A DNA stretch of 64,000 bases, taken from assembly GCF_900169265.1 (NCBI RefSeq), contig NZ_FXYX01000005.1:1-64000 (forward strand), in the 5' to 3' direction. Shown here one piece after another: positions 1-64,000 of the stretch. Under the pieces are notes generated by a model, which did no database searches, had not been told where the DNA came from, and saw only the letters and a list, made by a program, of their open reading frames with translations. Numbering within the stretch: the first letter of the stretch is position 1; each line of letters opens with the position of its first letter. Origin of the DNA: Brevibacterium iodinum ATCC 49514. Its GTDB lineage: Bacteria > Actinomycetota > Actinomycetes > Actinomycetales > Brevibacteriaceae. The position numbers and the translations under genes were made by a program.

Positions 1-333
1 CCGTCTGGCATCGATCCGGTCGTCCTTGCCCGTGGCGTGCCGGTCGCGAGCATTCATGCTGGCAGCCTCGGCGACCGTATAGCCTGCGTCGGCGACATGG
101 TCGGCCAGGATCGCCCCGTAAGTGCCGATACCCTCGATCACCCACAGGGTGTTCAGGTCCCCGCGAGTACGGCGGCCGACCCACGTCAGGGCTCGTTTGA
201 TGCCAGCTTTCGTGGTCGGGAACGTGGCAGTGTCGACGTGCTCACCAGTGTGGGTGAGGACACTGTAGACGTGGTTCTTCGCGTGGGTGTCGACGCCCAC
301 GACAAACGCGTATAAATGCGAGATGATAGTCAT
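1..333 (-). CDS. IS110 family transposase, N-terminal part (cut by window edge)
   Basis: The reading frame starts at ATG 333 and runs off the left edge, giving 111 residues of a RuvC-like DEDD recombinase. The visible catalytic motifs are GVDTH (D15), the VIEGIGTYG block (E67) and KDDRIDAR (D105, D108), in the order and spacing of IS110 transposases. These enzymes move the element without target duplication, and in studied members they use a bridge RNA encoded in a non-coding end of the element. The missing part would hold the rest of the RuvC-like domain and the C-terminal serine domain. I cannot tell whether the copy is intact. The family call is firm. Confidence 0.9.
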   Translation of the reverse strand, partial: MTIISHLYAFVVGVDTHAKNHVYSVLTHTGEHVDTATFPTTKAGIKRALTWVGRRTRGDLNTLWVIEGIGTYGAILADHVADAGYTVAEAASMNARDRHATGKDDRIDARR

Positions 334-371
334 GACGGTTCGTGATTCTCCTGTGTCAGAGCGGATGAGGT

Positions 372-390
372 CCGACCGTCGAACGGTCGG
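372..390. repeat. Perfect 8-3-8 inverted repeat upstream of the IS110 gene
   Basis: CCGACCGT (372-379) and ACGGTCGG (383-390) are exact reverse complements around CGA. It would form a stable stem in RNA of either strand. It lies about 40 bp upstream of the transposase start, where a structured element RNA or a transposase operator is expected. Confidence 0.7.
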
Positions 391-546
391 CTCCGGTCCG
401 GGAGATAGTCACGTCGAAACACTACTGTGATGAGTCACGTTCGGTCAGGAACGGACAACCTTCTGATCAAGTTATCGATGTGGGCCGAGCCGGTGCCGAC
501 CGCCCACCAATCATCAGACAGATCCCGACGAGGACATCGTTCGAGT

Positions 547-643
547 CAGTAGTTCTGAGGGTCATGATGATCGATGGGACGGTCAGTTCCTACTCTGCCA
601 GCCAGTCCCAGACCAGCCACCATCAATACTCACAGTAGTTCTG
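547..643. repeat. Direct repeat CAGTAGTTCTG, two copies
   Basis: The 11-mer CAGTAGTTCTG occurs at 547-557 and again at 633-643, the second copy ending 7 bp before the stop codon of the neighbouring MFS gene. The repeat may mark the target and end of the IS element, or be a relic of an earlier insertion. Chance is possible but not likely at this distance. Confidence 0.4.
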
Positions 644-650
644 GGAGGGA

Positions 651-1847
651 TCAGGTGAGGTATTCGCTGCCGGGGCGTCCGCCTCGGCGACGTCCGTGCA
701 CCACGACGTACACGCCGATGGCGACCACGACGAGCCCGGCACAGACCAAGAACATTCCGTTTCCGCCTGTGAACGGGTAGAGGACGCCGAGGATCACAGG
801 GCCGATGCCGGAGCCTGCATCGAGGAGGAGGAAGAACGACGCGGTGGCGACCGGGACGCGGTTCATGGGCACGGACTTCACTGTGATCGCCTGCATGCAC
901 GGCATCAGCGAACCGAAACCGAGGCCGATGAGCACTCCGGCCAGAACGATCCCCGCCATCGTCGGCCACAGCGCCAGCAGAACGTTGCCGGCTATATCGG
1001 CAATGAAGACGGGCAAGATCACCGCATTGTCACCGAGAGTGTCCTGCAGCCGCCCGACGAACAGACGGGCGAACAGGGAGGCCACGGCGAAGGCTACGAA
1101 GAACAGGGACGCCGCGGAGGCGACGCCGTGTTCGGCCGCATATCCGGCGAGGAACACCAGCGCTGCCGCATACGCGGTGCCGGCCAGGAGCATGACCGAA
1201 CCGATCCGCAGTCCGTCCCGGTCGACGAGGGTGCCGAGTTTGAGATGCCATTTCGTGCGCCGCTGATAGTCGCTGATCTCCTGCACGGGCAGCCGGATGA
1301 GGCAACAGCAGATGAGGGCGAGGACGGACATGAACGCCGACGCGACGAAGAGCATGGCGAAGTCGAACTCACGGGGCAGGAGGACCCCCAGATACGGTCC
1401 GAGCGCCGTCGACAGGGTCGTCGCCGTGCCGAAGTATCCGGTGCCCTCTCCCCTGCGGGAGGCCGGAATGATGCTTTGGATGGCTGTCATGATCGCCGTG
1501 TTCCCGGCGCCGAAGGCAATACCGTGGACGATGCGCAGCGCCAGGAGCAGAGTGAGATCACCGGCGAAGATATAGGCCAGGGAGGCGAGCACGGAGACCG
1601 CCATGGTGATGATGAGCAGTTTGCGCCGCCCGATGAAGTCGAGATATTTCCCGGTGAGCACGCGAGCGACCACGGCACCGACGACGAACGACGAGGAGGC
1701 GAAGCCGGCTGCGGCCTCACCGGCGGAGAACCGTGCTACTGCATACCCTGCCATCGACGTCATGAGCAGATAGAAGACCATCGACATCGTCAGGTTGAGC
1801 GCGATTCCGACGATGAAGTCCTTCGTCCACAGCTTCGCTCGTGCCAC
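651..1847 (-). CDS. MFS transporter
   Basis: A 398-residue membrane protein with about 12 hydrophobic segments, the usual size for the major facilitator superfamily. The loop after segment 2 has a GKYLDFIGRRK stretch, a variant of the G-x3-DRxGRR signature. It is a drug/metabolite:H+ antiporter-like carrier, and its substrate cannot be read from the sequence. The start is GTG at 1847 with a weak purine-rich site upstream. The gene stands alone between the IS110 end and the divergently read DUF885 gene. Confidence 0.8.
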   Translation of the reverse strand: MARAKLWTKDFIVGIALNLTMSMVFYLLMTSMAGYAVARFSAGEAAAGFASSSFVVGAVVARVLTGKYLDFIGRRKLLIITMAVSVLASLAYIFAGDLTLLLALRIVHGIAFGAGNTAIMTAIQSIIPASRRGEGTGYFGTATTLSTALGPYLGVLLPREFDFAMLFVASAFMSVLALICCCLIRLPVQEISDYQRRTKWHLKLGTLVDRDGLRIGSVMLLAGTAYAAALVFLAGYAAEHGVASAASLFFVAFAVASLFARLFVGRLQDTLGDNAVILPVFIADIAGNVLLALWPTMAGIVLAGVLIGLGFGSLMPCMQAITVKSVPMNRVPVATASFFLLLDAGSGIGPVILGVLYPFTGGNGMFLVCAGLVVVAIGVYVVVHGRRRGGRPGSEYLT

Positions 1848-1964
1848 TGGAGATCGGTCTCACTTTCTGCTGCCTGCGGGGAACAGTGACACATTAGCGG
1901 GTTCTCAGCGATTGCGTGGTCCGGTCCACCGCGGTTGTGACTCAGCTCGCGATAGGGTGTCATC

Positions 1965-3638
1965 ATGACTGTGAAGAGAACCCCCTCCGCCGTCGATGCG
2001 GTCGCTGAAGACTACGTCGATGACATGCTCGCCCTCTCCCCCTCGCTCGCCCTCTACCTCGGACTCGAAGGTGCACAGGGCTTCGACGACTTCTCACCGG
2101 CCGGGCTCTCCGCGGTCAACGATGTCACCGTACGGACCCTGGCCCGCCTCGATGAGGCCGCGGACGGCTCCGACCTCGACGACGTCGACCTCGTGACCAT
2201 CGATGCGATGCGTGATCGCCTCGGCGTCGACCGCGACTACTTCGCCGCCGGGATCAAGCACGCCAGTCTCAACGTCATCGAATCCCCGTTGCAGCAAGTC
2301 CGCGACGCCTTCGACCTCATGCCCACGGAGACCACGGCCGATTGGGAGACGATCTCGACCACCCTGGCTGCCGTGCCCGGCTCGTTGGCCGGCTACCAGG
2401 AGTCCCTGACGATGGCGCGCGACAATGGTCGCGTCGCCGCCCGCATCCAGGTCGAGAAGGTCATCGAACAGGCCCGTGCCCTGGCCGAACCTGGCAGCAA
2501 CTTCGATCGCCTCGTCGCCGGCGCCGATGTTCCCGACGCCCTGCGCTCAGATCTCGACACCCACGCCGAGGCGGCTCGCGAGTCCGCAGCGAAACTGGCC
2601 GATTTCCTGGGCGAACAGCTCCTTCCCGCCGCCGGTGACGACGAGGCGTGCGGTCGCGAAGCATACGCACTGTATTCCCGGGACTTCCTCGGCGCCGAGG
2701 TCGACCTCGACGAGACCTACGCCTGGGGTCTCGAAGAACTCGAGCGCATCGACGCCGAGCAACGCGAAGTGGCAGAGAAGATCATGCCCGGCGCCGACCT
2801 GTTCGAGGTCATGGACGCTCTCAACAACGACCCGCAGCGGACCCTGCACGGCACCGAGGCGCTGCGGGACTGGATGCAGGGTGTGGCCGATGAGGCGATC
2901 CGCGAACTCGGCAAGTCCCATTTCGACATTCCCGAACCCGTGCGCACGATCGAATGCATGATCGCGCCTTCGGCCACCGGCGGAATCTACTACACCGGCC
3001 CGACCGACGACTTCTCCCGCCCCGGCCGCATGTGGTGGTCGGTGCCCGAAGGCGTCACGGACTTCGCCACCTGGCAGGAGAAGACCACCGTCTACCACGA
3101 GGGTGTGCCCGGCCACCATCTCCAAGTCGGTCAGGCCACCTACGTCTCCGACACCCTCAACCGCTGGCGCCGCCTCATGTGCTGGGTATCCGGCCACGGT
3201 GAGGGGTGGGCGCTGTACGCGGAGGAGCTCATGGCCGACCTTGGGTTCCTCGACGATCCCGGCGACTACCTCGGCATGCTCGATTCGCAGCGGCTGCGTG
3301 CCGCCCGTGTCGTCCTCGACATCGGCTTCCACCTCGGCCTCGAGGCACCTGAGAGCCTCGGCGGCGGGATCTGGAATCGGGTGAAGGCGTGGCAGTTCCT
3401 CACCGACAATGTGGCCATGGACCGGTCGTTTCTGGCATTCGAGCTCGACCGCTACCTCGGCTGGCCCGGGCAGGCACCGAGCTACAAGATCGGTCAGCGA
3501 CTGTGGGAGCAGTACCGTGATGAGGCGAAGGCTGCGGCGGGTGCCGATTTCGATCTCAAGGACTTCCACACCCGAGCGCTGGGTCTCGGCTCGGTCGGGC
3601 TCGATACACTGGGCCGCGCCATGAAGCGCTCACAGTGA
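1965..3638 (+). CDS. DUF885 family protein (predicted metallohydrolase)
   Basis: A 557-residue protein of the DUF885 family, which is predicted to be a zinc peptidase-like hydrolase. The signature HEGVPGHH lies at residues 378-385, followed by a conserved GEGWALYAEELM stretch about 35 residues later, as in gluzincin-like folds. No signal peptide is visible, so it should be cytoplasmic. A -10-like TAGGGT (1953-1958) ends 6 nt before the ATG and there is no Shine-Dalgarno site, which suggests a leaderless mRNA. The GntR regulator starts one base after its stop codon, so the two form an operon. The substrate is unknown. Confidence 0.85.
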   Translation: MTVKRTPSAVDAVAEDYVDDMLALSPSLALYLGLEGAQGFDDFSPAGLSAVNDVTVRTLARLDEAADGSDLDDVDLVTIDAMRDRLGVDRDYFAAGIKHASLNVIESPLQQVRDAFDLMPTETTADWETISTTLAAVPGSLAGYQESLTMARDNGRVAARIQVEKVIEQARALAEPGSNFDRLVAGADVPDALRSDLDTHAEAARESAAKLADFLGEQLLPAAGDDEACGREAYALYSRDFLGAEVDLDETYAWGLEELERIDAEQREVAEKIMPGADLFEVMDALNNDPQRTLHGTEALRDWMQGVADEAIRELGKSHFDIPEPVRTIECMIAPSATGGIYYTGPTDDFSRPGRMWWSVPEGVTDFATWQEKTTVYHEGVPGHHLQVGQATYVSDTLNRWRRLMCWVSGHGEGWALYAEELMADLGFLDDPGDYLGMLDSQRLRAARVVLDIGFHLGLEAPESLGGGIWNRVKAWQFLTDNVAMDRSFLAFELDRYLGWPGQAPSYKIGQRLWEQYRDEAKAAAGADFDLKDFHTRALGLGSVGLDTLGRAMKRSQ

Positions 3639-3639
3639 G

Positions 3640-4428
3640 ATGAAGGATGGGATGAAGTCATCTGAAAGCCCCCAGTCGGAGACCATGCGGGTCACCGAGG
3701 CGCTGCGCAATGAGATCATCGAAGGCCACCGTCGACCGGGTTCGCGGCTCGTCGAACGCAACCTCGCCACTGAGCTCGGAGTCTCAAGAGTGCCCATCCG
3801 CGAGGCGCTGAAGAAACTCGCCTCGGAAGGGCTGGTGACGAACCGTCCGAACACCTGGTCGACGGTCAGGGAGTTCTCCCCCAGCGACATCGCCGACCTC
3901 AACGAGGTGCGCACGGTCTTCGACGTCCTCTCGTTCGAGCTCGCCGCTCAGCGTCATACCCGTGAGGGCCTGGCTCGACTGGAAGCCACGATGCTCAAGG
4001 GCCGAGAGCTCGCCGATGCCGGGGACGTCGCCGGTGCCCATCGCTGTGCCGCGGAATTCCATGCCATCGTCACCGAACTCTCGGGCAATGAGCTCCTCGG
4101 CGAGATCGGTGCCCTGCTGGATTCACGGATGCGGTGGCAGCTGAGTCAGCATGATGACCTTGCAGTCGTCGCCACCGAGCATGCCGAGCTCTTCGACGCC
4201 ATCGCCCGCCGGGATCAGACGCTGGCCGGGTCCCTGGCCGGTCGCCATCTGGGAACGAGCCAGGAGCAGCACGACAAGCATTCGAAGCGGTTGGCCAAGA
4301 CCGTGCCCGAAGAAGGTCAGGGCGACCCTGCCGCCGCCGATCCCGCCGCAGAGGATGCAGAGTCCGTCGTGGTCCCGGCCGCAGAGGATGCAGACCCCAT
4401 CGCAGCGGATCCGGCCGACGTCGACTGA
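3640..4428 (+). CDS. GntR family transcriptional regulator (FCD type)
   Basis: Residues about 15-80 form a GntR winged helix (ELGVSRVPIREALKKLASEGLV), followed by an all-helical FCD effector domain up to about residue 220. ATG at 3640 and a second ATG at 3652 are both possible starts. It is co-transcribed with the DUF885 gene and faces the racemase/permease unit, its likely target: two TGGNATACCA sites lie upstream of the permease. The last 40 residues are acidic and low in complexity (AAEDA twice) and overlap the end of the opposite gene by 112 bp. Typical FCD proteins end before this tail. Confidence 0.9.
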   Translation: MKDGMKSSESPQSETMRVTEALRNEIIEGHRRPGSRLVERNLATELGVSRVPIREALKKLASEGLVTNRPNTWSTVREFSPSDIADLNEVRTVFDVLSFELAAQRHTREGLARLEATMLKGRELADAGDVAGAHRCAAEFHAIVTELSGNELLGEIGALLDSRMRWQLSQHDDLAVVATEHAELFDAIARRDQTLAGSLAGRHLGTSQEQHDKHSKRLAKTVPEEGQGDPAAADPAAEDAESVVVPAAEDADPIAADPADVD

Positions 4429-5144
4429 CCGAGCGGCCAGCCGCTGAGCTTCTTCTCACGGGCAGGCGCATAGGTGCGCACCTTCGACGTGCTCAGCCCC
4501 AGACCGACGAGAGATTCGGCCAGGCGCACGGCGGCAGCGACCCCGTCGACGACGGGCACGGCGCAGCGCTCAGTGATCGTCGCCCCGAGTTCCGCCATCC
4601 CACCGCAGCCGAGCACGATGACCTCGGCACGGTCACGGTCGACCGCCTCGGCGGCCTGATCGGTGATCGCTTCGATCGCAGCCTGCGGATTCTCCTCGAG
4701 CTCGAGCACGGCCATTCCCGATGCCCGCACGGACACGCAGTGGGAGTCGAGACCGGCCAGCAGCAGTCTGTCCTCGATGAGCGGGAGGGTCCGGTCGAGC
4801 GTGGTGACGACGGAATAGCGGCGGCCGAGGAACATCGCCAGGGCGGCCCCCGCCTCGGTGATGTCGACGACGGGCACGTCCAACAGCTCCTGCAGGCCCT
4901 CGCGGCCGTGCTCTCCGTACCCGGCCTGGATCACGGCGTCGAATTCGCCGGGATATTTCAGGACAGCGTCCATGACGCCGAGCGCCGCGAGATGGCTTTC
5001 GACGTTGCCTTCGCAGGATTCGGCTCCGAATTCGGGGGTCAGACCGATGATCTCGGTTCCCGCCGAGGCGGCCTGCCGTGCCACGCGGACGATGCCCTCG
5101 GTCATGGACTCGGTCGTATTGACGTTGACGACGAGGATTCTCAC
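4317..5144 (-). CDS. Asp/Glu/hydantoin racemase family protein lacking one catalytic Cys
   Basis: A 275-residue protein of the Asp/Glu/hydantoin racemase superfamily. It starts MRILVVNVNT with GTG at 5144; GGAG lies 8 nt upstream. Known hydantoin racemases use two cysteines near positions 76 and 181. Here the second is present (GCGGMAE, C180) but the first is replaced by glycine (QAGYGEHG, G75). Two-base racemization is therefore doubtful, and a one-Cys chemistry like that of arylmalonate decarboxylase is possible. It follows the NCS1 permease by 13 bp, so the two form an operon for a hydantoin- or allantoin-like compound. The last 35 residues are a Ser/Ala-rich tail overlapping the GntR gene. 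Confidence 0.8.
   Translation of the reverse strand: MRILVVNVNTTESMTEGIVRVARQAASAGTEIIGLTPEFGAESCEGNVESHLAALGVMDAVLKYPGEFDAVIQAGYGEHGREGLQELLDVPVVDITEAGAALAMFLGRRYSVVTTLDRTLPLIEDRLLLAGLDSHCVSVRASGMAVLELEENPQAAIEAITDQAAEAVDRDRAEVIVLGCGGMAELGATITERCAVPVVDGVAAAVRLAESLVGLGLSTSKVRTYAPAREKKLSGWPLGQSTSAGSAAMGSASSAAGTTTDSASSAAGSAAAGSP
4345..4410. repeat. 33-bp tandem duplication in the GntR/racemase overlap
   Basis: GCCGCAGAGGATGCAGA occurs at 4345-4361 and 4378-4394, a period of exactly 33 bp (11 codons). It keeps both overlapping reading frames open and produces the repeated AAEDA in one protein and an SSAAG-type repeat in the other. Confidence 0.75.
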
Positions 5145-5157
5145 GATTCGGCTCCGA

Positions 5158-6479
5158 TCAGTGATGGGTCGGGACGGCGATCTCCTCACCGTCGACCTCA
5201 CGGAAGGTGAAGTCGCGGCGGGCGATGACGAAGTAGATGAGCGCGGCGATCGCAGCCCCGGAGAACCAGGAGAACTCGGAGATGCCGGAGAACGCGGGGA
5301 CGAGTGCAAAGACCAGTGAGATCGCTGAGGCGGGGATGAAGGCTCCGATAGCTCGCCAGTTGAACCCGCGGTGGTAGAAGTACTCACCGTCGCCGGCTTC
5401 GGTGTAGAGCTGGGGCACATTCACCTTCGTTCTGCGCACCACCCAGTAGTCGACCATGACCACGCCGAACAGGGGTGCGAGCAGGGCGCCGAGTCCACCG
5501 AGGAAGTAGACGATGACCACCGGTGAGTCATACAGGTTCCAGGGCAGGATGACGAAGCCGATGACGGCGGAGATGATGCCGGCGCTGCGGAAGTTCATGA
5601 CGACGAGTCCGAAGACGAGCATGTTCACCGGGATGCCCCAGAAGTTGCCGACGACGATCGAGCCGCGCTTCTTCGCGGCCCTCGTGAAGTCGGAGAAGTT
5701 GAGCACGAAGGTGCCGTAGATGGACACCCACAACGCGCCTCCGCCGAAGATGTGCGCCCACATCTCCCAGCCGCTGAGCGCGTCGTCGGGCGACCATGCG
5801 ATGGAGAAGTCGACACGGATGAGCATCCAGACTGCCAGGGCGAGGAAGGTCACGAGGATGATCGGTCCGGCGATGGCTTCGTAGCGGCGGATCATCTCCA
5901 TACCGTAGCTGACGATGATGACTTGGATGACCCACAGCAGGGTGAAGGGGAACCAGCCGAGCCCGGAGAGTCCGAGGAATTCGGCATCGGCCCATGATTG
6001 CAGTCCGGGGAACATCGTCAGCAGCATGACGTTGAGGACGCTCGAGGCCAGGTAGGTCTGGATGCCGAACCAGGCGATGGCGACGATGCCCCGCACCGAG
6101 GCGGCCACTGGGCCCCGTGGATGCCGAAGGAGATCCGGCTCATCACCGGATAGGGCACGCCTGTCTTGTAGCCCATGAAACCGGAGAGGGTGATCAGGAA
6201 GAACGGCAGGGCCGCACCGACGAGGAGGGCGAGGAGGATCTGCCAGGCGCCGAGGCCGAGTGCGAAGAGTCCGAGAGCGAAGCCGTAGTTGCCCAGAGAG
6301 TGCACATCGTTGGCCCACAGGGTGAAGACGCTGTAGGCCGTCCAACTGCGCCCCTCCTTGCGGGACGGGGCGAGATCGGCGTTGTAGAAGCGCGGACTGA
6401 TGCGATGAGCCGCCAACTGTTCGGGGCTGGGCCCTAGGCGTGTGGGCGCTGGCGCCTCCGCCGATTCGGTCTTCCTCAT
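5158..6479 (-). pseudogene. NCS1 family permease (hydantoin/allantoin type), frameshifted and internally deleted
   Basis: The N-terminal half starts at ATG 6479, 8 nt after an AAGGAG site, and runs in one frame to GIHGA. The C-terminal half continues in another frame with VAASVRGIVAIAWFG. One missing base near 6108 restores the family motif GA-x-VAASVRG. A second defect follows: after NMLVFGLVV the sequence jumps to MNFRSAGIISAVIG, skipping about 55-60 residues (roughly one transmembrane hairpin) that NCS1 carriers have there. Even corrected, the product would be about 440 residues, against about 490 for Mhp1-like proteins. It is the first gene of the unit with the racemase-like gene. The family identity is clear, and the gene is very probably inactive. 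Confidence 0.8.
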
Positions 6480-6514
6480 ACAGTCCACTCCTTGGATCCG
6501 GTCGACGCCCCAAA

Positions 6515-6524
6515 TGGGATACCA
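6515..6524. promoter_or_regulatory. Candidate GntR operator, proximal copy
   Basis: TGGGATACCA lies 36 bp upstream of the permease start. It matches the palindromic TGGTATACCA type bound by several FCD-class GntR regulators, except for one position. A second copy lies at 6706-6715, and a GntR gene is encoded nearby at 3640-4428. Confidence 0.45.
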
Positions 6525-6705
6525 ACAAAGTCAACACAGCCCTGCGGCACCGTTCATCTGTTCGATTCAGGGCAACCCGGCTCACACCCCACTGGCAATG
6601 AATCGGGCCGGGCGATTTCACTGCACCCTTGCATATGCGGCCGCAACCGCACCCGGCCCGCTCGGGGACGCGACCGGGGAACGGTCGAACGAGCATTACG
6701 CTCGA

Positions 6706-6715
6706 TGGCATACCA
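6706..6715. promoter_or_regulatory. Candidate GntR operator, distal copy
   Basis: TGGCATACCA sits within a near-palindrome (ATGGCATACCAT). It differs in one base from the copy at 6515-6524, and the spacing of 191 bp would allow looping. Confidence 0.4.
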
Positions 6716-6811
6716 TTCATTCTCACCGTGGGCGTTCCCGCTGGTCATGTCCGCTCCGCCTCGTCATACGCGCAGTGCACTGCTCTGGACGGTCAGCGCT
6801 GGTCGCGGGCC

Positions 6812-8311
6812 TCAGTCTTCGTGCTCGACGTCCTTGGCCGTCGGGTCCCAAGCGACGATGCCGACGGCGATCGTGCCCGCCAGCGGTGCGCAGGCGACGA
6901 TCCAGAACACTCCTGTGCCCAGCGAGGCTGCAAGGATCGGGAACATGATGAGTGAGACGATCGAGAAGGCACGCAGGACCGATTGGTTGAAGCCGATGCC
7001 GATTCCGCGCAGCCGGGTCGGATACGACAGGGTCGCATAGTTCATGAGGTTCGCTCCCGGTCCCCCGGCCTGAGCGAACACGAAGGCCGCGAGCATGGCC
7101 ACCGCGACGAGGACGAGAGCCCCGTTCGGGATTCCCACGATCGCCAGTGTTCCCAGCGCCAGGGCTTGGATGATGAATCCGACCAAGGTGATCTTGCGCG
7201 TGCCGAAGCGGTTGACGATGCTCATTCCGAGCAGTCCGCCGATCGTGCCGAAGCCCAGGTTGATGACCAGCGAGGCGATGATCGTCACCAGCGGGGTCTG
7301 GTGGAAGAGCGTTGTGATGATGAGCGGTGTGCCGTACGCGACCGCGTTGTAGCCGAAGGTCGAGAACACGGACACGCAGAGTGCGACGATGGTTCGCACC
7401 CGGTAGCGCGGGGAGAAGAGTTCGGCGAAACCGCTCCAGCGACCGCCCTTGACGGGAGTCGCTGCATCGTTTGGAGTCTCCCGGTCGGCGGCAGGAGCAA
7501 GTTCGACATTGAGATTGTGGTGGGTGCGCATGACCTCGACGGCGCCCTTCAGGTCGCCCTGGTTGGCCAGCCATTCTGGAGATTCGGCGAGGTAGCGGCG
7601 GCGGACGAGGAGCACGATGAGCGCGGGAACGGCGCCGAAGCCGACGACGAGTCGCCACAGGATCGCGTGCTGGTCATAGGGCAGGGTGATGAAGATGATG
7701 AGGACGATGACATAGCCCATACCGGTCGCGAAGTACCAGGCCGGTGACCAGGCGTTGACTCGCTGGGACCGGTTGCCCTTGCCCTTGAGCTTCGAGAATT
7801 CGGCGAGGAATGCCATAGCCACCGGCAGGTCGAGGCCGACGCCGATGCCCATGACGAAGCGGAAGACGATGAGCACCCATTCGTTCGGTGCCACCGCACA
7901 GCCGATGGCGGCGATGACGAAGAAGACCATATCGGCCATGAACAGTTTGTAGCGGCCGAATCGGTCGACGAGGTATCCGCCGAAGAGTGCGCCGATGACG
8001 GCTCCGACCATGATCGAGGCGTTGACGAGGCCGGTCATGAAGCCGGAGAGCCCGAACTGCTCCTTGATCGCCGTGATGCCGAAGGCCAGTGAGGAGAAAT
8101 CGTAGGCATCCATGAAGATTCCGCCGAGGGCGAGGATGATGACGGCTTTCGTCTTGGTGCCCTGCGAACCGAATTCTGCGAGGATCGCGTGGATGTCGGC
8201 GGCCGATCTCACGAGGCGCTTCTGCTGCGGCCCCGCCTGCTCGGTTCCGGTGGATGCGGGTGGTGTCTGTGCCGCGTTCGCGGCGGGATCTGTCGAAGTC
8301 ACAGTCGTCAA
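6812..8311 (-). CDS. MFS transporter, sugar/metabolite:H+ symporter-like
   Basis: A 499-residue carrier with a hydrophilic N-terminal tail of about 50 residues, then 12 hydrophobic segments. The loop after segment 2 has GGYLVDRFGRYKLF, and a PNEWVLIVFRFVMGIGVGLDLPVA segment follows, typical of the sugar porter/metabolite symporter group. The long central loop (about residues 260-300) is normal for the family. The farthest start is TTG at 8311. GTG at 8302, placed 8 nt after CATACT, is an equally good leaderless start. It follows another MFS gene on the same strand. The substrate is unknown. Confidence 0.8.
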   Translation of the reverse strand: MTTVTSTDPAANAAQTPPASTGTEQAGPQQKRLVRSAADIHAILAEFGSQGTKTKAVIILALGGIFMDAYDFSSLAFGITAIKEQFGLSGFMTGLVNASIMVGAVIGALFGGYLVDRFGRYKLFMADMVFFVIAAIGCAVAPNEWVLIVFRFVMGIGVGLDLPVAMAFLAEFSKLKGKGNRSQRVNAWSPAWYFATGMGYVIVLIIFITLPYDQHAILWRLVVGFGAVPALIVLLVRRRYLAESPEWLANQGDLKGAVEVMRTHHNLNVELAPAADRETPNDAATPVKGGRWSGFAELFSPRYRVRTIVALCVSVFSTFGYNAVAYGTPLIITTLFHQTPLVTIIASLVINLGFGTIGGLLGMSIVNRFGTRKITLVGFIIQALALGTLAIVGIPNGALVLVAVAMLAAFVFAQAGGPGANLMNYATLSYPTRLRGIGIGFNQSVLRAFSIVSLIMFPILAASLGTGVFWIVACAPLAGTIAVGIVAWDPTAKDVEHED

Positions 8312-8375
8312 GTATGGTGGCGCTGCGGCTGAGAACTGTCACCTGACGTCACAGTTCGTCACGCACAGGATCGCG

Positions 8376-9680
8376 TCAATCGAGGCTGTGGCCGCGTCTT
8401 TCGGGGATGAGGAACATGGCGAGGAACTGGATGACGTAGATCGTCGGCAGCAGAGCCAGCGCGAACCCGAACCCGAGGTGGCCGGCGAGCAGAGCGATGA
8501 CGACCGGGGCCAGTCCCCCGACGGCGCGGCCGATGTTGAAGATGACGTTCTGAGCCGTTGCTCGGATCGCCGTGGGATAGAGCTCGGCCAGCAGCGCCCC
8601 GTGCCCGCCGAGCATGCCGTTGGCGAAGGCGCCCATGAAGAGTCCTCCGGCCAACAGGGCTGTCGGGTCCGTGAACTGACTGTAGGCGAGGATCGAGACG
8701 ATGGCTCCGGATTGGAAGATCCAGAATGCGGGGCGGCGGCCGAGTCGGTCGGCGACCTGCCCGAAGATGAGGATTCCGGCAAGCATGCCCATGACCGTCA
8801 CCGCAGTCCACAGCGAGCCCTTGGTGACTCCCAGATCCATCTGCTCGGACAGGTAGTTCGGCAGCCAGGTGATGATCCCGAAGTAGCCGAAGTTCTGCAC
8901 GCTGGTGAGGATCGTCAGGGCCAGGGTGATCTTCACGGTCTCCCGGTCTTTGACGAGTGCGGCGATCTTCGCACCGAACGACTCCGGCAGTCCGACCTGA
9001 CCGGATCCGCCACTGATCTGGGCTGCGTCTCGGTCGGCATCCTCGGCGAGCTTCTCCGTGTACTTCTGGGCTTTGACGAACGCTTCGGGTTCGTCGATTC
9101 CGCGGCGGATGATCAAGGCGAAGATCGCAGGGAAGAGCCCGATGACGAACAGTGCCCGCCAGCCCCACAGGGCGATGACGGGAGCCGAGACGACGGCTGC
9201 GGCGAATACGCCGAGCTGGAAACCCACTCCCACCCATGATGTGGCCCGCGCTCGCTGGTCGGCACGCACCGCCTCGGCGGCTAAGGCCATGCCGATGCCG
9301 AACTCACCGCCGATTCCGATCCCGGCGATGAACCGGTAGGCCGCGAGATCCCAATACCCCTGTGCCAGCGCCGACAGTCCGGTGAACACTGCGAAGATGA
9401 GGACCGTCCAGGTGAGCACTCGCACCCTGCCGTGCCGGTCGGCGAGCGCCCCGAAGACAATTCCGCCGACCACGGCGCCGAGCAGGGTGATCGTCGACAG
9501 GGACCCGGCTTGCACGTCGCTGAGCCCGAAGGAGGTGATGATGCCGGAGAGCGCGAAGGACAAGATGAGGAGGTCGAATCCATCGAGTCCGTAGCCGACG
9601 GCTGCGGCGAAGAGCGCTTTGCGCTGGTATCCGCGATCCGCGGACGTGTCTGTGGTGGTCAGCGGTAACGGTGCGCTCAT
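8376..9680 (-). CDS. MFS transporter, aromatic acid/metabolite symporter-like
   Basis: A 434-residue protein with 12 predicted membrane segments. It carries FGALADRHGRVRVL after segment 2 and GIGIGGEFGIGMALAAEAV in segment 4-5, which resemble the AAHS/sialate group of proton-coupled anion carriers. ATG at 9680 is the start. It lies 90 bp downstream of the FMN monooxygenase on the same strand, so it may take up the substrate or export the product of that enzyme. Confidence 0.8.
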   Translation of the reverse strand: MSAPLPLTTTDTSADRGYQRKALFAAAVGYGLDGFDLLILSFALSGIITSFGLSDVQAGSLSTITLLGAVVGGIVFGALADRHGRVRVLTWTVLIFAVFTGLSALAQGYWDLAAYRFIAGIGIGGEFGIGMALAAEAVRADQRARATSWVGVGFQLGVFAAAVVSAPVIALWGWRALFVIGLFPAIFALIIRRGIDEPEAFVKAQKYTEKLAEDADRDAAQISGGSGQVGLPESFGAKIAALVKDRETVKITLALTILTSVQNFGYFGIITWLPNYLSEQMDLGVTKGSLWTAVTVMGMLAGILIFGQVADRLGRRPAFWIFQSGAIVSILAYSQFTDPTALLAGGLFMGAFANGMLGGHGALLAELYPTAIRATAQNVIFNIGRAVGGLAPVVIALLAGHLGFGFALALLPTIYVIQFLAMFLIPERRGHSLD

Positions 9681-9769
9681 TCGCGGTCTCAGTTCGGTTC
9701 ACGGTGCGGAAAACGGCCGCAGACCATTATGCCCCACGACCATTTTCGCGTTTATCAGTCTTCGTCTGT

Positions 9770-11149
9770 TCAGACGCGAGCACCCTCGCCGAGGCGGTAC
9801 TTGGCACCCGTGTGGTCCTCGGCCAGGCGGGGACCGGCGCCGGTGAGCTGCTCGCGCACCGTGGCACCTGCGGTCGGTTCGGGCAGGAGTCCGCGGCGGC
9901 GCAGTTCGGGTGAGACGTACTTCGTGAAGCGTTCGGCATCGGCCGGGCGCACGGCCGCGGCGATGTTGAATCCGTCGATATCGGCTTCGGTCATCCATCG
10001 TTCGAACTCGTCGACGATGGTCTCCGGCGATCCGGTGATGACCGGTCCGCGTCCGCCGAGGGCGACGAACTCCGCGAGGTCCCGAATCGTCCAGGGTTTG
10101 TCTCCGGCCATGGTGGTGAAGGAGGCGAGCGCGGATTGGTTGGCTTCGGTCGAGACGTATTCGAGGGTGTCTTCGGGGTCGGCTCCTGAGAGGTCGACTC
10201 CGGTCCATCCGCCGAACAGGGACAGCGCGGATTCGGTGTCGACGTAGCGGCGATAGTCGGCCAGGCGAGCCTCGGCGGCTTCGTCAGTGTCGTCCACGAT
10301 GACGGTGGCCAGAGCGAAGATCTTCACCGCGTCACGGGCGCGTCCGCGCTCTTCGAGTCCGTCACGAACCTTGTCGACCCAGCTGCGCAGGATCTCCGGG
10401 GTCGGTCCGGAGAAGAAGATCGCCTCGGCGTGGTCGAGCGCGAATTCCTGGCCGCGTTTGGATGCACCGGCCTGGAAGAGCAGCGGGGTGCCCTGCGGTC
10501 CGGGGACGGCGAGCGCCTGACCGGGGACGGTGAAGAACTTGCCGTCGTGGCCGATGTCGTGGACCTCGTTCGGGTCGACGAAGACGTTGGCGTCGGCATC
10601 GGCTTTGAGTGCGTCCGGAGTGATCGAGCCCTCGAACAGCTTGTACATGACCTCCATGAACTCATCGGCCCGGTCGTAGCGCTCATCGTGCGGGATCTGG
10701 CCCTTGAGCCCGAGGTTGCGGGCAGCGGAGTCGACATAGCTGGTGACGATGTTCCAGGCCACACGCCCGTTCGTGAAGTGATCCAGGGTGGTCAGGGTGC
10801 GGGCGAGCAGGTAGGGCTTCTCATAGGTCACCGAGGCGGTCACACCGAATCCCAGCGTTGTCGTGGCTGCGGCCATGGCGGGGACGGCGACGAGGGGGTC
10901 GAGCAGCGGGAACTGCACTCCCCCACGGTTCGTGACATCGGCATTGCCGCCGTACACGTCATAGACGCCGAGGATGTCGGCGAGGAAGAGAGAGGAGAAT
11001 CCGCCGTCCTCGAGGGTCTTGGCCAGGTCGGTCCAGAAGGACAGCTGGGTGAACTCGTCGACTCTCGATTCCGGGTGGCGCCACATTCCGGGTGACTGGT
11101 GGACCGGGGTCATCATGTCGAAGGCATTGAGCAGGATCGGTTTCGTCAT
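9770..11149 (-). CDS. FMN-dependent monooxygenase, NtaA/SnaA/DszA family
   Basis: A 459-residue TIM-barrel flavin monooxygenase of the bacterial luciferase superfamily. Family hallmarks are LNAFDMMTPVHQSPGMWRHP at the N-terminus, TLDHFTNGRVAWNIVTS at about residues 125-140, and PLLFQAGASKRGQEFA in the second half. Such enzymes use reduced FMN and oxygen to open sulfones, chelators or related compounds, and need a separate flavin reductase; one is encoded divergently at 12852. The start ATG at 11149 has AGGAGACTCCC just upstream. It lies 58 bp after the MHS carrier. The exact substrate cannot be assigned. Confidence 0.88.
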   Translation of the reverse strand: MTKPILLNAFDMMTPVHQSPGMWRHPESRVDEFTQLSFWTDLAKTLEDGGFSSLFLADILGVYDVYGGNADVTNRGGVQFPLLDPLVAVPAMAAATTTLGFGVTASVTYEKPYLLARTLTTLDHFTNGRVAWNIVTSYVDSAARNLGLKGQIPHDERYDRADEFMEVMYKLFEGSITPDALKADADANVFVDPNEVHDIGHDGKFFTVPGQALAVPGPQGTPLLFQAGASKRGQEFALDHAEAIFFSGPTPEILRSWVDKVRDGLEERGRARDAVKIFALATVIVDDTDEAAEARLADYRRYVDTESALSLFGGWTGVDLSGADPEDTLEYVSTEANQSALASFTTMAGDKPWTIRDLAEFVALGGRGPVITGSPETIVDEFERWMTEADIDGFNIAAAVRPADAERFTKYVSPELRRRGLLPEPTAGATVREQLTGAGPRLAEDHTGAKYRLGEGARV

Positions 11150-11207
11150 GGGAGTCTCCTAATCATGGTGGTGCGATGGGTGCGGGCCGACGTATCGGCG
11201 GGTGAGT

Positions 11208-12539
11208 TCAGGCCGCGGTGCGGGCGAGCGCTCGGGCAGGATCTTTGGCGCCGATGGCGGCGATGAGCGAGAGGACGCACAGGAGGGTAAGGTAGCCGCA
11301 GATGAGCCACGGCGAGTGGCCGCCGGCGACGTAGAGCAGGGCCGCGACCATCGGCATGATTCCGCCGCCGATGACGGTGCCCAGCTGGTAGCCCATGTTC
11401 ACACCCGAGTAGCGGATCTCGATGGGGAACTGTTCGGCGAACCAGGCCGCCTGGGGACCATAGACGGCATCGTGGGCGAGATTCATGCCGAGGATGACGA
11501 CCAGGGGCAGCAGTCCCAGTGGGCCTGCGTCGAGGAAGGCGAAGAAGAACCAGCCGAATACTGCGATGCCGATGAGTCCGAAGATCGTCACGGGCTTGCG
11601 ACCGATCCGGTCCGAGGCCCACCCCCAAGCCGGTCCGGTCACCAGTCCGACCGCCGAGGCGATCATGACGGCTGTGACTCCCGAGGTCGAATCGCCGCGA
11701 TTCTCCGCCAGGTAGCTGAGCATGTAGACGGTGATGAGGTAGAAGACGCTGTTCTGTGCCAGCCGCAGTCCGATGGTGACGAGCAGGACCCGAGGATGAG
11801 CGGTCAGCACCTCCCGCAGCGGTGCTTTGGCGACCTTTCCGGAATCCTTGAGCTCCTGGAACTCAGGTGCATCGGAGACGCCGAGGCGGATCCACAGTCC
11901 CAGTGCCACGAGCAGCGCGGAGGCGAGGAAGGGGATGCGCCAGCCGAAGGCCTCGAACGCTTCATCACTCATCAGGTTCTGGACGAGGAAGAAGGCGCTG
12001 GTGGCCAGCAGCATTCCCGCCGCCGATCCGATCTGAGTGAAGGATCCGAAGAGACCGCGTTTGCGGGCGGGTGCATGTTCAACGGACAGCAGAGCCGATC
12101 CGCCCCACTCGGCCCCTGCCGACAGGCCCTGGACGATACGCAGAACGACGAGGGAGACAGCGGCCCACCAGCCGATGGCGTCGAAGTTCGGGACCAGGCC
12201 GATGAGCGACGACGCCGTCCCCATGGACAGAAGGGAGACGACGAGCAGAGCCTTGCGACCGACACGGTCGCCGAGGTGGCCGGCAACGATTCCGCCCAAG
12301 GGCCGAGCGAAGAATCCGACGGCGAGAGTAGCGAAGGACGCGAGTCGGCTGCCGAGCTCACTGTCGGAGGGGAAGAACTGGACGTTGAAGATCAGTGCCG
12401 CGGCGGTGCCGTAGAGGTAGAAGTCGTACCACTCGATCGTCGTCCCGGCGAAGGCCGAGGCCAGCACCCGCTTCTTTCCGGACAGGAGCCGCTGCGGCGG
12501 GTCCTGGGTGCTCGGTGCGGTGACCGGCGTCTGCGTCAT
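11208..12539 (-). CDS. MHS family MFS transporter
   Basis: A 443-residue metabolite:H+ symporter of the MHS group, which includes ProP and shikimate carriers. The typical TTIEWYDFYLYGTAAAL opening, RPLGGIVAGHLGDRVGRK loop and LSAGAEWGGSALLSVEHAP stretch are present. ATG at 12539 is chosen because GAGGAGAACCCT precedes it; the open frame extends further upstream without signals. It is the first gene of a leftward unit with the monooxygenase, and probably imports the oxygenase substrate. Confidence 0.88.
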   Translation of the reverse strand: MTQTPVTAPSTQDPPQRLLSGKKRVLASAFAGTTIEWYDFYLYGTAAALIFNVQFFPSDSELGSRLASFATLAVGFFARPLGGIVAGHLGDRVGRKALLVVSLLSMGTASSLIGLVPNFDAIGWWAAVSLVVLRIVQGLSAGAEWGGSALLSVEHAPARKRGLFGSFTQIGSAAGMLLATSAFFLVQNLMSDEAFEAFGWRIPFLASALLVALGLWIRLGVSDAPEFQELKDSGKVAKAPLREVLTAHPRVLLVTIGLRLAQNSVFYLITVYMLSYLAENRGDSTSGVTAVMIASAVGLVTGPAWGWASDRIGRKPVTIFGLIGIAVFGWFFFAFLDAGPLGLLPLVVILGMNLAHDAVYGPQAAWFAEQFPIEIRYSGVNMGYQLGTVIGGGIMPMVAALLYVAGGHSPWLICGYLTLLCVLSLIAAIGAKDPARALARTAA

Positions 12540-12851
12540 AGGGTTCTCCTCTGCGGCGGGGTTCGGGCGGCTCGTTGCCTGACGAGCGCATGATTCGCTG
12601 AGCAATCTATGCCCGAACCCCGTCACCGGCCGCACGCTTCCGTCACGCCCCGACTCTCAGCGTCATATGCGGTCATAAGTCGTCTTCATATGACCTCGGC
12701 CACGACACCGGCGCTTCCGCTTTGCAATGATCGACCTCAACGACATCGACAGACGAACCCACGCTCTTGGATTGCTCAACGGATCAGCGGGCGTCATCGC
12801 ATCAGCTGGTATTTGAGACGCCGACGACCATCCGAACACAGAGGTGAAGGA
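12540..12851. other. Divergent control region between the MHS carrier and flavin reductase
   Basis: No gene is supported in these 312 bases. The region must hold the promoters of both the leftward carrier/monooxygenase unit and the rightward flavin reductase. The clearest signal is a cluster of TCATA-type inverted repeats at 12662-12695. Confidence 0.6.
12671..12695. promoter_or_regulatory. Inverted repeat GGTCATA-N11-TATGACC, candidate operator
   Basis: GGTCATA (12671-12677) and TATGACC (12689-12695) are exact reverse complements 18 bp apart centre to centre. A related GTCATATG lies just upstream at 12662-12669. The position in a divergent promoter region suits a regulator acting on both the carrier/monooxygenase and the reductase. 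No regulator gene lies next to it. Confidence 0.5.
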
Positions 12852-13382
12852 ATGACGCTCTTGGCAGACCGCACCGCACAGTCACCGGCCCCGGTGACCC
12901 CAGCAACACCCGAGGCTCTCCGCGAGGCCTTCTCCCATTTTCCCCAGGGAGTCGCCTTCATCGGCGCCGAAATCGATGCGGCGCCCCTGGGCCTCGTCGC
13001 CTCCACCCTCACCGTCGGCGTCTCCCTCGACCCACCCTTGGTCAGCGTCGCCGTCCAGAACACATCGACCACCTGGCCCGCCCTGCGGCGAGCTCCCGAG
13101 CTGGGGATCTCTCTGCTGGGCACCGACCAAGAGCACCTGGCCAGGCAGTTGGCGGCGAAGGATCGCAGTCGACGATTCACCGGCGTCAGCCCTGAGGTCA
13201 CTGCCGGAGGCGCACTGACGATCCCCGGCAGCTCAGCGTTCCTCTGGACCCGGCTCTACGATGAGGTCGCGGCCGGCGACCACACCGTGGCCCTGCTCGA
13301 GATCCTCGGCACTCGCAATGGCGACGGACCCGAGGCCCTGGTCTTCCACCGCAGCGAGTTCAAGGGGCTGCGCGTTTCCTGA
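12852..13382 (+). CDS. Flavin reductase family protein (FMN reductase component)
   Basis: A 176-residue flavin reductase-like (split-barrel) protein. FSHFPQGVAFIGA at the N-terminus, GLVASTLTVGVSLDPPLVSVAV with the flavin-contact pattern, and the C-terminal GDHTVALLEI/PLVFHRSEF-type ending are typical of HpaC-like enzymes. It supplies reduced FMN to two-component monooxygenases, most likely the DszA/NtaA-type enzyme encoded divergently. The ATG at 12852 directly follows GAGGTGAAGGA, which decides this start over the longer open frame. Confidence 0.9.
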   Translation: MTLLADRTAQSPAPVTPATPEALREAFSHFPQGVAFIGAEIDAAPLGLVASTLTVGVSLDPPLVSVAVQNTSTTWPALRRAPELGISLLGTDQEHLARQLAAKDRSRRFTGVSPEVTAGGALTIPGSSAFLWTRLYDEVAAGDHTVALLEILGTRNGDGPEALVFHRSEFKGLRVS

Positions 13383-13417
13383 CCTCGCCTGAGTGTAACG
13401 CCCCGCCCTTGACTCAC

Positions 13418-13437
13418 ATTCGAACTCGTGTTCGAAT
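13418..13437. promoter_or_regulatory. LexA (SOS) box upstream of the radical SAM gene
   Basis: ATTCGAAC-TCGT-GTTCGAAT is a perfect 8-4-8 palindrome containing the actinobacterial LexA consensus GAAC-N4-GTTC. It starts just after a TTGACT -35-like element (13409-13414) and ends 6 bp before the start codon, so bound LexA would block the promoter. The mRNA must then be leaderless or nearly so. Confidence 0.85.
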
Positions 13438-13443
13438 GATTTT

Positions 13444-14517
13444 ATGCGGTGGAACGAAGCGAGCGACAGCACCGACCCCAGCACACCTGTCCTCTTCGGG
13501 ACGAAGGGACTGGTCCGGTCGGTGCAGACGCCGGAATTCTCAGGAATCACCTTCCACGAGGTGCTGGCGAAGTCGGCACTGAACAAGGTTCCCCAGTCCA
13601 GCTCGATGCCCTTCTCCTGGACTGTCAACCCCTACCGCGGCTGCTCACACGCCTGCGTGTACTGCTTCGCCAGGAACACTCACCGCTACCTCGATCTTGA
13701 TTCCGGGACGGACTTCGATCGCCAGGTCGTCGTCAAGATCAATATCGCCGATGTCCTCGCCGCCGAACTGGCACGCCCGAGTTGGGCGCGAGACCATGTC
13801 GCGCTCGGCACGAACACCGACCCCTATCAGCGCGCCGAAGGCCGCTACTCCCTCATGCCGGGGATCATCACCGCACTGGCCGAACAGTCGACTCCGATGT
13901 CGATTCTGACCAAGGGCACGCTGCTGCGACGGGATCTGCCTCTGCTGGCCCGCGTCGCCGAAGACGCTCCTGTTGAGATCAGCATGTCGATCGCCGTTCA
14001 CGACGACGCTCTGCAGCAGAGCCTCGAACCCGGCACGCCGACGACGAAGGCCAGGCTGGCCACCGTGCGCGCGGCTGCAGAACTCGGGTTCGATGTCACC
14101 GTGTTCATGATGCCGATCATGCCGAAGCTCACCGACTCCCGTGACCACCTCGAATCCGCTCTTCGAGCGATCAAAGGCGCCGGAGCCGCACGAGTCGTCT
14201 ACGGGGCGCTGCACCTGCGCCCCGGCGCCCGCGAATGGTTCTTCGAATGGCTCGAACGCCACCGCCCCGAGCTGCTCCCCCGATATCGCAGGATGTACGC
14301 CGGCTCATCCTACGCCTCGACGGAGTATCGTCGGTGGCTCAGTGAGCGCATCAACCCCCTCATCGACCGCTATGACCTGCGCGGACGCAGCGATGACGAC
14401 TACCCTGCGACTTCGAGGATGCGCGGCCGCCCGGGCTTGAGCCGAACCCCGCAGAAGGCGGGCGAGCCAGCTCCGACGCAGCAGCTCGCCGCCCCATCGC
14501 AGCAGGCTCTGTTCTGA
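13444..14517 (+). CDS. Rv2578c-type radical SAM protein, SOS-regulated
   Basis: A 357-residue radical SAM protein. The cluster motif CSHACVYC supplies C67, C71 and C74. ALNKVP before it, and ALGTNTDPYQRAEGRY and STPMSILTKGTLLRRDLP after it, are hallmarks of the Rv2578c family, distantly like spore photoproduct lyase. Even the ending QALF resembles the mycobacterial ATLF, as I recall it. A perfect LexA box lies directly upstream, and as I recall mycobacterial Rv2578c is also among LexA-linked genes. That points to a role in the DNA damage response. The reaction is not established. A DsbA-like gene follows on the same strand. Confidence 0.9.
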   Translation: MRWNEASDSTDPSTPVLFGTKGLVRSVQTPEFSGITFHEVLAKSALNKVPQSSSMPFSWTVNPYRGCSHACVYCFARNTHRYLDLDSGTDFDRQVVVKINIADVLAAELARPSWARDHVALGTNTDPYQRAEGRYSLMPGIITALAEQSTPMSILTKGTLLRRDLPLLARVAEDAPVEISMSIAVHDDALQQSLEPGTPTTKARLATVRAAAELGFDVTVFMMPIMPKLTDSRDHLESALRAIKGAGAARVVYGALHLRPGAREWFFEWLERHRPELLPRYRRMYAGSSYASTEYRRWLSERINPLIDRYDLRGRSDDDYPATSRMRGRPGLSRTPQKAGEPAPTQQLAAPSQQALF

Positions 14518-14563
14518 GTCGGACCTGCGGAATAACCATGAGATGGGCACGGTTGGCATTGAT

Positions 14564-15295
14564 ATGAAGATCGAGATCTGGTCGGACATCGCCTGCCCCT
14601 GGTGCTATATCGGAAAACGTCGGTTCGAGGATGCCCTCGACGGCTTCGCTCACAGGGACGACGTCGACGTACAATGGCGCAGTTTCCAGCTTGATCCGAG
14701 CCTGCCCGATCACTTCGACGGCACCGAGACCGAATACCTCAGCCAGATGAAGGGCATGCCCGCCGATCAGGTGCGGCAGATGTTCGACCATGTCACTCAG
14801 CAGGCCGCCGGAGTCGGCCTGAACTATGACTTCGACTCGATCGTCGTGGCCAACAGCTTCACCGCCCATCGCTTCCTCCACTTCGCCAAGACCCACGGAC
14901 TGATCTCCGAGGCCAAGGAGATGCTGCTCTCGGGCCACTTCGAGAAGGGTCGCGACATCGGTGACGTCGACTACCTCGCCGAGGTGGGAAGTGAGATCGG
15001 CCTCGATCCCGACGAGGTCCGCCGAATCCTCGCAACCGATGAATTCTCGGATGAGGTACGGGCCGATATCAGTGAGGCCCGTTCGCTCGGCGCCAATGGA
15101 GTCCCGTTCTTCGTCATCGACCGCAAGTACGGCATCTCCGGAGCCCAACCGGCGGAGGTCTTCTCTCAGGCACTCGAGACGGCTTGGGACGAAGGACGGA
15201 AGCTCACGGTGCTCGCGGACACTCCACAGTCAGCGGATGACTCGACAGAGGATTTCTCCGTCGGCGCCGCCTGCGGCCCCGACGGCTGCAACTGA
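14564..15295 (+). CDS. DsbA family oxidoreductase, FrnE-like
   Basis: A 243-residue thioredoxin-fold protein with the active-site CPWC at residues 11-14 (MKIEIWSDIACPWCYIGKRRFE). The helical insertion and GVPFFVIDRKYGISGAQP near the C-terminus match the FrnE/2-hydroxychromene isomerase-like branch of DsbA proteins. There is no signal peptide, so it acts in the cytoplasm. An alternative ATG lies at 14543; neither start has a clear ribosome site. A terminal GAACGPDGCN-like tail carries two further cysteines. A 78-bp perfect palindrome begins 7 bp after the stop. Confidence 0.88.
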   Translation: MKIEIWSDIACPWCYIGKRRFEDALDGFAHRDDVDVQWRSFQLDPSLPDHFDGTETEYLSQMKGMPADQVRQMFDHVTQQAAGVGLNYDFDSIVVANSFTAHRFLHFAKTHGLISEAKEMLLSGHFEKGRDIGDVDYLAEVGSEIGLDPDEVRRILATDEFSDEVRADISEARSLGANGVPFFVIDRKYGISGAQPAEVFSQALETAWDEGRKLTVLADTPQSADDSTEDFSVGAACGPDGCN

Positions 15296-15302
15296 CCAAA
15301 AC

Positions 15303-15380
15303 ACCCCCTATTGCTACCTGACGGCGGCTCAGCAACCTCGCGCGAGGTTGCTGAGCCGCCGTCAGGTAGCAATAGGGGGT
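15303..15380. repeat. 78-bp perfect palindrome (39-bp arms, no spacer)
   Basis: Bases 15303-15341 and 15342-15380 are exact reverse complements without a single mismatch, centred on CTCGCGCGAG. RNA from either strand would fold into a stem of about 37 bp. It lies between the DsbA-like gene and MgtC, so it probably stops or shields transcription, although no clear T run follows (TTGTTCG). It could also be a dispersed repeat unit. Arms of this perfection are rare for an ordinary terminator. Confidence 0.9.
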
Positions 15381-15414
15381 TGTTCGTTGGGGGTGGGGCT
15401 ATGATGAAGGCACT

Positions 15415-16089
15415 ATGGTCAACTCCGCGTCGGTTGAGAACATCATGAGCAGCACCGGCCTGTTGGAAGCCGGCCTGCTGCTGGCCAGCTTCGTCCTGTG
15501 TTCCCTCATCGGCTTCGAGCGGCAGTTCAGACAGAAGGCCGCCGGGTACCGCACCCACGTGCTCGTGGGCATCGGCACCTGCGCTTTCACTCTGATCTCC
15601 GCGTATGGATTCGCCGGAGTGCTCGAGAACGACGTCCGCCTCGACCCTTCACGGATCTCCGCGCAGATCGTCTCCGGAATCGGCTTCCTCGGCGCCGGAG
15701 TCATCTTCAAAGGACGCAACATGGTCCGCGGACTCACCACCGCCGCAACCATCTGGGTCACCGCGGCCGTCGGAATGGCCTGCGGTGCGGGAATGCTTCC
15801 CTTGGCCACGATGCTCACTGCCCTGCACCTGTTCACACTGTTCGTCATCGCGCCTCTCATCCGCAAGATCCCCAACAGCGACCACCGCAAACTCCTGCGC
15901 ATCACCTACCGCGACGGGGCCGGTGTCCTCCGCGAGATCCTCGCTCTGGCCGGCCGAATGGGTTTTGCGAATACCATCGTCGATTCGCGCCGCTTCGAGT
16001 CCCCCGACGAGACGCGGATGGTGCAGGTCGATGTGAGGTTCGACGGAAGCGGTCTCTGCACCTGCTCGTCGCCCCGCTCATGGAACTGA
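15415..16089 (+). CDS. MgtC/SapB family membrane protein, C-terminus frameshifted
   Basis: The first 150 residues show the MgtC membrane domain: ASFVLCSLIGFERQFRQKAAGYRTHVLVGIG, GIGFLGAGVIFKG and RGLTTAATIWVTAAVGMACG. A soluble C-terminal domain follows. Near 16050 the frame changes: the annotated frame ends in an unrelated CTCSSPRSWN, while another frame gives the expected HLLVAPLMELSGVDTV and runs to 16160. One missing base near 16050-16053 explains this. The intact protein would have 248 residues. The role is probably magnesium homeostasis or acid stress, by family. GATGAAGG upstream supports ATG at 15415. Confidence 0.8.
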   Translation: MVNSASVENIMSSTGLLEAGLLLASFVLCSLIGFERQFRQKAAGYRTHVLVGIGTCAFTLISAYGFAGVLENDVRLDPSRISAQIVSGIGFLGAGVIFKGRNMVRGLTTAATIWVTAAVGMACGAGMLPLATMLTALHLFTLFVIAPLIRKIPNSDHRKLLRITYRDGAGVLREILALAGRMGFANTIVDSRRFESPDETRMVQVDVRFDGSGLCTCSSPRSWN

Positions 16090-16173
16090 GCGGCGTCGAT
16101 ACGGTGAGCATGCGCGAAGATCGCGTCCACTCGGTCGATGACGACGGCGATTCCGTCTGAGCAGCCGACGAAC

Positions 16174-16776
16174 TCAGAAATCGACGCTGGCGAGCACTGC
16201 TTCGATTCCGGCCCGTACCCGCAGCCGAGAGGATTCGCCGAAGACGGTCGCCTGGACGACGGCCCCCTGGATCATGGCCAGCAGCCCCGGCACCATTGCC
16301 GAAGCCCGAGCCCGCGCGGCTTCAGCGTCCGCTCCCCGCTGATCCTGCAGATAGGCAGCAAGATAGACGGTGAATTCTTTGATGAGCGACTCGAATACCC
16401 CACCGGCGAAACTCGCGAACTCCTTGTCGTAGGAAGACTCTCCCCAGACCTGAACCATGACCGAGGCGAACGGATTGTCGATGAGCAGGGAATCGATGAG
16501 CTCGACGAACACCTCGGCAGGAGCTGCCACCTCACTTCCGGACTTGGCCGCCTCGAGCACCGCCATGCGCGGCTCCATCACCCGGCGGGCGACCTCGATC
16601 ATCAGGTCTGCCTTCGACGCGTAGTAGACGTAGACCGCTCCGGCAGACAGCCCCGCTTCCTTGACGATGTCGGCCATCGACGCACCGGCGAACCCCCTTC
16701 GTGCGAAGCAGGCCAGCGCCGCATCCTGAATCCTGGCACGCATCGCACTCTTGTGCTCCTCGGTGACCTTCGGCAC
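16174..16776 (-). CDS. TetR family transcriptional regulator
   Basis: A 200-residue repressor. Residues 10-60 form the TetR helix-turn-helix (AALACFARRGFAGASMADIVKEAGLSAGAVYVYYASKADL), followed by a helical ligand-binding domain. The start is GTG at 16776, 1-2 bp after GGGGGAGAT. It is divergent from, and only 26 bp away from, the remnant of a YhgE-like membrane protein, which was probably its original target. No clear operator palindrome is visible in the short gap. Confidence 0.88.
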   Translation of the reverse strand: MPKVTEEHKSAMRARIQDAALACFARRGFAGASMADIVKEAGLSAGAVYVYYASKADLMIEVARRVMEPRMAVLEAAKSGSEVAAPAEVFVELIDSLLIDNPFASVMVQVWGESSYDKEFASFAGGVFESLIKEFTVYLAAYLQDQRGADAEAARARASAMVPGLLAMIQGAVVQATVFGESSRLRVRAGIEAVLASVDF

Positions 16777-16802
16777 ATCTCCCCCAGAAAACGAATAACC
16801 AG

Positions 16803-17274
16803 ATGCAGAAGGCTCACGAGGCCGCTGCCTCCGGTCAGGACCCGCCGCAGGGCAACCCAGCTGGAGACGACGCCGGTCCGGCCGCCTCGGCGATGGAGGT
16901 TCCGCAGGTGAAGATCACCGACGTCGTGCCGCTCTCCGACGACGATCCCTCCGATGCGGGCCTGGCCATCGCGGGTCTGCCGTTGACCCTCGGCGGCATC
17001 GTCGGCGGTGTGCTCACCAGCATGGGCATCCGTTCACGGCGGATGCGCCTGGTCGGCACCATCGTCTACTGAGTCGTCGGGGGACTGGGGCGATATCGGT
17101 CAGTTCTTCGTCCCCGGAGCGGCCGGCACGCTGCTGCGCGATCTCTCCTACTTCCGAGACGCGCCGTTGGCTCTCCAGTGGTGGGTGCTCAGCGCTTGGC
17201 TGGTCGTCGGCATCGCGCTCATCCTCGTCGGCCACGTCATCGCCCACAGGAAGGCGCACACGGCCGCCCACTGA
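16803..17274 (+). pseudogene. Remnant of a YhgE/ABC-2-like membrane protein
   Basis: The first part (16803-17072) encodes VKITDVVPLSDDDPSDAGLAIAGLPLTLGGIVGGVL, the entry into the membrane domain of actinobacterial YhgE-like proteins. It stops at TGA 17070. A second frame then gives WGDIGQFFVPGAAGTLLRDLSYF and a last membrane segment (LSAWLVVGIALILVGHVI), the known C-terminal end of the same family. About 100 residues that join these parts in full proteins are missing, and the normal N-terminal region is short too. It is therefore a 5'-trimmed, internally deleted and frameshifted relic. The TetR gene next to it seems intact. Confidence 0.65.
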
Positions 17275-17379
17275 CAAGCTGCCGCGTCGTCGGACTCCCA
17301 TCGACCCTGGTCTTCACTTCATGTGAGGACTAGGCTCGGTGGGAGTCTGTGGTTTCCTTTGTGGAACCGAGAGGATGAC

Positions 17380-18207
17380 ATGGTGGCATTTTCCGATGTG
17401 ACGATCTGCCGCACCTGCGGGGTCGAGACGACGACGCCTCCACCACAGCTGTGTCCGATCTGCGAGGACGATCGGCAATGGGTTCCTGACTCCGGCCAAC
17501 AGTGGACGACTCGGGCAGACCTCGAATCCGAAGGCCACCGCATCACCACCACGGAGCGGGAACCCGGTCTATTCGCCATCCGCGTCGAACCGAAGCTCGG
17601 GATCGGGCAGACCTGCTATCTCGCGTGCACCGAATCCGGCAATGTGCTCTTCGATGTCCCCGCCTATATCGACGCCGAGGCGGTCGCGGCGGTCCGGGAC
17701 CTCGGCGGAGTTGCGGCGATCGCCGCCAGCCACCCGCACATGTTCGGCACCCAGTTGGAATGGAGTGCCGCATTCGATGGAGCTCCCGTCTTCGTGTGCC
17801 GGGCCGACCTCGAATGGGTGCAGCGGACCGGCCGGGCCGTCTGCCCCTATTTCCACGAGGCGGAGCCGGTGCCGGGGGTGAGGCTCCGGAGGACGGGAGG
17901 TCATTTCCCCGGCAGTGCGGTGGCAGTCTGGACGGGCGCCGACGGCGCCGGGGTCATGCTCAGCGGCGATTCGATCGGTCCGGTGGCGCGATCGGGGTGG
18001 GTGACGTTCATGCGCAGCTTCCCGAACTATCTGCCGTTGTCGGCCGCGGTCGTCAGGCGCATCGCCGCCTCGGTGATCGATCTCGACTTCGACCGCATGT
18101 ACGGCAACTTCGGTCAGTCGATCGGCACTGATGCGTATTCTGCGGTGCAGACATCGGCGGAACGCTACGCAGAATGGGTCTCCGGCGATCACGATCACCT
18201 CACCTGA
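17380..18207 (+). CDS. MBL-fold hydrolase-like protein with N-terminal zinc ribbon
   Basis: A 275-residue protein. Residues 9-28 hold two CxxC pairs (CRTCG and CPIC), a rubredoxin-like zinc ribbon. The rest resembles metallo-beta-lactamase fold proteins: GNVLFDVPAYID, AASHPHMFGTQLEW in place of the usual HxHxDH, RRTGGHFPGSAVAVW and VMLSGDSI. The first metal motif is SHPHMFG, so the aspartate of HxHxD is absent and the metal site may be altered. ATG at 17380 follows GAGAGGATGAC. It ends 4 bp before the end of the convergent desaturase gene. The substrate is unknown. Confidence 0.75.
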   Translation: MVAFSDVTICRTCGVETTTPPPQLCPICEDDRQWVPDSGQQWTTRADLESEGHRITTTEREPGLFAIRVEPKLGIGQTCYLACTESGNVLFDVPAYIDAEAVAAVRDLGGVAAIAASHPHMFGTQLEWSAAFDGAPVFVCRADLEWVQRTGRAVCPYFHEAEPVPGVRLRRTGGHFPGSAVAVWTGADGAGVMLSGDSIGPVARSGWVTFMRSFPNYLPLSAAVVRRIAASVIDLDFDRMYGNFGQSIGTDAYSAVQTSAERYAEWVSGDHDHLT

Positions 18208-18211
18208 GTTC

Positions 18212-19387
18212 TCAGCGGGACCGGAACTGCGCGGTGACGGGGCAGTCGAAGGGGTCTGCTTCGCCGAGGCCCACCCGGTTGAGGTAGGCGATGATGATCT
18301 TGTAGGACTCGAGCAGGGTCGTCTCGGTGTAGGTGATGTCCTTCTGGCGGCAGTATTCGCGGACCATCGGCTGCACCCGGTGCAGGTTGACGCTCGGCAT
18401 GCTGGGGAACAGGTGGTGTTCGATCTGATAGTTCAGACCGCCCATGAGGAATCCCATGAAGCGACCGCCGGAGATATTGCGTGACATCAGCGTCTGACGG
18501 CGCAGGAAGTCGATCTTCACATCTTTGGGAACGATCGGCTGGCCCTTGTGGTTGGGGGCGAATGATCCGCCCATATGCACGCCGAAGACGGCGAGCTGGA
18601 CGAGGAAGAAGACGCTGCCGATGAGGGGACCTGCCGCCCAGATGGCGAGCGCGGGGAGCCCGATGAGGCGGATTCCGATGAGGACGCCTTCGATCCAACG
18701 GCGTTTGATCGACGACTGTCCCCGGACGATGGCTTTGACGGACTCGACGTGCAGCTGGAGGCCGGCCAGGGTCAGCAGCGGCAGGAAGAACCAGCCCTGA
18801 CGTGCGGCGAACCATTTGGCCAGGCCTGTGCGTTCACGTGCATCCTCAGGAGTGAAGACGAGGGCGCCGGGAGCGATGTCTCCGTCGACTCCGGCCTTGT
18901 TCGGATTGGCGTGGTGAAGCGCATTGTGCTTCTTCAGCCACCAACCGTAGCTCAGTCCGATGAAGAGGTTGCCGATGATCGTCGACACCCACTCCCCCAC
19001 TTTTCCGCTGGTGAAGATCTGCCGGTGTGCTGCGTCATGGGCGACATAGGCGGTCTGGGTGAAAAGTGCGCCGAATACGACTGCGGTCGCCATCTGCCAC
19101 CAGCTCTCACCGATGAGGAAGAGCATGGCGAAGGATGCAACGTAACCGAGTCCGAGGAGGACGAAGCGCAGGGTGTTCCAGCCCGGCCGCCTGGCCAGCA
19201 GGCCCGCTTCTTTGACCTGCGCCATCAGCGCGCTGAAGTCGCTTGTGAATTCCTGTTCGGCGGTTCCCCTCTTCGCTCGCCTGCGCTCGAGCACTGCGGC
19301 CCGCGTGGCCCGATCCGGTGCCGGAGCCGACAGTTCGGTCGCAGTTGGGGAAGACGGTTCTGAGGTCATGCGGTCAGACGGGTTCAT
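18212..19387 (-). CDS. Membrane fatty acid desaturase
   Basis: A 391-residue acyl-lipid/acyl-CoA desaturase. The three histidine boxes are present: HDAAH (117-121), HNALHH (154-159) and QIEHHLFP near the C-terminus, with membrane segments at about 72-115 and 210-270. The QIEHH third box places it with linoleoyl-CoA/delta-6-type and DesA3-like front-end enzymes. ATG at 19387 follows AAGGTGGGAACC; a longer in-frame start at 19426 lacks signals. A NarL-type two-component pair lies directly upstream on the same strand, the arrangement of the Bacillus des-desKR locus, so membrane-fluidity control is likely. Confidence 0.9.
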   Translation of the reverse strand: MNPSDRMTSEPSSPTATELSAPAPDRATRAAVLERRRAKRGTAEQEFTSDFSALMAQVKEAGLLARRPGWNTLRFVLLGLGYVASFAMLFLIGESWWQMATAVVFGALFTQTAYVAHDAAHRQIFTSGKVGEWVSTIIGNLFIGLSYGWWLKKHNALHHANPNKAGVDGDIAPGALVFTPEDARERTGLAKWFAARQGWFFLPLLTLAGLQLHVESVKAIVRGQSSIKRRWIEGVLIGIRLIGLPALAIWAAGPLIGSVFFLVQLAVFGVHMGGSFAPNHKGQPIVPKDVKIDFLRRQTLMSRNISGGRFMGFLMGGLNYQIEHHLFPSMPSVNLHRVQPMVREYCRQKDITYTETTLLESYKIIIAYLNRVGLGEADPFDCPVTAQFRSR

Positions 19388-19445
19388 GGTTCCCACCTTA
19401 TGGATGTCCGCACCGTTTTTCGTCACCCCTGGGAGCCGTTCTTCA

Positions 19446-19465
19446 CCCCCTACTCGGGTAGGGGG
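19446..19465. promoter_or_regulatory. Inverted repeat CCCCCTAC-TCGG-GTAGGGGG, candidate response regulator site
   Basis: The 8-4-8 repeat is perfect. It lies 59-78 bp upstream of the desaturase start codon and 27-46 bp after the response regulator stop. No T run follows on the minus strand, so an operator for the adjacent NarL-type regulator is favoured over a terminator, though either is possible. Confidence 0.5.
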
Positions 19466-19491
19466 GTCCGAGCTGAGGACAGGTGCAGAAC

Positions 19492-20142
19492 TCAGCTGTT
19501 GGGGACGATGAGACCTGATTCGTAGGCGGCGATGACTGCTTGGGCGCGATCTCGGGCATCGAGTTTGTACAGGATCCGGGAGACGTGGGTCTTCACGGTC
19601 TGCACTGCGATGTCCAGACTCGCCGCAATCTCCGTGTTGGACGCTCCGCGGGCGACTTGGATGAGGATCTCGCGTTCTCGGTCGGTGAGTTCGGGCAGCG
19701 CTGTGCGGTTGGGCTTCTGTCCTCCGGTGGCGAAGTGTTCGATGACCCGTTTCGTCACGCTCGGCGCCAGGAGCGCTTCGCCTCCGGCGACGATGCGGAC
19801 CGCCTCGGCGAGTTCACTGGGCGGGGCATCCTTGAGGAGGAAACCGCTGGCCCCGGCGCGGATGGCATCGAAGACATAGTCGTCGATGTCGAAGGTGGTG
19901 AGCATGATGATCCGGGTCTCGGCATTCGCGGCGACGATCGTGCGGGTTGCTTCGATTCCGTCCATCAGCGGCATTCGGACGTCCATGAGGACGATATCGG
20001 GGTCAAGGTCGGCGACGAGATCGACGCAGTGTGCACCGTCTTCGGCCTGTCCGATGACCTCGATATCTGCATGAGCGCTCAGCAGCGCGGCGAAGCCGGC
20101 GCGGACCATCGCTTGGTCATCGGCGATGACGATCCTGATCAT
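19492..20142 (-). CDS. NarL/LuxR-type response regulator (DesR-like)
   Basis: A 216-residue regulator. The receiver domain has DD9/D54 (IVLMDVRMP) and K-containing LLKDAPP, and the C-terminal LuxR helix-turn-helix reads LTDREREILIQVARGASNTEIAASLDIAVQTVKTHVSRI. ATG at 20142 overlaps the kinase stop (ATGA) and has AAGGAGACCCC upstream. It is the partner of the kinase encoded just before it, and probably controls the desaturase gene that follows. Confidence 0.92.
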   Translation of the reverse strand: MIRIVIADDQAMVRAGFAALLSAHADIEVIGQAEDGAHCVDLVADLDPDIVLMDVRMPLMDGIEATRTIVAANAETRIIMLTTFDIDDYVFDAIRAGASGFLLKDAPPSELAEAVRIVAGGEALLAPSVTKRVIEHFATGGQKPNRTALPELTDREREILIQVARGASNTEIAASLDIAVQTVKTHVSRILYKLDARDRAQAVIAAYESGLIVPNS

Positions 20143-21455
20143 GGGGTCTCCTTGTCCTTAACCGAAGTGTCCGTGACCGGCGTGTCGGCGCTCGGTTCAC
20201 CGTCGTCGGTCGAGCGTTCGCGGGGCGAAAGCGGCAGCACTGCTTCGACTTCGAAGCCTCCGTCGGCAGTGGCTCCGCTGCGGACCTCCCCACCGACGGA
20301 GGCTGCCCGTTCGCGCATGCCGATCAGTCCCTGCCGGCTGTGCTTCTCGTGTTTCGCGGCCTCGCCGGGCCCGTCGCCGTGGTCGTTGGTGACGCTGATC
20401 CAGACGGCTGAGCTGCCACCGCGGATGAGGATGGCGATTGCGGAGTTGCGGGCGTGGCGGATCGCGTTGCTCAGGGCTTCTTGGATGATCCGGTATCCGG
20501 CTAGTCCGGTGCTGTCGCGCATGAGGTGGTCGATCGGTTCGCCGCTGCGTTCCACGGTGACCTGCACTCCCGCCTGTCGGGCCTTCTCGATGAGCGGATC
20601 GATCTCGGAGAACTTCGGCTGCGGCGCCAGTTCGCCTCCGCCTTCATCGTTGCGCAGCACGCTGAGCAGTCCGCGCATCTCGGTCAGGGCGGTGCGCGCC
20701 GAAGTGGAGATGTCGTCGAACTCCTTGGCCACCTCGGCGTCGATCCCCTCATGTCGGAAAGGTGCGCTGGAGGCTTGGATGTTGATGATCGACATGCTGT
20801 GGGCGACGATGTCGTGGAGTTCGCGGGCAATCCGGGCTCGCTCTTCGATGGTCACACGTTTCGAGTGCTCCTCAGCGGTGTTCTCCTTCTCCTGCACCAG
20901 TTGGGAGCGGATGAGCTGCCATTGCTGGATGATCACTGCCGCGAGGTAGACACCGCCGGCGATGCAGGAGTAGATGAGGATGTTGACGATCGCCCCGTCC
21001 GATCGGGAGTCGGCGACGAAGAAGTGGATGATCACTGCGGCGAGCGCTGAACCGGCGATGCTGCCGAGCAGGGCACCGAGTGCCACTCCCCAATGGGCAC
21101 GGAGTCCGATGATGAGGATGATGACGATCTGAGTGATCATCATCGGCACCATCCACGGCCACGGCACACCGGAGACGAGCGGGCCCAGCAGCGGCAGCAC
21201 CGTGCATGCGGCGATCGACATGATGGTGCCGAAGAGCGGCCGCAGCATCGACAGCGGCATCGACCCGACGTGGATGATCGTGACGACGAAGGCCAGAGCG
21301 ACCGGAGCCTCATTGACCGAGACGGCGATCGATGATTCCACCGCCAGCATGACGATCGCGAGCACGATCACTGCGATCCAGGCCAGCGCCTCGGGATTGA
21401 GTCGACGGTTCGGGGGCATGAACCTGTCGAAGACTCTTGTGAGCATCACAGACAC
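20139..21455 (-). CDS. NarL-family sensor histidine kinase (DesK-like)
   Basis: A 438-residue kinase with about six membrane segments in residues 25-178, then a HisKA_3 domain with phospho-acceptor H214 in ARIARELHDIVAHSMS and a HATPase domain (GLAGYRIIQEALSNAIRHA). No extracellular sensor domain is visible, so it probably senses the membrane itself, as DesK does. The GTG start at 21455 follows GAAGGGAACCCG. The C-terminal 30 residues are a polar Thr/Asp/Pro tail. It is translationally coupled to the response regulator. Confidence 0.9.
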   Translation of the reverse strand: MSVMLTRVFDRFMPPNRRLNPEALAWIAVIVLAIVMLAVESSIAVSVNEAPVALAFVVTIIHVGSMPLSMLRPLFGTIMSIAACTVLPLLGPLVSGVPWPWMVPMMITQIVIILIIGLRAHWGVALGALLGSIAGSALAAVIIHFFVADSRSDGAIVNILIYSCIAGGVYLAAVIIQQWQLIRSQLVQEKENTAEEHSKRVTIEERARIARELHDIVAHSMSIINIQASSAPFRHEGIDAEVAKEFDDISTSARTALTEMRGLLSVLRNDEGGGELAPQPKFSEIDPLIEKARQAGVQVTVERSGEPIDHLMRDSTGLAGYRIIQEALSNAIRHARNSAIAILIRGGSSAVWISVTNDHGDGPGEAAKHEKHSRQGLIGMRERAASVGGEVRSGATADGGFEVEAVLPLSPRERSTDDGEPSADTPVTDTSVKDKETP

Positions 21456-21584
21456 CGGGTTCCCTTCTGTGATTCCGGCCGATCGTTGCGATCATAGCGC
21501 GTGATCGGATTCATCACCTGGGAACGGCGGATGATGGTCAGTCGTGCCGTGGTCAGCCCACGCCGGGAACCGGACCCGCACGGT

Positions 21585-22994
21585 TCAGCTTTCGCGGGCC
21601 TCCCCTGCTCCGCGAACCTCTTCGGTTCCGCGCATCCCCTCGGCCAGGTGCGCGTGTTCGGTTCCCGCGAACTTCGCTCGGCTGCACCATGACAGCGCCA
21701 GGTAGGCCACAAAGGAGATGGCAAAGGACGGGATCGTCGCTCCGATCGGGCTCGGATAGGCGTAGGTGAGCACATAGGACGCCAACGCCCCGAGGACCCA
21801 CACTCCGACGGCCACCCAGTTGACTCCGCGGGTGTAGGAGTAGAGGCCGCCGGAGTCCTTGAGGATGTCGGGTGAGTAGGCACCGCGTTTGATCATGTAG
21901 TAGTCGACGATGAGGATGGCGAAGACGGGGACGAAGAACGCCCCGATCATCGTGAGGAAGTCGGTGTACTGGTCGAGCAGGGCCAGCCAGGTCGAACCGA
22001 TGATCGAGATCGCGCCGAGGATGAGGGCCGTCGGCAGGAACTTCAGCTTCGTCCTGCTCTGTGCGCCGACGACGGAGTTGACCATTCCGTAGACGACCAT
22101 CGTGTTCGTGGCCATGACCGAGAGGAAGATGACGATGGCCAGCGCCCACCCGAATTCCGCGGCCAAGGCCGTCGGATCGAATTCGGCCGGGTCTCCCCCG
22201 TCGAGCAGGATGAAGCTGAACGCGGTGAGACCCAGCAGCATCGCCAGCACGGTCGAGGTCAGGTAGCCCAGACCCGATCCGACGATTCCGGCCTTCTGAG
22301 TCACGGCCAAACGGTTGAGGTCGCCGGATAGCACGGTCCAGGAGATGGCTGTGGAGATGACGATATCGAGTGCGAGGACCGGAGTGAACTCGAGCTCCGG
22401 CAGGCTCTCGATTCCTGCGTATTCGCCGGGTGAGTGTCCCGTGAACGCGATGACGAAGACATAGGCCATGACCAGCAGGATGAGAAGAGCGAACCAGGGT
22501 TCGGCCTTCTCGATCCCTTCGTGGCCGAGGATCGCCAGTCCGACGACGAGCGCCTGGCAGAGCACGGAGAAGAGGATCGGGTTGGAGAATCCCGTCGTCT
22601 GGGCGACGACGTAGTTGACGCTGATTCCCGCCAACATGGCCTGCACCCAGCTCCATCCCATGAGGATGATGACGTTGGCGGCGACCGGCAGGAAGCTGCC
22701 CTTGGCGCCGAAGGCACCGCGGGTGATGGCCATGGTCGCCAGGCCCGTGCGGGTGCCGATGTTGCCGATGAGCGTGAGCACGATGGTGCCGATGAGCGTG
22801 CCGACGATGATGACGATGACCGCTGTGGCGAAGTCAACGCCGGGGACGAACAGGGTTCCGGTCAACAGGGTCGTGACGACGAGGTTCGCGGCCAGCCAGA
22901 TCATGAACATCCGTCCCCCGCTCAGGGTTCCGCGGATGACTCCGGAATCGTGGCCGGATTCCAATCGCTGTTCCAAACGGCGGTACCAGTTCAC
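21585..22994 (-). CDS. Purine-cytosine permease family protein (NCS1, CodB-like)
   Basis: A 469-residue carrier with 12 hydrophobic segments. It shows the CodB/PurP pattern: TLSGGRMFMIWLAANLVVTTLLTG, ITRGAFGAKGSFLPVAANVIILMGWSWVQ, and DYYMIKRGAYSPD late in the protein. It probably imports cytosine, a purine or a related compound with H+ or Na+. It starts with ATG at 22994, overlapping the stop of the NTF2-like gene by four bases, so the two proteins are made together. The last 25 residues are charged and low in complexity. Confidence 0.88.
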   Translation of the reverse strand: MNWYRRLEQRLESGHDSGVIRGTLSGGRMFMIWLAANLVVTTLLTGTLFVPGVDFATAVIVIIVGTLIGTIVLTLIGNIGTRTGLATMAITRGAFGAKGSFLPVAANVIILMGWSWVQAMLAGISVNYVVAQTTGFSNPILFSVLCQALVVGLAILGHEGIEKAEPWFALLILLVMAYVFVIAFTGHSPGEYAGIESLPELEFTPVLALDIVISTAISWTVLSGDLNRLAVTQKAGIVGSGLGYLTSTVLAMLLGLTAFSFILLDGGDPAEFDPTALAAEFGWALAIVIFLSVMATNTMVVYGMVNSVVGAQSRTKLKFLPTALILGAISIIGSTWLALLDQYTDFLTMIGAFFVPVFAILIVDYYMIKRGAYSPDILKDSGGLYSYTRGVNWVAVGVWVLGALASYVLTYAYPSPIGATIPSFAISFVAYLALSWCSRAKFAGTEHAHLAEGMRGTEEVRGAGEARES

Positions 22995-23470
22995 TGCGCG
23001 ACCTCCTCGGCGCCGGGCTTGCTTTCGGCGGCACTGGGACCAGCCGCCGACGAACTGTCGGCAGAATCCGGGACCGTGGAGAGGTGTTCGTGGATGGCGA
23101 TGAGTTCACCGTCACCGAGGCGGCTGAAGACGATCGATTCGCGTTCCCGGTACGATTCCCGCCCGTCTGCGGTGTTCACGGCCGTATCGACGGTGTGGGA
23201 GAAGACGGCTCCGCCGGGGAAGGTCTGCACGAGCTGGTCCGATGAGGCGCAGGCGGCCACTGACCAACCGTCGGCCAACCACGAAGCCCACTCCCTTTCA
23301 TATTCCGCACGAGTGTTCAGGCGTCGCGTTTCGGGGTGGAAGACGAAGGAGGCGTCCTCGGCGAATCGGGAGAAATACGACTGAGTGTCCGTGGCGGCGA
23401 AGGCATCGACGATCGCCGAGGCGGCCGTGAGCACATCGAATTCGCTGGGCTCCGGTGTGGATTCGTTCAT
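22991..23470 (-). CDS. NTF2-like (SnoaL-type) small protein
   Basis: A 159-residue protein with the cone-shaped NTF2-like fold pattern: an N-terminal helix (ASAIVDAFAATDTQSYFSRFAEDASFVFHP), then strands ending in ELIAIHEHLSTVP. Such proteins bind small molecules or catalyse simple reactions; AtzH-like members accompany amidohydrolases of triazine and nitrogen-compound pathways. The first gene of the unit, it is coupled by ATGA to a nitrogen-base permease, which hints at the same substrate. A Ser/Ala/Glu-rich tail of about 25 residues follows the fold. Confidence 0.75.
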   Translation of the reverse strand: MNESTPEPSEFDVLTAASAIVDAFAATDTQSYFSRFAEDASFVFHPETRRLNTRAEYEREWASWLADGWSVAACASSDQLVQTFPGGAVFSHTVDTAVNTADGRESYRERESIVFSRLGDGELIAIHEHLSTVPDSADSSSAAGPSAAESKPGAEEVAQ

Positions 23471-23781
23471 GATCGACGGCGACCTTTCGCAGACTGAGAG
23501 TAGGAGGATGCCGCACTGAGTCCAAACGACTCACGTGCGGCCCGATGAAGCTGAATGTCACACTAACGGGTCTGTGATCGTCCGCACTATCCGCGGTGGA
23601 TGAATTCTGCCCTCAGTTATACGAAGCGGCGAATCGGCGGCTGAGTCCTTCCGCTGAACGTCACTGTGAGTTCATATGCCGAATGGACCTGATCGCACCA
23701 GGTGACATGCATTAATTTGAGCCGCATGCCCATGTGCCGCCGGACATTCCCCGGCTGACGTTCGAAGGAGAAGCTGAACCC
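23471..23781. other. Divergent intergenic region, no gene
   Basis: These 311 bases separate the leftward NTF2/permease unit from the rightward anion carrier. It must hold two promoters. The rightward gene has a clear ribosome site (GAAGGAG at about 23764-23770). No convincing operator or RNA was recognised. Confidence 0.5.
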
Positions 23782-25047
23782 ATGAGTGCAGAACTGATCT
23801 GCGTAATCGTCCTCGGACTGATGTTCGTCATCGGAACCTGGCGGGACATCAATATGGGCCTGCTCGGCTTCATCGCGGCCGCGGGCGTCGGCGGCCTCGT
23901 CCTGCACCAGGCGCCCGAAGAGTTTCTCGCAGGATTTCCCGTCGACCTCTTCCTTACGCTCGTCGGCCTGACCTACCTCTTCGGCTTCGCCCAGAACAAC
24001 GGCGCGATCGAAGTGATCGTCCGCTGGTGCGTGAAGCTCGTCGGCGGGCGCATCGGACTCATGCCCTGGATCTTCTTCGCACTGACAGCTGTCCTCATCT
24101 CGCTCGGGGCGCTCTTCGCCGTGGCCATCATCGCACCACTGGCGCTGTCGTTCGCGCGGCGTCATAGGATCAATCAGTTCATGATCGGTCTGCTCGTCGT
24201 CCACGGTGCCCTGGCTGGCGCGTTCTCGCCCATCAGCGTCTACGGCATCTTCATCAACGACTATCTGACGAAGAACGGCCTCACCCCTGCGCCGCTGACC
24301 TTGTTCCTCGCCCCGTTCATCTTCAATACCGTCTTCGCGGTCGTTGTCTGGTTCGTCCTCCGTCGCCGGCCAGGACTGCGCGCGGAGGCAGATGGGGCTC
24401 ACCCCCACCCCGAGTCCGAGCCCGACGGCGGAACGACCATCCGTCTCACACGCTCTCAGATCCCGACCCTGATCGGGCTCATCGCCATGGCGCTGTCCGT
24501 GATCATCTTCAGCTGGGAGGTGGGCCTGGTGACCATCACGATCTCGGTAGTGCTCGCCGCCATCGACCCTGCCGCCGGCAAGGCGGCGATGTCGAAGGTC
24601 TCATGGTCGATCGTCGTCCTCATCTGCGGAGTGCTCACCTACATCGCCGTACTGCAGGAGGCCGGAACCGTCGAATGGGTCTCGGCCGGCATCTCAGCGA
24701 TCGGTTTACCCCTGCTGGCAGCGCTGCTGCTGTTCTACATGTCCGGCCTGATCTCCGCGCTGGCGTCGTCCTTGGCGATCATCGGTGTCGTCATCGCCCT
24801 GGCGGTGCCGTTCCTCGAGTCGGGCGACGTGCATGTCGGAGGGTTCGTCGCGGCGCTGGCGATCGCCGCGACCATCGTCGACATCAGTCCGTTCTCGACC
24901 AACGGCGCGATGCTCCTGGCCAATGTCCATCCGAGCATCCGCGACCGCTACTACAGACAGATGATCGGGTACGCCGGCCTCATGTGCCTCATCGGGCCAG
25001 GACTCGCCTGGGTGGTCGCCGCGGTGCCGACCGTGATAAGCGGCTGA
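23782..25047 (+). CDS. Ion-transporter superfamily carrier, MatC/dicarboxylate type
   Basis: A 421-residue membrane protein with about 12 segments and an internal duplication typical of the ion transporter superfamily. Each half has a re-entrant signature: LVVHGALAGAFSPISVYGIFIN in the first and VDISPFSTNGAMLLANVHP in the second. The N-terminal part resembles the MatC dicarboxylate carrier domain, so C4-dicarboxylate or malonate uptake is likely. ATG at 23782 follows GAAGGAGAAGCTGAACCC, which decides the start over the longer frame. A CoA-transferase gene converges on it. Confidence 0.75.
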   Translation: MSAELICVIVLGLMFVIGTWRDINMGLLGFIAAAGVGGLVLHQAPEEFLAGFPVDLFLTLVGLTYLFGFAQNNGAIEVIVRWCVKLVGGRIGLMPWIFFALTAVLISLGALFAVAIIAPLALSFARRHRINQFMIGLLVVHGALAGAFSPISVYGIFINDYLTKNGLTPAPLTLFLAPFIFNTVFAVVVWFVLRRRPGLRAEADGAHPHPESEPDGGTTIRLTRSQIPTLIGLIAMALSVIIFSWEVGLVTITISVVLAAIDPAAGKAAMSKVSWSIVVLICGVLTYIAVLQEAGTVEWVSAGISAIGLPLLAALLLFYMSGLISALASSLAIIGVVIALAVPFLESGDVHVGGFVAALAIAATIVDISPFSTNGAMLLANVHPSIRDRYYRQMIGYAGLMCLIGPGLAWVVAAVPTVISG

Positions 25048-25077
25048 ACAGTCGGGGTCGCGGGAGCCCGCACTATC

Positions 25078-26583
25078 TCACATATGCCCGGTCGTGAGGA
25101 ACTTCTCGTGCCAGGACAGAGCCTCGGCGAGGATGTGCGGGGTATGCCGACCGGTTGGGTTCGCCGCGATCGCACGCTCGAGGTAGTCGGTGAGACGGTC
25201 CCGGTAGTCCGGGTGGGCGCAGTTGTCGATGATCTTCCGTGCCCTGGCCACCGGCGGCAGTCCGCGCAGATCGGCCAGGCCCCGTTCGGTGACCAAGATC
25301 TGAGTGTCGTGTTCGGTGTGGTCGATATGGCTGGCGAACGGCACGATCGCAGAGATCGCTCCCGCTTTGGCCTGCGAGTTCGACACGAAGAAGTTGAGGT
25401 AGGCGTTGCGAGCGAAGTCACCGGAACCGCCGATGCCGTTGATGATCGACGAACCGGTCACATGCGTGGAGTTGACGTTGCCGTAGATATCGGCCTCGAC
25501 CATTCCGTTGATGGCGATGATGCCGAGCCGGCGGATGGCTTCTGGGTGGTTCGACATCTCCTGGGTGCGCAGCAGGATCCTGCCCTTGTACGACTCGATC
25601 CGGTCATTGAAGTCCGCTGCCCGTTCTGCCGAGAGTGAGAACGCCGTCGCCGACACCGAAGTGAGCTTTCCGCTGTCGATGAGGTCGAGCATTCCGTCCT
25701 GGATGACTTCCGTATAGGCGGTCAGTCCTGCGAACTCGCTGTCGGCTAGATTGCCCATCACCGCATTGGCGACATTGCCGACTCCCGACTGCAGCGGCAG
25801 CAGTTCCGGCGGCAGCCGATCTGCGGCGATCTCATGGCGGAGGAAGTCAACGAGGTGGCCGGCAATCTCCTTCGAGTCCTCGTCGGCAGGTTTGAACGGC
25901 AGGTTCCGGTCCGGAGCGTTCGTCTCCACCACGGCGACGACCTTCGCCGGGTCGACACGCAGATAGGGGTCACCGATGCGCTGCATCGGCTCAAGCAGTT
26001 GGATCGGCAGCCGCTTGGGCGGGCGCCGGGTTCCGTAGTAGACGTCGTGGAAGCCTTCGTACCCGCGCGGATGCCAGTCATTGACCTCGAGAATGACCCT
26101 ATCGGCCAGGTCGAGCCATGTCTTCGAATTCCCGACGGAGCTGCCGGGAACCAGCAGACCGTTGGGCAGGATCGCCGCTACCTCGACGACGGCGACGTCG
26201 AGGTTGCCGTAGAAGCCGAACCACGCCTGCTGAGCCGAATGGCTGAGATGAGTGTCGACATACGCAGTGTCACCCGAGTTGATCGATGCCCGCATCGCCG
26301 GATCGGATTGGAACGGCAGACGTTTGCTCACCGCGCCCGCTTCGGCGAGCACTCCGTCGAGTTCCGGTGCGGTCGAGGCTCCCGTCCACAGTTCGACGCG
26401 GAAGTCTTCGCCCCGATCGTGTGCCGCCTGAGCACGTGCCGCCACGGCACCCGGCACCGCCTTCGGGTACCCCGAGCCGGTGAATCCGCTCATCGCCACC
26501 CGTTGGCCATTGTCGATATGGCGGGCCGCCTCCTCAGCGGTGACGGACTTCTTACTCAGCTCGGGACAGGTGATTCGCGACAT
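25078..26583 (-). CDS. Acetyl-CoA hydrolase/succinyl-CoA:acetate CoA-transferase family
   Basis: A 501-residue class I CoA-transferase of the Cat1/AarC/Ach1 type. VAMSGFTGSGYPKAVP at the N-terminus, the catalytic-glutamate region AYTEVIQDG, and NSTHVTGSSIINGIGGSGDFARNA in the second domain are hallmarks. It moves CoA between succinyl-CoA or another acyl-CoA and acetate. ATG at 26583 is chosen because TAGACT (26591-26596, read leftward) sits 7 nt upstream, giving a leaderless mRNA. The open frame that continues upstream to 27624 overlaps other genes and is spurious. A LysR relic lies just upstream. Confidence 0.92.
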   Translation of the reverse strand: MSRITCPELSKKSVTAEEAARHIDNGQRVAMSGFTGSGYPKAVPGAVAARAQAAHDRGEDFRVELWTGASTAPELDGVLAEAGAVSKRLPFQSDPAMRASINSGDTAYVDTHLSHSAQQAWFGFYGNLDVAVVEVAAILPNGLLVPGSSVGNSKTWLDLADRVILEVNDWHPRGYEGFHDVYYGTRRPPKRLPIQLLEPMQRIGDPYLRVDPAKVVAVVETNAPDRNLPFKPADEDSKEIAGHLVDFLRHEIAADRLPPELLPLQSGVGNVANAVMGNLADSEFAGLTAYTEVIQDGMLDLIDSGKLTSVSATAFSLSAERAADFNDRIESYKGRILLRTQEMSNHPEAIRRLGIIAINGMVEADIYGNVNSTHVTGSSIINGIGGSGDFARNAYLNFFVSNSQAKAGAISAIVPFASHIDHTEHDTQILVTERGLADLRGLPPVARARKIIDNCAHPDYRDRLTDYLERAIAANPTGRHTPHILAEALSWHEKFLTTGHM

Positions 26584-26599
26584 GACTCGCAGTCTATCG

Positions 26600-27016
26600 G
26601 GCTGCCGGGTGCCCGGCCGAGGCGGTCCCGCCGTCGTTGCCGCAGCCGCAATGTCCCGCACATTGGGTCTGTGTGGCTTCTCCACTGCCGCCAGCTTCCT
26701 CCTGCCGCCGACGATGCGGGTTCTCGATGAGCGGTTCCCGCAATTGCAGACGCAGACGATCGAGGCCGAGCCCGGCAAGTGCTTCGACGACCTGCTCTCC
26801 GGAGATGCGGATGTCGGCATCGCCGACACGCGGTCGCAGGAGCTCCACCCGGTGCGCGGAATCCCGATCAGCGGTGACAATTCCCCATCACGACACATCA
26901 CGGCAGTCACTCGGACCGGAGCGGACGCCCGAGAGACAGTAGCGTTCGCTCTCGAGACGCTCTCAATCGAGACGAAGCACCTGATGAGCCGCCTCAGGGC
27001 CGATCTCAGGGACTGA
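26600..27016 (+). pseudogene. LysR-type regulator remnant (effector domain pieces)
   Basis: The frame reads LGLCGFSTAASFLLPPTMRVLDERFPQLQTQTIEAEPGKCFDDLLSGDADVGIAD, the start of a LysR substrate-binding domain. It then jumps to ELHPVRGIPISGDNSPSRHITAVTRTGADA and ETVAFALETL, its C-terminal end. Full regulators have about 90 residues between these parts, and the N-terminal helix-turn-helix is absent. Upstream the frame runs into the divergent CoA-transferase. It is therefore a relic, probably of the regulator that once controlled the CoA-transferase gene. Confidence 0.65.
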
Positions 27017-27034
27017 ACCCAGAGTTCAGAGAGC

Positions 27035-28033
27035 TTATCGGACGACTCGGAAGCCGATGTTCGAAGCCGAGGAATCCGGTGTGTTCGAGGAGCGGGCGGC
27101 CACCCGATAGCGGTTGCAGTAGGAGTCGTGGCACAGGAACGACCCACCGCGCATGACCCGCTTGTCTCCGGTCTCGGGGCCGCGCGGATCGGACTGCGGG
27201 GAATGCTGGTAGTAGTCGCGGGCGAACCAGTCGGCGCACCATTCCCATACATTGCCGACCGTGTTGAACAGACCCAGACCGTTGGGGGCGAAATGCCGGG
27301 CCGGCGCGGTGCCGACAAAACCGTCGTCGGGGGTGTTCGACCGCGGGAATTCGCCCTGCCAGATATTGCAGTTCCATTCCCCGTCGATGAGCAGCCGGTT
27401 GCCCCATGGATAGCGACGGCCCTTGAGCCCCCCACGGGAAGCGAGCTCCCATTCGGCTTCGCTGGGCAGCCGAGTGCCGGACCACGCGCAATAGGCACAG
27501 GCATCGTCCCAGCTGATGTGGACGACGGGATGGTCTCTCCGCTCGTCGATGGTGGATCCGGGCCCTTCGGGCGCTGCCCAGTTCGCTCCGGAGACCTCGA
27601 CCCACCAGGGCACGCCCGGGGCATGGCCGAGAACGTGCCCCGCTGCTCCCGGATTGGCTTCCAAGAGCATGCCGAACACCGCCGAGGTACCCAGACGTTC
27701 TGCCGTCGTGATGAATCCGGTGTCAGCGACGAACCGGGCGAAATCGTCGTTCGTCACACTTGTCGTTGCGATCTCGAATTCGGTGAGGTCGACCCGGTGA
27801 CGCGGCCCCTCGCCATCGGCAGGATGCCCGTCACCGAAGGGATCGCCCATGTCGAAGGTGCCGCCGATGGTGACGAAGTCGAAGCCGAACTCGGGCTTCG
27901 ACTCTGAGTTCACAGCGGTATCAGAACCAGAGTGCAAAACATGACTGCCCACCGCCTCGGCGCGGCTGGTCGCCGGGGTGCAGCACGAATGGCCGTCCTG
28001 CGCCCTGACAGTACTCAGGTCTCCGGTCTCCAT
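27035..28033 (-). CDS. Formylglycine-generating enzyme (SUMF1/FGE family)
   Basis: A 332-residue FGE-sulfatase domain protein. The active-site pair C301/C306 lies in GGSFLCHDSYCNRYRVAARSS, exactly as in copper-dependent FGE, and NTVGNVWEWCADWF and RLPSEAEWELASRGG are conserved. The enzyme converts a Cys in CxPxR sequences of sulfatases to formylglycine. Residues 17-18 (HSCCTPATS) resemble the N-terminal CC motif of FGE. ATG at 28033 is used; a GTG lies one codon before it. No sulfatase gene lies in this window, so its partner is elsewhere. Confidence 0.92.
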   Translation of the reverse strand: METGDLSTVRAQDGHSCCTPATSRAEAVGSHVLHSGSDTAVNSESKPEFGFDFVTIGGTFDMGDPFGDGHPADGEGPRHRVDLTEFEIATTSVTNDDFARFVADTGFITTAERLGTSAVFGMLLEANPGAAGHVLGHAPGVPWWVEVSGANWAAPEGPGSTIDERRDHPVVHISWDDACAYCAWSGTRLPSEAEWELASRGGLKGRRYPWGNRLLIDGEWNCNIWQGEFPRSNTPDDGFVGTAPARHFAPNGLGLFNTVGNVWEWCADWFARDYYQHSPQSDPRGPETGDKRVMRGGSFLCHDSYCNRYRVAARSSNTPDSSASNIGFRVVR

Positions 28034-28137
28034 CACGTGTGGGCGCCCCTTCTCTCCGGGTCCGTCTCGATGCTGGGCGGACTCTGGGATCACCCTATGA
28101 CCTCAGCCGGGGCTGGGGACAGTCCGGGACCTGCCGG

Positions 28138-28281
28138 TCAGGTGAAGAGGCTGACTCCGCCCGGCCCCACGAGGCAGCCGACGACTATGAGGACGATTCC
28201 CCACAGCAGTTGTTTGCGGAAGATCGCAAAGATGCCGGAGATGACGAGGATTGCTGCGATGATCCAGAGGACGAAAGCCAT
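28138..28281 (-). CDS. GPGG-motif small membrane protein
   Basis: A 47-residue protein, MAFVLWIIAAILVISG then a short loop with FRKQ, a second hydrophobic segment and the ending GPGGVSLFT. Two transmembrane helices and the terminal GPGG motif define a family of actinobacterial micro-proteins of unknown role. ATG at 28281 has AGGAG 5 nt upstream, which decides it over the longer frame from 28299 or 28350. Confidence 0.8.
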   Translation of the reverse strand: MAFVLWIIAAILVISGIFAIFRKQLLWGIVLIVVGCLVGPGGVSLFT

Positions 28282-28499
28282 TTGAACTCCTATTTCCATG
28301 TGAGACACCTCGGCCGAGGATGGTTCATCCTGCACGACATCTGCCGTCATTCGGGATCATTCCGAACAACACGCCGCGCCGAACCCGATCATGATCGGGG
28401 CGTGCCCGCGCGGTGTCTCCGCGGTGATTCGACTCTGACTTCTCACGGTCTTGCCGAAGGGACCTGCGCTCGCCGTCACGATTGCGAGACAGTGGACAG

Positions 28500-29243
28500 A
28501 TGAACAGATCAGCTTCGCACGAACCGCTGTTGCATGCTGCCCTCAACGGTGATCGCGACCACCCGGCGACTCCGCGGACACCGCAGTCCATCGCCGCCGA
28601 GGCGGCCGCCGCCGTGGCAGCAGGTGCTCAGGTCGTCCACCTCCACGCCTTCGATGCGACCGGCCGGCAGACCTTTCAGGCTGAACCGGTCTCGGCCACC
28701 ATTCGTGAGGTGCGTGCCGCGTGCCCGGGTACTCCGATCTCTTTGAGCACCGCAGCCGAGATCGAACCCGATCCGCAGGTCCGTCTCACGCTCATCTCCG
28801 AATGGACCGAGCTGCCTGACTTCGTCAGTGCCAATCAAGGTGAGTCGGGAATTCGCGAAGTGTGCGAACTGCTCATCGAGCGCCGTGTTCGAGTCGAGGC
28901 AGGTCTGCTCAGCCTCGACGATGCAGCGGCATTCGTCGATTCCGGGTTGGCCGACCGATGCGCACGTGTGCTCGTCGAACCCACTGTGACCGGTCCGGAT
29001 CATGCCTTGGCTGGGGCCGCCGCGATCGAACGGGCCCTTGCCGATGCGGGCATCGATCTGCCGCAGGTCCACCATGGGGAGGGCATCGCCTCCTGGGTCG
29101 TCAATGCCCGAGCCATCAGGCGCGGCCACGGCATCCGCACCGGCTTGGAGGACACTCCGGTCCTCATCGACGGCACTCGGGCAACCGGCAACGGAGAGCT
29201 CGCTTCGGTTGCCGCCGGTCTCCTCACCGAGCTCGGGAACTGA
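28500..29243 (+). CDS. BKACE family protein (DUF849, beta-keto acid cleavage enzyme)
   Basis: A 247-residue TIM-barrel protein of the DUF849/BKACE family. VVHLHAFDATGRQTF supplies the zinc-binding HxH pair, and VHHGEGIASW and IRTGLEDTPVL near the C-terminus are typical. These enzymes condense a beta-keto acid with acetyl-CoA to give acetoacetate and a new CoA ester; the specific beta-keto acid is not predictable here. The protein belongs to the shorter branch of the family. ATG at 28500 is taken, with no strong ribosome site. A fructosamine kinase gene follows. Confidence 0.8.
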   Translation: MNRSASHEPLLHAALNGDRDHPATPRTPQSIAAEAAAAVAAGAQVVHLHAFDATGRQTFQAEPVSATIREVRAACPGTPISLSTAAEIEPDPQVRLTLISEWTELPDFVSANQGESGIREVCELLIERRVRVEAGLLSLDDAAAFVDSGLADRCARVLVEPTVTGPDHALAGAAAIERALADAGIDLPQVHHGEGIASWVVNARAIRRGHGIRTGLEDTPVLIDGTRATGNGELASVAAGLLTELGN

Positions 29244-29287
29244 CCCGAGGTCGCACGGACAACGGCTCCCCCGACTAACCTATGGCC

Positions 29288-30076
29288 ATGACTGATTTCC
29301 TCAAACTGCGGAAGTCCGCCCCGGACGGCTTCTTCGCTGCCGAGGCCGCCGGGCTGAGGTGGCTGGCCGAACCAGATGTGGTCCCGGTCGTCGAAGTGCT
29401 CGAACACGGGCCGGATTTTCTGCGGCTGCGCCGTCTCCGGGAAACCGGTCCCCACGCCGAGGCGGCCGCTGCCTTCGGTCGTGCCCTCGCCCGGCTCCAC
29501 GATGCGGGTGCTCCCGGTTTCGGTTGGTCACCGGCCCCGCAGTCATTCTTCGGCCCTCTCGACAATCCGTTCGAGATACGTGCCGAGCCCGTCGACTACT
29601 TCACCGACTATTGGGTCGGGCAGCGCCTACGACCCCTGACCTCTGCGGTTGCCGGGGATCTCAGAGGTGAGGACCGGGCAACGGTCGCCTCGGCGATCGA
29701 TGCCATCGCGTCTGGCGCCTTCGCCGGCATCTGCGGTGAGGGTGCGGAGATGCCGGCCCGCGTCCACGGCGATCTGTGGGCGGGGAATCTGATGTGGACA
29801 CCGACCGGGGTGACGCTCATCGATCCGGCCGCCCACGGCGGTCACCGACTGGAAGACCTCGCGCTGCTCGCCCTTTTCGGAGCCCCGTTTCTCGAGGAGA
29901 TCTTCTCCGGCTACGAACAGGCCCACCCGATGCCGGACGGTTGGCAGGAAGACCTGCCCGCGCACAGCTTCTTCGCTCTGCTCGCTCATATTCGCCTGTT
30001 CGGGCGCGGATTCCTCGGGCAGACGGTCAGCGCCGCCCGGTCGATCATCGCCCGTGCGGAACAGCTGCATCGGTGA
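29288..30076 (+). CDS. Fructosamine kinase family protein
   Basis: A 262-residue protein-kinase-like enzyme. The catalytic HGDLWAGNLMW and metal-binding LIDPAAHGGHRLEDLALL stretches define the fructosamine kinase/ketosamine-3-kinase family, which phosphorylates glycated amines so that they decay. TAACCT (29276-29281) lies 6 nt before ATG 29288, which favours a leaderless start there; ATG 29282 is the alternative. It ends 2 bp before the convergent DUF4352 gene. Confidence 0.9.
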   Translation: MTDFLKLRKSAPDGFFAAEAAGLRWLAEPDVVPVVEVLEHGPDFLRLRRLRETGPHAEAAAAFGRALARLHDAGAPGFGWSPAPQSFFGPLDNPFEIRAEPVDYFTDYWVGQRLRPLTSAVAGDLRGEDRATVASAIDAIASGAFAGICGEGAEMPARVHGDLWAGNLMWTPTGVTLIDPAAHGGHRLEDLALLALFGAPFLEEIFSGYEQAHPMPDGWQEDLPAHSFFALLAHIRLFGRGFLGQTVSAARSIIARAEQLHR

Positions 30077-30078
30077 GG

Positions 30079-30882
30079 TCACTTCAAGGAGATCTCCACC
30101 GGGTCGGAGAACAGTCCGCCGGCGAAGGTCAGCTTGTTCGGGTCGGCATCTTCGGGCACGTCGAAGACGAGGACACCCTCGGCGGTGTTTCCGGGGTTGA
30201 TCTCTTCGAGGAAGAGGATGTTGTTCTCGGCCGCATAGATTCCGGCTTCTGAATCCGCAGAGTAGGTGTTGCCGGACTCATCACCGAGTTTGATGTCGTC
30301 TTCGAAGAAGAAGTTCGGATCCGATCCGGTGTTCTTCACCGACAGTTCGATCTGGACGAACTGCCCCTGTGCTCGGGCGTTGAGGAATTCGTCGCCGACC
30401 TGCGAGACACCATCGTCGACCTTGGCGACTGTGATCTCCCAGTCATCGGCGGCCACCGTGTCTCCGATTCCGTACGAAGCCTCCTCGGCGGGTTTGTCGG
30501 CGGCCTCCTCCTTCTTCGTGGACTCCCCCGACTGCTGAGCGTCGGGCGTGCCGCCCTCCGCAGTGCTGGTGTCGTCTCCCCCGCCTCCGATCGCGCTGGC
30601 AACGGCGATGATGACGATGATGACGAGCAGCCAGAACCACCAGCGCTTCAGCAGCGGCTTCTTCCGTTTCGCCGGCTTCTGGCCGTAGGGCTGCTGCGGG
30701 TAGCGGCCGGCTCCGTAGGCAGGTGCGTTCGGTGCGGGTGCCCACTGCTGGTGGTCGTAGTTCTGAGCTGGCTGCTGATGGTGGGGGCTGTGAGGGGGCT
30801 GGTGCTGCGGGGACCATTGGTGCTGAGGCTGTGGTGACTGCGGCTGTTGCGGGGTGTTCTGGGGATTCCGCGAATGGGACAT
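30079..30882 (-). CDS. DUF4352 membrane-anchored protein with Pro/Gln/His-rich N-terminus
   Basis: A 267-residue protein. Residues 1-70 are rich in Pro, Gln and His and should lie in the cytoplasm. Residues 71-80 are basic, 81-98 form one membrane helix (WWFWLLVIIVIIAVASAI), then comes an acidic linker. The C-terminal half is an immunoglobulin-like DUF4352 domain outside the cell (FVQIELSVKNTG). ATG at 30882 follows AAGGAGCGTC. It is divergent from a two-component system, and the gap holds inverted repeats, so it is probably a target of that system. Confidence 0.85.
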   Translation of the reverse strand: MSHSRNPQNTPQQPQSPQPQHQWSPQHQPPHSPHHQQPAQNYDHQQWAPAPNAPAYGAGRYPQQPYGQKPAKRKKPLLKRWWFWLLVIIVIIAVASAIGGGGDDTSTAEGGTPDAQQSGESTKKEEAADKPAEEASYGIGDTVAADDWEITVAKVDDGVSQVGDEFLNARAQGQFVQIELSVKNTGSDPNFFFEDDIKLGDESGNTYSADSEAGIYAAENNILFLEEINPGNTAEGVLVFDVPEDADPNKLTFAGGLFSDPVEISLK

Positions 30883-30892
30883 GACGCTCCTT

Positions 30893-30925
30893 CGAAGCTG
30901 GTTCTGGCTGACTGTTCCAGCTTCG
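30893..30925. repeat. Inverted repeat CGAAGCTGG-N15-CCAGCTTCG before the DUF4352 gene
   Basis: Two exact 9-bp arms (30893-30901 and 30917-30925) lie just upstream of the ribosome site of the DUF4352 gene. Either a hairpin in its leader or an operator is possible. Confidence 0.6.
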
Positions 30926-30956
30926 TCCCGTCCGCACACCGGCGCGTCCGCAATCG

Positions 30957-30996
30957 GGCTGGACCGCTCCAGCCGATCGGTTGATCCCGTCCAGCC
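30957..30996. promoter_or_regulatory. GGCTGGA/TCCAGCC half-site cluster, candidate response regulator operator
   Basis: GGCTGGA (30957-30963) and TCCAGCC (30968-30974) form a perfect 7-4-7 inverted repeat. A third half-site TCCAGCC lies at 30990-30996, exactly 22 bp further. The position between the DUF4352 gene and the histidine kinase gene suits binding by the response regulator at 32614. Confidence 0.5.
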
Positions 30997-31041
30997 GAAA
31001 GGTGGACTACGTGTGTCAGCCCCCGCGGTTACGATTCTCTT

Positions 31042-32463
31042 GTGTCAGTACAATCCGTCCCTCGCCGCAGAATCCCGCGCGGCGTGCGCATCGCCGCCAG
31101 CATCCTCGTCGGCGTCATTCTCTACCTCTTCGGATTCTTCACCTCGTCGATGGCGGTGACGGCGAACGCCTGGGCCTTCTCCGACGGGGAACTCAACGAC
31201 ACCGGACTCGTCGCCGTCCTGCTGCTGTTCCTCGTGTGGGGGCTCGTCTTCCTCCGTCACCGATGGCCGTGGGTGCCCTTCGTCGCCGGTGGACTGCTCA
31301 CCGCGGGTTGGGGAGATGCGCTGATGCTGCTCATTGCGATCTTCCACCTCGTCATCCGAGCACCCCGGCGGCAGGCGATAACCGCCTCGGCGGTGGGCAC
31401 CGGACTGATCGCGTTCTCCACATTGAGGATGTGTCTGGCACCAGCTGAGCACAATCCCTTCGGCATCTTCTTCCTGCCCGATTCGGCTCAGTTCACCGAA
31501 CTCGAGGCGACCATCCCACCGGAGGATTCGCACCTGGCGATCAGAATCATCACGGTCGCCGCCGGTGTCATCGCACTGTGTACGGCGCTGGGAGTCGGTG
31601 CGCTTCTGCGTCGGACTCGGAGGATGAGGGCGGTCGAGTCGATCGCCGAACGCGAAGCTCAGCGCAATGAGTCGCTCACGGCCGAGATCGCGCGGCAGTC
31701 GGAACGAGAGCTCTTGGCACGCGAGCTTCACGACACGCTCTCCCACCGACTGTCGGTGATCTCTCTGCATACCGGTGCCCTTGAGGTCGGTGCACGCACC
31801 GACCCCGATGTCGCTGCGACGGCGTCTGCTCTGCGGGAGGAGGCCCGTGCCTCCATGGAGGATCTGCGTCATCTGGTGGGTGGTGTGAGGAGCGGAGATC
31901 TGACCGATCCGCGGCCGGGCCATGGCACTTCGTCGCCTCCGAGTCGTGCGACGATGTCAGCGATTCCCGAGCTCATCTCCTCTGTGGCCTCCACCGGTAC
32001 GGTCATCCGCCCGCTCGTCGTCATCCAGGACGTGGACTCATGTCCGCCTGCGCTCGACCGTGCGGCCTATCGCATTGTTCAGGAGGCTCTGACCAACGCG
32101 ATGAAACATGCACCGAACGTGCCCGTGACGGTGGACGTCGCCGTCTCGGCAGCTCGCGGAATCCAGATCTCGGTGAGCAATCCGCTTCCTCGTGGTTCAG
32201 CCCCGGTCGAGGTTCCGCCTCGCCCCCGGTACGCACCGGGGTCCGCGCGAGAACCCGGTGCCGGTGCGCCTGCTCAGAAGTGGGGGCCGCCCGGGACGAA
32301 TCCTGAGCCGCACGGGGCACACTTGGCGTCGACCGGGTCAGGATCCGGACTCGTCGGCATCCGGGAACGCGCCGAGATGTTCGGCGGCGACGCGTCGATC
32401 GGGGTGATCGGCAATGAGTTCCACGTCCAGGTGAGCTTCCGATCTTTCTCTCCTCCGAACTGA
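31042..32463 (+). CDS. Sensor histidine kinase, NarL family
   Basis: A 473-residue kinase with about five membrane segments in residues 15-190, a coiled stretch, and HisKA_3 with H230 in LLARELHDTLSHRLSVISLHTGALEV. The ATPase domain has IVQEALTNAMKHAP. Between the N box and the final GSGSGLVGIRERAEMFGG there is a Pro/Gly-rich insert of about 50 residues, and the usual DxGxG box is replaced by NPLPRG, as in one actinobacterial subgroup. The GTG start at 31042 lies 6 nt after TACGAT, so the mRNA is probably leaderless. Confidence 0.9.
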   Translation: MSVQSVPRRRIPRGVRIAASILVGVILYLFGFFTSSMAVTANAWAFSDGELNDTGLVAVLLLFLVWGLVFLRHRWPWVPFVAGGLLTAGWGDALMLLIAIFHLVIRAPRRQAITASAVGTGLIAFSTLRMCLAPAEHNPFGIFFLPDSAQFTELEATIPPEDSHLAIRIITVAAGVIALCTALGVGALLRRTRRMRAVESIAEREAQRNESLTAEIARQSERELLARELHDTLSHRLSVISLHTGALEVGARTDPDVAATASALREEARASMEDLRHLVGGVRSGDLTDPRPGHGTSSPPSRATMSAIPELISSVASTGTVIRPLVVIQDVDSCPPALDRAAYRIVQEALTNAMKHAPNVPVTVDVAVSAARGIQISVSNPLPRGSAPVEVPPRPRYAPGSAREPGAGAPAQKWGPPGTNPEPHGAHLASTGSGSGLVGIRERAEMFGGDASIGVIGNEFHVQVSFRSFSPPN

Positions 32464-32613
32464 TCCGCAGCTTGTCCGGGCTGTTTCCGATCTTGTCCGG
32501 AATGTTTCGCATTCTGCCGAAACGTCTGCCTGCATCGGACGTAAGAGCTCGGCGGAGAAGCGACTTCAGCGCCTCGACCAGCCGTGGCAGGGGCCTCGGG
32601 TATTGTGACGTCT

Positions 32614-33279
32614 ATGAACCAAGCCGCCCCAATCCGAGTCATGGTCGTCGATGACGATCCCATGGTCATCACCGGGATCAGGGGAATCCTCCAAGCGGCC
32701 GACGGCGTCGACGTCGTCGCCTCGGCGTTGAGTGGGGAAGAGTCCGTCGAGAAAGCAGGTCTGCATTTCCCTGATGTCGTGCTCATGGATATCCAGATGC
32801 CGGGAATCGGCGGGATCGAAGCCACTCAGCGTCTGCTCAACAGTGTACGACCGCCGAAGGTGGTGTCTCTGACGAGCATGAGCAGCGACGATCACCTCTT
32901 CAAGGCCCTCGAGGCCGGAGCCGCCGGATACCTGCTCAAGGACATCGGCCCTGTGGAACTCGCCGCCGCGATCCGCAAGGTTCACGCCGGTGAGCCCATT
33001 CTCTCCCCGCAGTCGATGCGGCAGGTCATCGCTAAGGTCAGATCGAACTCAGACCATCGACTGCAGAGGGAGGCCGTTGAACTGCTGTCCGGACTCACGG
33101 ACCGCGAGCGGCAGATCGCCGAACTCGTTGCCGACGGTCTGTCCAATCAGGAGATCGCCGAGGAGACGTTCATGAGTCTGGCTACGGTCAAGACTCACCT
33201 CAACCGGATCAACGTCAAACTGGACACGAACAATCGCGTGCGCATCGCTACGATGGTCGTTCGCGCTCGCGGGCACTGA
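32614..33279 (+). CDS. NarL/LuxR-type response regulator
   Basis: A 221-residue regulator with receiver acceptor D59 (VVLMDIQMPGIGG), GYLLKDIGP, and a LuxR DNA-binding domain (LTDRERQIAELVADGLSNQEIAEETFMSLATVKTHLNRI). It follows the kinase by 150 bp on the same strand and is its likely partner. TATTGT (32601-32606) 7 nt before the ATG suggests its own leaderless promoter. Candidate targets are the half-sites upstream of the DUF4352 and kinase genes. Confidence 0.92.
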   Translation: MNQAAPIRVMVVDDDPMVITGIRGILQAADGVDVVASALSGEESVEKAGLHFPDVVLMDIQMPGIGGIEATQRLLNSVRPPKVVSLTSMSSDDHLFKALEAGAAGYLLKDIGPVELAAAIRKVHAGEPILSPQSMRQVIAKVRSNSDHRLQREAVELLSGLTDRERQIAELVADGLSNQEIAEETFMSLATVKTHLNRINVKLDTNNRVRIATMVVRARGH

Positions 33280-33387
33280 TTCCGATAGATCGATCGGCGC
33301 GACGTTCAGAGAATCCTCGCAAGAATTCACCATTTCTTTATCCCCCACAGCAGAAGTGATTGTCGACTCCGTCTAAAATCGACTCTG

Positions 33388-34122
33388 ATGGTTGCTGAAC
33401 CCTATATCGAATCCGAAAAGCTGATCAGCAACCCCTCAGATCGCAGTCAGTGGACAGAACGAGCACAGGGGTTGCTGTCCTGGGCAACCTCAATCTGGGT
33501 CTTGGCGATCGCTTGCATCGTCGTCACATTAGCCGCGGCCGGCCCGCCGCGAGTCTGGGACTACAAGCTCAATCGACGGTGGCTCTACCTCTTCGAACCC
33601 GATCTCGTCTGGTTCGTTCAGCACATCCTCGACCCCATCGCAGGTCAGGCAGTCTGTCTTCCCGTCTTGGCGATCACCGCGATCGTGCTGGCACGTAAAC
33701 GTCGGTCCTGGCGACCGATCGTCTTCGCGATCGCCGTCGAAGCGGCCTTCTACCTCGGCATCGGTTCGCTCAAGGTCCTCCTCGCTCGACCGGCGACCAC
33801 CCTGCACGACCCGCGATTCTTCCAAGGCGGTCTCATCGATATCGGCGGCCGCGGAATCAGCTACCCCTCCGGGCACGCAGCCGAAGCCGTACTCATCTAC
33901 GGCGCGGTCGCCTACCTCATTGCCAGGTACGGCAAGGTCTCCACCAGAACCGTGCGCCTATTGTGCTGGGGCGTCGCAGCGGTCAGCGTGAACTCCGCGG
34001 TCGTGTCCTTCGCCCTCGGCTGGCACTGGGCCACCGACCTCATCGGAGGTCTGCTGATCGGCGGATTCTTCCTGCGACTGCTCATCATCGCCGATCGGCG
34101 AATACCTGACCCCAGAACCTGA
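33388..34122 (+). CDS. PAP2 family membrane phosphatase
   Basis: A 244-residue integral membrane protein with six hydrophobic segments. The three phosphatase signature parts are present: KVLLARP, YPSGHAAE and SFALGWHWATDLIGG. Substrates of this group are phosphatidic acid, undecaprenyl diphosphate or similar lipids. TAAAAT (33374-33379) lies 8 nt before the ATG and there is no ribosome site, indicating a leaderless start. It ends 6 bp before the convergent acyl-CoA dehydrogenase gene. Confidence 0.9.
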   Translation: MVAEPYIESEKLISNPSDRSQWTERAQGLLSWATSIWVLAIACIVVTLAAAGPPRVWDYKLNRRWLYLFEPDLVWFVQHILDPIAGQAVCLPVLAITAIVLARKRRSWRPIVFAIAVEAAFYLGIGSLKVLLARPATTLHDPRFFQGGLIDIGGRGISYPSGHAAEAVLIYGAVAYLIARYGKVSTRTVRLLCWGVAAVSVNSAVVSFALGWHWATDLIGGLLIGGFFLRLLIIADRRIPDPRT

Positions 34123-34128
34123 CGGCAC

Positions 34129-35985
34129 TCACAGCCAGGAGTCGTCGAGGTCTGTGAATGTCGTCGCCCCGCTCTCCACGAGATCGAACCATGGTACGGT
34201 CTGCGGCAGTTCGTGAGCAAAGAAATACCGCGCCGCGGCGATCTTTCCCCTGAGGAAAGCAGAGTCGCCACGTTCACCGACGGTCGCCTCGGCAGCCATT
34301 CCCTGCTGCAGCCACAGCCACGCCACGACCGTGTGTCCCACTGCTTCCAAATAGGTCCACGCATTGTCGAGGGCCGCCGTTGGATCTCCGCTCGCCCACA
34401 CCGCGGCGGTGACGGATTCGATACGATCGACGGCTGACGTCAGCGCCGCGGTCTCAGCGGACCATTCGGAGCGGTCGGCCGCCTCGGCGAGGGTCTCCCG
34501 CATCTGCTCCAGCAGCACCTGCAGACCTGCCCCGGCTTTCATGATGACCTTACGGCCCAGCAGATCCTTGGCCTGGATGCCGTGCGTGCCCTCGTGAATC
34601 GGGTTGAGCCGATTGTCGCGGTAGAGCTGTTCGACATCGTGATCGCGAGTGTATCCCGCTCCGCCGAGAACCTGAATGGCGTGGTCGTTGGCTTTCAGGC
34701 ACCACACGCTCGGCCAGGTCTTGACGATCGGGGTGAGCACATCGAGCAGCAGTGCCGCACGGTCACGCTCGGCCTCGGAATCAGCAGTTTCGGATTCGTC
34801 GAGCAGACGCGCGGCATAGAGGATGAGCCCGAGCCCGCCCTCGACGTAGCTCTTCGACGACAGAAGCATGCGCCGGACATCGGCGTGCTCCGCGATCGGG
34901 ATCGGCTCACCATCGGATCCCTTCGCACCGTCGGGACGACCCTGGCGGCGGTCGCGGGCATATCGGAGGGCATCGAGGTACCCGTGGTAGCCCAGTCCGA
35001 CCGCGCCTGCTCCGACGCCGATTCGAGCCTCGTTCATCATCTGGAACATACAGGTCAGACCCTTGCCCCGCTCCCCCACGAGGTAGCCTACGGCACCAGG
35101 GGAACCGGCCGGAGTGTGCGTGCCCTCACCGAAGTTGAGCAGAGTGTTCGTCGTTCCGCGCCACCCCATCTTGTGATTGAGCCCGGACAGTACGACATCA
35201 TTGCGTTCACCGAGGCTGCCGTCGTCGTTGACGAGGTACTTCGGAACGAGGAAAAGGCTCAGACCTTTGACACCTGAATGGTCACCCTCGGCACGGGCCA
35301 GGACGAGGTGGACGATGTTCTCCGAGAGTTCGTGATCGCCGCCGGATATCCACATCTTCGTGCCGTGGACGCGGAACGCATCGTCGCCGCCTTGGGGATC
35401 CGGAACCGCTTTCGTCGTGACATCTCCCAGGGAGGAGCCGACCTCGGGTTCGGACAGGCACATGGTGCCGAAGAACCGGCCGTCGAGCTCGGGCACAACG
35501 TACTTCTCGATCTGTTCCTCGGTGCCGTACTCGAGCAGCAGATTGGCGTTGCCCATGGTCAGCATCGGGTAGCTGGCGGTGCCGATATTGGCCGCCTGGA
35601 ACCAGGCGAAGCAGGCCTTTGCGACCGTCTGCGGCAGCTGAATTCCGCCGACGCTCTCATCCATCGTCGCTGACAGCAGGCCGATGCCGGCGAACTGGTC
35701 GAGCGCAGACTTGATCTCAGGAATCAGCGTCACTTCGGTGCCGTCGAACCTCGGTTCATTGAGGTCGGACTTTCGTGCATGGGTCGCGAACCGCTCCTTG
35801 GCAAGCTCCTCGCTGGCTTCGAGCACGGAGTCGAAGACCTCACGCGAATGGTCGGAGAAGCGAGGTCGGTCGCAGAGTTCGTCGACCTTGAGCCAGTCGT
35901 AGAGTTGGAATTCGATGTCCTTGGCGGAGAGGATGGATTCTGTCGCAGTCGTCAAGACGCCATTGCCTTTGCTCTGTTCAGTCAC
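34129..35985 (-). CDS. Acyl-CoA dehydrogenase, large FadE5-like type
   Basis: A 618-residue acyl-CoA dehydrogenase with the extra N- and C-terminal domains of the FadE5/AidB-like class. CLSEPEVGSSLGDVTTKA, KMWISGGDHE, and YRDNRLNPIHEGTHGIQAKDLLGRK with the catalytic glutamate in IHEGTHG are visible. It carries out the first oxidation of fatty acid beta-oxidation. The GTG start at 35985 lies 6 nt after TAGTTT (35992-35997, read leftward), a leaderless arrangement. A TetR-type palindrome covers the promoter just upstream. Confidence 0.9.
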   Translation of the reverse strand: MTEQSKGNGVLTTATESILSAKDIEFQLYDWLKVDELCDRPRFSDHSREVFDSVLEASEELAKERFATHARKSDLNEPRFDGTEVTLIPEIKSALDQFAGIGLLSATMDESVGGIQLPQTVAKACFAWFQAANIGTASYPMLTMGNANLLLEYGTEEQIEKYVVPELDGRFFGTMCLSEPEVGSSLGDVTTKAVPDPQGGDDAFRVHGTKMWISGGDHELSENIVHLVLARAEGDHSGVKGLSLFLVPKYLVNDDGSLGERNDVVLSGLNHKMGWRGTTNTLLNFGEGTHTPAGSPGAVGYLVGERGKGLTCMFQMMNEARIGVGAGAVGLGYHGYLDALRYARDRRQGRPDGAKGSDGEPIPIAEHADVRRMLLSSKSYVEGGLGLILYAARLLDESETADSEAERDRAALLLDVLTPIVKTWPSVWCLKANDHAIQVLGGAGYTRDHDVEQLYRDNRLNPIHEGTHGIQAKDLLGRKVIMKAGAGLQVLLEQMRETLAEAADRSEWSAETAALTSAVDRIESVTAAVWASGDPTAALDNAWTYLEAVGHTVVAWLWLQQGMAAEATVGERGDSAFLRGKIAAARYFFAHELPQTVPWFDLVESGATTFTDLDDSWL

Positions 35986-36000
35986 GAGACCAAACTAGAG

Positions 36001-36016
36001 CTAAACGTTCGTTAAG
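36001..36016. promoter_or_regulatory. TetR-type palindrome at the acyl-CoA dehydrogenase promoter
   Basis: Read leftward, CTTAACGA-ACGTTTAG has near-inverted halves with a perfect AACG/CGTT core. It lies just upstream of the -10 element of the dehydrogenase gene, where a fatty-acid-responsive TetR repressor would act. Confidence 0.45.
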
Positions 36017-36116
36017 TAAAGCGATTCGCCCTCTCACAGTGAAAAGGTTTGGCTATTGATCAGTTGTGAGGTCCGCCAAACGCTCCTCATCTCTGGGTTT
36101 CGGCCCCCGCGAGAGC

Positions 36117-36122
36117 TATAAT
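36117..36122 (+). promoter_or_regulatory. Consensus -10 TATAAT
   Basis: A perfect -10 hexamer, about 38 bp upstream of the small gene at 36160. Transcription should start near 36129. No good -35 is seen. Confidence 0.6.
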
Positions 36123-36159
36123 TCTCTCTAGAATCTGCGTGGGAATGGGGCGAAGGATC

Positions 36160-36387
36160 ATGACCTCAGAAACGCATCGATCATCGAAGTTGGCCGAGAC
36201 GATCGAAAAGATCTCGAACGCGTTCAAGAGCGCCGACATCGGCCAGGGGCAGAAGGTCGGCTACCGAGAGGACAGCTCCGAAGAACGGCTGCAAGCCACG
36301 GCCGAACACGAAGGAGTGAAGCTCTACCGCGATCCCGACGGTTCACATCTCGCTGTCGACGAATCCCACTCGAGTTACGATGACTGA
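36160..36387 (+). CDS. Small hypothetical protein
   Basis: A 75-residue acidic, soluble protein starting MTSETHRSSKLAETIEKIS. I recognise no family. The N-terminal helix (LAETIEKISNAFKSADIGQG) is followed by a charged second half ending in HLAVDESHSSYDD. ATG at 36160 is preceded by GAAGGATC and by a perfect TATAAT promoter. A strong terminator follows, so it forms its own transcription unit, which supports a real gene. Confidence 0.6.
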   Translation: MTSETHRSSKLAETIEKISNAFKSADIGQGQKVGYREDSSEERLQATAEHEGVKLYRDPDGSHLAVDESHSSYDD

Positions 36388-36436
36388 TCTCGATCAGCCT
36401 GAGAGCTGATTCGTCTGCTCGAGAGAACATCAACAG

Positions 36437-36464
36437 CCCGGCACACGGCTATCCGCGTGCCGGG
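36437..36464 (+). terminator. Rho-independent terminator
   Basis: CCCGGCACACGG-CTAT-CCGCGTGCCGGG forms a 12-bp stem with one mismatch and a 4-nt loop, followed by TTTCGCT. It ends the transcript of the small gene at 36160-36387. Confidence 0.8.
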
Positions 36465-36554
36465 TTTCGCTGTGTCCCAGGTAGGATCGCCAGGGCCCTG
36501 ATGCCACGCCGACAAGTCGGCGGAACAACGATGCTGAAATGAAAGGCAGAGCCT

Positions 36555-37865
36555 ATGCCCTCCCCCGCTGCTTCGCCGGCGCAGACGTCTGATTCGAAGC
36601 CGCAGCCATCGGGTTTCCTGCGGATTCTCCGCAATTACCGCTTCCCGCTCTTCATCCTCACAGGGGTGGTCATCGGCGCGATCATCGGCCTCGTCTTCGG
36701 GGAACGTGCCACCGTCATCAAACCGTTCGGCACGCTGTTCATCAACATGATGTTCACTCTCGTCGTGCCGCTCGTGTTCTTCTCCATCGCCTCCGCGGTC
36801 GCGGGAATGTCCTCGGCCGCGCGACTGGGTAAGATCATGGGCAGCATGCTGGGAGTCTTCGCCGTCACCGGCATCATCGCCTCCATCGTCATGGTCGCCG
36901 CGCTGCGCATCTTCAACGCCACCGACGGCGTCCAGGTGGAGATGCATGAGCCGGCAAACGTCGAGGACGTCGGGCCCATCGGCGACCAGCTCGTCCAGAC
37001 CGTCGTCGTCGACGACTTCTCGAAGATCCTCTCCGCCGAGCACATGCTCGCACTCATCGTCTTCGCCGTCATCGTCGGCTTCGCCACCAGCAGGATCGGC
37101 GACGCGGGCAAGCCGTTCGCCCAGTTCCTCAACTCCGGCACCGAGGTGTTCCTCAAGTTCACCTCGATCGTGATGTACTACGCCCCGATCGGCCTCGGTG
37201 CCTACTTCGCCGCTCTCATCGGTGACCTCGGCTCCCAGCTCGTCGGGGACTATGTTCGCGCTTTCCTCGTCTACTACCCGGTGGCGATCGCCTACTTCAT
37301 CCTCGCCTTCACGTTCTACTCCTTCCTCGCCGGTGGCCGCCGAGGGGTCTCTCGGTTCTGGGGCAATATCCTCGAGCCCACGGCGATCTCCTTGGGTACG
37401 TCGTCCTCGGTGGCGGCGATCCCGGCGAACCTGCGTGCGGGAGAGAAGATCGGAGTTCCAAGGGACATCAGGGAGACCATCGTGCCGATCGGGGCCACGA
37501 TCCACATGGAAGGCTCGAGCCTGTCTGCGATCCTTAAGATCGCCTTCCTCTTCGCGGTCTTCCAGCGGGACTTCTTCACCTTCGAGAACATCCTCATCGC
37601 CATCGCCGTGGCACTTCTGGCCGGAATGGTCATGGCAGGCATCCCATCCGGCGGCTTCATCGGTGAGCTCATGATCATCACCCTCTACGGCTTCCCTGCG
37701 GCAGCACTGCCGATCATCCAGATCATCGGGACTGTCATCGATCCTCCTGCCACCACGGTCAATGCAGTCGGCGATCAGACGAGTTCGATGTTGGTCGCCC
37801 GCATCCTCGACGGAAAGGACTGGATGGACAAGGCCGAAGAGGATGATCACGATTCGGTTCCGTAA
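36555..37865 (+). CDS. Dicarboxylate/amino acid:cation symporter (DAACS, GltP-like)
   Basis: A 436-residue carrier of the glutamate/C4-dicarboxylate symporter family. The serine-rich GTSSSVAAIPANL re-entrant loop, GVPRDIRETIVPIGATIHMEGSS and DPPATTVNAVGDQTSS at the transport site are all present. It imports glutamate, aspartate or a C4-dicarboxylate with H+ or Na+. ATG at 36555 has GAAAGGCAGAG upstream. It stands alone between two hairpins. Confidence 0.92.
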   Translation: MPSPAASPAQTSDSKPQPSGFLRILRNYRFPLFILTGVVIGAIIGLVFGERATVIKPFGTLFINMMFTLVVPLVFFSIASAVAGMSSAARLGKIMGSMLGVFAVTGIIASIVMVAALRIFNATDGVQVEMHEPANVEDVGPIGDQLVQTVVVDDFSKILSAEHMLALIVFAVIVGFATSRIGDAGKPFAQFLNSGTEVFLKFTSIVMYYAPIGLGAYFAALIGDLGSQLVGDYVRAFLVYYPVAIAYFILAFTFYSFLAGGRRGVSRFWGNILEPTAISLGTSSSVAAIPANLRAGEKIGVPRDIRETIVPIGATIHMEGSSLSAILKIAFLFAVFQRDFFTFENILIAIAVALLAGMVMAGIPSGGFIGELMIITLYGFPAAALPIIQIIGTVIDPPATTVNAVGDQTSSMLVARILDGKDWMDKAEEDDHDSVP

Positions 37866-37871
37866 GCTCAG

Positions 37872-37904
37872 TGAATCTGTCACACTCCCGAGTTCGCAGA
37901 TTCA
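37872..37904. terminator. Weak hairpin downstream of the symporter
   Basis: TGAATCTG (37872-37879) and CAGATTCA (37897-37904) are exact reverse complements with a 17-nt loop, 7 bp after the stop codon. No T run follows, so termination is only a guess. Confidence 0.4.
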
Positions 37905-38076
37905 GACGAGGCTCCTTCTGGCCGAATGTCTCGGAGATGTCATAGGAACGCAATAGAACCTCCGTATTTGCGACTCGGCATCTCAGCTTCTGTTCAGATT
38001 CGGGCAAAAGGCTCTCACCTGGGCTGACGATACTCGATTCCAGCAATGTTCCCGATCTGGAAGAGGAGAAGTCACC

Positions 38077-38517
38077 ATGCCCGCCTTCATCAGCACTCAC
38101 GCCGCAAAGTGGGGCGTCGCCGCATTAGCCGGCCTCGCTTCCCTGGGCCTCGCGGTCGGTCCGGCAGCCGCCTCCGCCGATTCCGCGCCCGCATCCAGTG
38201 CCGCCCAGGCACCCCAGAGTTCGGGACACCCGAAGGGCGCTGTCAAGTACGCGGACAGACTGATCACTGCCTACGGCATCGGTGATGCCGTGGTCGTGGA
38301 TCAGCTCGCCACGAAGAACGTCGTCGCTGCCCTCGCCGAGCACAACGACGGGCACGCCAAACGTTGGCATCGCACGTCAGCCGATTCCGGCAAGGGATAC
38401 ACCTGGGTGTCGTACACGAACCTGGACACACATGAGGTCATGAATCTGACAGTGAGAAACGCGATCGCCACGGACAAAGGCCGCGATGCCGTTCGCGAGG
38501 TCGAGTTCGTCGGCTGA
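38077..38517 (+). CDS. Secreted hypothetical protein
   Basis: A 146-residue protein with a clear signal peptide: HAAKWG, a hydrophobic core AALAGLASLGLAVG and an AAASA-DS cleavage site near residue 34. The mature part of about 110 residues has an Ala/Ser/Pro-rich start and a compact domain ending in VREVEFVG, without cysteines. I recognise no family. ATG at 38077 follows GAGGAGAAGTCACC, an excellent ribosome site. Confidence 0.75.
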   Translation: MPAFISTHAAKWGVAALAGLASLGLAVGPAAASADSAPASSAAQAPQSSGHPKGAVKYADRLITAYGIGDAVVVDQLATKNVVAALAEHNDGHAKRWHRTSADSGKGYTWVSYTNLDTHEVMNLTVRNAIATDKGRDAVREVEFVG

Positions 38518-38561
38518 GGACGACCCGTTGACATCCCGTTGACCAGATTTTGGTCGGCGTC

Positions 38562-38592
38562 TTGTCATCAGGACTGACCAGCTCGGTAGACT
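38562..38592 (+). promoter_or_regulatory. Promoter of the D-cysteine desulfhydrase gene
   Basis: TTGTCA (38562-38567) and TAGACT (38587-38592) with a 19-bp spacer. The -10 lies 8 nt before the ATG at 38601, indicating a leaderless mRNA. Confidence 0.5.
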
Positions 38593-38600
38593 CGGGAACC

Positions 38601-39623
38601 ATGGTCGCCCTGAATGAAGTCCCACGCCGCCGCTACACCGCGGGGCAGACGCCTCTCCAACATCTGCGGCGCCTGTCAGCCGAGCTCGGAGGACCGCAGA
38701 TCTGGATCAAACGCGATGACCAGCTGGGGCTGACTCAGGGCGGGAATAAGACGCGCAAGCTCGAGTTCCTCATCGCCGACGCCCAGAATCAGGGCGCGGA
38801 CACGCTCATCACCGTCGGCGGGGTGCAGTCCAACCACTGTCGGCTGACCTTGTCGGCTGCCCGCGCCGAGGGCCTCGACTGTCACCTGATCGTCGAAGAG
38901 GATCTCGGGCCCGACGGCACCTCCCTCGGCCCGGCCGGGTCGAACCCGCCGGAGTACACGGGAAACTTCCTGCTCTTCGATCTTCTCGACGCGGATTCGG
39001 TCACGGTGCTCGGCCACGGGGCCGACCTCCTCGGCGAGGCTGAGGTTCTGGCTGAGAAGCTGCGCGGCGAGGGCAGGAAGCCTTACGTCATCCCGGTGGG
39101 CGGGTCGAATCCGATCGGTGCGCTCGGCTACGTCGACTGTGCCGTTGAGATGCTCGACCAATTCGCCGAGGCGGGGCTGGATTCGCCCACGATCGTCACG
39201 CCCAGCGGTTCGGCCGGAATGCAGGCCGGACTCGTCGTCGGCCTCCACAGTGCAGGAAGCGATGTATCGGTCATCGGCATCAACGTCAGCCGGGCACAGG
39301 CGGAGCAGGAACCGAAGATCGTCGACCTCGTCGATTCCACGGCGCACTTCCTCGATCTGCCCCCGGTCCCTCGCGCAGCCACAGTGGGACTCGGTGATTA
39401 TGTCGGGACGGGATACGCTCTGCCGACTCCCGGGATGGTCGAGGCTGTGCGTCTCTTCGCCCGCACCGAGGGCATCGTCCTCGACCCGGTGTATACCGGC
39501 AAGACAGCCGCCGGACTCATCGACCTCATCAGATCCGGCCGCTTCTCCTCCGAGGAGGAGGTCATCTTCATCCACTCCGGCGGAGTCCCCGGACTCTACG
39601 CCCGCGCCCAGGCGTTTGCCTGA
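38601..39623 (+). CDS. D-cysteine desulfhydrase/ACC deaminase family PLP enzyme
   Basis: A 340-residue fold-II PLP enzyme. The cofactor lysine K50 lies in LTQGGNKTRKLEFL, with WIKRDDQLG before it and TVGGVQSNHCRLTLSAAR and PVGGSNPIGALGYV after it, typical of DcyD. Such enzymes split D-cysteine to pyruvate, sulfide and ammonia, or act on related D-amino acids. Some relatives are ACC deaminases. ATG at 38601 is chosen from the leaderless promoter. An RraA-like gene follows 38 bp later and is probably co-transcribed. Confidence 0.85.
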   Translation: MVALNEVPRRRYTAGQTPLQHLRRLSAELGGPQIWIKRDDQLGLTQGGNKTRKLEFLIADAQNQGADTLITVGGVQSNHCRLTLSAARAEGLDCHLIVEEDLGPDGTSLGPAGSNPPEYTGNFLLFDLLDADSVTVLGHGADLLGEAEVLAEKLRGEGRKPYVIPVGGSNPIGALGYVDCAVEMLDQFAEAGLDSPTIVTPSGSAGMQAGLVVGLHSAGSDVSVIGINVSRAQAEQEPKIVDLVDSTAHFLDLPPVPRAATVGLGDYVGTGYALPTPGMVEAVRLFARTEGIVLDPVYTGKTAAGLIDLIRSGRFSSEEEVIFIHSGGVPGLYARAQAFA

Positions 39624-39661
39624 GCACCACTCAGCTCCCACCACCGACGGAAGGCACACAG

Positions 39662-40129
39662 ATGACAGTTTCGACAGCAGACCTGTGGGACGAACGCGGC
39701 GACGAGCTCTATTCGATCGCCCTGAACTTCGGCGATTTCGGAGCTAAAACGTCATTCTCCGGACCGGCCCGCACCATTCGCTGCTACCAGGACAACGGAC
39801 TGGTCAAGCAGACCCTCAACCAGCCGGGCGACGGCGCCGTGCTCGTCATCGACGGTGACGGATCGATCGCCACCGCCCTCATGGGTGACATGATCGCCGA
39901 GGCGGGGGTCCGAAACGGCTGGAACGGCGTCGTCATCAACGGTGCAGTCCGCGACCGTGAGGCACTGGCCGAGATGGAGTTCGGGATCAAGGCTCTGGCC
40001 AGCAACCCGCGCAAGAGCGCGAAGGACGGTGCCGGTGAGATCGACGTGACCGTGGAGATCGGCGGCGCGACGATCCGCCCGGGAGCGATGGTCTTCGCCG
40101 ATGCCGACGGCGTCGCCGTCGAGAAGTAG
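39662..40129 (+). CDS. rraA: RraA-like protein
   Basis: A 155-residue RraA-fold protein. TADLWDERGDELY at the N-terminus, GDMIAEAGVRNGWNGVVINGAVRD with the conserved Arg and Asp, and the ending PGAMVFADADGVAVEK match the family. Members either inhibit RNase E or act as 4-hydroxy-4-methyl-2-oxoglutarate/oxaloacetate aldolases; in actinobacteria the second is as likely. GGAAGG lies before the ATG. It follows the D-cysteine desulfhydrase gene, a pairing that would put pyruvate-type products next to an oxo-acid enzyme. Confidence 0.9.
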   Translation: MTVSTADLWDERGDELYSIALNFGDFGAKTSFSGPARTIRCYQDNGLVKQTLNQPGDGAVLVIDGDGSIATALMGDMIAEAGVRNGWNGVVINGAVRDREALAEMEFGIKALASNPRKSAKDGAGEIDVTVEIGGATIRPGAMVFADADGVAVEK

Positions 40130-40141
40130 GGCGGCAGAGAC

Positions 40142-40651
40142 TCACCGGTGAATGGTGTCGAAGCTCTGTTCGGCTGAGTCCCAGATGTCGGCAACATCGA
40201 TCTGGCCATCGGCGGTGAGCTCTTCGACAGTCGACCGGTCGTAGAGGTACGCCCACTCCCCTGCCGACACGACTCCGGTGACCACGAGGATGTCATAGTC
40301 GAAACCCGCCCGTGACGTCGCCTGGACGATGTACGCCGTGGCTTCCAAGTCTTTGACTCTGTCCTCGGTCGAGTCGAAGTGGACATGAAGGCGTTCGGGT
40401 TCGGTCTCCTGGTTGAAGTCGGGGTTCGTCTCGGATTCGAGACTCACCTCGACGCTGTCCAAGGACTGCGCTACATAGTCCGAGAACTCGGCGGGGGAAT
40501 CGAAGCCCTGCTCCACGACTTCCAGAGTCGCCGTCGGCGTCGTTTCGGGTTCCGACGACGAGCCGGAATCGGAGCCGCAGCCGCTGAGGGCGATGAGTGC
40601 GGCGGACAGGAGCCCGGCGAGAGCAGGGGCGGACTTCGATTCGAACCTCAT
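40142..40651 (-). CDS. Putative lipoprotein
   Basis: A 169-residue protein with a lipoprotein signal (LLSAALIALSGCGSDSG, lipobox LSGC near residue 25) and a Ser/Pro/Thr linker. The folded part of about 120 residues has no family I recognise. It starts at ATG 40651, 6 nt after TAGGCT (40658-40663, read leftward), a leaderless arrangement. It converges on the RraA gene with 12 bp between them. Confidence 0.75.
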   Translation of the reverse strand: MRFESKSAPALAGLLSAALIALSGCGSDSGSSSEPETTPTATLEVVEQGFDSPAEFSDYVAQSLDSVEVSLESETNPDFNQETEPERLHVHFDSTEDRVKDLEATAYIVQATSRAGFDYDILVVTGVVSAGEWAYLYDRSTVEELTADGQIDVADIWDSAEQSFDTIHR

Positions 40652-40767
40652 GGCATCAGCCTATCGGCGGTCGCGTGCTGGTACCGCATCGCCTCGATTG
40701 CATAGAGCGTGGTGCTCCGGTCGGTTTCGGATCACCTTGGCGCGGAGCGGAAATAGATCCATCACCT

Positions 40768-40802
40768 ATCTAATTGAACTTTAAACTAGATTGATCTACA
40801 CT
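40768..40802 (+). promoter_or_regulatory. Promoter and 24-bp palindromic operator of the VOC gene
   Basis: TTGAAC (40775-40780) and TACACT (40797-40802), 16 bp apart, form a promoter. An imperfect 24-bp palindrome at 40768-40791 (ATCTA...TAGAT ends, 9 of 12 arm positions matching) covers the -35 and spacer. This AT-rich layout is typical of MarR-family operators in front of dioxygenase or glyoxalase genes. Confidence 0.5.
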
Positions 40803-40835
40803 GATACCAACAGCCGATCCGTTCAGGAGAACAGC

Positions 40836-41795
40836 ATGACCACCACCCCCAACCAGGCACCGACCTCCACCGACCGGCAGACTCCCGCCGTCGATGAGAA
40901 GCGACTCAGTGCCGCCACCGGAATGGACGCCGTGACTCTGCGCGTCGGCGATCTCGAGAAGATGTCGAACTACTACTCGAACGCCCTCGCAATGGGGCCC
41001 CTCGAGGAGACCTCCCGCGACGGCGAGGTCCACCGCGTGCTCGGTCGCGGTACCACCCCCCTGGTCAAACTCGTGGCTACCCCCGGCCTGCCCGGCGTCG
41101 ACCCCAAGCAGGCCGGGCTCTTCCATACCGCGTTCCTGTTCGACACCAAGGAAGCCCTGGCAGCCACGGTCGCCCACGCCGCGCAGAACACCAACAGCAC
41201 CTTCGTCGGCTCCAGCGATCACCTGGTCAGCCAGGCCTTCTACTTCACCGACCCCGAAGGCAACGGCATCGAGCTCTACATCGACCGAGCCCGCTCGGAA
41301 TGGACTCACTCACTTGACGGTGAGGTCCAGATGGATACGCTCTACCTCGATCCGAACCGCTTCCTCGAGCGCCACCTCAACCAGGACGTCCTCGCGAACA
41401 CTGCCGCCGAGCCCGGCATCGTCGGCCACGTCCACCTGCAGGTCGGCAACATCCCGCGGGCTCGCGAGTTCTACGTCGACGCCCTCGGCTTCGAACCGTC
41501 ACTGTCGTCGATGCCCGGAGTCCTCTTCGCTGCGGCCGGCGGATACCACCACCACGTGGCCATGAACACCTGGAACAGCCGCGGTGCCGGCCCCCGGGCG
41601 GCCAGCCTCGGTCTCGGGGATGTGGCGATCACCGTTCCCGGCCGCGAGGATCTCGATGCACTGGTCGCGCGTCTGCGTGCGCACAGCCTCGATTTCGCTG
41701 ATGACGGACGTTCGGTGCGAGTCGTCGACCCGTGGGGCACGCAGGTCACTCTGGCCACCGGAACCAGCTCCATCGACGAGACGCTGGCGCGCTGA
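40836..41795 (+). CDS. VOC family protein, CatE-like ring-cleavage dioxygenase/glyoxalase
   Basis: A 319-residue protein with two vicinal-oxygen-chelate units (about residues 28-150 and 190-310). The first has VTLRVGDLEKMSNYYSNAL and ending DPEGNGIELYID; the second has GHVHLQVGNIPRAREFYVDALGF and FAAAGGYHHHVAMNTW. The histidines of GLFHTAF, GHVHL and the glutamate of IELY could hold a metal. It resembles catechol-2,3-dioxygenase CatE of Bacillus, but a thiol-conjugate glyoxalase is also possible. AGGAGAACAGC precedes the ATG. No MarR gene is adjacent. Confidence 0.8.
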   Translation: MTTTPNQAPTSTDRQTPAVDEKRLSAATGMDAVTLRVGDLEKMSNYYSNALAMGPLEETSRDGEVHRVLGRGTTPLVKLVATPGLPGVDPKQAGLFHTAFLFDTKEALAATVAHAAQNTNSTFVGSSDHLVSQAFYFTDPEGNGIELYIDRARSEWTHSLDGEVQMDTLYLDPNRFLERHLNQDVLANTAAEPGIVGHVHLQVGNIPRAREFYVDALGFEPSLSSMPGVLFAAAGGYHHHVAMNTWNSRGAGPRAASLGLGDVAITVPGREDLDALVARLRAHSLDFADDGRSVRVVDPWGTQVTLATGTSSIDETLAR

Positions 41796-41887
41796 CACTC
41801 CGCCGGTGCGAATAGCTCCACCGGTCAGAACACGCTGAGGCGGGTGGTGCTCAACGGCATCACCCGCCTCAGTCGTCTCCGCCGAGA

Positions 41888-44035
<2,148 letters not shown>

Positions 44036-44039
44036 AGTC

Positions 44040-44058
44040 TATACCCCTCGGGGGTATA
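44040..44058. promoter_or_regulatory. CsoR-type copper operator
   Basis: TATACCCC-TCG-GGGGTATA is a perfect 8-3-8 inverted repeat, the pattern of CsoR binding sites (TACCCC...GGGGTA). It overlaps the -10 of the copper ATPase gene. No csoR gene lies in this window. Confidence 0.75.
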
Positions 44059-44174
44059 AATCAATGGTGATGCCCCTCACATGCAATCGCCTGCAACCCT
44101 GGCTCTCACGTCGCAAACGCTCTAGCGTCGAAGAACACCGAATGGCACGGATACGCCCCACGAAAGGACTCATC

Positions 44175-45237
44175 ATGAGGGCAGCACGATTCCACGCTCG
44201 CAAAGACATCCGAATCGAAGACATCCCAGAACCCGAACTGCGGCCAGGCACAGTCGCCATCGACGTCGCCTGGTGCGGGATCTGCGGAACCGATCTCCAC
44301 GAATATCTGGAGGGGGCCGATCTTCGTCCCACCGGCGGGCCACCCGCATCCGATCTCCGGCGAATCAGCCCCAGTGACCATGGGGCACGAGTTCTCCGGC
44401 ACGATCACCCACCTCGGCGAAGGCGTCACCGACCTGAACGTCGGCCAGAACGTCGTCGTCGAGCCCAACATCATTGCCGAAGACGTCGACACCGGCCCCG
44501 GCCAGAGCTATCAGCTGTCGAAGGACATGAACTTCATCGGCCTCGGCGGCCATGGCGGCGGACTGTCGGAGAAGATCGTCGTGCAGCGTCGCTGGGTGCA
44601 CCCGATCGGCGATATTCCGCTCGATCAGGCTGCGTTGATCGAACCATTGTCAGTCGCCCACCATGCAGTCGTTCGCTCGGACGCCACATCCGGCCAGACC
44701 GCCATCGTCGGCGGCGCAGGACCCATCGGCCTCCTCACTGCCGCCGTCCTCAAAGCCAAAGGACTGACCGTCTACATCTCCGAGCTCTCCGAGGCGCGCA
44801 AGCAGATGGCACTCTCAACAGGCGTCGCCGACGAGGTCTTCGACCCGCGTGAGTCCGACGTCGCCGAAACCGTCCGCGAGTGCACGGGCGGACGTGGAGC
44901 CGACGTGGGATTCGAATGCTCGTCCGTCCCCGCGGTTCTGGACATGCTCCTCGACGCCGTCCGTCCCGGCGGAGTCATCGTCAACGTGTCCATCTGGGGG
45001 CACAAGCCCGAGGTCGATATGCCGAAGCTGGTCCCCAAGGAGATCGACCTGCGTGGAACCATCGGCTACTCCGGCGACCACCCGGAGACGATCAGACTGG
45101 CCGCCGGCGGCACCATCCATCTCTCAGCTTTCATCACCGCACGCATCGGCCGGGACGAGCTCATCACGGGCGGCTTCGACGAACTCATCAGCAACAACGA
45201 GCACCACGTGAAGATCATCGTCGACCCACACGCCTGA
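44175..45237 (+). pseudogene. Zinc-dependent 2,3-butanediol/alcohol dehydrogenase, frameshifted
   Basis: The start MRAARFHARKDIRIEDIPEP with WCGICGTDLHEYLEG (catalytic zinc Cys) is in one frame from ATG 44175, which has AAAGGACTCATC upstream. The rest (PIFVPPAGHPHPISGES, then TMGHEFSGTITHLGEGV to the end) is in another frame. One extra G in the run 44312-44316 explains the shift. With the correction the protein would be 353 residues, normal for butanediol dehydrogenases, with VGGAGPIGLL as cofactor motif. All other parts are intact, so the break is recent or a sequencing error. Confidence 0.85.
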
Positions 45238-45278
45238 GCCACCAGGAACCTCCTCGATACCCTCTAAACGAGCACTAC

Positions 45279-45347
45279 GCAGATTCGAGGGAGCAGATTG
45301 TAGATTCAGTCCGCTGAAATCAACATTCCGCTCCCTCGAATTTCTGC
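45279..45347. terminator. Long imperfect hairpin after the alcohol dehydrogenase gene
   Basis: GCAGATTCGAGGGAGC on the left pairs with GCTCCCTCGAATTTCTGC on the right (12-bp perfect core ATTCGAGGGAGC), and TTCAG/CTGAA close the loop. The total stem is about 30 bp with bulges. It probably ends transcription between the dehydrogenase and the permease operon. Confidence 0.6.
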
Positions 45348-45397
45348 ATTCACGCACGCGCCTCCGCACTCGCACGCTTGACTCCGCATTCACGCAC
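45346..45397. repeat. Three 12-bp direct repeats at an exact 20-bp period
   Basis: GCATTCACGCAC occurs at 45346-45357 and 45386-45397, with a degenerate GCACTCGCACGC at 45366-45377. The starts are exactly 20 bp apart, each preceded by TCC or TCT. Such helically phased repeats upstream of an operon suggest cooperative binding by a regulator, for example the DeoR-type protein of the cluster. Confidence 0.55.
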
Positions 45398-45585
45398 CCT
45401 CTCCGCGGGAGGAACGCACCTGCGCTCGACATTGCATCAACGTGCAGTTATGACTCATACTTGCTCATGCTGTTCAACTTCGCTTCTGATCGTCGACTGC
45501 CCTCGGGCATCGCAGGTCGTGTCGAAGTCAATGAGAACCACACACCCTGGCTCGCTTGCGAGCCGGCCTCACCGCGGAGGACCCC

Positions 45586-47076
45586 ATGGACCTGCAACTC
45601 ATACTGGCGTTGGCCGCCGGCATCGCGACGATCGTCGTCATCGTGCTCGCGACCCGACTCGACGCCTTCATCGCCCTGCTTCTGGCGGCCGTCGTCACCG
45701 GCATCGTCGCCGGTCAGGATCTGCTCTCGATCATCGACTCGATCACCACCGGCTTCGGCGACACCCTGGCCAGCATCGGCATCGTCATCGGCCTCGGCGT
45801 CGGCATCGGCAAGATCCTCGAAGTCTCCGGAGCCGCCGACTCCCTCGCCCGCGCCTTCCTCCGTGCCTTCGGCAAGGGCCGTGAGCCGTGGGCGATGGGA
45901 ACCGTCGGCTCGCTCGTGTCCATCCCCGTCTTCTGCGACTCCGGCTACGTGATCATGAATCCGCTGGCTCGTTCGATCGCCCGCGTGAAGAAGGGCGGCT
46001 ACGTCACCCTCGCGCTGGCTCTCGGCTGCGGTATGACCCTGACTCATCACATGGTGCCGCCGACGCCGGGTCCTTTGGCTGCCACCGGCATCCTCGGTGC
46101 CGACATCGGATCGGTCATCCTCGCCGGCATCGTCTTCACCGTGGTTCTCCTGCCCGTGGTCGTCGTCTACGCGCGCTGGATCGGGCCGAAGCTCGAACCC
46201 ATGCTCAACGCCCAGGTCAAGCATGACGTCTACACCGAGGTCTCGGCCGCCTCGGCGGAGGGCACCAAAGAAGGATCATCCAGGGTATCCACCCTCACGG
46301 CCGACCATGAGCACTCCGGCGACAGCTCCACCGACTCCGCGACGTCGCAGGACGCGGCCGGCTCCGCCCCGGGCACCGGCAAGAAGCCGGGCGCCTTCCT
46401 CGGCTTCCTGCCGCTCATCGTCCCGCTGCTGCTCATCGTGGCCAACACGGTCGGCACCGCAATCGACAAGAGCGCACAGGGAGAACTCGCCGGCGACGCG
46501 TACGAACCCTCCGCCTGGGTCGCTCCGCTGGCATTCTTCGGCAACCCGGTCGTCGCCCTGATCATCGGCCTCATCCTCGCCGTCTACACGCTGCTGCCCC
46601 GCGTGACCCCACGCAATCAGGTGCAGAGCTGGCTGGCCGACGGTGCCGCCTCGGCCGGTCTCATCCTCCTCATCACCGGCGCCGGTGGCAGCTTCGGACT
46701 GGTCCTACGCGAATCGGGTGTCGGTGACGCCCTCGCCGAGGCGATCGCCTCGATCAGCCTGCCCGCGCTTCTCGTCCCGTTCCTCATCGCCTCCTTCGTC
46801 CGGCTGGCTCAGGGATCGGGTACGGTCGCGATGATCACCGCCGCCTCGGTGACGGCTCCGCTCATCGCCCCGCTGGGACTCGATCCGCTCGTGGCCGTCA
46901 TGGCCTGCACCGCCGGTTCGATGGTCTTCTCCTACTTCAACGACTCCTACTTCTGGGTCGTCACCCGGTTCGCCGGCCTCGACGGAATCAATGCCATCAA
47001 GGGCTGGTCGGGAATCACCACTGCCGTGTGGATCTGTTCCCTTCCGCTGCTGTTCGTGCTCGACTTGATCGTATGA
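45586..47076 (+). CDS. GntP family permease
   Basis: A 496-residue gluconate:H+ symporter-type carrier with about 12 segments. GTVGSLVSIPVFCDSGYVIMNPLARSIAR, TLTHHMVPPTPGPLAATGILG and GSGTVAMITAASV are family marks. A hydrophilic insert of about 60 residues (SAEGTKEGSSRVS to TGKKPG) lies in the central cytoplasmic loop. It imports a sugar acid; given its partners, D-threonate or a similar C4 acid. ATG at 45586 follows GCGGAGGACCCC. Its stop overlaps the next start (ATGA). Confidence 0.9.
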   Translation: MDLQLILALAAGIATIVVIVLATRLDAFIALLLAAVVTGIVAGQDLLSIIDSITTGFGDTLASIGIVIGLGVGIGKILEVSGAADSLARAFLRAFGKGREPWAMGTVGSLVSIPVFCDSGYVIMNPLARSIARVKKGGYVTLALALGCGMTLTHHMVPPTPGPLAATGILGADIGSVILAGIVFTVVLLPVVVVYARWIGPKLEPMLNAQVKHDVYTEVSAASAEGTKEGSSRVSTLTADHEHSGDSSTDSATSQDAAGSAPGTGKKPGAFLGFLPLIVPLLLIVANTVGTAIDKSAQGELAGDAYEPSAWVAPLAFFGNPVVALIIGLILAVYTLLPRVTPRNQVQSWLADGAASAGLILLITGAGGSFGLVLRESGVGDALAEAIASISLPALLVPFLIASFVRLAQGSGTVAMITAASVTAPLIAPLGLDPLVAVMACTAGSMVFSYFNDSYFWVVTRFAGLDGINAIKGWSGITTAVWICSLPLLFVLDLIV

Positions 47077-48482
47077 GCACCTTCCACCTGCCGGATCCCG
47101 GCACGACGGCAGCTTCCCCCTCGGCGCAGGCGAAACCGCGCATCCTCATCGTCGCCGACGATCTCACCGGCGGAAATGCGTGCGGAGCCCTGTTCGCCGA
47201 GGCGGGCCTGCGGACGATCACCGTCACCGATACCAACCCGGCCGGCGGCGTCGACATCAGCGGGCTGCTCGATGATTTCGACGCGGTCGTCGTCAACACC
47301 GACTCCCGGCACCTGCCTGCACCGCAGGCAAGTGAGCTCTACACCGAACTCATCAAAACCGCCGGGGCCGTCGACCTCGTGGCATGCCGCATCGACACCA
47401 CCCTGCGCGGCAATGTCGGACCCGCCGCGGCCGCCGCCGTCGCGGCCCGCAGACGGTCTCTCGCCGGGACCGATGGTCCGCCGCATCGCGTACTGGGCCT
47501 GTGCGTGCCGGCGTTCCCTGCCGCAGGCAGAACCACCGTGCAGGGGCGACAACTGCTGGGCGGCCGACTGCTCGAACACACCGAGCTCGCCCATGACGTC
47601 CGCTCCCCCATGCGCACCTCCGTCATCGAGGACGTCCTTGCCGCCGGCACGGATCTCAACAGCCGCCTCGTCGATATCGCCACGGTGCTGGCCGGTCGGG
47701 ATGCCGTGCGCATCGCCGTACTCGACGCAATCGGAGAAGGGGCCGACGTGCTCATCGCCGATGCCCTGACCACCGAGCATATCGAGCTCGTCGGTTCCGT
47801 CATCGCTGAGATCAGCCACGACCTCGCCGAGGCGGCCACCCCAGAGATCCGCAACCGCGCAGGTCTGGCCGACGATGAGCGGTTGGACTGGGTGACCATC
47901 GACCCGGGGCCCGGCAGCCTCGCCCTGGCTCAGTCTCGGCTGCCGGCTCGCGCCGACGGCATTCTGCTCGGCATTTCGGGATCGGCCACCGAGGTCACGC
48001 GTGCGCAGCTTGCTGCAGTGGCCGAGGACCCCACGATCACTGTCCTGAGCGCACCTTTGGACGATGCGGGCCTGCCCGATGTCGAGGCCGCACTGGGCCT
48101 CATCGATCGGACCGCCTCGGCGCGGGCGATCATCGTCGCCACCGTCCTCGAGACCAGCGACCTGCGCGAACTCACCGATGCTGAATCCGAGCAGACGACA
48201 CTGCGCCTGGCACTGATCGCCTCGGCGGTCATGTCCGCCATCCCAGTCTCCGGCCTCTACACCACCGGCGGGGACGTCACCGCCACAGTGATGCGCGAGC
48301 TCGGCGCGATGGGGATGGAGATCGACAAGGAGATCGTGCCTCTGGCCGTGGGCGGCCGCCTCGTCGGCGGAAGCTCTGACGGACTGCCGATCGTCACGAA
48401 GGGCGGGCTCATCGGTGACACCGGCACAGCCGTCGAATGCCTCGAATTCCTGTCGACGACTGCTCGCGTCAGGCGAGACTGA
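47073..48482 (+). CDS. DUF1537 four-carbon acid sugar kinase (DtnK-like)
   Basis: A 469-residue kinase with the DUF1537 N-terminal domain (ILIVADDLTGGNACGALFAEAG, residues 24-45; CRIDTTLRGNVGP) and the nucleotide-binding C-terminal domain (GLYTTGGDVTATVMRELG, PLAVGGRLVGGSSDGLPIVTKGG). Family members phosphorylate D-threonate, D-erythronate or related acids. Next to a PdxA2-type dehydrogenase the best guess is D-threonate 4-kinase. It overlaps the permease stop by four bases. Confidence 0.9.
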   Translation: MSTFHLPDPGTTAASPSAQAKPRILIVADDLTGGNACGALFAEAGLRTITVTDTNPAGGVDISGLLDDFDAVVVNTDSRHLPAPQASELYTELIKTAGAVDLVACRIDTTLRGNVGPAAAAAVAARRRSLAGTDGPPHRVLGLCVPAFPAAGRTTVQGRQLLGGRLLEHTELAHDVRSPMRTSVIEDVLAAGTDLNSRLVDIATVLAGRDAVRIAVLDAIGEGADVLIADALTTEHIELVGSVIAEISHDLAEAATPEIRNRAGLADDERLDWVTIDPGPGSLALAQSRLPARADGILLGISGSATEVTRAQLAAVAEDPTITVLSAPLDDAGLPDVEAALGLIDRTASARAIIVATVLETSDLRELTDAESEQTTLRLALIASAVMSAIPVSGLYTTGGDVTATVMRELGAMGMEIDKEIVPLAVGGRLVGGSSDGLPIVTKGGLIGDTGTAVECLEFLSTTARVRRD

Positions 48483-48547
48483 ATCGTGCACGACGACCCC
48501 AGCACCCCACCCACCGACACTCATCCGGACCATCTGAGGAGACAGAA

Positions 48548-49594
48548 ATGACAGCACCAGCACTCGCCGTGACCGTGGGTGACCCGGTCGGAATCGGACC
48601 GGAGATCACCACCATGGTGCTTGCGGAGTTCGCCGGCAGAGACGATCAGCATGGAATCGCTGTGGCGGATCTGGCCGTGATGAAACGTGCCGTCGAGGTC
48701 CTCGGACTCGACGTCGAACTGCGTTCCATCTCCGACTGGTCGACCCCGTCGGCCGGCGAAGGCGTCATCGACGTCTTCGACATCGGCGTGCTCGACGATG
48801 ACCTTCCCGAGTGGGGCGTCGTCGACGCGCGCGCGGGCAGGGCTTCGGTGGCCGCGATCGAGATCGCCACCCAGGCGGCCATGGATCAGCAGGTCGCCGG
48901 CATCGTCACCGGCCCCATCAACAAGGAAGCCGTGTGGAAGTCCGGATCGCAGCACCTCGGGCACACCGAGATGCTCGGTGAGCTGACCGGAGTGACGAAG
49001 CAGGACACGATGTTCGTCGTGGAGAACACGAAGGTCCCCGACCACAAACTCCAGATCTTCTTCGCCACCCGCCACATGTCCCTGCGCAAGGCCATCGACG
49101 CCCTCACCGTCGAGACCCAAATCGACTCGATCGAACGCGCCCATCGTGCCCTGCAGCTCTACGGCGTCTCCTCGCCGAGGCTGGCCGTCGCCGCGCTCAA
49201 CCCGCACGGTGGTGAGAACGGCGCCTTCGGCGACGAGGAGATCGAGATCCTCCGTCCGGCCGTCGAGAAGGTCAATGCCGGTGGCGCCTTCGAAGTCGCC
49301 GGACCGATCCCGGCCGATTCCGTCTTCCATCAGGGGCTGACCGGCCGCTTCGACGGCATCCTCTCGCAGTACCACGACCAGGGACACATCGCGTCGAAGA
49401 CCTTCGACTTCGATGGGACGATCTCGGTCACTGTGGGCCTGCCCATCCTGCGCACCTCCGTCGATCACGGCACTGCCTTCGACATCGCCGGTCAGGGCAT
49501 CGCCGATGCGGGCACCATGCGCTCGGCCTACCGGGCAGCCATCGGTTATGCGCCGTTCGTCGACGGCATCCGCGCGGAGTACCTGCCGAAGTAG
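48548..49594 (+). CDS. pdxA2: PdxA2-type 4-phospho-D-threonate dehydrogenase
   Basis: A 348-residue PdxA-family NAD-dependent dehydrogenase/decarboxylase. VTVGDPVGIGPEI at the start, VTGPINKEAV, HLGHTEMLGEL, ALNPHGGENGAFG and SQYHDQGH hold the substrate-phosphate and metal ligands. In a DUF1537 cluster such proteins act on 4-phospho-D-threonate to give dihydroxyacetone phosphate and CO2, rather than in vitamin B6 synthesis. AGGAGACAGAA precedes ATG 48548, which decides this start. Confidence 0.9.
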   Translation: MTAPALAVTVGDPVGIGPEITTMVLAEFAGRDDQHGIAVADLAVMKRAVEVLGLDVELRSISDWSTPSAGEGVIDVFDIGVLDDDLPEWGVVDARAGRASVAAIEIATQAAMDQQVAGIVTGPINKEAVWKSGSQHLGHTEMLGELTGVTKQDTMFVVENTKVPDHKLQIFFATRHMSLRKAIDALTVETQIDSIERAHRALQLYGVSSPRLAVAALNPHGGENGAFGDEEIEILRPAVEKVNAGGAFEVAGPIPADSVFHQGLTGRFDGILSQYHDQGHIASKTFDFDGTISVTVGLPILRTSVDHGTAFDIAGQGIADAGTMRSAYRAAIGYAPFVDGIRAEYLPK

Positions 49595-49662
49595 GCTGAG
49601 TCATATGACCGACCGCGGCGACTCAGCTGCGGTCGGCTCCGTGACCGAGGAGAGGAAGACAG

Positions 49663-50388
49663 ATGGCGATCCGATCAGGGACCCAGCGGCGCCGCGAAGC
49701 CATTCTCGGCCTGCTCAAGACCGGATCGTGGAGCATCCCCCGCCTGGCCGGGGCCCTCGAGACCTCGGAATCGACGATCCGCCGCGACCTGCGCGATATG
49801 GCCGCAGACGGTGAGATCATCCGCACCATCGGCGGAGCCGCTGCCGCAGGGTACGTCGAACCGCCGCTGGGCGAGCGCATGGAACAGCAGGCCGAAGCGA
49901 AGGACGCCATCGTCGCCCGCGCCCTCGCACACCTCGACGATGCCCGAGTGCGCACCGTCTTCCTCGATGCCGGATCGACGGCTGTGCGTCTGGCCGAGAG
50001 GATCAGGGACCGCAGCGAGCTCACCGTGGTCACCCGCGGCCTCGAGATCGCGCTGACCCTTGCCCATCCTGCCGGACCCACTGTCATCATGATCGGCGGT
50101 GAGGTCTCGACCCTGTCCCACGGAACGACCGGGGCGCTGTCGGACCATGCGCTGGCCCGCATCCATGTCGACATCGCGTTCCTCGGCGCTGATGCCGTCG
50201 ACACCGCTCAGGGGCTCGGCGAACCGAGCCTCGACGAGGCCCGGACGAAGGAGCTCATCGCCGAGCGGGCAGGCGCCGTCATCGTCCTCGCCGACAGCTC
50301 GAAGGCAGGCCGCGAGGTCGCCGCCTGGGCACCGATGCCGCCCGGTTGGACGTGGATCGACGAACACGGTGAGCACACGCAGGGCTGA
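49663..50388 (+). CDS. DeoR family transcriptional regulator
   Basis: A 241-residue repressor. Residues 7-60 form the DeoR winged helix (RREAILGLLKTGSWSIPRLAGALETSESTIRRDLRDM), followed by a sugar-phosphate-sensing domain with FLDAGSTAVRLAE, VTRGLEIAL, IGGEV and ADSSKAGR. It is the last gene of the permease/kinase/dehydrogenase cluster and should control it, responding to a phosphorylated intermediate. GAGGAGAGGAAGACAG precedes the ATG. Confidence 0.92.
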   Translation: MAIRSGTQRRREAILGLLKTGSWSIPRLAGALETSESTIRRDLRDMAADGEIIRTIGGAAAAGYVEPPLGERMEQQAEAKDAIVARALAHLDDARVRTVFLDAGSTAVRLAERIRDRSELTVVTRGLEIALTLAHPAGPTVIMIGGEVSTLSHGTTGALSDHALARIHVDIAFLGADAVDTAQGLGEPSLDEARTKELIAERAGAVIVLADSSKAGREVAAWAPMPPGWTWIDEHGEHTQG

Positions 50389-50416
50389 CGGCCCGCAGCC
50401 GCCGATCCGACCGTTC

Positions 50417-51997
50417 TCACACCTTCTGTTCGCGCGCCATCTGCCGGACGTAGACAGGAGCGGCAACCAGCGCCGGCAGCATCACGAAGCCCACCGGCAC
50501 AGCGGTGATGACGATCGCCGACTGCAGAGCCTCCACTCCCCCGTCGCCGAGGCTGATGAGCACGGCCGCTGTGATGCCGATGAGCAGAGCCCAGGTGGCG
50601 CGCAGCCTCGGAGAGGGTTCCCCGGAGGTCATGCACGACTGGGACATGGCAAACGACATCGAGTCCGTGGTCGTGGCGACAAAGGTCATCGTCAGGACGA
50701 GGAAGCCGAAGCTGATGACCAGCGACAGCGGCAGCTGACCGCTGATCGCCATGACCGCCGCGGGCAGTCCGCCCTCCATGAGCGGCTCCGAGATCGCCCC
50801 GTCCGACTTCTGCTCAAGGAATATGCCTGTGCCGCCGAGCACTGTGAACCAGAAGGTCGTGGCCACGGGAGGCAGCACCGTCGTGCTGATGAGCAGATCG
50901 CGGACCGTACGGCCCTTGGAGATCCGGGCGACGAAGATCGCCATCAGCGGCGCATAGCCGAGGAACCAGCCGAAGAAGAAGACGGTCCACCCGGACAGCC
51001 ACTCGGTGTCCCCGCGGTAGAGGGTCATGCTGAAGAAGTCGGTGACGTAGAGGGCGAATCCGTCGAAGAAGCTCTTGACGACGAACCACGCCGATCCGAG
51101 CACGAGCACCGCGGCCATGAGGCCGAGCGCCAACCACACGTTCGCGGAGCTGAGGAATCGGATGCCGCGGTTGACTCCGGAGAAGACACTGACTCCGGCG
51201 ACCGCGGTGAGCGTCGCGATGACGAGGAGCTGGACGGGATAGACGTCGGGGATCCCGAACAGCGAATTGAGACCGTAGGAGACCTGAAGGCCGAGGAAGC
51301 CGACCGGGCCGATGGTGCCCGCCGCGACTGAGATCACGCACACGACGTCGACGATCGCAGCGATCGGTCCGGTGGCCGCACGCCTGCCCATGATGGGATA
51401 CAGCAGGCTGCGGGGGCGAAGTGGCATGCCTTTCTCGGCAGCGCGCATCATGACGATGGCACCCAGCGAGCCGAGAATCGCCCAGGCGAGGAAGCCCCAG
51501 TCGATGAAGCTTGTGGCCAATGCTGCAGCCACTGCGTCGACTCCGCCGTCGCCATCGGAGAAATACGGTGGTCTCGAGGTGTAGTGGTACATCGGTTCGG
51601 CGGCCGCCCAGAACACTCCCCCTGCCGCGAGCAGGGTCATCATGATCATCGCGATCCAGGAGAAGCGGTTGAAGTCCGGTCGCGCCTGGTTGCCCAATCT
51701 GGCCTTCGCCCAGGGAGTGAAGACGAGGACGAGCGCGATGAGGAATGTGGCCAGCAGCAGGATCTGCCAGTACATCCCGAATATCTCGGCACAGGCGGCG
51801 AACCCGGCCCCCACCCAGCCCGACATCCGATCAGGGACGATGAGAGCGAGGGCGACGAAGCTCGCGAGGATCCCCACGCTCGCCCCGGCCACGGGCCGGT
51901 CGAGGCGGCGGGGGCCGATATGGCCGGGGTCGTCTGTCGCAGGAGGCGGCTCAGCCGACTGATCGGCGGAGACCGTGCGGGTGCTGGTCTGGCTCAC
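50417..51997 (-). CDS. BCCT family transporter
   Basis: A 526-residue betaine/choline/carnitine-type carrier with 12 segments. WAAAEPMYHYTSRPPYF, SFIDWGFLAWAILGS and the segment-8 stretch WTVFFFGWFLGYAPLMAIFVARISKGRTVR are family marks. It uses Na+ or H+ to import quaternary or sulfonium compounds. The GTG start at 51997 follows AAGGCAGCG. The usual long regulatory C-terminal tail is absent. It converges on the DeoR gene. Confidence 0.9.
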   Translation of the reverse strand: MSQTSTRTVSADQSAEPPPATDDPGHIGPRRLDRPVAGASVGILASFVALALIVPDRMSGWVGAGFAACAEIFGMYWQILLLATFLIALVLVFTPWAKARLGNQARPDFNRFSWIAMIMMTLLAAGGVFWAAAEPMYHYTSRPPYFSDGDGGVDAVAAALATSFIDWGFLAWAILGSLGAIVMMRAAEKGMPLRPRSLLYPIMGRRAATGPIAAIVDVVCVISVAAGTIGPVGFLGLQVSYGLNSLFGIPDVYPVQLLVIATLTAVAGVSVFSGVNRGIRFLSSANVWLALGLMAAVLVLGSAWFVVKSFFDGFALYVTDFFSMTLYRGDTEWLSGWTVFFFGWFLGYAPLMAIFVARISKGRTVRDLLISTTVLPPVATTFWFTVLGGTGIFLEQKSDGAISEPLMEGGLPAAVMAISGQLPLSLVISFGFLVLTMTFVATTTDSMSFAMSQSCMTSGEPSPRLRATWALLIGITAAVLISLGDGGVEALQSAIVITAVPVGFVMLPALVAAPVYVRQMAREQKV

Positions 51998-52224
51998 GGG
52001 TGGCGCTGCCTTCCGTGCCCCGCTGACTCTGCCGTCGGCTGCGGGGCTGTTGGGTATCGATGCTCGTTCCGTCTGGAATCGCAGCGGCCCAGTCTAGGGG
52101 ACGGAGCACCGAAACGGTCCGGCGGCCGAGGGATTTCCGCTCGAATGTGGGACGACTCACCCGCCTCGGTGGTCTGCCCTGGGACATCCGCGCCGTTCCC
52201 GGATGAGTGCGGTCGTCGCCGGTC

Positions 52225-53196
52225 TCACTCCCCCGCGATCTCGAGCAGCACCTTGCCGATCACGGAGCGGGATTCGAGTTCCTTGATCGCTGCTGCCGCC
52301 TGCGCCAGCGGATACCTCGCATGGTTGCGCGGATTGAGGCGCCCGGCGGACACATACTCGGCCACGGCCTGCCACTGTTCGTCGATGAGCGACGGATGAC
52401 CGACAGTCGCCGCGCCCCACGCGACACCATCGACGGAGATGTTCTTCAGCAGCAGTCGGTTGACCTTGATCGAGGGAATCTCGCCGGCAGTGAAGCCGAG
52501 GACGAGCAGCCGGCCGAAGGGTGCGAGCACTCGCGTCGAATCGGTGAAGCGGTCGCCGCCGACAGGGTCGAAGACGATATCGACGCCGCCCGGGAAGATC
52601 TCCTTCGTCGCGTCTTTGAAACCGTCGGCGAAGACGACATGCCTCGCGCCGATCTCACGAACCGCATCGGCCTTCGCTTCGGTCGAGACGACGGCGACGA
52701 CGTCGAGGCCCATCGCCGAGCCCAGCTGCACCGCGGCCGAACCGAGGCCACCCGCAGCACCGTGGACGAGGAGGCTCTGGCCCGGCCGGGCATCGGCGCG
52801 CACACGCAGCGCGAAGTCCGCAGTGAGCACGTTCATCGGCATACCTGCGGCATCGGCTAAGGAAACCGAATCCGGCACCTTCACGGTGGCCTCGTCGGCG
52901 GCCACAAGGTACTCGGCGAAAGTGCCCGAGCCCGTGATCGCCGCGACCCGATCACCGACGGCGAACCGGGAGCCCGGCCCCGCCTCGGCGACAGTTCCGG
53001 ACGCTTCGGAACCCAGGGTGAATGGCAGGTCATGCTTGACCTGATACATCCCGCGCGTCTGCAGCAGCTCGGGGAAGGTCACTCCGGCGTAGGCGACCTT
53101 GATGAGCACCTGGCCCGGCCCCGGCGACGGGCGCTCCACATCGAGATGCTCCACATCATCGGGCCCGGTCAGAGCGGTGACGCGAATGGCTTTCAT
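52225..53196 (-). CDS. NADPH:quinone oxidoreductase-like zinc-free MDR protein
   Basis: A 323-residue medium-chain reductase of the quinone oxidoreductase group. It has VKHDLPFTLGSEASGTVAEAGPG, the cofactor motif LVHGAAGGLGSAAVQLG and GRLLVLGFTAGEIPSIKVNRLLLKN, without the structural zinc cysteines. ATG at 53196 follows GAGGAAACT, which decides the start over a longer frame. It is divergent from the kinase/acyl-CoA dehydrogenase operon and may act in the same pathway, for example on enoyl or enone intermediates. Confidence 0.88.
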   Translation of the reverse strand: MKAIRVTALTGPDDVEHLDVERPSPGPGQVLIKVAYAGVTFPELLQTRGMYQVKHDLPFTLGSEASGTVAEAGPGSRFAVGDRVAAITGSGTFAEYLVAADEATVKVPDSVSLADAAGMPMNVLTADFALRVRADARPGQSLLVHGAAGGLGSAAVQLGSAMGLDVVAVVSTEAKADAVREIGARHVVFADGFKDATKEIFPGGVDIVFDPVGGDRFTDSTRVLAPFGRLLVLGFTAGEIPSIKVNRLLLKNISVDGVAWGAATVGHPSLIDEQWQAVAEYVSAGRLNPRNHARYPLAQAAAAIKELESRSVIGKVLLEIAGE

Positions 53197-53304
53197 AGTT
53201 TCCTCGCTAACGTTGTGGCCCACGCGGAACGCTCCGGCTCCGGTGGCGGCGGTCTTCTCACGTCTATCACACCGCGCGGCTATGACCGTGATCACTTTCA
53301 CGGC

Positions 53305-53356
53305 TTGACTCTCCCGCCCGGGATGAATACTGTGAACTCTACTGAACGATTGTTCA
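53305..53356 (+). promoter_or_regulatory. Promoter and TetR-type operator of the kinase/acyl-CoA dehydrogenase operon
   Basis: TTGACT (53305-53310) and TACTGT (53328-53333) with an ideal 17-bp spacer. Just downstream, TGAAC-GATT-GTTCA (53343-53356) is a perfect 5-4-5 inverted repeat covering the expected transcription start, a typical site for a TetR repressor responding to an acyl-CoA. Confidence 0.65.
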
Positions 53357-53372
53357 CTCGGGAAGGTCAAGG

Positions 53373-54395
53373 ATGACACAATCACCGGCAGGGTTCGATG
53401 TGGACAGCATCGGCAGATGGATCGAGCAGAGGTTCGGGGTCAGCGACTTCGAGGTCGAAGTGATGTCGGTCGGTCGCTCGAATCTCACGTTCGCCATCCT
53501 CGTCGACAGCAGTCCGCGCTGGGTGCTGCGCCGCCCGCCCCTCGGCCACGAAGGCGGCAGTGCTCACAACGTCGCCCGCGAAGGCCGGATTATGGCCGCT
53601 CTCAACGACAGCAGCGTTCCGGTGCCGACCGTCCTCGACATCGTCGATGACCCGGAGGTCCTCGACGTGCCCTTCGTGTTCATGGATCACTGCCCCGGGT
53701 TCCCGATCAACACTCCCTCCGAGTGGGAGTCCATCCCTGCTGAGAATCGCCGCGACTGCGCCTTCGGCATGGTCGACGCCCTGGCGGCGATCCATTCCGT
53801 CGACGTCGATGCTGTCGGATTGTCCGATCTGCGTCGACCCGGCGGTCTCATCGACCGACAGCTGCGTCGTTGGATCGGGCAGGTCGAGAAGATCGCGATG
53901 CGCGAGACTCCGATCATCCATGAGGTCCACGATGTCCTCCGCGAGGCCATGCCCGACCCTGCGGGATCGCCTGTGGGAATCGCGCACGGGGACTTCAAAC
54001 CGAACAATATGATCTTCACCCCTTCCGGGACGGTCAATGCCGTCGTCGACTGGGAGCTGACAGCCATCGGTGAGGTGCTCACCGACCTCGGCTATTTCGT
54101 CGCCATGCTCACGGTGCCCGAACAGTACACCAGCATCTGGGTGCCCCGAGCCGACGACGGTTTCCCCACCACAGACGAACTCATCGACCGCTATGAGGAA
54201 GTCAGCGGGCACGAAGTCCACGATGTCAGCTACTACTCGGCGTTCGCGATGTGGAAACTGGCCTGCATCCGTGAAGGCGTCTACACACGACTGGCGACAG
54301 GCAAGATGGGCGACCTCGATCTCGACCCGGACGAGGCCGGAGCCGGGGTTGAAGACCTCGCTCGCCAAGCCCTCGACCTGTTGGAGAGATCATGA
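53373..54395 (+). CDS. APH-type kinase of the ACAD10/11-LvaA group
   Basis: A 340-residue phosphotransferase with a protein-kinase-like fold. SVGRSNLTFAILVDSSPRWVLRRPP is the nucleotide loop, HGDFKPNN (205-212) the catalytic loop, and VDWELTAIGEVLTDLGY (D226) the metal site. These features match the kinase domain fused to the dehydrogenase in animal ACAD10/11 and the separate LvaA kinase, which phosphorylate 4-hydroxyacyl-CoA. Here it is encoded together with a matching dehydrogenase. GGAAGGTCAAGG precedes the ATG. It overlaps the SDR gene by four bases. Confidence 0.85.
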   Translation: MTQSPAGFDVDSIGRWIEQRFGVSDFEVEVMSVGRSNLTFAILVDSSPRWVLRRPPLGHEGGSAHNVAREGRIMAALNDSSVPVPTVLDIVDDPEVLDVPFVFMDHCPGFPINTPSEWESIPAENRRDCAFGMVDALAAIHSVDVDAVGLSDLRRPGGLIDRQLRRWIGQVEKIAMRETPIIHEVHDVLREAMPDPAGSPVGIAHGDFKPNNMIFTPSGTVNAVVDWELTAIGEVLTDLGYFVAMLTVPEQYTSIWVPRADDGFPTTDELIDRYEEVSGHEVHDVSYYSAFAMWKLACIREGVYTRLATGKMGDLDLDPDEAGAGVEDLARQALDLLERS

Positions 54396-55186
54396 CCTCG
54401 CCCCTGGTCGGCATGCGTGCGGTGGTCACCGGGGCCGCCGGTGGAATCGGCGCCGCTTTGGCCGCCGAGCTCATCGAACGCGGTGCGTCAGTCGTTCTCG
54501 CGGACCTCTCCCCCACTGTCGTCGACACCGCCGCCGTACTCGGCACCTCGGCATTCGCGTGGACAGGGGACGTGTCATCGGTCGAAGGAATCGGTGCGCT
54601 CATCGATTCTGCCGACGACAGCCTCGGCGGGATCGATCTGTACTTCGCCAATGCCGGAATCATCGGTCCATCGATGCTCGGAGAATCCGACGCCGACTGG
54701 GACGCGATCATCGACGTCAACATGCGCGCCCATATCCGCGCCGCGCAGGCACTCGTCCCCCGTTGGCAAGAGGCCGGTTCCGGGTATTTCGTCGCCACCG
54801 CCTCGGCGGCAGGGCTGCTCACGCAGATCGGCTCGGCCGCATATTCGGTGACCAAGCATGCGTCAGTCGGATTCGCGGAATGGTTGGCCATGACCTACCG
54901 CGACGACGGAATCCGCGCCTCGGTGGTCTGCCCGATGGGAGTGAACACGAATCTGCTCGACGACGCCGGACCCGCCGGCGGCGCCGCCCAGAAGGCCGTG
55001 ACCTCAGCCGGGACCGTCCTGGAACCCGCCGAGGTGGCCGCCATCGTTCTCGACGCCGTTGAGAACGAGCAGTTCCTCATCCTGCCGCACCCCGAAGTGC
55101 TCGAGATGTACCGGATGAAAGGCAGCGACTACGACCGCTGGCTGCGCGGAATGTCCCGATACCAAGCCCGACTCAGTGAACAGTGA
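54392..55186 (+). CDS. SDR family oxidoreductase
   Basis: A 264-residue short-chain dehydrogenase. The cofactor motif TGAAGGIG (13-20), NAG (88-90 region) and catalytic S138, Y151 and K155 (YSVTK) are in place. By operon position it corresponds to LvaD in the levulinate pathway, which interconverts keto- and hydroxyacyl-CoA. It may equally oxidise a 3-hydroxyacyl product of the dehydrogenase. ATG overlaps the kinase stop (ATGA), so it is translationally coupled. Confidence 0.88.
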   Translation: MTSPLVGMRAVVTGAAGGIGAALAAELIERGASVVLADLSPTVVDTAAVLGTSAFAWTGDVSSVEGIGALIDSADDSLGGIDLYFANAGIIGPSMLGESDADWDAIIDVNMRAHIRAAQALVPRWQEAGSGYFVATASAAGLLTQIGSAAYSVTKHASVGFAEWLAMTYRDDGIRASVVCPMGVNTNLLDDAGPAGGAAQKAVTSAGTVLEPAEVAAIVLDAVENEQFLILPHPEVLEMYRMKGSDYDRWLRGMSRYQARLSEQ

Positions 55187-55269
55187 CACCGAGCCCCACC
55201 AGCGGGTGAGACTCGCCTGAGACCAGACCTCACAGCAGTGTGAGACCCACCGAGAAGCAAGGAGCCCAC

Positions 55270-56475
55270 GTGTTGGAAATCAGCGAACGCGGACGCGAGT
55301 ATCAGGAGCGTCTGAACGCCTTCATGGACGAATTCGTCTACCCGGCCGAGCCGGTCTACGCCGAGCAGATGGCCGCGGCGGCCAGTCCCCACACACAGCC
55401 GCAGATCCTCGAAGACCTCAAAGCCGAAGCGAAGAAGCAGGGCCTGTGGAACCTCTTCCACCCGCACCCGGAATGGGGACCCGGGCTGACGAACCTCGAA
55501 TACGCTCCATTGGCCGAGATCACCGGGCGCAGCCTGGAGATCGCCCCGGAAGCGATCAACTGCAATGCGCCGGACACCGGCAATATGGAGGTATTCACGG
55601 TCTTCGGCACGGATGAGCACAAGGAGAAGTACCTGGGGCCCCTGCTCGAGGGCGAGATTGCTTCGGCGTTTGCCATGACGGAGCCGGCCGTAGCCAGCTC
55701 CGATGCGACGAACGTCGAGATGAGCATGGAGCGCACCGACGACGGATTCGTGCTCAATGGGCGCAAGTGGTTTGCGTCGAACGCGATGCATCCGAACTGC
55801 CGGGTGCTCATCGTCATGGGAAAGACCGATCCCACCGCCGAGGTGCACCGTCAGCAGTCGATGCTCGTCGTGCCGATCGATGCCGCCGGAGTCACCGTTG
55901 TGCGCAACCTGCCCGTGTACGGCTACGCCGACCGGGAGGGCCATGCCGAGATCATCTTCGAGAACGTGCTCGTGCCGTTCAAGGACATTCTCAAGGGCGA
56001 GGGCGAAGGCTTCGCCATCAGTCAGGCGCGCCTGGGTCCGGGCCGGATCCACCACTGCATGCGTGCCATCGGAGCCGCCGAGCGGGCGCTCGAACTCATG
56101 GTCAAGCGCGCAGAATCTCGCGTGACTTTCGGTGAGAAGCTGTCGAATCGGGCGAACATCCAAGACTGGATCGCCGAGTCCCGGATCGAGATCGATCAGG
56201 CTCGGCTGCTGACCCTGCACGCCGCGTACATGATGGACAAGTACGGCAACAAGGTGGCGAAGAACGAGATCGCTGAGATCAAGGTTGTCGCACCGACGAT
56301 GGCGCTGAAGGTCATCGATCGGGCGGTTCAGGTCCACGGCGGCGGTGGCGTCACCGAGGACTTCCCACTGGCCCGGATGTGGGCGCATATGCGCACCCTG
56401 CGTCTGGCCGATGGACCGGATGAAGTGCACAAGCGCTCCATCGCCCGCAATGAGATCAGGAAATACCGCGGCTGA
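55270..56475 (+). CDS. Acyl-CoA dehydrogenase, ACAD10/11-like
   Basis: A 401-residue dehydrogenase. APDTGNMEVFTVFGT, AMTEPAVASSDATN, VMGKTDP followed by HRQQSMLVVP, LGPGRIHHCMRAIG and LRLADGPDEVHK are nearly the same as in the dehydrogenase domain of human ACAD10/11. In that group the enzyme releases phosphate from a 4-phosphoacyl-CoA rather than doing plain beta-oxidation. The GTG start at 55270 has AAGGAG 5 nt upstream. It is the third gene of the operon, with the kinase that would supply its substrate encoded first. Confidence 0.9.
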   Translation: MLEISERGREYQERLNAFMDEFVYPAEPVYAEQMAAAASPHTQPQILEDLKAEAKKQGLWNLFHPHPEWGPGLTNLEYAPLAEITGRSLEIAPEAINCNAPDTGNMEVFTVFGTDEHKEKYLGPLLEGEIASAFAMTEPAVASSDATNVEMSMERTDDGFVLNGRKWFASNAMHPNCRVLIVMGKTDPTAEVHRQQSMLVVPIDAAGVTVVRNLPVYGYADREGHAEIIFENVLVPFKDILKGEGEGFAISQARLGPGRIHHCMRAIGAAERALELMVKRAESRVTFGEKLSNRANIQDWIAESRIEIDQARLLTLHAAYMMDKYGNKVAKNEIAEIKVVAPTMALKVIDRAVQVHGGGGVTEDFPLARMWAHMRTLRLADGPDEVHKRSIARNEIRKYRG

Positions 56476-56560
56476 GGTCGACTCTTCCGCGATACAGTGA
56501 GACCCCACCGGGGCCGCAGCAGTGTGCACGGGCCCGGAACAGCCTGCGAAAGGATGTTCA

Positions 56561-58291
56561 ATGACGAACAATTGGTTTGAGGATCGCCCATGGATCACCA
56601 CTTTGGGCGATCTCGCTCAGGAGCCCTATGTGCTGCCGGATTCCACGCCCTTGGCCGATCTGGCTGACACGGTCGACGCCCGTGGCGACGAGGAGGGCAT
56701 CAACTACTACGGATTCACCCTGACCTGGGCGGAGTTCGACCGGTGGTCGACAGCTTTCGCTGCCTTCCTCTCGGCCCAGGGGATCAAGCCCGGCGACCGT
56801 GTCGGCATCTATGATCAGAACACCCCCGCGTTCGTGATCTCCACCTATGGGATCTGGAAGGCCGGAGGCGCCGTCGTCCCCCTCAACCCCATGTACCGCG
56901 GCGAGCTCGAGCACATCTTCGCCGACTCCGAGGTCAAAGGGCTCATCGTCTCTCAGGCTGCCTATCTCGACCGGGTCAAGGACTATACGTCGGACCTGCC
57001 GCTGGTTGTGCTCAGTGATGACCGGAGCTTCCAGACGGATGGCCCTGATGCAATCTATGCGATGTTCGACAAGCTGCCGCGCTTCGAGGACCTGCCGCCG
57101 GCCGAAGGACGTTTTGCGTTCTCAGAGGCGGTGGAGGACAACCTCGATACCGATTTCACCCCGCACTCCCCTGCTCCGTCGGACCTCGGTCTCATCGCCT
57201 ACACGTCCGGCACCTCGGGACGGTCGAAGGGAGCGGCGGCGACTCATGCGAATATCTCGAGCAACTCGCGGTACTGCCTGCGCAACCCGATCCTGGGTCC
57301 CGGCGACGGCTATGTCTCGCTGGCTCCCCTGTTCCACATCACCGGATTCATCTGCCAGTTCCTTGCGGCCGTGGCCGGTGGTGCCCGGCTCATCCTCAAC
57401 TATCGTTTCGAACCCGGTTCGCTCATCGCTCTGTGTGATCGGGAGAAGCCTGCGTACATGGCCGGCCCGGCCACGATCTACACGGCGATGATGGCGCATC
57501 CCGACTTCAGCGCCGAGAAGTTCGCATCCTTCAAATCTCTCATGTCCGGCGGTGCACCGCTGCCCGAAGGACTGGTCAACAAGTTCGAAGAGCGTGCCGA
57601 GATCTATGTCGGTCAGGGCTACGGCCTGTCGGAGACCTGCGCCCAGGTCGCCACCGTGCCGCATGGATTCCAAGCCCCGGTCGACCCGGACAGCGGGAAC
57701 CTCGCCTGCGGTCTGCCGCAGCCGGATGTGATGATCCGCATCCTCGATGACCACGGTCAGCCCATGGGCCCCGGGGAGGTCGGAGAGGTTGCGATCTCCG
57801 GACCGCAGGTGGTCTCCAGTTACCTCAACAACCCGCAGGCCACCGCGGAGCAGATCCCCAACGGCGAGCTGCACACCGGCGATGTCGGGTTCATGAATGA
57901 AGACGGGTGGCTGTTCATCGTCGACCGGAAGAAGGACATGATCAATGCCTCCGGCTTCAAGGTCTGGCCGCGGGAAGTCGAGGATGTGCTCTATATGCAC
58001 CCGGCCATCCAGGAGGCAGCTGTCGTGGGCATCCCCGATGACTACCGCGGCGAGGATGTGTCGGCTTTCGTCACCCTGCAGCCCGGCGCCGAGGCGACCG
58101 CTGAGGAGATCATGTCATTCTGCCGGCAGAAGCTCGCTTCCTACAAGGCTCCGCACCAGGTGACGTTCATCGATCAGCTGCCGAAGACGAGTTCGGGCAA
58201 GATCCTGCGACGGACCATCCGCGCCGATGCCGTCGAAGCCGCCCAAGCGGCGAAGGCGGCTGCTGAGCCGACGGCCGCTCCCGCAGACTGA
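56561..58291 (+). CDS. AMP-forming acyl-CoA ligase
   Basis: A 576-residue member of the ANL superfamily. YTSGTSGRSKG (214-224) binds ATP, YGLSETCAQ and GELHTGDVGFMNEDGWLFIVDRKKDMINASGFKVWPREVE are the core motifs, and the catalytic lysine is in KTSSGKILRR near the end. It activates a carboxylic acid as its CoA thioester, here probably the hydroxy or keto acid that the operon degrades (LvaE role). ATG at 56561 follows AAAGGATGTTCA. The last 25 residues are an Ala/Pro tail. Confidence 0.9.
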   Translation: MTNNWFEDRPWITTLGDLAQEPYVLPDSTPLADLADTVDARGDEEGINYYGFTLTWAEFDRWSTAFAAFLSAQGIKPGDRVGIYDQNTPAFVISTYGIWKAGGAVVPLNPMYRGELEHIFADSEVKGLIVSQAAYLDRVKDYTSDLPLVVLSDDRSFQTDGPDAIYAMFDKLPRFEDLPPAEGRFAFSEAVEDNLDTDFTPHSPAPSDLGLIAYTSGTSGRSKGAAATHANISSNSRYCLRNPILGPGDGYVSLAPLFHITGFICQFLAAVAGGARLILNYRFEPGSLIALCDREKPAYMAGPATIYTAMMAHPDFSAEKFASFKSLMSGGAPLPEGLVNKFEERAEIYVGQGYGLSETCAQVATVPHGFQAPVDPDSGNLACGLPQPDVMIRILDDHGQPMGPGEVGEVAISGPQVVSSYLNNPQATAEQIPNGELHTGDVGFMNEDGWLFIVDRKKDMINASGFKVWPREVEDVLYMHPAIQEAAVVGIPDDYRGEDVSAFVTLQPGAEATAEEIMSFCRQKLASYKAPHQVTFIDQLPKTSSGKILRRTIRADAVEAAQAAKAAAEPTAAPAD

Positions 58292-58393
58292 AGGCAGCCG
58301 CCTCAAGTTCCGGACGTTCCGTGCCGGATTCTGAGCGGCAGAATTCGACACGGATCGGCCGCAACTCGATCATTCGGGTCACGTCAGCGTCCG

Positions 58394-58627
58394 TCAGGGG
58401 ACGCGGGATGCCGGATACTTGTCTGCCTCGCTGATGATCTCCGGAGTCTGTTCGTCGTCCTCAACGATGTCTGCCATCTCCCATCGGCCGTGGACCGGGC
58501 GATGTTGGAAGCGATACGCACCGAAGCGGATGGATTTGAATGACACCAGCGGAATCCAGCGAGTGCGGTAGTACCCGCCGCCGGAGCAGCGGACGATGAC
58601 TTCATCGGCATAGGTCTTCTCGCTCAT
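58394..58627 (-). CDS. Small hypothetical protein
   Basis: A 77-residue soluble protein with a basic, aromatic middle (YYRTRWIPLVSFKSIRFGAYRF) and an acidic end. No family is recognised. TAACCT (58635-58640, read leftward) lies 7 nt before the ATG with no ribosome site, the leaderless layout seen for many genes here, which supports expression. Another frame of the same region (58384-58611) is less plausible. Confidence 0.5.
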   Translation of the reverse strand: MSEKTYADEVIVRCSGGGYYRTRWIPLVSFKSIRFGAYRFQHRPVHGRWEMADIVEDDEQTPEIISEADKYPASRVP

Positions 58628-58681
58628 GACCCCCAGGTTAACGCATGCTTCCTTGTCGACGCCGAGACTGGACGCCGAGGT

Positions 58682-61285
58682 TCAGCCCAGGCTGACGGTT
58701 TCGGCGCCGCCGATGGAGGCGAAGCGGTCGGGCTGACAGGTGAGCAGAATGACCTGGGCCGTGCGGCCGACATTGCCGAGGATGACGTTGAGGGCGGCCA
58801 GGCGCTGCTCATCGGAGAAGCCGAAGGCATCGTCGAGGATGACCGGGGCTCCGGCATCCGCATCGACGAGGGTGGCGACGGCGAGTCGGCCGATGAGCGC
58901 CAGCTGCTCCTTCGTCCCACCCGAGAGCGCGTCGAAGGCCACGGTGCGTCCGTCGAGCGTGCGGGAGACGATTTCGAGATTCTCGGAGATCTCCACCGAC
59001 AGCCCCTGGCCGAAGATCACCCGACCCAGCTTCTCGATCGCCTCCTTGAACGGGGCGACGTACCTCCGCTGAGCCTCTTCCTTGTGTGCGAGCACGGTGT
59101 CGCGCAGCAGTCGGATCGCATTTGCCTGCCGCTGCATGCGAGCCAGCTTTGACCGAATGGACTCCACGTTCTGCTCTGCGGCTTTGAGCTTGTCGTAGAT
59201 GCCTTCGGCCGCACGATCATCGATGAGAGCCGAGAGCTGATCGACCTCCTGCCGGTCCTTCTCCTGCTGCTTCTGCTTGCTGTCGACGAGCTGGAGAGCG
59301 TTCTGCAGTCGCATCTCGAGAGTCTCCGGATCGGCGGCCTCGTAAGCGGAGCGTGCGGCAGCGGCCTGGGCCTCCAACTGTGTCAGTGTCGCCGCAGCGG
59401 CAGTCAGGGCTTCGTCGAGGGACTCATCGGAGTTCGCTTCCCTGTCCGCGCTCAGGCGGGTGCTGAGGTTCTGCAGCGTCGTCGCCGCCTGTTCGCGCGT
59501 CGACTGTGCGCGCACGGCTGCCACACGTGCCTCATCCCGGTCGGTGCGAATGCGTTCGAGCCCGGTCCTGGCCGTCTCGACCTGTTCGGTCGCATCGTCA
59601 ACGGCGGCCGACGTCGATTCGACTCGTGCTTCGAGGTCGTCGATCGATGCGGCGGTTCCGCTGGTATCAGCAGGGTCCCCCGCCAGGTGTTCGGCTCGAG
59701 TGAGTGCGGCATCGAGTCCGTCACGGTCGTCGTCGCCGATGAGCACCCGCAGAGTCGATGAGGCTTCGGCCAGCACGGCTTCGGCATCGGTGCGCACCTC
59801 GCTGCGTTCGCGTGCCTGTTCAAGTGTGGTCACGCCGAGCCGGTCGAGTTCCGCGTCGAGAATGATCTGCGCGGAGTCGAGGGCCCGGTCGAGTTCGGCC
59901 GGTGACTGTCCCGGACGCACGGTGATGTCGACGACGGAGTCGACGAGGATCTGCAGCTCCGAGGTTACGGCGAATTCCTCGGCGGATCCCTTCGACACAT
60001 CGGTTCCGTCGATGCTCACGGCGGTGTCGCCGAGGCGGCGGGCGACGATCTGTGCGGCGGCCGCGGTCTTCGCGTTCTGCGCGATGCGCAGCTCGGTGAA
60101 CAGTCCTCCGAGTTTCTCAACGTCCTTCGCGGTCACGATGATCGACCCGATCGTCGCTTTCGCTTCGGCGACACGATGTTCCTGCTGACGGATATCGGTC
60201 AGTCTCTTCCGCAGAGTGTCGACCTCTCTGCGTGCGCGGACACGAGCGAGTTCGGCAGATGCGCTCTTCGCCTGGTCCTGCGCGCCGACGAGTTCGGCCT
60301 GTCTGGCCTCGAGGCTCTTCTGCGCTTCGGCGAGAGTCGAGTCCTCTTCCTGCTGTGCGGCCGTGACCTTCTCGAGTGCGGCGTCGGCAGTCTTCACTGC
60401 CTTTTCAGCCGAGGCGACCTCAGTGATGAGTGCCTGGCGACGGTCACGTGCCTCCTCGGCACGCTGTCGTTCTCTCTGCGCGGCGCTTGCGCGTTCGAGC
60501 GCACGGTCGAGTTCGGTCTTGAGCCCGGACACAGCCTGCACGGCTGCCTCAGCGTCTTTGCGTTCGGTCACGGCCGACTCCAGTTGGGCACGCACACCCT
60601 TCAGCCGCTCAGTTGCTCGAGCATGTCGGTCGACGAGCGCGTCCATGTCGGCGCTGCGAGCCACCAAATCACGATACTGTTCTTCGGCGGCGGGAAGCTG
60701 CTCGGTGAGTCTGCGCAGTTCACCGGTCTCTTTGCCTTTGGCCGTGAAGAACCTCAGGTATTCGGATTCGACTCGGTCGAGGAAGGCATCGTGGTCGGCC
60801 GGCTCATCCCCGGCCTCGCCCAGAGCGCCGTGCAGTGCCTTGATCTCGGCCAAGGACGCCTGATCGAGGCTGCGTCCCTGAGCGACGTCGAGGGCATCGA
60901 GCAGGTCGACGTCGACGGTTTCGTCGAGGATCGCCAAGAATCTTTCGTGTGCCTCGTTGCCGCTGAGCTGTTCAGGCACAGGCTTGAGAATGCTCAGTTC
61001 GGTGAAGGGCTGTTTGATCCAGCGTTTGCTGTATCGGAGTTCGTAGTCCCCGGTGCTCAGGTGCAGGTTGACCCGTGGACCAACGTCGGAGCCGACCGGT
61101 TGGGTGTCTTTGACGCTGGCCTTGCGGGAGCTGTCCTTGTCCTCACGCAGCTGTGTGATGGCTTGGTGGATCGAGGACTTCCCGACCTCGTTCGGGCCTT
61201 CGACGATCGTCACTCCGGAGCTGAAGTCGACGGTGGCGTCGCTGATGGCGCGGTAGTCGATGAGGCGGATGGAATGGAGTCTCAT
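58682..61285 (-). CDS. SbcC/YhaN-like SMC-type ATPase without zinc hook
   Basis: An 867-residue ATPase. Walker A is GPNEVGKSS (30-38); near the C-terminus are the signature LSGGTKEQLALI and Walker B APVILDDAFGF. Long coiled coils fill residues about 200-400 and 520-760. Between them lies a non-coiled, beta-rich segment (IGSIIVTAKDVEKLGGLF to VRPGQSPAEL) instead of the Rad50 CxxC hook, and the whole protein has one cysteine. It overlaps the stop of its nuclease partner (ATGA). ATG at 61285 is the start; the open frame upstream is spurious. Role: DNA end processing. Confidence 0.85.
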   Translation of the reverse strand: MRLHSIRLIDYRAISDATVDFSSGVTIVEGPNEVGKSSIHQAITQLREDKDSSRKASVKDTQPVGSDVGPRVNLHLSTGDYELRYSKRWIKQPFTELSILKPVPEQLSGNEAHERFLAILDETVDVDLLDALDVAQGRSLDQASLAEIKALHGALGEAGDEPADHDAFLDRVESEYLRFFTAKGKETGELRRLTEQLPAAEEQYRDLVARSADMDALVDRHARATERLKGVRAQLESAVTERKDAEAAVQAVSGLKTELDRALERASAAQRERQRAEEARDRRQALITEVASAEKAVKTADAALEKVTAAQQEEDSTLAEAQKSLEARQAELVGAQDQAKSASAELARVRARREVDTLRKRLTDIRQQEHRVAEAKATIGSIIVTAKDVEKLGGLFTELRIAQNAKTAAAAQIVARRLGDTAVSIDGTDVSKGSAEEFAVTSELQILVDSVVDITVRPGQSPAELDRALDSAQIILDAELDRLGVTTLEQARERSEVRTDAEAVLAEASSTLRVLIGDDDRDGLDAALTRAEHLAGDPADTSGTAASIDDLEARVESTSAAVDDATEQVETARTGLERIRTDRDEARVAAVRAQSTREQAATTLQNLSTRLSADREANSDESLDEALTAAAATLTQLEAQAAAARSAYEAADPETLEMRLQNALQLVDSKQKQQEKDRQEVDQLSALIDDRAAEGIYDKLKAAEQNVESIRSKLARMQRQANAIRLLRDTVLAHKEEAQRRYVAPFKEAIEKLGRVIFGQGLSVEISENLEIVSRTLDGRTVAFDALSGGTKEQLALIGRLAVATLVDADAGAPVILDDAFGFSDEQRLAALNVILGNVGRTAQVILLTCQPDRFASIGGAETVSLG

Positions 61286-62415
61286 GAGCCGCTCCTGGCG
61301 AATCGGAAGAGCAGGCCGAGTGCGTCTTGGGCCGTGGCTGCTGAGTCGTCGTCTGCTGTGGCTCGTGTGGAGAGTTCGTCGAGGGTCTCCTGCAGGTATC
61401 CGCTCAGTCCGAGATCGGCGAAGTCGTCGTCGGCGGCGACGACGGCCAGGTCCATGTGCCGTTCCCAGAGTGAGACGAGGGCGAACAGGTCGGAGAAGTG
61501 GTCGAGCTGTTCGTCGAGTCGGGCTTTCGCCGCCGTCGGCAGAGTGCCGCGCAGGATCAGCCACACCGCCGTGCGGTCCTTGTCGGGGACGGCGTTCATC
61601 CGCTCTTCGAACTCGCTGACATCCTCGGTGGAGTTGAGGTCGGCTTCGATGACGGTGAAGGCCCACGTGCCGACGTGGATCTTGTCGACCTCGGCCCGGT
61701 GGGTGTCGGCATCGATGTCGACGACGAGGACGTTGCCCGGATCGGTCTCCCGCCGAGAGGTCACTTCCGGTGCCCCCGGGTACCAGATGCGGTCGGCGAC
61801 TTCGAAGGTCGCGTGCCGGTCACCGAGCGCGACGAACTGGGCACGGTCGTCGCGCAGCAGTGCCTGCAGATGGTCGGTGTCGATGGTGGCCAGCGATTCC
61901 CGATCGGGGTCGAGGACGCTCACGGCTCCGTGGCCGGCGATGATCCGGATATCACCGGCAGCCACCTCGGCGAGGTCTTTCGTCGCTGCGGCGACGAGAT
62001 CCCCTTGGGGATGTTTGGAGGACCAGGGGGCGCCGATGATCTCGACCCCGGGAACGACGGTGAAGGGGTCGCTGCTGCGCAGGACATGCACATGCGAGGG
62101 CACCCGGGAGGAGAAGGCCTGAGAGTCATAGATCGAGGCGGCGTCCAGGGGGTCGTGGTTGCCGGGAAGCAGCACGACCGGGACGGTGAACGCGTTGAGG
62201 ACTTCGAAGGTGCGGGCGATGATCGCGCGGTCGAGCTGGTTGGTTTCGAATACGTCTCCGCAGACGAGGACGAACTCTGCGTTCTTCTCGGCGGCGAGCG
62301 CTCCGATGCGGGCAACGGCATCGAGGCGGGCACGGTGGAACCTGGGCCGTGCCTCTTCGCTGAGGTAGTGCGCGGTCATGCCGAGCTGCCAGTCCCCCGT
62401 GGCGATGAATCTCAT
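61282..62415 (-). CDS. SbcD/YhaO-like DNA repair nuclease
   Basis: A 377-residue calcineurin-like phosphoesterase. Metal motifs: GDWQLG (D8, with Gln where SbcD has His), VCGDVFE, LPGNHDPLD, IAGHGAV, and GDRH where GHxH is usual. A C-terminal DNA-binding or capping domain follows. It pairs with the ATPase encoded after it to form an SbcCD-like complex. GAGGAGGAGCAG lies directly before ATG 62415, which decides the start. Confidence 0.88.
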   Translation of the reverse strand: MRFIATGDWQLGMTAHYLSEEARPRFHRARLDAVARIGALAAEKNAEFVLVCGDVFETNQLDRAIIARTFEVLNAFTVPVVLLPGNHDPLDAASIYDSQAFSSRVPSHVHVLRSSDPFTVVPGVEIIGAPWSSKHPQGDLVAAATKDLAEVAAGDIRIIAGHGAVSVLDPDRESLATIDTDHLQALLRDDRAQFVALGDRHATFEVADRIWYPGAPEVTSRRETDPGNVLVVDIDADTHRAEVDKIHVGTWAFTVIEADLNSTEDVSEFEERMNAVPDKDRTAVWLILRGTLPTAAKARLDEQLDHFSDLFALVSLWERHMDLAVVAADDDFADLGLSGYLQETLDELSTRATADDDSAATAQDALGLLFRFARSGS

Positions 62416-62604
62416 CTGCTCCTCCTCGATCGGTCCCATCTTACGGTCGCGGGCTCACCATATCGGCCGCCACTGACATAAGTGATGCACAGCACACTTT
62501 GCATCGCAGCCAGAGGTCCCACCTGGGCGGATGCCAACGACGCACCGCGCAGACCTCGCTCGACCAACGAGTTCCGTCCCTCAGCTATACCACCACTCGT
62601 CGAC

Positions 62605-62623
62605 TTAGGTTAGGCTAATCATT
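62605..62623. promoter_or_regulatory. DtxR/IdeR iron box
   Basis: TTAGGTTAGGCTAATCATT matches 15 of 19 positions of the DtxR consensus. Its TAGGCT (62611-62616) also serves as -10 element, 8 nt before the GTG start of the ABC ATPase gene, so iron-loaded DtxR would block transcription. Confidence 0.85.
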
Positions 62624-62624
62624 T

Positions 62625-63449
62625 GTGAACGCGATTGCACTGACTGCCACCGGCCTCAACCTGGGCTACGACCGCACCGAGGTCGTCCATGACGTGAGCC
62701 TGACGATCGTCCCCGGACGGGTCACCGCCCTGCTCGGACCCAATGGGTCGGGCAAGTCCACCGTCCTGCGCTCACTGGCCCGGCTGCACCCGATCACCTC
62801 GGGCGATGTCGTCATCACCGAGGCTGACGCAGACACTCCATCATGCACTCTGACGGCCAGAGAGTTCGCCCGTTTCGTCACCCTGCTGTCCCAGTCGCGC
62901 CCGCACCCGTCGGGTCTCTGCGTCCGTGAGATCGTCACCTTCGGCCGCCACCCGCACCGCAAGCGCTTCGCCGGGCTCACCGACGCCGATCGCGCTGCTG
63001 TCGATCGCGCCCTCTCCCTCACCGGCACCATGGCGATGGCCGACCGTCCGGTCGACCAACTCTCCGGCGGCGAACTCCAACGCGTCTGGCTGGCGACCTG
63101 TCTGGCCCAGGACACCGGAGTCCTCCTGCTCGACGAACCGACGAACCATCTCGACCTGCGCTACCAGGCGGAGATCCTCGACCTCATGCGCGAACTCGCC
63201 GATGACCACTCCATCGCCGTCGGCGTCGTCCTCCATGACCTCGAACATGCCGCCACCGTCGCCGATCACGTGGTCCTGCTCGAACAGGGCCGCATCCGCT
63301 CGGACGGCACCTGCGAAGACGTCTTCACCGCCGAGACGCTGAGCGAGGTCTACGGGCTGCCCATCTCGACACGGATCGATGCCGACACCGGCCTGGTCCG
63401 GGTCGAAGCCCTCCACCGACGGACTCGTCGCCCGGCCGCAGCCCTCTGA
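62625..63449 (+). CDS. Iron-siderophore ABC transporter ATP-binding protein
   Basis: A 274-residue ATPase of the FecE/FhuC type. Walker A GPNGSGKST, Q loop LLSQSRPHPSG, signature LSGGELQRVWLA and Walker B GVLLLDEPTNHLD are intact, with the H loop in VLHDLEHA. It powers uptake of a ferric siderophore across the membrane. The GTG start at 62625 is leaderless and under a DtxR box. The substrate-binding lipoprotein follows; permease genes must lie beyond the window. Confidence 0.93.
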   Translation: MNAIALTATGLNLGYDRTEVVHDVSLTIVPGRVTALLGPNGSGKSTVLRSLARLHPITSGDVVITEADADTPSCTLTAREFARFVTLLSQSRPHPSGLCVREIVTFGRHPHRKRFAGLTDADRAAVDRALSLTGTMAMADRPVDQLSGGELQRVWLATCLAQDTGVLLLDEPTNHLDLRYQAEILDLMRELADDHSIAVGVVLHDLEHAATVADHVVLLEQGRIRSDGTCEDVFTAETLSEVYGLPISTRIDADTGLVRVEALHRRTRRPAAAL

Positions 63450-63534
63450 GCGCACCACCGCACCTTCTGACAGTCACACCCAGAAATCGCACCACCTCAT
63501 CTCCGATCGCCGATCGGTTCACAGAAAGAACACC

Positions 63535-64000
63535 ATGACCAGAACACCTCTGTCGCGCACCTCGTTCGCCGCCTTCGCATCGGCAACGGCGGTCTGCGCA
63601 CTGGCCCTGACCGGGTGCGGCACCACCGATACCGACGCACCTGCTGATGCGAAGGGGCAGACCTCCGCATCGTGTGCGGACGACTCGAGCACCACCTCGG
63701 CGTCTCCGGTCACCGTCACCGACGACACAGGCCACGAGATCGAACTGGACAAGCCGGCGGCGAAGGTCGTCTCCCTCGAATGGCAGTACACCGAGGATCT
63801 TCTCTCCCTCTGCGTCGATCCCGCCGCCGTCGCCGATGCGAAGGGCTTCACCACCTGGGACACGGCGGAGAAGCTGCCCGACTCCACCACCGACGTCGGC
63901 ACTCGCCAGGAACCCAATGTCGAATCGATCCTGTCGGCCGATCCGGATCTCGTCATCATCGAAACGACGAACCGCAAGGACAAGATCGTCGGTCAGCTCG
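63535..64000 (+). CDS. Iron-siderophore ABC transporter substrate-binding lipoprotein (cut by window edge)
   Basis: The frame from ATG 63535 runs off the right edge after 155 residues. It has a lipoprotein signal (AFASATAVCALALTGCGTTD, lipobox LTGC), a polar linker, and the FecB/FepB-type start VTVTDDTGHEIELDKPAAKVVSLEWQYTEDLLSLCVDP, followed by VESILSADPDLVIIET. It captures the ferric siderophore for the ATPase encoded 85 bp upstream, in the same iron-controlled operon. Confidence 0.9.
   Translation, partial: MTRTPLSRTSFAAFASATAVCALALTGCGTTDTDAPADAKGQTSASCADDSSTTSASPVTVTDDTGHEIELDKPAAKVVSLEWQYTEDLLSLCVDPAAVADAKGFTTWDTAEKLPDSTTDVGTRQEPNVESILSADPDLVIIETTNRKDKIVGQL

What the first reader, a model, noticed from the sequence alone, without database searches (positions are those of the whole stretch)
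15303..15380. 78-bp perfect palindrome with no spacer between the DsbA-like gene and mgtC
The two 39-bp arms match without error, centred on CTCGCGCGAG. Ordinary terminators have shorter, less perfect stems and a T run, which is missing here. Perfect long palindromes are unstable in many bacteria, so maintenance suggests a function (dispersed repeat unit, cruciform, transcription barrier, or double-stranded RNA source) or a very recent origin.
Basis: seen in the sequence. Interest (0 to 1): 0.6.

Follow-up and report, generated by a model that had tools for sequence, protein, structure and literature searches.

The report
Repeated gene-end palindrome hosting RNA-guided transposons
The 78-base palindrome is one of several dozen near-identical hairpin sequences that sit just after genes throughout the genomes of many Brevibacterium species, probably as two-way transcription stops, and at least three related RNA-guided transposons use different stretches of it as their landing site.

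Summary
The palindrome is real: 39+39 bp, perfect, no spacer. It is one of an estimated 60-70 dispersed copies in this genome, a Brevibacterium (genus inferred). The 56-bp core is near-perfectly palindromic in almost every copy, with compensatory changes beating all 500 shuffles. Copies are intergenic: in an unbiased 852-kb sample 15 of 17 lie within 20 nt of a gene's 3' end, against 8.5% expected. The copy after dsbA is kept in 15 species, whatever gene follows, so assembly artefact and very recent origin are excluded. Best reading: a family of T-run-less, probably bidirectional terminator or mRNA 3'-end hairpins; 49 of 53 other long intergenic hairpins here also lack T runs.

Each carries upstream of its transposase gene a guide matching its own target segment; guide and target class agree at 34 of 34 sites. 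This parallels IS621 and REP in E. coli. The window's first 634 bases are such an insertion. How the palindrome spreads, and why its sequence as well as its pairing is conserved, remain open.

The parts
15303..15380 (.). perfect 78-bp palindrome, no spacer (extends imperfectly to 15299-15384)
15314..15369 (.). 56-bp core shared by the family (CTACCTGACGGCGGCTCAGCAACCTCGCGCGAGGTTGCTGAGCCGCCGTCAGGTAG); this copy carries the compensated C-G to T-A variant at position 13 from the centre
14543..15295 (+). DsbA-like gene; its stop codon lies 7 nt upstream of the palindrome
   Evidence: the palindrome follows this gene in 15 species
15415..16089 (+). mgtC gene; downstream neighbour here, replaced by a convergent gene in most relatives that keep the palindrome
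1..634 (-). left part of an IS110-family element (transposase N-terminus 1-333, noncoding guide region 334-634, left end at 634), cut by the contig start
   Evidence: DEDD_Tnp_IS110 hit at contig positions 4-300; left end
635..645 (-). CCCAGAACTAC: remaining outer flank of a second palindrome copy, interrupted by this IS110 element; on the minus strand it follows the 3' end of the gene at 651-1847
549..559 (-). CTCAGAACTAC: inferred left target guide of the IS110 bridge RNA, matching its own target flank
524..530 (-). CGTCGGG: inferred right target guide, pairing with CCYGACG of the palindrome arm (one G-T wobble for CCTGACG)
   Evidence: layout (type A element of a relative)

Best explanation
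The palindrome belongs to a Brevibacterium family of perfect extragenic palindromes (56-bp core, often extended to 60-84 bp by flanks such as CCCCTAATTG/CAATTAGGGG) sitting directly behind stop codons. Shown: dispersed multicopy family; pairing kept by compensatory change; strict gene-3'-end location; retention at orthologous sites; use by three IS110 subtypes as a fixed landing site; match between each subtype's noncoding guide and the segment it hits. Inferred: transcribed from either side, it forms a very stable hairpin that ends transcription or protects and defines mRNA 3' ends in both directions, like the U-tract-less ('I-shaped') terminators proposed for GC-rich bacteria. Inferred: the IS110 elements exploit it as a common site where insertion does not break a gene, by bridge-RNA pairing, each subtype reprogrammed to a different segment of the arm.
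For: Position: 0 of 42 copies inside genes and 36 of 42 within 20 nt of a gene 3' end (8.5% expected by random intergenic placement, p about 1e-32). In the unbiased sample 15 of 17 (p about 1e-14). Divergent spacers are under-used, 3 of 35 against 27%. Over 218 distinct copies in the genus, 205 have an adjacent 3' end, median distance 9 nt, and 90 lie between convergent genes. Structure: 96.7% of cells paired, 9 pairs with two-sided change, all measures above 500/500 shuffles. Persistence: at the dsbA junction in 15 species, with the downstream gene replaced; 7 of 7 sampled copies kept in synteny in G032 at 93.4% DNA identity, some with compensated changes. The genome's other long hairpins sit at the same kind of place without T runs. 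IS110: 22 of 22 left ends and 13 of 14 right ends lie in palindromes at three fixed positions. Guide class equals target class at 34 of 34 sites; matching exceeds 5000/5000 permutations. The type A guide lies in an internal loop of a long stem in the predicted fold. Transposases match PF01548 and PF02371. The IS end is found only in palindrome-rich genomes, 8 of 17 against 0 of 40, p 1.5e-5.
Against: No RNA data. In tandem copies oriented by the upstream gene, one-sided changes give 27 G-U against 23 A-C, so there is no sign that pairing is selected specifically in the sense RNA; DNA-level selection or template-switch correction of imperfect palindromes could also make the compensatory pattern. 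The core sequence, not only its pairing, is conserved: 92% at the dsbA site against 73% at fourfold sites, which a terminator alone does not need. 3 of 42 copies lie between divergent genes. Gene calls come from my own simple caller.
Confidence: 0.66

Rival explanations
1. A non-autonomous mobile repeat (REP- or MITE-like) spread by a transposase in trans; the gene-3'-end location is only where insertions are tolerated.
For: Dozens of near-identical copies, core sequence conserved beyond pairing, genus-limited in the genomes sampled, close association with IS elements.
Against: No Y1/RAYT transposase in the genome. Nearly all sampled copies are shared in synteny between two species 93% identical. 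Sites compared with and without it show no clean boundary or target duplication. Many copies start within 3-9 nt of the stop codon, tighter than tolerance alone suggests.
Confidence: 0.18
2. A DNA-level site: the duplex palindrome binds a sequence-specific dimeric protein (chromosome organiser or transcription roadblock) or extrudes as a cruciform.
For: Sequence constraint beyond pairing; symmetric pattern with no G-U preference; bidirectional contexts; copies in G032 spread along the chromosome (KS p 0.58).
Against: An arm of 28 or more near-invariant bases is longer than usual protein sites. Strict placement behind stop codons favours a transcript role. No candidate protein was identified.
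Confidence: 0.1
3. The palindrome is chiefly an RNase III substrate or mRNA 3'-end stabiliser rather than a terminator.
For: The hairpin is a 28-39 bp duplex in RNA, long enough for RNase III from general knowledge; REP hairpins in E. coli have such roles (general knowledge).
Against: 90 of 218 copies lie between convergent genes, where two-way termination is the simpler need. No RNA data either way.
Confidence: 0.15
4. Assembly fold-back artefact.
For: Perfect inverted repeats with no spacer can arise in assembly.
Against: The same element is at the orthologous site in 14 other genomes including complete ones, and dozens of others are dispersed.
Confidence: 0.01

Closest known systems
REP elements (repetitive extragenic palindromes) of enterobacteria and pseudomonads, as targets of IS621, ISPpu9, ISPpu10 and others (Tobes and Pareja 2006, PMC1525189)
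   Same: Dispersed extragenic palindromes, used as specific insertion sites by IS110-family elements.
   Different: Longer, perfect, spacer-free; single units; no Y1/RAYT transposase in the genome; found only in Brevibacterium among genomes sampled.
I-shaped (U-tract-less) intrinsic terminators and 'HS-U-lack' transcript ends of GC-rich Actinobacteria (Streptomyces clavuligerus, PMC8269248)
   Same: Stable GC-rich hairpin behind a gene, no U tract, often usable from both sides.
   Different: Those are individually unrelated sequences; this is one sequence family repeated dozens of times and conserved in sequence across species.
IS110-family elements with bridge RNA / seekRNA (IS621, PMC11208160; PMC11187229)
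   Same: DEDD + Transposase_20 enzyme, guide-bearing noncoding region upstream of the gene, left guide matching the left target and right guide pairing with the right target; retargeting by guide change.
   Different: At least three sibling subtypes in one genome read three different segments of the same palindrome. Native target cores appear to be CC or CG rather than the CT of IS621 (inferred from junctions).
TRIT terminator motif of Mycobacterium tuberculosis (Gardner 2011, cited in PMC3526491)
   Same: A repeated terminator motif in an actinobacterium (from memory and the citing paper).
   Different: Not compared by sequence; recalled lead only.

Membership tests
REP/BIME elements with RAYT | dispersed extragenic palindromes in many copies | tested here: met
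REP/BIME elements with RAYT | short (20-40 nt) imperfect hairpin with GTAG/GGAG at the 5' foot | tested here: not met
   56-84 bp near-perfect palindrome; on either strand it begins CTAC and ends GTAG
REP/BIME elements with RAYT | genome encodes a Y1 (RAYT) transposase | tested here: not met
   PF01797 absent, while the same search rings in 5 control genomes
REP elements as IS110 targets | IS110-family elements insert at fixed positions in it | tested here: met
   22/22 left ends, 13/14 right ends
Canonical (L-shaped) intrinsic terminator | hairpin followed by a U run | tested here: not met
   no T run after the arms of the copies read
I-shaped (U-less) terminator | stable hairpin directly behind a gene without a U tract | tested here: met
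I-shaped (U-less) terminator | ends transcription | not testable with these tools
   no RNA data available
IS110 family (for the inserted elements) | DEDD_Tnp_IS110 and Transposase_20 domains | tested here: met
   types A and B from relatives; own-genome hits to PF01548
IS110 family (for the inserted elements) | upstream noncoding region with guide loops matching the target | tested here: met
   RNA expression not tested
MITE | target-site duplication and a clean empty site | tested here: inconclusive
   orthologous sites lacking the element have unrelated spacer sequence

The most novel reading that the evidence does not exclude
A genus-specific, sequence-conserved terminator cassette that spreads through genomes by an unidentified route without RAYT, and that serves as a standing safe landing site for a set of bridge-RNA transposons which diversify by re-aiming their guides along its arms: an RNA-guided transposon lineage evolving inside one palindrome.
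Probability: 0.3. Interest if true: 0.7.

Novelty: new variant of a known kind. Interest (0 to 1): 0.52.

Why it matters
It provides a large natural set of guide-target pairs (three sibling IS110 subtypes, dozens of insertions, several species) on a single defined target, including co-varying guide and flank (AATTGCTAC against AGAACTAC). That is a ready data set for mismatch tolerance, core choice and natural reprogramming of bridge RNAs outside IS621. It also points to a U-less, two-way terminator part for GC-rich Actinobacteria and explains why short-read Brevibacterium assemblies break at these places.

Tried and rejected
Rfam: only sub-threshold hairpin look-alikes (microRNA precursors, F6), rejected. 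RAYT: none. RNA wobble test: no preference for G-U over A-C in sense-oriented copies, so not usable as support for RNA-level selection. Empty-site search for target duplications: no clean boundaries. The covariance-model count saturates at 84 strand hits per genome. Literature: no description of this repeat found in a CC-licensed library; subscription papers were not searchable.

Full report
Observation. The palindrome is exactly as described: arms 15303-15341 and 15342-15380, no mismatch, no spacer, with a few more paired bases outside it. The next best inverted repeat in the window has a 17-bp arm. As RNA the region folds at -90 kcal/mol, z = -13 against shuffles. It follows the DsbA-like gene's stop codon by 7 nt and precedes mgtC by 34 nt; both gene names are supported by Pfam. 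No T run is present.

A dispersed family. From 43 places read, the family has a 56-bp core CTACCTGACGGCGGCYCAGCAACCTSGCGCSAGGTTGCTGRGCCGCCGTCAGGTAG, often extended by flanks that may pair (CCCCTAATTG with CAATTAGGGG) or not (CAGAA on one side). In an unbiased 852 kb of this genome (contig 36, most of contig 35, and the window) there are 17 copies, 14 of them unbroken. That scales to about 60 intact copies in 3.54 Mb, beside 22 sites interrupted by transposons. In 57 genomes of the genus, 39 hold at least one match to a covariance model, and 17 hold 70 or more strand hits. In a sample of 22 genomes from other families of the order there was none. That this genome is a Brevibacterium is inferred from these.

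Pairing is kept. On 34 copies, 96.7% of cells pair, nine pairs show changes on both sides, and all five measures exceed all 500 shuffles and every slid control. The changes concentrate at positions 3, 13, 17 and 23 from the centre. The compensatory pattern alone does not say whether RNA or DNA pairing is selected. I oriented 102 copies in tandem contexts by the upstream gene and found 27 G-U and 23 A-C one-sided changes, so there is no RNA-strand bias. Template-switch repair of imperfect palindromes could also restore symmetry.

Where it sits. None of 42 copies lies in a gene, and 36 lie within 20 nt of a gene 3' end, against 8.5% expected by random placement in the same intergenic DNA. In the unbiased sample it is 15 of 17. 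Among 218 distinct copies from the genus, 205 have a gene 3' end next to them, at a median of 9 nt; 90 lie between convergent genes and 8 between divergent genes. The other long intergenic hairpins of the sample (53, unrelated to the family) favour the same places, and only 4 have a T run. In this organism the absence of a T run is therefore normal for gene-end hairpins. U-less, highly structured transcript ends are reported in Streptomyces clavuligerus, where they were compared with I-shaped terminators (PMC8269248).

Age. Behind dsbA the palindrome is present in 15 of 30 species read, with DsbA 79-100% identical. The downstream neighbour differs: mgtC in this genome and in G032, G001 and G067, and a convergent gene in most of the others. 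The element thus travels with the 3' end of dsbA. Its core is 92% identical between species, against 73% at fourfold sites of the gene; six species have the exact consensus core. In G032 (93.4% identical DNA), all seven sampled contig-36 copies with syntenic flanks are present at the same junction. One G032 copy is missing here. The C-G to T-A double change that distinguishes this window's copy from that of G032 is itself a compensated change.

RNA-guided transposons aim at it. Many contigs end a short way beyond an interrupted palindrome. The interrupting DNA is IS110-family: complete copies in relatives encode transposases of about 355 aa matching DEDD_Tnp_IS110 and Transposase_20. In this genome 22 of 22 left ends and 13 of 14 right ends lie in palindromes. 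Three subtypes hit three positions: type A after CTAC of the outer arm, type B after CTACCTGACGGC, and type C at the centre after CAACCTCGCGC. In the noncoding region upstream of the transposase, where IS110 elements carry the bridge RNA or seekRNA (PMC11208160, PMC11187229), the variable segment between fixed TGAC motifs reads AATTGCTAC or AGAACTAC (A), CCTGGCGG (B) or CCTCGCGC (C). Each equals the target just left of its own junction, allowing wobble and a one-base shift for B. Guide class and target class agree at 34 of 34 sites, and matching exceeds all 5000 permutations. Within type A, the guide follows the two flank variants of the palindrome. The left guide lies in an internal loop opposite the right guide CGTCGGG in the predicted fold of a type A element; type B also folds strongly, with its guide segment at least partly paired. 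The shared IS end occurs only in palindrome-rich genomes (8 of 17 against 0 of 40, p 1.5e-5). The window carries one of these insertions at 1-634.

Function. I judge a two-way, U-less terminator or 3'-end hairpin most likely (0.66, with the IS110 landing-site role attached), on position, stability, retention and company. Termination itself is inferred. What a terminator does not explain is the conservation of sequence rather than pairing alone. Gene conversion among copies, a binding protein, or slow continued copying are open possibilities. No RAYT is present, and sites lacking the element show no clean boundary.

Known or new. IS110 elements homing to extragenic palindromes are known (IS621 and REP; ISPpu9, ISPpu10; PMC1525189). 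New here, as far as the searchable literature shows, are the palindrome family itself, which differs from REPs in length, perfection and lack of RAYT, and the set of sibling IS110 subtypes retargeted along one palindrome.

Noticed in passing
window 1-650 (-): The window's contig begins inside an IS110-family element that has interrupted a second palindrome copy lying right behind the 3' end of the gene at 651-1847; its inferred guide CTCAGAACTAC matches its target flank.
   Followed up: yes
L009:8222, L110 near 1521, G000 C36:373802: A further short sequence with the end TGGAGTGGTCCCCAATAG(TTGGACTG) interrupts or replaces the palindrome centre in several copies; possibly a remnant of another IS family.
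   Followed up: no
L105 and L092 (G073 C3): Nested insertion: a type A IS110 element sits beside a type C element within the same palindrome.
   Followed up: partly
L050 (G000 C57:59201): The one type A right end not in a palindrome lies after GGAACGCGCCAGG in a stretch resembling a tRNA 3' half.
   Followed up: no
L021:11949 against L075:1519: At an orthologous gene end a distant relative has a shorter hairpin with the same centre (CCTCGCGCGAGG) and compensated differences in the arm, suggesting the family grades into ordinary diverged gene-end hairpins.
   Followed up: partly
window 41835-41872: A second, unrelated hairpin with a 17-bp arm.
   Followed up: no
copies with distance 3 nt: Many neighbouring genes end in TAA formed by the element's own flank (TAATTG-CTACC), unusual in a GC-rich genome; the element may supply the stop codon.
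   Followed up: partly
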